Origin: Chloroflexota bacterium
GTDB lineage: Bacteria > Chloroflexota > Anaerolineae > Promineifilales > Promineifilaceae
NCBI GenBank assembly: GCA_008501785.1
Contig: QQUD01000961.1
Span: forward strand, 1-11,017
Length of the DNA: 11,017 nt
Direction of reading: 5' to 3'
The notes under the pieces are model-generated. The model worked only from the letters and a program-made list of their open reading frames with translations, made no database searches and was not told the origin of the DNA. A program made the position numbers and the translations under genes. Below, one piece after another: positions 1 through 11,017 of this stretch; position 1 is the stretch's first letter; every line of letters starts with the position of its first letter.

Positions 1-2688
1 TAGCAACATGCCCACGCCCAATCCCACACAAAGCAACAATTCGACAGCGCTGAGTGGTGTGATCTGAAAAAACTGATCGAAAAAGGGCACATACAAGATG
101 ATGAGTTGGCGAACGGCCGTTACCCCCACCAACCCCAACAGCACCGGATTAGAGCGCAATCCCAACGATAGCAGCGACGCCCTTGTCGAGCGAGAAGCCA
201 ATGCCTGTCCCATCTGCATGAAGGCCAACGCCGTAAAAATCATCGTTTGCCAATGATTGTCAGCGGGATTAAGAGGGTCGCGATATAGCAGCCCAACGCC
301 CAATGCGGTTAGCCCCATCACCAGACCAATCCAGATGACATGACGGGCCAGCCCCCTGCTAAACAAGCTTTCTTGGGGTGGGCGGGGTGGACGCTTCATC
401 GTGTTCGGTTCAGCAGGCTCTACGCCCAGCCCTAACCCGAGCAGCCCATCGGTGAGCAGGTTGAGCCAGAGCAGTTGCAGAGGCAGAAGCGCAACGCTAA
501 TGCCAGCTATAGGAGCCAGCAGCATCACCAACACCTTGCCCACATTGCCCGCAATCGAAAACTTAACGAAGCGGTGAATATTGTCGAAGATGGCCCGCCC
601 TTCTTCCACCGCCGACACGATGGTGGCAAAGTTGTCATCGAGCAGCACCATTTCCGATGCCTCTTTAGAAACATCGGTGCCGGTGATGCCCATCGCAATG
701 CCAATATCCGCTTTGCGCAGCGCGGGGGAATCGTTGACGCCGTCGCCAGTCATCGCCACAATTTGCCCCTGTAACTGTAACGCTTCGACGATGCGCAGCT
801 TGTGTTCTGGCGTGACACGCGCAAAAACCGACACGTCACGGACGACCTCTGCCAGCTCATCTGGTGACATACGGCTCAAATCCTGTCCCGTTTTGACGCG
901 CATGTTATTAGTAATGCCCAGATCATGAGCAATGAAACGAGCCGTCAGGGGATGGTCGCCGGTGATCATGATAGGGCGGATACCAGCAGACTTGCAGGCA
1001 GCCACGGCCGTTTTCACTTCAGGTCGCGGTGGGTCAATCATCCCCGTCAATCCAATGAATACAAGATCGTCCTCCACCGGTGCGGAGTCGGTTTGCCAGC
1101 GCAGGGCCAGCCCCAGCACACGCATCCCATTTTGGGCCATCTGGATATTGGCATTTTCAATGCGCTGCTGCCAATACGTGTCTAGCGGAACGGCCGTTCC
1201 GTTAAGCCAGATAGAGCGACACAGCGGCAGCAAACCATCCGCCGCCCCTTTGGTGAAGGCTACAAAAGGGGTTGGCGCAGTCGCCAACGCTTGCAGCGAC
1301 ACAGGCAGTTGGGCGCTATCAGTCGGTAATCGGTGGACGGTTGTCATTCGCTTCCGGTCCGCGTCAAAGGGGAGTTCGCCGACACGCGGGGTGATGAGTT
1401 CCAGTTCGCTTTTGCGTAGACTTGCCTGCGAGGCGGCGACGAGCAGCGCCCCTTCAGTGGGGTCGCCCAGGGCCAGATAGCGACCTGTTTGCGGGTCGGG
1501 ACGCAGAGAGGCATCGTTGCACAGCGCCCCGGCTGCCAGCGCCAGTCCAATTTCAGGTGGCTGATTTTGCAGAAAGTCCTGGCTGTCATCGGGTAAGCGC
1601 AGCGCCGTGGCTGGATGGCGGGCCGTTCCTTGTAATTCAAGGTAATGTCCGGCCACGTCAACAATGGTGACGGTCATCCGATTTTCGGTGAGGGTGCCGG
1701 TTTTATCGGAGCAGATGGTGGTGACGGACCCGAGTGTTTCCACAGCAGGCAGCTTGCGGATCAGCGCACGGCGGCGCAACATGCGCTGCGCACCAAGGGC
1801 CAATGTCACAGTGACAACGGCAGGCAGTCCTTCGGGCACGACGGCGACGGCGACGGAAACGGCTGTTAAAAACATCTCCTGCACCGACTCGCCACGCAAG
1901 ACACCAATGACCATGACTAGCGCCGCCACGATGACACCGCCAATGGCGAGCTGTTTACCGACCTGATCTAATCTCTGCTGGAGGGGCGTCATGCCCGATT
2001 CAACCGTTTGCAGCAAGGTGGCAATCTTGCCGAGTTCGGTATCCATGCCGGTCGTGGTGACAACGGCCGTTCCGCGCCCATAAGTGACCACCGTGCCTAA
2101 ATAAGCCATATTTCGCCGGTCTCCCAGGCTGATATTTTCACCTCTGAGTGGGTCAGTGTGCTTCTCGACCGGTTCTGATTCGCCAGTGAGTGCTGCTTCT
2201 TGAATACGAAGGTTGACACTTTCTACCAAACGCAAATCAGCGGGAATGGCGTTGCCTGCCTCTAGCAGCACCACATCACCGGGAACCAACTCTTTGGCAG
2301 ACATTTCGCGCAGATCACCCTGACGACGGACGCGTACAATCGGTACCGCCAGCCGTTTCAGGGCCGCCATTGCTTGCTCGGCGCGATATTCCTGGAAAAA
2401 ACCGAGCAGGGCAAAGAGAATGACAATTGCGGCAATCGCGGCCGTTTCGGTCACTTTGCCCAAAAAGCCAGACACCACGGCGGCGGCTATGAGGATCAGG
2501 ACCATCGTATTGGTAAACTGCACCCACAACAGCCGCCATGGGGAGGTGCCACCACGTTCTTGCAGTTCATTACGGCCGTATTGGGCCTGACGGTCGGCAA
2601 CATCACTGTCGCTCAAACCATTATTCAAATCAACATTAAGTGTTTGGATAACATCTGGCACAGATGCTGTAAACCAAATTTTAGGCAT
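1..2688 (-). CDS. P2-type cation-transporting ATPase (Ca2+-ATPase-like), C-terminus cut by window edge
   Basis: P-type ATPase of the SERCA/PMCA-like P2 class, which pumps cations across the cytoplasmic membrane through a phospho-aspartate intermediate. The frame is open for 896 codons to base 1, so only part of M10 and the tail is missing (family about 880-930 residues). In order: N-terminal cation-ATPase domain; M1-M2 (about 50-95); actuator TGES (168-171); M3-M4 with PEGLP (285-289, E286); phosphorylation motif SDKTGTLT with D328; KGA at K480; DPPR; TGDGVND with D649 and D653; M5-M10. Compared by eye with SERCA, ligands N715, N743, T746 and D747 are kept, but the M5 Glu is Lys (K718) and the M8 Glu is Gln (Q825), so Ca2+ specificity is uncertain. 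The ATG at 2688 is preceded by an AAGGA ribosome site (2696-2700). It lies 35 nt after nhaA on the same strand, probably co-transcribed. Its GC is clearly higher than nhaA's. Confidence 0.95.
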
Positions 2689-2723
2689 TTGCTTTTCCTT
2701 TCTAAATATTGGAAGTATTTGCG

Positions 2724-4103
2724 TTAAGCGGCGGCTTCACTTGTTTCAGCAGTTGTTTGTGACTGGCTAGTTAAAAAGAGAATGAGAAAACCGAAAATAC
2801 CCGCTATCACAGACGCGACGAGAATAGCTGCCTTCGCTTGCAATATGAAGGAATCGTTTAAAAATGCCAGACCCGAAACGAAGATCGACATGGTAAAGCC
2901 GATACCACCCAACCAGCTTGCACCATACAATTGGACCCAGGAAACTCCAGTCGGTAAATCTGCTAAACCAAGACGGATAGCCAGAAAAGAGAATAAAGTG
3001 ATGCCTATCTGCTTTCCCAACACCAATCCGGCGACTATTCCCAGACTAACCGGCTGTAGCAAAATGTCAAAAAAACGACCACCTGAGAGGGGAATTCCGG
3101 CATTTGCCAGAGCGAAGAGCGGTAAGATGGCATATGTTGTAATCGGATGGAGTGTGTGTTCCAAACGGCGTAGGGGTGATTGGACATGCCGCGCAGCTTG
3201 CCGCAAAGCTTCGGCAAGAACATGCTGCGGATGGTTTTCTAAAGCATCATGTCCTTGCATCCCCACCTGTTCCAATTCATTTAGCTTTTCACGTCCCCAA
3301 ACAACGAATTCAATGGGACGCCGACGTGGCTGTGTGGGAACGAAAAGCGCTGTTAAAACACCGGCAATGGTTGCATGAACGCCTGACTCAAAGAATGCAA
3401 ACCAGATGCCAATGGCCACGATTAAGTATAAATATGAAGCTCGGACTTTGAAAACATTGAAGGAAACAAGTAATAAAAACAGTAAAGCTGCAATGCCCAA
3501 CCAGTACCAATGAATTTCGGCCGTATAGAAAAAGGCAATGACGAGGACAGCACCAATATCGTCGGCGATAGCCAGGGCGGTGAGAAAAACTTTCAGCCCA
3601 ACGGGAATACGGCTGCCTAACAAAGCCAATACACCAAGGGCAAAAGCGATGTCAGTTGCCATAGGGACGCCCCACCCGCGAATACCAGCACCATCAGCAT
3701 TAAAGATGATATATGTCAGAGCCGGTATCAACATACCGCCAATGGCAGCCATGACCGGCAGGGTGGCTTTACGCAAAGAGGACAGTTCGCCTACCATAAA
3801 CTCACGTTTGATTTCCAGGCCAACCACAAAGAAGAAAACGGCCATCAAGCCATCGTTTATCCAATGTAAGAGAGATTCGATAAACTCAAACGTGCCAACT
3901 TTAATTCCTATTTTTGTCTCCCACAGTGCGAAGTAAGTTTCCGTTAGTGGCGAGTTGGCAAGTATCATTGCGGAAATGGTCGCCACTAAGAGAACAATAC
4001 TGCCGGATACTTCTAAATGGAAAAAATCAGCAAAACCTCTGCGCATCTGTGCGGGCACACTCATGAGTCGCTTACCACGCTGAATAGTTTGTTCTCTGAT
4101 CAT
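2724..4103 (-). CDS. nhaA: Na+/H+ antiporter NhaA
   Basis: Electrogenic Na+/H+ antiporter of the inner membrane, exporting Na+ in exchange for protons for pH and salt homeostasis. At 459 residues it is longer than the E. coli protein (388). Family signatures are clear: HWINDGLMAVFFFVVGLE (80-97), ATDIAFALG with D151 (equivalent to E. coli D133), the ion-site pair ADDIGA with D181 and D182 (D163/D164), and LGKQIG with K364 (K300). The extra length is mainly a hydrophilic stretch at about 257-318 ending in the usual SPLRRLEH..LHP, plus a polar C-tail. The ATG at 4103 has GGGAG (4110-4114) 6 nt upstream, better support than Met14. It is followed after 35 nt by the P-type ATPase gene. The gene looks lower in GC than its neighbours (near 45% in lines counted by eye) and contains no exact ACGGCCGT word, unlike every other complete gene here. 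Confidence 0.97.
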   Translation of the reverse strand: MIREQTIQRGKRLMSVPAQMRRGFADFFHLEVSGSIVLLVATISAMILANSPLTETYFALWETKIGIKVGTFEFIESLLHWINDGLMAVFFFVVGLEIKREFMVGELSSLRKATLPVMAAIGGMLIPALTYIIFNADGAGIRGWGVPMATDIAFALGVLALLGSRIPVGLKVFLTALAIADDIGAVLVIAFFYTAEIHWYWLGIAALLFLLLVSFNVFKVRASYLYLIVAIGIWFAFFESGVHATIAGVLTALFVPTQPRRRPIEFVVWGREKLNELEQVGMQGHDALENHPQHVLAEALRQAARHVQSPLRRLEHTLHPITTYAILPLFALANAGIPLSGGRFFDILLQPVSLGIVAGLVLGKQIGITLFSFLAIRLGLADLPTGVSWVQLYGASWLGGIGFTMSIFVSGLAFLNDSFILQAKAAILVASVIAGIFGFLILFLTSQSQTTAETSEAAA

Positions 4104-4109
4104 TGTTCT

Positions 4110-4114
4110 CTCCC
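4110..4114 (-). promoter_or_regulatory. Ribosome binding site deciding the nhaA start
   Basis: Read on the minus strand, GGGAG lies 6 nt before the ATG at 4103. The in-frame Met14 codon has no comparable upstream purine run, so the longer start is preferred. Confidence 0.6.
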
Positions 4115-4176
4115 AGTTTCAGGTTGTCATTAAGTTTAATCTAATTCCCCTCGAATGTACTATTTTCTTCTCAAGA

Positions 4177-4237
4177 GACCTCCGAGGTTTTTACCCGATA
4201 TGTGAGAGGCTCACTTCTCGTGAAAGCCTCGGAGGTC
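4177..4237. repeat. 11-bp perfect inverted repeat between the TM-repeat gene and nhaA
   Basis: GACCTCCGAGG (4177-4187) is exactly complementary to CCTCGGAGGTC (4227-4237). The 39-nt loop holds a second small hairpin, GTGAG/CTCAC (4202-4206 and 4210-4214). It starts 13 nt past the stop codon of the minus-strand gene ending at 4250 and lies 74 nt upstream of the nhaA start. It could be that gene's transcription terminator or a leader structure for nhaA. No strong U-run follows the stem in the minus direction (it reads TCTCTTGAG), so a classical intrinsic terminator is not well supported. Confidence 0.6.
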
Positions 4238-4249
4238 GTATCGTTACGA

Positions 4250-5740
4250 TTACTCGTTATCTTGAGACGGCCGTATTGCACTCAGCAAACGCTCTACTTC
4301 GCGTCCGGCAATGTCGCGGCTGCCCAGCCCAATGGCGAGCGCGGCAGCAATGCCCAACGCGCCCAGCAAAATGCCAAATGCCAGGTTTACAATGTCGTTG
4401 GCAACACCAAGCTGGCGTAAGGCCATGGCCCCGGTCAGCACCCAAATAGCCAGACGAGCCAGGGTGGCGCTCATGTTCGCACGTTGCCCGCCAGCACTGA
4501 GAATGACGGTTCGAGCCAGATTTGCCAGGTAGAGACCGATGGCAAAAATGATCAGTGCCAGCATGAGCTGTCCGGCAAACCCGATAAAGGTGGTGAGGAT
4601 ACCGGATAAAAAGATGGAGCCAAGCAGTTCTGTTGCAGACAGCGCCGCAAACAGCATGATTCCCACTAAAATCAAATACCCTACCAGATCAGATGGGGTG
4701 CGTGTGCCTGTCCAGGTGATTCCCAGCTTTTGGGGAACCGTGTTGAACCCAACCCCATTCATTAAATCTGCAATCAGTCGGGAAATGAGCCGACCGATAA
4801 AATAGGAAATGAGCAACACAAGCAGTGCGCCAAGGATATTGGGCAGGGCGTTAAGCAAGGTTGTGAGCATGACGGTTGCGGGTGTTGAGACCGCCGCAAT
4901 ATCTAACTGTTCTAAAGCAGATACCAACGCGAGCAGCAAAATCAGCGTGTAAAGGAAAGTTCCAGTCAATTTGGAAATGGATTGCTCGCCAGTAAGGCCG
5001 ACGCGCTGACCCATCGTGTCGGCACCGACGGCGGCGATCAGACTGCCAACAATTTGGCGCACAACGCGAGCCACAAACCAGCCAATCAGCAAGGTGAGTG
5101 CGGCGGCAAAGATGTTGGGAATGTAACCAATTGCCAGATTGAAGATGTTTTCTATGGGCGCAGCAACTTGGCTAATGCCTAGCTGGGTGAGAACGGGCGG
5201 CAGGAAGAATAAGAGGATGAACCAGAAAACGGCCGTTGCCAAAGAGTCACTCACCGTCACCCGTTCTTCGTCTTCTAAGGCGGCGTACTTGCTTAACCGT
5301 TCATCGACACGCAAAAGCGTGAGCGCTTTACCGGTCAGGTATTTGAGAATGGAGGCAACTGCCCAGGCGACAACCAGCAGCAGTGCGGCGCCGCCAAGAC
5401 GCGGTAAATAGACGGTTGTAATGCGTTCCAACAGGGAGTTGATGGGTGAGGCGACAGTTGGCAGGTTGAGCTGTTGTAACATGGCCACAATGACAAACAG
5501 CATAATGAGCCAGAAAACCACCTTCGCTGCCACATCTTCTATACGCCATGTAGACCCTTCATTCACTGCACCCAGGGTTTTGAGAAGCTGGTTGTCCAGG
5601 TTCATTCGTTTCAGTAGACGACGGACCGCACTAGCGACTACCCGGGCGATGACATACCCAATAACTAGAATAAGAAGGGCGGCCAATAAATCTAACAGAA
5701 CCGCACCTATGGGACCTAATTGATCAAAAAACGCTTGCAT
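4250..5740 (-). CDS. Mechanosensitive-channel-associated conserved TM-helix repeat protein
   Basis: 496-residue, almost wholly membrane-embedded protein built from five copies of a two-helix unit. The first helices start near residues 12, 111, 206, 298 and 386; units 2-4 open with a shared xPxxxxAALxLL pattern (YLPRLGGAALLL, YIPNIFAAALTL, ALPNILGALLVL) followed by Arg-rich ends. The partner helices lie near 73-107, 169-205, 260-299, 353-388 and 427-470. The last unit ends in a Gly/Ala-rich helix (456-474) like an MscS pore helix. This matches the 'conserved TM helix' family (PF05552 type) often annotated as small-conductance mechanosensitive channel. It lacks the soluble MscS beta domain and the VGDxI motif, so channel activity is inferred, not shown. 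The ATG at 5740 follows AAGGAG (5750-5755) by 9 nt. It is on the same strand as nhaA but 146 nt away with an inverted repeat between. Confidence 0.8.
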   Translation of the reverse strand: MQAFFDQLGPIGAVLLDLLAALLILVIGYVIARVVASAVRRLLKRMNLDNQLLKTLGAVNEGSTWRIEDVAAKVVFWLIMLFVIVAMLQQLNLPTVASPINSLLERITTVYLPRLGGAALLLVVAWAVASILKYLTGKALTLLRVDERLSKYAALEDEERVTVSDSLATAVFWFILLFFLPPVLTQLGISQVAAPIENIFNLAIGYIPNIFAAALTLLIGWFVARVVRQIVGSLIAAVGADTMGQRVGLTGEQSISKLTGTFLYTLILLLALVSALEQLDIAAVSTPATVMLTTLLNALPNILGALLVLLISYFIGRLISRLIADLMNGVGFNTVPQKLGITWTGTRTPSDLVGYLILVGIMLFAALSATELLGSIFLSGILTTFIGFAGQLMLALIIFAIGLYLANLARTVILSAGGQRANMSATLARLAIWVLTGAMALRQLGVANDIVNLAFGILLGALGIAAALAIGLGSRDIAGREVERLLSAIRPSQDNE

Positions 5741-5749
5741 AAACTATTT

Positions 5750-5755
5750 CTCCTT
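5750..5755 (-). promoter_or_regulatory. Strong ribosome binding site of the TM-repeat gene
   Basis: On the minus strand AAGGAG stands 9 nt before the ATG at 5740, the best Shine-Dalgarno match in the left half, and fixes the start. Confidence 0.7.
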
Positions 5756-5774
5756 TTTGTATCGTTTTGTATCG
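5755..5774. repeat. Two tandem copies of a 10-nt unit in the 5' leader
   Basis: TTTTGTATCG occurs twice in a row (5755-5764 and 5765-5774), followed by a partial degenerate copy (TTTCG). It overlaps the end of the ribosome site and lies in the presumed 5' leader of the minus-strand gene starting at 5740. Function unknown; it could be slippage or a binding site. Confidence 0.5.
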
Positions 5775-5989
5775 TTTCGTTTGGCTGCAACGATTTGAAG
5801 GTTATCGGCAGGGGTGGCAATAGAGGAAGATGATGGTTTCCAGACAACTGTCCCTTCTGTATGCTGCTGCAAAGCCAGATTTGATCAATCATACGGGATT
5901 TATACGCAAGCTGCCTCTGACAAAAGATGGAAGCGACCTGCATTGAATGTTTGATTTTTGACGACCACTCTACGCCAGATGACGTAGTA

Positions 5990-6027
5990 AGGCTGTCGGA
6001 GAAGTCGAAATAAGAGGAATTGGACGC
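5990..6027 (+). repeat. 38-nt imperfect direct repeat, copy 1
   Basis: Begins AGGCTGTCGG and matches copy 2 at 6247-6284 in 31 of 38 positions without gaps (seven substitutions). Similarity stops sharply at both ends. Copy 1 is far from any start codon, which argues that the copies are non-coding. Confidence 0.6.
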
Positions 6028-6246
6028 AGATTGCCACTTAGGGTGGCTTTGCAGATAAACGCTGATAAGAAAGGATTTTAGGCCGCAAACGTCAATAAAT
6101 CTGCGTTAATCATGATTTTCCAAAGGGGGCTACGTCATTTAACGTATAAGAGTTGTCAATGTTTAGCCTTTTTGTTGTATCTGAGTTGCATCTTATCGCC
6201 GATGTAAGCTGTTGGTTGATCGAATATGATTGCAGGAATATCTGGC

Positions 6247-6284
6247 AGGCTGTCGGATAAGTCAAAACAAGAAAAATTGTACGT
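6247..6284 (+). repeat. 38-nt imperfect direct repeat, copy 2
   Basis: Second copy of the repeat at 5990-6027, ending 23 nt before the ATG at 6308. It lies inside the possible N-terminal extension of the permease from a TTG at 6230. Sharing this sequence with non-coding DNA argues against that extension and places the copy in the leader. Confidence 0.6.
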
Positions 6285-6307
6285 GGAAGCACGCGGGAAA
6301 CGCGGAA

Positions 6308-7318
6308 ATGATAAATCGTAAGCTGTGGTCTCAATTCGTTTTAATCTGCCTCGGTCTGCTCGTTGTGGCAGGAGTGGTCTGGCTGTTTTGGGTGGGCCGT
6401 CCGCTGCTGAATGCATTGCTTATTGCTGGCGTGTGGGCTTATTTATTGGATCCGGCTGTGCGCTGGGTGGAACGTCGCTTTCATCGGAAACGGCCGTTTT
6501 CCGCCACACTCGTCTATATCATCACCATTCTTGTTTTACTCGGACTGATCATCCTTTTGGGCGCAACCGTTTGGAAACAGGCAGCTCGTTGGGAACAAGA
6601 GCTGCAAGCGGCACTGGTACAAATGGAAGGGTGGCTGACCCAGCCCATCATCTTTTTCGGATTCCAGTTCAACATGCAGCCATTTGTGATCAACTTGCAG
6701 GAATCAATCGACAACGCGCTGACTCGGCTGCCATTGGGTTCTGGCTCCATTCTGGCATCCGTTACCAACAACGTGTTGTGGAGTGTGGCCGTCCTGGTCA
6801 GTTTGTTTTACTTTCTGAAAGATGGCCCCAAACTCAAGCCCTGGTTGCTTGGTTTTCTGCCAGAAGAACACAAATCAGAAGCAGACCATCTGATTAATCA
6901 ACTTGACACAGTATGGACTGTTTTTCTGCGAATGCAGTTGCTGATCTTTGCCATCCTGGGCGTTTTGTTTGGTATTAGCAATTTTTTGATTATCTGGTTT
7001 TACCGGCTGGGCTGGCTCTCCTTATCACCACTGGGTCTGGTAGTGCTGCTCATTGTTGTTTACACGGCCATCCAGCAGGTCGATAATTTATGGTTACGTC
7101 CACGATTTTTAGGGCGAACGTTGGAATTGCATCCTGGGGTTGTGATTGTGAGTTTAATTGCGGCACTGGCTTTGAGCGGGGTAATGGCGGCACTTATTAT
7201 TGTGCCCCTGTTCGCTACGCTGAAAATAATTGGTCATTATATCCATGCCAAATTACTGGGACTCCCTCCCTGGCCTGACCCGAAAGGGGACGGTTTGTTG
7301 GGAATAACGGCCGTTTAA
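6308..7318 (+). CDS. AI-2E family (UPF0118) permease
   Basis: 336-residue multi-pass membrane protein of the AI-2E transporter family (PF01594), whose members include an autoinducer-2 exporter and Na+/H+ antiporters; the substrate here cannot be told. Evidence: two N-terminal helices (about 9-47), helices at about 63-88 and 150-170 ending in the family motif FYFLKDGPKLKPWL (167-180), and the C-terminal block QQVDN (256-260), RPRFLGRTLELHPGVV (264-279) and GVMAALIIVPLFA (291-303). Length fits the family. I chose the ATG at 6308 over the in-frame TTG at 6230 because the 26 extra residues are polar, unlike the family, and their DNA repeats non-coding sequence at 5990-6027. A clear ribosome site is lacking at either start. 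The gene contains two AACGGCCGTT words, one forming its last codons (Thr-Ala-Val-stop). First gene of the plus-strand block. Confidence 0.88.
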   Translation: MINRKLWSQFVLICLGLLVVAGVVWLFWVGRPLLNALLIAGVWAYLLDPAVRWVERRFHRKRPFSATLVYIITILVLLGLIILLGATVWKQAARWEQELQAALVQMEGWLTQPIIFFGFQFNMQPFVINLQESIDNALTRLPLGSGSILASVTNNVLWSVAVLVSLFYFLKDGPKLKPWLLGFLPEEHKSEADHLINQLDTVWTVFLRMQLLIFAILGVLFGISNFLIIWFYRLGWLSLSPLGLVVLLIVVYTAIQQVDNLWLRPRFLGRTLELHPGVVIVSLIAALALSGVMAALIIVPLFATLKIIGHYIHAKLLGLPPWPDPKGDGLLGITAV

Positions 7319-7373
7319 ACACCTCCCCTAAAAATCATGTTATGCAAGCGACACCAGCAAATGCATGAAAATT

Positions 7374-7422
7374 TGTAGCCCGATTTTCTAAATCGGGTGT
7401 CGATTTGCAAAATCGACCTACA
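7374..7422. repeat. 49-nt three-way-junction (REP-like) palindromic element
   Basis: An outer stem TGTAG/CTACA (7374-7378 and 7418-7422) encloses two adjacent perfect 8-bp hairpins: CCCGATTT-TCT-AAATCGGG (7379-7397) and GTCGATTT-GCA-AAATCGAC (7399-7417). Apart from the two 3-nt loops, only T7398 is unpaired. The two hairpins share the inner CGATTT...AAATCG, as if one derived from the other. The lack of a T-run after it and the compact double-hairpin design fit a REP-type interspersed palindrome better than a terminator. It lies between the permease stop and the response-regulator start. Confidence 0.75.
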
Positions 7423-7441
7423 TTTACACAGGGGCAAGGTT

Positions 7442-7447
7442 GAGAGG
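7442..7447 (+). promoter_or_regulatory. Ribosome binding site of the response regulator
   Basis: GAGAGG lies 5 nt before the ATG at 7453 and supports that start. Confidence 0.5.
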
Positions 7448-7452
7448 CGATA

Positions 7453-8121
7453 ATGGATAACAATATTAGAGTGCTTGTTGTGGATGATTATGCTGTTGTT
7501 CGGCATGGGTTAATCGCATTAATTGACACAGCTCCTGGGATGGTTGTGGTAGGTGAGGCGGAGGATGGGTTAATGGCTGTGCAACAAGCCCAACTTTTGC
7601 ACCCAGACGTGATTGTGATGGATTTGGTGATGCCCGGTTTGGATGGCCTTGGGGCCGTTGCCGCCATCAAACAAGCCAGCCCACTCTCGCATATTCTCAT
7701 TCTGACCAATTTTGGTGAAGCATCGAAAGTGCGCGAGGCGCTGCGTGCAGGGGTGCATGGCTATTTGTTGAAAGATGCTATTTTGACAGACGTTGTTGAC
7801 GCCATCCAGGATGTCCATGATGGCAAACTGGCCTTACATCCCAGCATCACACATGTCCTGATTGAGGCACTGCAAGAACAAGGAGCGCGTCCAAAGAAAA
7901 CGGCCGTTTCCATTCACCCCGCCCTCACGAAACGAGAACAGGATATCCTGAAACTCATTGCCCAAGGATTGTCGAATCAAAACATTGCCGATGCGCTGCA
8001 CATTGACGAAGGAACGGTGCGTATTCATGTGAGCAGCATTTTACAGAAATTAAATCTGGAAAACCGTACCCAGGCCGCCCTGTATGCCCTGCGCCACGAT
8101 TTGGTTTCTATAAACGGTTAA
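7453..8121 (+). CDS. NarL/FixJ-family (LuxR-type HTH) response regulator
   Basis: 222-residue DNA-binding response regulator, probably a transcription factor switched by phosphorylation. Receiver domain about 4-122: acidic pair D11/D12, phospho-acceptor D57 in VIVMDLVMPGLDG, switch Thr T85 in LILTNF, and conserved Lys K107 in GYLLKDA. A linker (about 123-153) leads to a LuxR/GerE helix-turn-helix (about 156-215) with LTKREQDILKLIAQGLSNQNIA and the recognition segment GTVRIHVSSILQKL. All receiver residues are intact, so it should be phosphorylatable. No histidine kinase lies in the window, so its partner is elsewhere or just outside. Its targets are unknown; the flanking transport and stress genes are candidates by proximity only. 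One AACGGCCGTT word lies in the linker (codons K149-V152 region). Confidence 0.95.
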   Translation: MDNNIRVLVVDDYAVVRHGLIALIDTAPGMVVVGEAEDGLMAVQQAQLLHPDVIVMDLVMPGLDGLGAVAAIKQASPLSHILILTNFGEASKVREALRAGVHGYLLKDAILTDVVDAIQDVHDGKLALHPSITHVLIEALQEQGARPKKTAVSIHPALTKREQDILKLIAQGLSNQNIADALHIDEGTVRIHVSSILQKLNLENRTQAALYALRHDLVSING

Positions 8122-8129
8122 GAATATTT

Positions 8130-8233
8130 ATGAACCTGAAGCAATTAAATCGGTAATCGTAAAACATGGCACTTCAGGTTCATTAAGGCGTTTCAGATAG
8201 CTCGTTTTTTACCGATTTAATTATTGAAACGCC
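8130..8233. repeat. Interleaved triple inverted repeat (potential kissing hairpins or switch)
   Basis: Three perfect inverted repeats are arranged A-B-A'-C-B'-C'. A is ATGAACCTGAAG (8130-8141) with A' at 8172-8183 (12 bp). B is AATTAAATCGGTAA (8143-8156) with B' at 8209-8222 (14 bp). C is GGCGTTTCA (8187-8195) with C' at 8225-8233 (9 bp). A/A' and C/C' can form together as two hairpins with loops of 30 and 29 nt. B lies in the first loop and B' in the second, so the loops can pair with each other (kissing or pseudoknot), or B/B' can form instead and exclude both hairpins. The element fills almost the whole gap between the response regulator and the desuccinylase-like gene and ends 11 nt before that gene's ribosome site. 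A T6 run (8205-8210) overlaps the start of B'. Confidence 0.8.
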
Positions 8234-8244
8234 ATCAATTGTCT

Positions 8245-8249
8245 GGAGG
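8245..8249 (+). promoter_or_regulatory. Ribosome binding site of the desuccinylase-like gene
   Basis: GGAGG stands 5 nt before the ATG at 8255, fixing the start. It lies just downstream of the interleaved inverted repeats, so a fold change there could affect its access. Confidence 0.7.
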
Positions 8250-8254
8250 AAATC

Positions 8255-9226
8255 ATGCCAAATGTGCCAATTATTGAACAACTGAATATGCAACATATTG
8301 AACGGGGTCAGATTTCTCGTTTCTGGCTAGAGATCACACGCAGCGGATTAGGGAACCCGCTGCGTGTGCCTTTGTTGATTGCCCGTGGTTGGCAAGATGG
8401 GCCTGTGTTGGGTGTAACGGCCGTTGTGCATGGCAACGCTTTAAACGGATTACCTGTCGTGCGCCAACTGTTTCAACAGGTAGACATCGACAATTTGCGC
8501 GGCACGATTATTGGCATACCCGTCATGAATATGCCCGCTTTTATGCGTCAACAGAGGCTTTTTCTGGATGGCACAGATTTGAATCAGATCATGCCCGGTC
8601 GCCAGGGTGGCAGCATGAGCGAAATGTACACCTTTCGCTTGATGGATCGCATTATTCGCCACCTTGATTACCTGGTTGATGTGCAAACGGCCGATTTTGG
8701 ACAAACAACTGCCTATTTTGTACGTGCCGACACAACTTTGACAAAACCAGCCATCACAGCGCGTCTGCTTAATCCAGACGTCATCTTGCATGACCCAGGC
8801 GAAGAAGGGACGTTACGGCGTGCGGCAACAGAGATGGGTATTCATGCAATAACGGCCGTTGTGGGTGGTTCACACCAATTTCAGCAGGATAGGATAGGCC
8901 TCGTTCGTGCAGGGTTGTTAAATTTGCTGATTCATCTCGATATGCAAGATGGCGAAATTGAGTCATGGAAAACACCGCTTGAATACCGGCACGCTTACTG
9001 GATATATACCCAGCAGGCAGGTATTTTGGAAGTTTTCCCCGAGGTAGGCGACAAAGTGAAACACAAACAAATCATTGGTCGCTTGACGACGGTCTTTGGC
9101 GATCTCATTCGTGAATATACCGCTCCCAGTATAGGAATCGTTTTAGGTAAAAGCGTGAATCCGGTCTGCAATGCAGGCGGCCGTATTCTTTATTTGGGAG
9201 TTCCCAAGCCACAAAATGGCAATTAA
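8255..9226 (+). CDS. Succinylglutamate desuccinylase/aspartoacylase-fold protein, catalytic residues lost
   Basis: 323-residue protein of the AstE/aspartoacylase family (M14-like zinc amidohydrolase fold). The framework is clear: TAVVHGNALNGLPVV (55-69), GTDLNQIMPGRQGGSMSE (106-123), LVDVQTADFG (140-149), GIHAITAVVGG (195-205), and a C-terminal beta-barrel (about 243-316) with VGDKVKHKQIIGRL and EYTAPSIGIVLGKS. Active members have HGxE, DLNR, DLHT and a catalytic Glu in the ITxE segment. Here the Glu after H59-G-N is Ala62, the DLNR Arg is Gln111, the DLHT His is Gln144, and the catalytic Glu is Val202. Only H59 of the usual set remains, so hydrolase activity is unlikely; a binding or regulatory role is inferred. 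The reading frame is intact with a strong GGAGG site, so it is not a decaying pseudogene by the usual signs. Its stop is 20 nt before the Usp gene, probably one transcript. Two AACGGCCGTT words lie inside, one over codon 202. Confidence 0.85.
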   Translation: MPNVPIIEQLNMQHIERGQISRFWLEITRSGLGNPLRVPLLIARGWQDGPVLGVTAVVHGNALNGLPVVRQLFQQVDIDNLRGTIIGIPVMNMPAFMRQQRLFLDGTDLNQIMPGRQGGSMSEMYTFRLMDRIIRHLDYLVDVQTADFGQTTAYFVRADTTLTKPAITARLLNPDVILHDPGEEGTLRRAATEMGIHAITAVVGGSHQFQQDRIGLVRAGLLNLLIHLDMQDGEIESWKTPLEYRHAYWIYTQQAGILEVFPEVGDKVKHKQIIGRLTTVFGDLIREYTAPSIGIVLGKSVNPVCNAGGRILYLGVPKPQNGN

Positions 9227-9236
9227 TTTAGGATTT

Positions 9237-9241
9237 GGAGG
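9237..9241 (+). promoter_or_regulatory. Ribosome binding site deciding the Usp start
   Basis: GGAGG lies 5 nt before the ATG at 9247. The in-frame TTG at 9235-9237 overlaps this site, so the ATG is the true start. Confidence 0.75.
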
Positions 9242-9246
9242 AAAAC

Positions 9247-10128
9247 ATGTTTCAATATAAACGTATTTTAGTTCCGCTAGATGGCTCTCGCAGGGCTGAG
9301 ACGGCATTGCTGCCTGCTTTACTGTTATCAAAGGCTTTTTCTGCTGAAATCACCTTGCTGCGGGTCGTGCCCACGCTCAAACTGGTGGCACCTTTTGTAC
9401 AAGTCGAGCTGTCCTCTAAAGAGGCACAGGCTGACCACAAAAGGCAGGCTAGCAATTATTTGAAAGGGCTGCGCATGGTGAATAAGGAAGAGGGTGTTGT
9501 GATGAAAACGGCCGTTTCCACCGGACGCGCCGCCGCAGGCATTATCCAATATGCCCAGGAAAACGAGACCGATCTGATCGTTCTGGCCAGTCATGGTGGC
9601 ACCGGCATGGGGCGCTGGCGTTATGGTGAAATAGCCATGAAATTGCTCCTCAGTGCGCCTTGTTCAACCCTGGTTGTGCGCAGCGATGACGACCATCAAC
9701 CACTCCAATTCAAACGCATAATGATTCCGCTTGATGGTTCTGAAGAAGCTGAGAGGGCCATCGAGCCAACCACCGCCATTGCTACGCAAATGGACGCTGA
9801 AATCATCATGGTTCGTGTGACAGCACCCATTCAAAAGGCTGTAGGCGTAGAAAACGCCAAAGCATTCGCATCTCAAATAAAAAATCAAGTTGAACGCTAT
9901 TTACAAACGGTGCGCAAACGATTTGAAGGTACGCAGGCTACTATCAACACACAAGTTGAATCTGGACCTGTGGCCCAATCTATATTAACCTATGCACAAG
10001 ACGATCAAATTGATTTAATCGCGCTGACTGCACATGGCGCTTCAGGAGAGGAGGCGGTGTCGCCACTCGGTGGTGTCGCCGACAAGGTTTTGCGAGGGGC
10101 CAAACAAGCGGTCATGATCATAAGATAA
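9247..10128 (+). CDS. Tandem-domain universal stress protein (UspA family)
   Basis: 293-residue soluble protein with two Usp domains in tandem (about 1-146 and 154-293). Each opens with the beta-1 nucleotide-loop signature: ILVPLDGSRRAE (7-18) and IMIPLDGSEEAE (158-169). Each closes with the family's C-terminal block: TDLIVLASHGGTGMGRWRYG (108-127) and IDLIALTAHGASGEE (255-269). In ATP-binding Usps the block reads Gx2Gx9G followed by Ser or Thr; here domain 1 has Ala first and Glu128 after the last Gly, and domain 2 has Gly-Gly after a longer loop, so ATP binding by either half is doubtful. Usps act in survival under nutrient, energy, osmotic or oxidative stress, usually through unknown partners. 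The gene follows the desuccinylase-like gene by 20 nt and is likely in its operon. One AACGGCCGTT word encodes Thr-Ala-Val near residues 88-90. Confidence 0.95.
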   Translation: MFQYKRILVPLDGSRRAETALLPALLLSKAFSAEITLLRVVPTLKLVAPFVQVELSSKEAQADHKRQASNYLKGLRMVNKEEGVVMKTAVSTGRAAAGIIQYAQENETDLIVLASHGGTGMGRWRYGEIAMKLLLSAPCSTLVVRSDDDHQPLQFKRIMIPLDGSEEAERAIEPTTAIATQMDAEIIMVRVTAPIQKAVGVENAKAFASQIKNQVERYLQTVRKRFEGTQATINTQVESGPVAQSILTYAQDDQIDLIALTAHGASGEEAVSPLGGVADKVLRGAKQAVMIIR

Positions 10129-10136
10129 TGAAAACC

Positions 10137-10199
10137 ATTTTCCCGGAAACTGAAAAGCATTTTGCTTTCGAGAGAATACAAATAAGTTTCCGGGAAAAT
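10137..10199. repeat. 15-bp perfect inverted repeat downstream of the Usp gene
   Basis: ATTTTCCCGGAAACT (10137-10151) is exactly complementary to the sequence at 10185-10199. The 33-nt loop holds a small hairpin AAAGCA/TGCTTT (10154-10159 and 10163-10168). It begins 8 nt after the Usp stop and ends 46 nt before the MscS start. It could stabilise or end the upstream transcript, but no T-run follows the stem, so a standard intrinsic terminator is not clear. Confidence 0.65.
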
Positions 10200-10245
10200 T
10201 TGCATGAAAATTTATGTGACAAAGTATTTACAGAGGGGTTGACTG

Positions 10246-11017
10246 ATGATTGAAGCCATTACCAGTTGGGTGCAACAAAATTTGCAAATCAATTCTGCTG
10301 TGCAAGGCAAACTGCTCGGAACGTTTGCAATATTAGTGCTGCTGTTGCTGTTACGTCCACTGGTCATTGCCCTCGTCAGTCGCCGCACTGATGACAGCTC
10401 TATTTTGTACCGTTGGCGCAAGGGGTCAGAGTATTTAACCTTATTGCTTGGTGTACTAGTGATCAGCCGTATTTGGCTAACAGATACGCGGTCGATGGCG
10501 ACTTACCTGGGTTTGCTCTCGGCTGGTCTGGCTATTGCGCTGCAAGACCCCATTGCAAATTTTGTGGGGTGGTTTTTTCTCATTTGGAGACGACCGTTTG
10601 AAGTTGGCGACCGTATTCAAATCGGGGATCAGGCTGGTGACGTGATCGACATTCGCTTTTTCCAGTTTACCCTGATGGAAATTCGGAACTGGGTGAATGC
10701 CGATCAGAGCACCGGTCGCGTGCTGCATCTTCCCAATAAAAAGGTTTTTAATGATGGGATTGCTAATTATAGCAAGGGGTTTGCCTACATCTGGCATGAG
10801 ATTCCGGTTGAAATAACGTTTGAAAGCGACTGGCAAAAGGCAAAAGTGATATTGCAAACGATTGCAGAACGCCATACCACTCATTTAAGTGGAGATGCAC
10901 GCGAACGAGTGCGTGAGGCGGCGCGTCGATATATGATGAACTTTGAAAATCTGACACCGATTGTTTATACTAAAGTGAACGCCAGTGGTGTCATGCTCAC
11001 TTTACGCTATCTGTCAG
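10246..11017 (+). CDS. MscS-family mechanosensitive ion channel, 3' end cut by window edge
   Basis: First 257 residues of a small-conductance mechanosensitive channel, which opens under membrane tension to release solutes during hypo-osmotic shock. N-terminal helices lie near 24-45 and 64-78. The pore helix region is TYLGLLSAGLAIALQDPIAN (86-105) with the usual Gly/Ala pattern, and the start of the soluble beta domain is RRPFEVGDRIQIGDQAGDV (115-133), followed by ...HLPNKKVFND (162-171). The frame stays open to the last base. The ATG at 10246 follows an AGAGGGG run (10232-10238) by 7 nt. It lies 117 nt after the Usp gene with a 15-bp inverted repeat between, so co-transcription is uncertain. 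It differs from the five-repeat membrane protein at 4250-5740, which lacks this beta domain. It contains no ACGGCCGT word in the visible part. Confidence 0.95.
   Translation, partial: MIEAITSWVQQNLQINSAVQGKLLGTFAILVLLLLLRPLVIALVSRRTDDSSILYRWRKGSEYLTLLLGVLVISRIWLTDTRSMATYLGLLSAGLAIALQDPIANFVGWFFLIWRRPFEVGDRIQIGDQAGDVIDIRFFQFTLMEIRNWVNADQSTGRVLHLPNKKVFNDGIANYSKGFAYIWHEIPVEITFESDWQKAKVILQTIAERHTTHLSGDARERVREAARRYMMNFENLTPIVYTKVNASGVMLTLRYLS

Follow-up and report, generated by a model that had tools for sequence, protein, structure and literature searches.

The window analysed here, a stretch of 11,017 nucleotides of Chloroflexota DNA, holds, between genes for a response regulator and a deacylase, a compact arrangement of inverted repeats, which raises the question of whether it is an RNA regulator of the downstream gene or something of a different origin. 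Three perfect inverted repeats, interleaved in the order A-B-A'-C-B'-C', had been reported at 8130-8233, and they are present there: A (ATGAACCTGAAG, 8130-8141) pairs with 8172-8183 over 12 bp, B (AATTAAATCGGTAA, 8143-8156) pairs with 8209-8222 over 14 bp, and C (GGCGTTTCA, 8187-8195) pairs with 8225-8233 over 9 bp. The original prediction read them as a cis-acting kissing-loop complex or two-state switch of the desuccinylase-like gene, and named a mobile palindromic element as the alternative. The evidence described below argues for the alternative: the unit is very probably one copy of a new family of non-autonomous, MITE-like palindromic mobile elements.

The interleaved repeats cover 104 nt, and the full extent of the element is 106 bp (8130-8235), without any open reading frame of at least 80 aa overlapping it. 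It is bounded by 27-bp imperfect terminal inverted repeats, with ATGAACCTGAAGCAATTAAATCGGTAA as the left version and ATGGCGTTTCAATAATTAAATCGGTAA as the right version read inward, whose inner 15 nt agree at 14/15 positions and whose outer 12 nt agree at 5/12. The related short copies described below end in a similar way, with ATG (or ATA) on one side and CAT, AAT or similar on the other, and where C could be located in them the spacer between A' and C is TAA, TTAA, TCAA and similar. The interior from A' to C fits, roughly and by eye, an inverted copy of the junction between the right and left ends, as in a circular intermediate. The features of the locus are collected in Table 1.

Table 1. Coordinates of the element, its parts and the neighbouring genes in the window.
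Feature	Position	Strand	Basis
Upstream gene, LuxR-type response regulator	7453..8121	+	Pfam Response_reg + GerE
Left 27-bp terminal inverted repeat: outer tip A (8130-8141) and conserved core B (8143-8156)	8130..8156	+	Aligned with 10 other copies; 27-mer pattern in class
A', internal inverted copy of the left tip, hairpin 1 with A	8172..8183	+	Complementarity in all short copies; two two-sided pairs
TAA spacer between A' and C	8184..8186	+	Alignment of short copies
C, internal inverted copy of the right tip, hairpin 2 with C'	8187..8195	+	Three two-sided pairs; 84.8% of cells paired
Right 27-bp terminal inverted repeat: core B' (8209-8222) and outer tip C' (8225-8233)	8209..8235	+	Comparison with left repeat
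Likely ribosome-binding site GGAGG of the deacylase gene, outside the element	8245..8249	+	Motif by eye
Downstream gene, AstE/AspA-type deacylase (succinylglutamate desuccinylase/aspartoacylase catalytic domain)	8255..9226	+	Pfam

The unit lies just 5' of a likely ribosome site, the GGAGG ahead of the deacylase gene, which is followed on its 3' side by genes for a universal stress protein and then an MscS-type channel. The nearest relative of the deacylase that was found, 74% identical by alignment scan, is encoded at locus L121 on the Chloroflexota MAG JAACFF010000405.1; the same scan gave this one close locus and three distant ones, and no relatives were found by a single-protein scan of genome contigs or in viral contigs. 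At L121 the regulator and deacylase pair is present, with the two genes abutting at a gap of zero and no unit between them, and the gene pair therefore does not always carry the unit. The regulator reading frame of L121 (2476-2922) has 148 aa, too short for the C-terminal GerE DNA-binding domain that occupies residues 157-212 of the window's regulator. A more distant deacylase relative (L132, 44% identical) is directly preceded by another reading frame. The genome of MAG JAACFF010000405.1 (G001) was used as the centre for the whole-genome searches, and holds no copy of the unit by covariance model or 27-mer pattern, its best BLAST match having an E value of 0.87. Within the gap 8122-8254, a consensus scan gave no terminator-like or promoter-like site, and the reading of the unit as a terminator is unsupported.

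The claim that such a triple is very unlikely to arise by chance stands as regards its rarity. With arms of at least 8 nt and a span of at most 120 per repeat, the unit is the sole interleaved triple in the window, related genomes contain none in 282,080 bases, and dinucleotide shuffles of the gap gave one, even with arms of at least 7 nt, in 1 of 2000 cases. It does not stand as uniqueness: 63 triples are listed in 1,017,124 bases of 120 stretches of viral contigs, mostly with arms of 8-10 nt and AT-rich, GC-rich or repetitive, and such triples are therefore rare, not unique. These 120 stretches had been collected by the 14-mer B, from at least 120 such matches, and served as a background for triples only. 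The strongest triple among them (L095) has arms of 11/15/11 and spans 169 nt, being made of one repeated unit, and the window's triple is unusually compact, at 104 nt, for its arm lengths. The RNA folding energy of the unit is unremarkable (z -1.47), with 16 of 200 shuffles as stable.

Copies of the unit are dispersed in related genomes. A BLAST search with positions 8110-8260 against 55 genomes of the order of G001 gave a match at E <=1 in 30 of them. Nearly full-length matches, at 75-78% identity, were found in G314 (at three places), G317 and G316, while G306 has four matches, each split by an insertion, and G318 a partial one, with E values down to 4e-17 among all of these; shorter matches to the ends of the unit appear in G309, G215, G313, G305, G315 and others, and the remaining genomes with weak matches near E 1 are at chance level. 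In G309 many of the matches are found near contig ends, at a distance of up to about 140 bases, where assemblies are expected to be broken by a repeat. The alignment of the short copies runs from ATG to CAT, and outside it their flanks are unrelated. A covariance model built on 11 copies (the window's and 10 from relatives) found these 10 again in 5 of 56 genomes, with E values of 7e-18 to 5e-13, including four short copies in G306 and three in G314. It also gave three weak matches on the opposite strand, at the places already known in G314, and zero new places. None of the 10 copies in relatives is spanned by a reading frame of at least 100 aa. A scan of a single neighbouring protein for each copy gave Pfam matches for 7 of 10, to seven different functions, and none for the other three; in two cases (L170 and L173) the unit lies at the 3' end of its right-hand neighbour gene. 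When the unit was compared by BLAST with 396 genomes of the class, scoring no more than two candidates in each, 8 genomes had matches at E <=0.01, the long ones in G306 only. Phages and plasmids gave only matches of 31 and 29 nt (E 0.1 and 0.4), and viral contigs gave zero matches to the pattern of the A hairpin and to two 27-mer patterns. All four G306 copies (L168, L171, L172 and L174) carry an identical 24-nt insertion within B, which looks like two tiny hairpins, and this variant therefore probably spread after gaining the insertion.

The 27-bp terminal repeat is distributed more widely than the unit itself. When up to 3 mismatches are allowed, its 27-mer pattern is present in 23 of the 56 order genomes (the reversed control gives one match in one genome), and at up to 2 mismatches it is present in 33 of the 396 class genomes (reversed control 0); the exact B core has 63 matches in 12 chosen genomes, against 3 for its reversed control. 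This repeat bounds elements with widely differing interiors. In 21 other elements, chosen for carrying the repeat and taken for comparison, A' and C are lacking, and the complementarity of B and B' is therefore independent of the two-hairpin form. The left tip is complementary to the interior at 10-12 of 12 nt in 11/11 short copies and at 5-8 of 12 nt in 21/21 other elements, about as many as shuffled interiors give; for the 8-nt right tip, 7-8 positions are complementary in 9/11 short copies, one of which (L171) has its complement at a different place, and at most 6 in 21/21 other elements. The A/A' and C/C' pairings are thus a special feature of the subfamily to which the window's copy belongs. 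Where both ends were found in relatives, they lie about 71 to 268 bp apart, and at many fetched loci just one end is above threshold. Two elements have an extra repeat-like match, at 321 and 1119 bp, with scores of 16.1 and 14.3 versus 23-40 for close partners, and these matches were taken for chance. By eye, the interiors of the wider family frequently consist of palindromic repeats in their turn, such as hairpins of the GTCATTCC type, which suggests nesting.

Copies of the element show a strong tendency to sit at the axis of other palindromes, although the window's copy visibly does not. In 25 elements, the 20-nt flanks pair with each other at a mean score of 21.9, compared with 12.8 when mispaired, and none of 20,000 permutations did as well; taken singly, 12 of the 25 reach at least the 95th percentile of the mispairings, 9 of these at least the 99th, and 13 fall below the 95th. 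Some examples are the palindromic flanks of L194, GCGGCCGATCTT and CAGATCGGCCGC on either side of the element, the REP-like flanks of L196 in G313, GTAGCCCGATTTTG and GTAAATCGGGC, and, by eye, several G182 copies that also lie within such palindromes. In the window, positions 7375-7421 form a REP/BIME-like double hairpin, GTAGCCCGATTT..AAATCGGG-T-GTCGATTT..AAATCGACCTAC, which is an uninterrupted relative of the L196 flank repeat. For 11 of 27 elements the joined flanks resembled an uninterrupted site elsewhere, as against 10 of 81 controls with shuffled pairing; of the 11 matches, several are weak (3 mismatches). The joined flanks of L186 in G314 equal an uninterrupted site in another genome (L190 in G313) at 22/22 positions with no duplicated base, and a version of this empty site with one mismatch exists in G314 itself, where two different elements, L167 (104 bp) and L186 (171 bp), occupy the same point of this palindrome. 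A target-site duplication is typical of many, though not all, MITEs. It is absent at this one exact empty-site match, while in five other flank pairs a single base recurs on both sides (G/G or C/C), so that a 1-bp duplication is possible at some sites. As for the window's copy, its flanks score 11, under the control mean, and flank joining gave no empty look-alike site.

The reading of the unit as a cis-acting RNA switch or kissing-loop regulator, which would flip between an A+C state and a B state, draws on its place ahead of the likely ribosome site, on the full complementarity of the two loops in the window and on some two-sided base changes in its helices. The covariation was computed on the 11 aligned copies. 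The A helix is paired in 98.5% of cells and has two-sided changes at 2 pairs; in the C helix the two-sided changes fall at 3 pairs, one of which is an edge pair that is unpaired in 9/11 copies. For the whole structure, the covariation score beats 500/500 shuffles and the number of two-sided pairs 496/500, while the count of further pair types is within the ordinary range, with 70/500 shuffles reaching it (the shuffles are uncorrected for relatedness). All two-sided A changes come from a single genome, G314, and those in C from the window and G318, and they therefore represent few independent events. Compensatory changes in B/B' had been set beforehand as the test of a regulator, and this test went against it: the two parts of the helix are paired in 84.1% and 97.0% of cells, but 0/14 pairs have two-sided changes, and the departures from pairing amount to 16 cells without a pair and 5 with G-U. 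B is split by the 24-nt insertion in each of the four G306 copies. The predicted folds weigh in the same direction, with -27.0 kcal/mol for A+C, -30.5 for the best free fold and -17.7 for the best fold in which B is enforced (a kissing interaction lies outside the energy model); with the B-enforced fold so much weaker than A+C, switching between the two states would call for strong help from outside. Rfam gave no match at the gathering score in the window or at E <=1 in 8080-8300, in agreement with the earlier remark that no known riboswitch or attenuator class is recognisable. Locus specificity, which a regulator of this gene would imply, did not hold up either, given that relatives carry the unit beside unrelated genes, including the two copies at a neighbour's 3' end, that the end repeat alone occurs in many more genomes, and that the unit is absent from L121. 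On the grounds of dispersal, lack of two-sided B changes, energies and lack of an Rfam match, riboswitch, kissing loop and attenuator were rejected, and a regulatory origin of the unit is highly improbable.

Two further explanations deserve to be weighed. The inverted repeats could have been made locally by replication slippage, as a chance or template-switch product, and the perfection of all three repeats in the window would suit such an event, but the same arrangement recurs in five other genomes with its ends and spacing conserved, which makes this origin barely conceivable. The other explanation accepts a mobile origin and supposes that the window's copy was later co-opted for a role between the two genes, in mRNA processing, in attenuation or as an insulator. 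Dispersal in relatives may be compatible with such a secondary use; a read-through transcript is predicted to contain two stable hairpins, and MITEs can affect neighbouring genes by folding in mRNA, as reviewed in PMC3733652. The one close related locus, L121, lacks the element, however, and co-option is considered unlikely.

The preferred reading is thus that of a mobile element, and the mobile alternative named at the outset is supported by the dispersed copies in relatives. The element would have been inserted between the response-regulator gene and the deacylase gene, and the window's copy would presumably itself be mobile or multicopy. The conserved inner parts of the terminal repeats, B and B', would most simply be the recognition site of a putative mobilising enzyme acting in trans, with the hairpin ends, or hairpin targets, presumably read as single-stranded DNA. 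Each outer tip can pair with its own internal inverted copy, so that each end would fold as a hairpin (A and C), and B and B' would consequently fall in the two loops as a by-product. The hairpins would probably also form in any read-through transcript, as a side effect without a dedicated regulatory role.

Some similarities link the element to known systems. The bacterial MITEs named in PMC3733652 include RUP, NEMIS, ERIC and Nezha, and the element resembles such MITEs in being small, non-coding, bounded by imperfect terminal inverted repeats and multicopy in some relatives, its 106 bp and 27-bp repeats lying within the MITE ranges of 70-300 bp and about 15-30 bp. It differs from them in the absence of a target-site duplication at one exact empty site and of a parental transposase at the Y1_Tnp and IS110-type loci fetched, and the family differs in its preference for palindromes and in the other palindromic repeats that, by eye, often fill the interiors of the wider family. 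With REP, BIME and REPIN sequences and their RAYT (Y1) enzymes it shares extragenic hairpin palindromes and the occurrence of Y1_Tnp in 12/12 host genomes searched, but it has neither a GTAG nor a CGTC tag at its ends, its 27-bp repeats are long, and no repeat lies near the Y1 gene in the 30 loci fetched, out of 51 matches. Insertion into palindromes is described for ISPpu9, ISPa11, ISRm22 and IS621 in PMC1525189 and PMC3733652; the former adds that ISRm22 inserts at the axis of palindromy and that ISPa11, an IS110-family element, inserts without direct repeats, and the latter that GTAG-15 REP dimers are nested in long palindromes of A. variabilis. Insertion at the axis and the absence of a duplication are likenesses of behaviour, not of membership; those elements carry a transposase or are REP dimers, whereas the element described here is short, non-coding and found at several unrelated palindrome axes. 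With kissing-loop riboregulators and riboswitches, finally, the unit shares two hairpins, complementary loops and the position in an mRNA leader, but it is not conserved at its locus, and its loop complement is the core of a terminal repeat without two-sided changes. In the open-licence literature searched, on palindromic MITEs in Chloroflexi and on palindrome-targeted insertion, the repeat is undescribed, which is weak evidence of novelty.

As candidates for the mobilising enzyme, two families were searched in element-bearing genomes, with Y1_Tnp matches in 12/12 and IS110-type matches in 9/12. The 27-bp repeat is absent from the 44 loci fetched, which cover 30 of the 51 Y1_Tnp matches and all 14 IS110-type ones, and among these loci no transposase could be tied to the repeat. 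Three genomes are rich in matches to the 27-bp repeat (40 in G161, 38 in G296 and 32 in G143, with two loci of each inspected) and therefore look like a good hunting ground for the enzyme. The ends, target preference and host range of the element are defined well enough to seek it. A striking candidate riboswitch is hereby struck off and replaced by a testable family of mobile elements. Their insertion at several unrelated palindrome axes, with apparently no duplication of the target, could inform how small palindromic repeats spread in bacteria. A more far-reaching and rather doubtful extension, which we offer tentatively, would be that the elements form a large undescribed Chloroflexota superfamily that moves as folded single-stranded DNA and targets the hairpin loops of terminators, of REP-like repeats and possibly of each other, generating nested palindromes, and that the self-pairing tips of the window's subfamily evolved as the hairpin substrate of the enzyme.

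Other palindromic sequences were observed in the window. Two intergenic hairpins, at 10137-10199 and 4177-4237, have perfect stems of 15 and 11 bp and loops of 33 and 39 nt, and by eye their arms contain the near-palindromes TTTCCCGGAAA and CCTCCGAGG. The palindromic octamer ACGGCCGT occurs 13 times in the window, compared with 0.23 expected under a second-order Markov model, at positions 113, 1004, 1190, 2063, 2572, 4267, 5229, 6490, 7307, 7900, 8417, 8852 and 9508. It also ranks first among octamers in the sampled loci of G001, G314, G306 and G309 and is only moderately enriched in those of G331 and G332, and this over-representation is reminiscent of the cyanobacterial HIP1.
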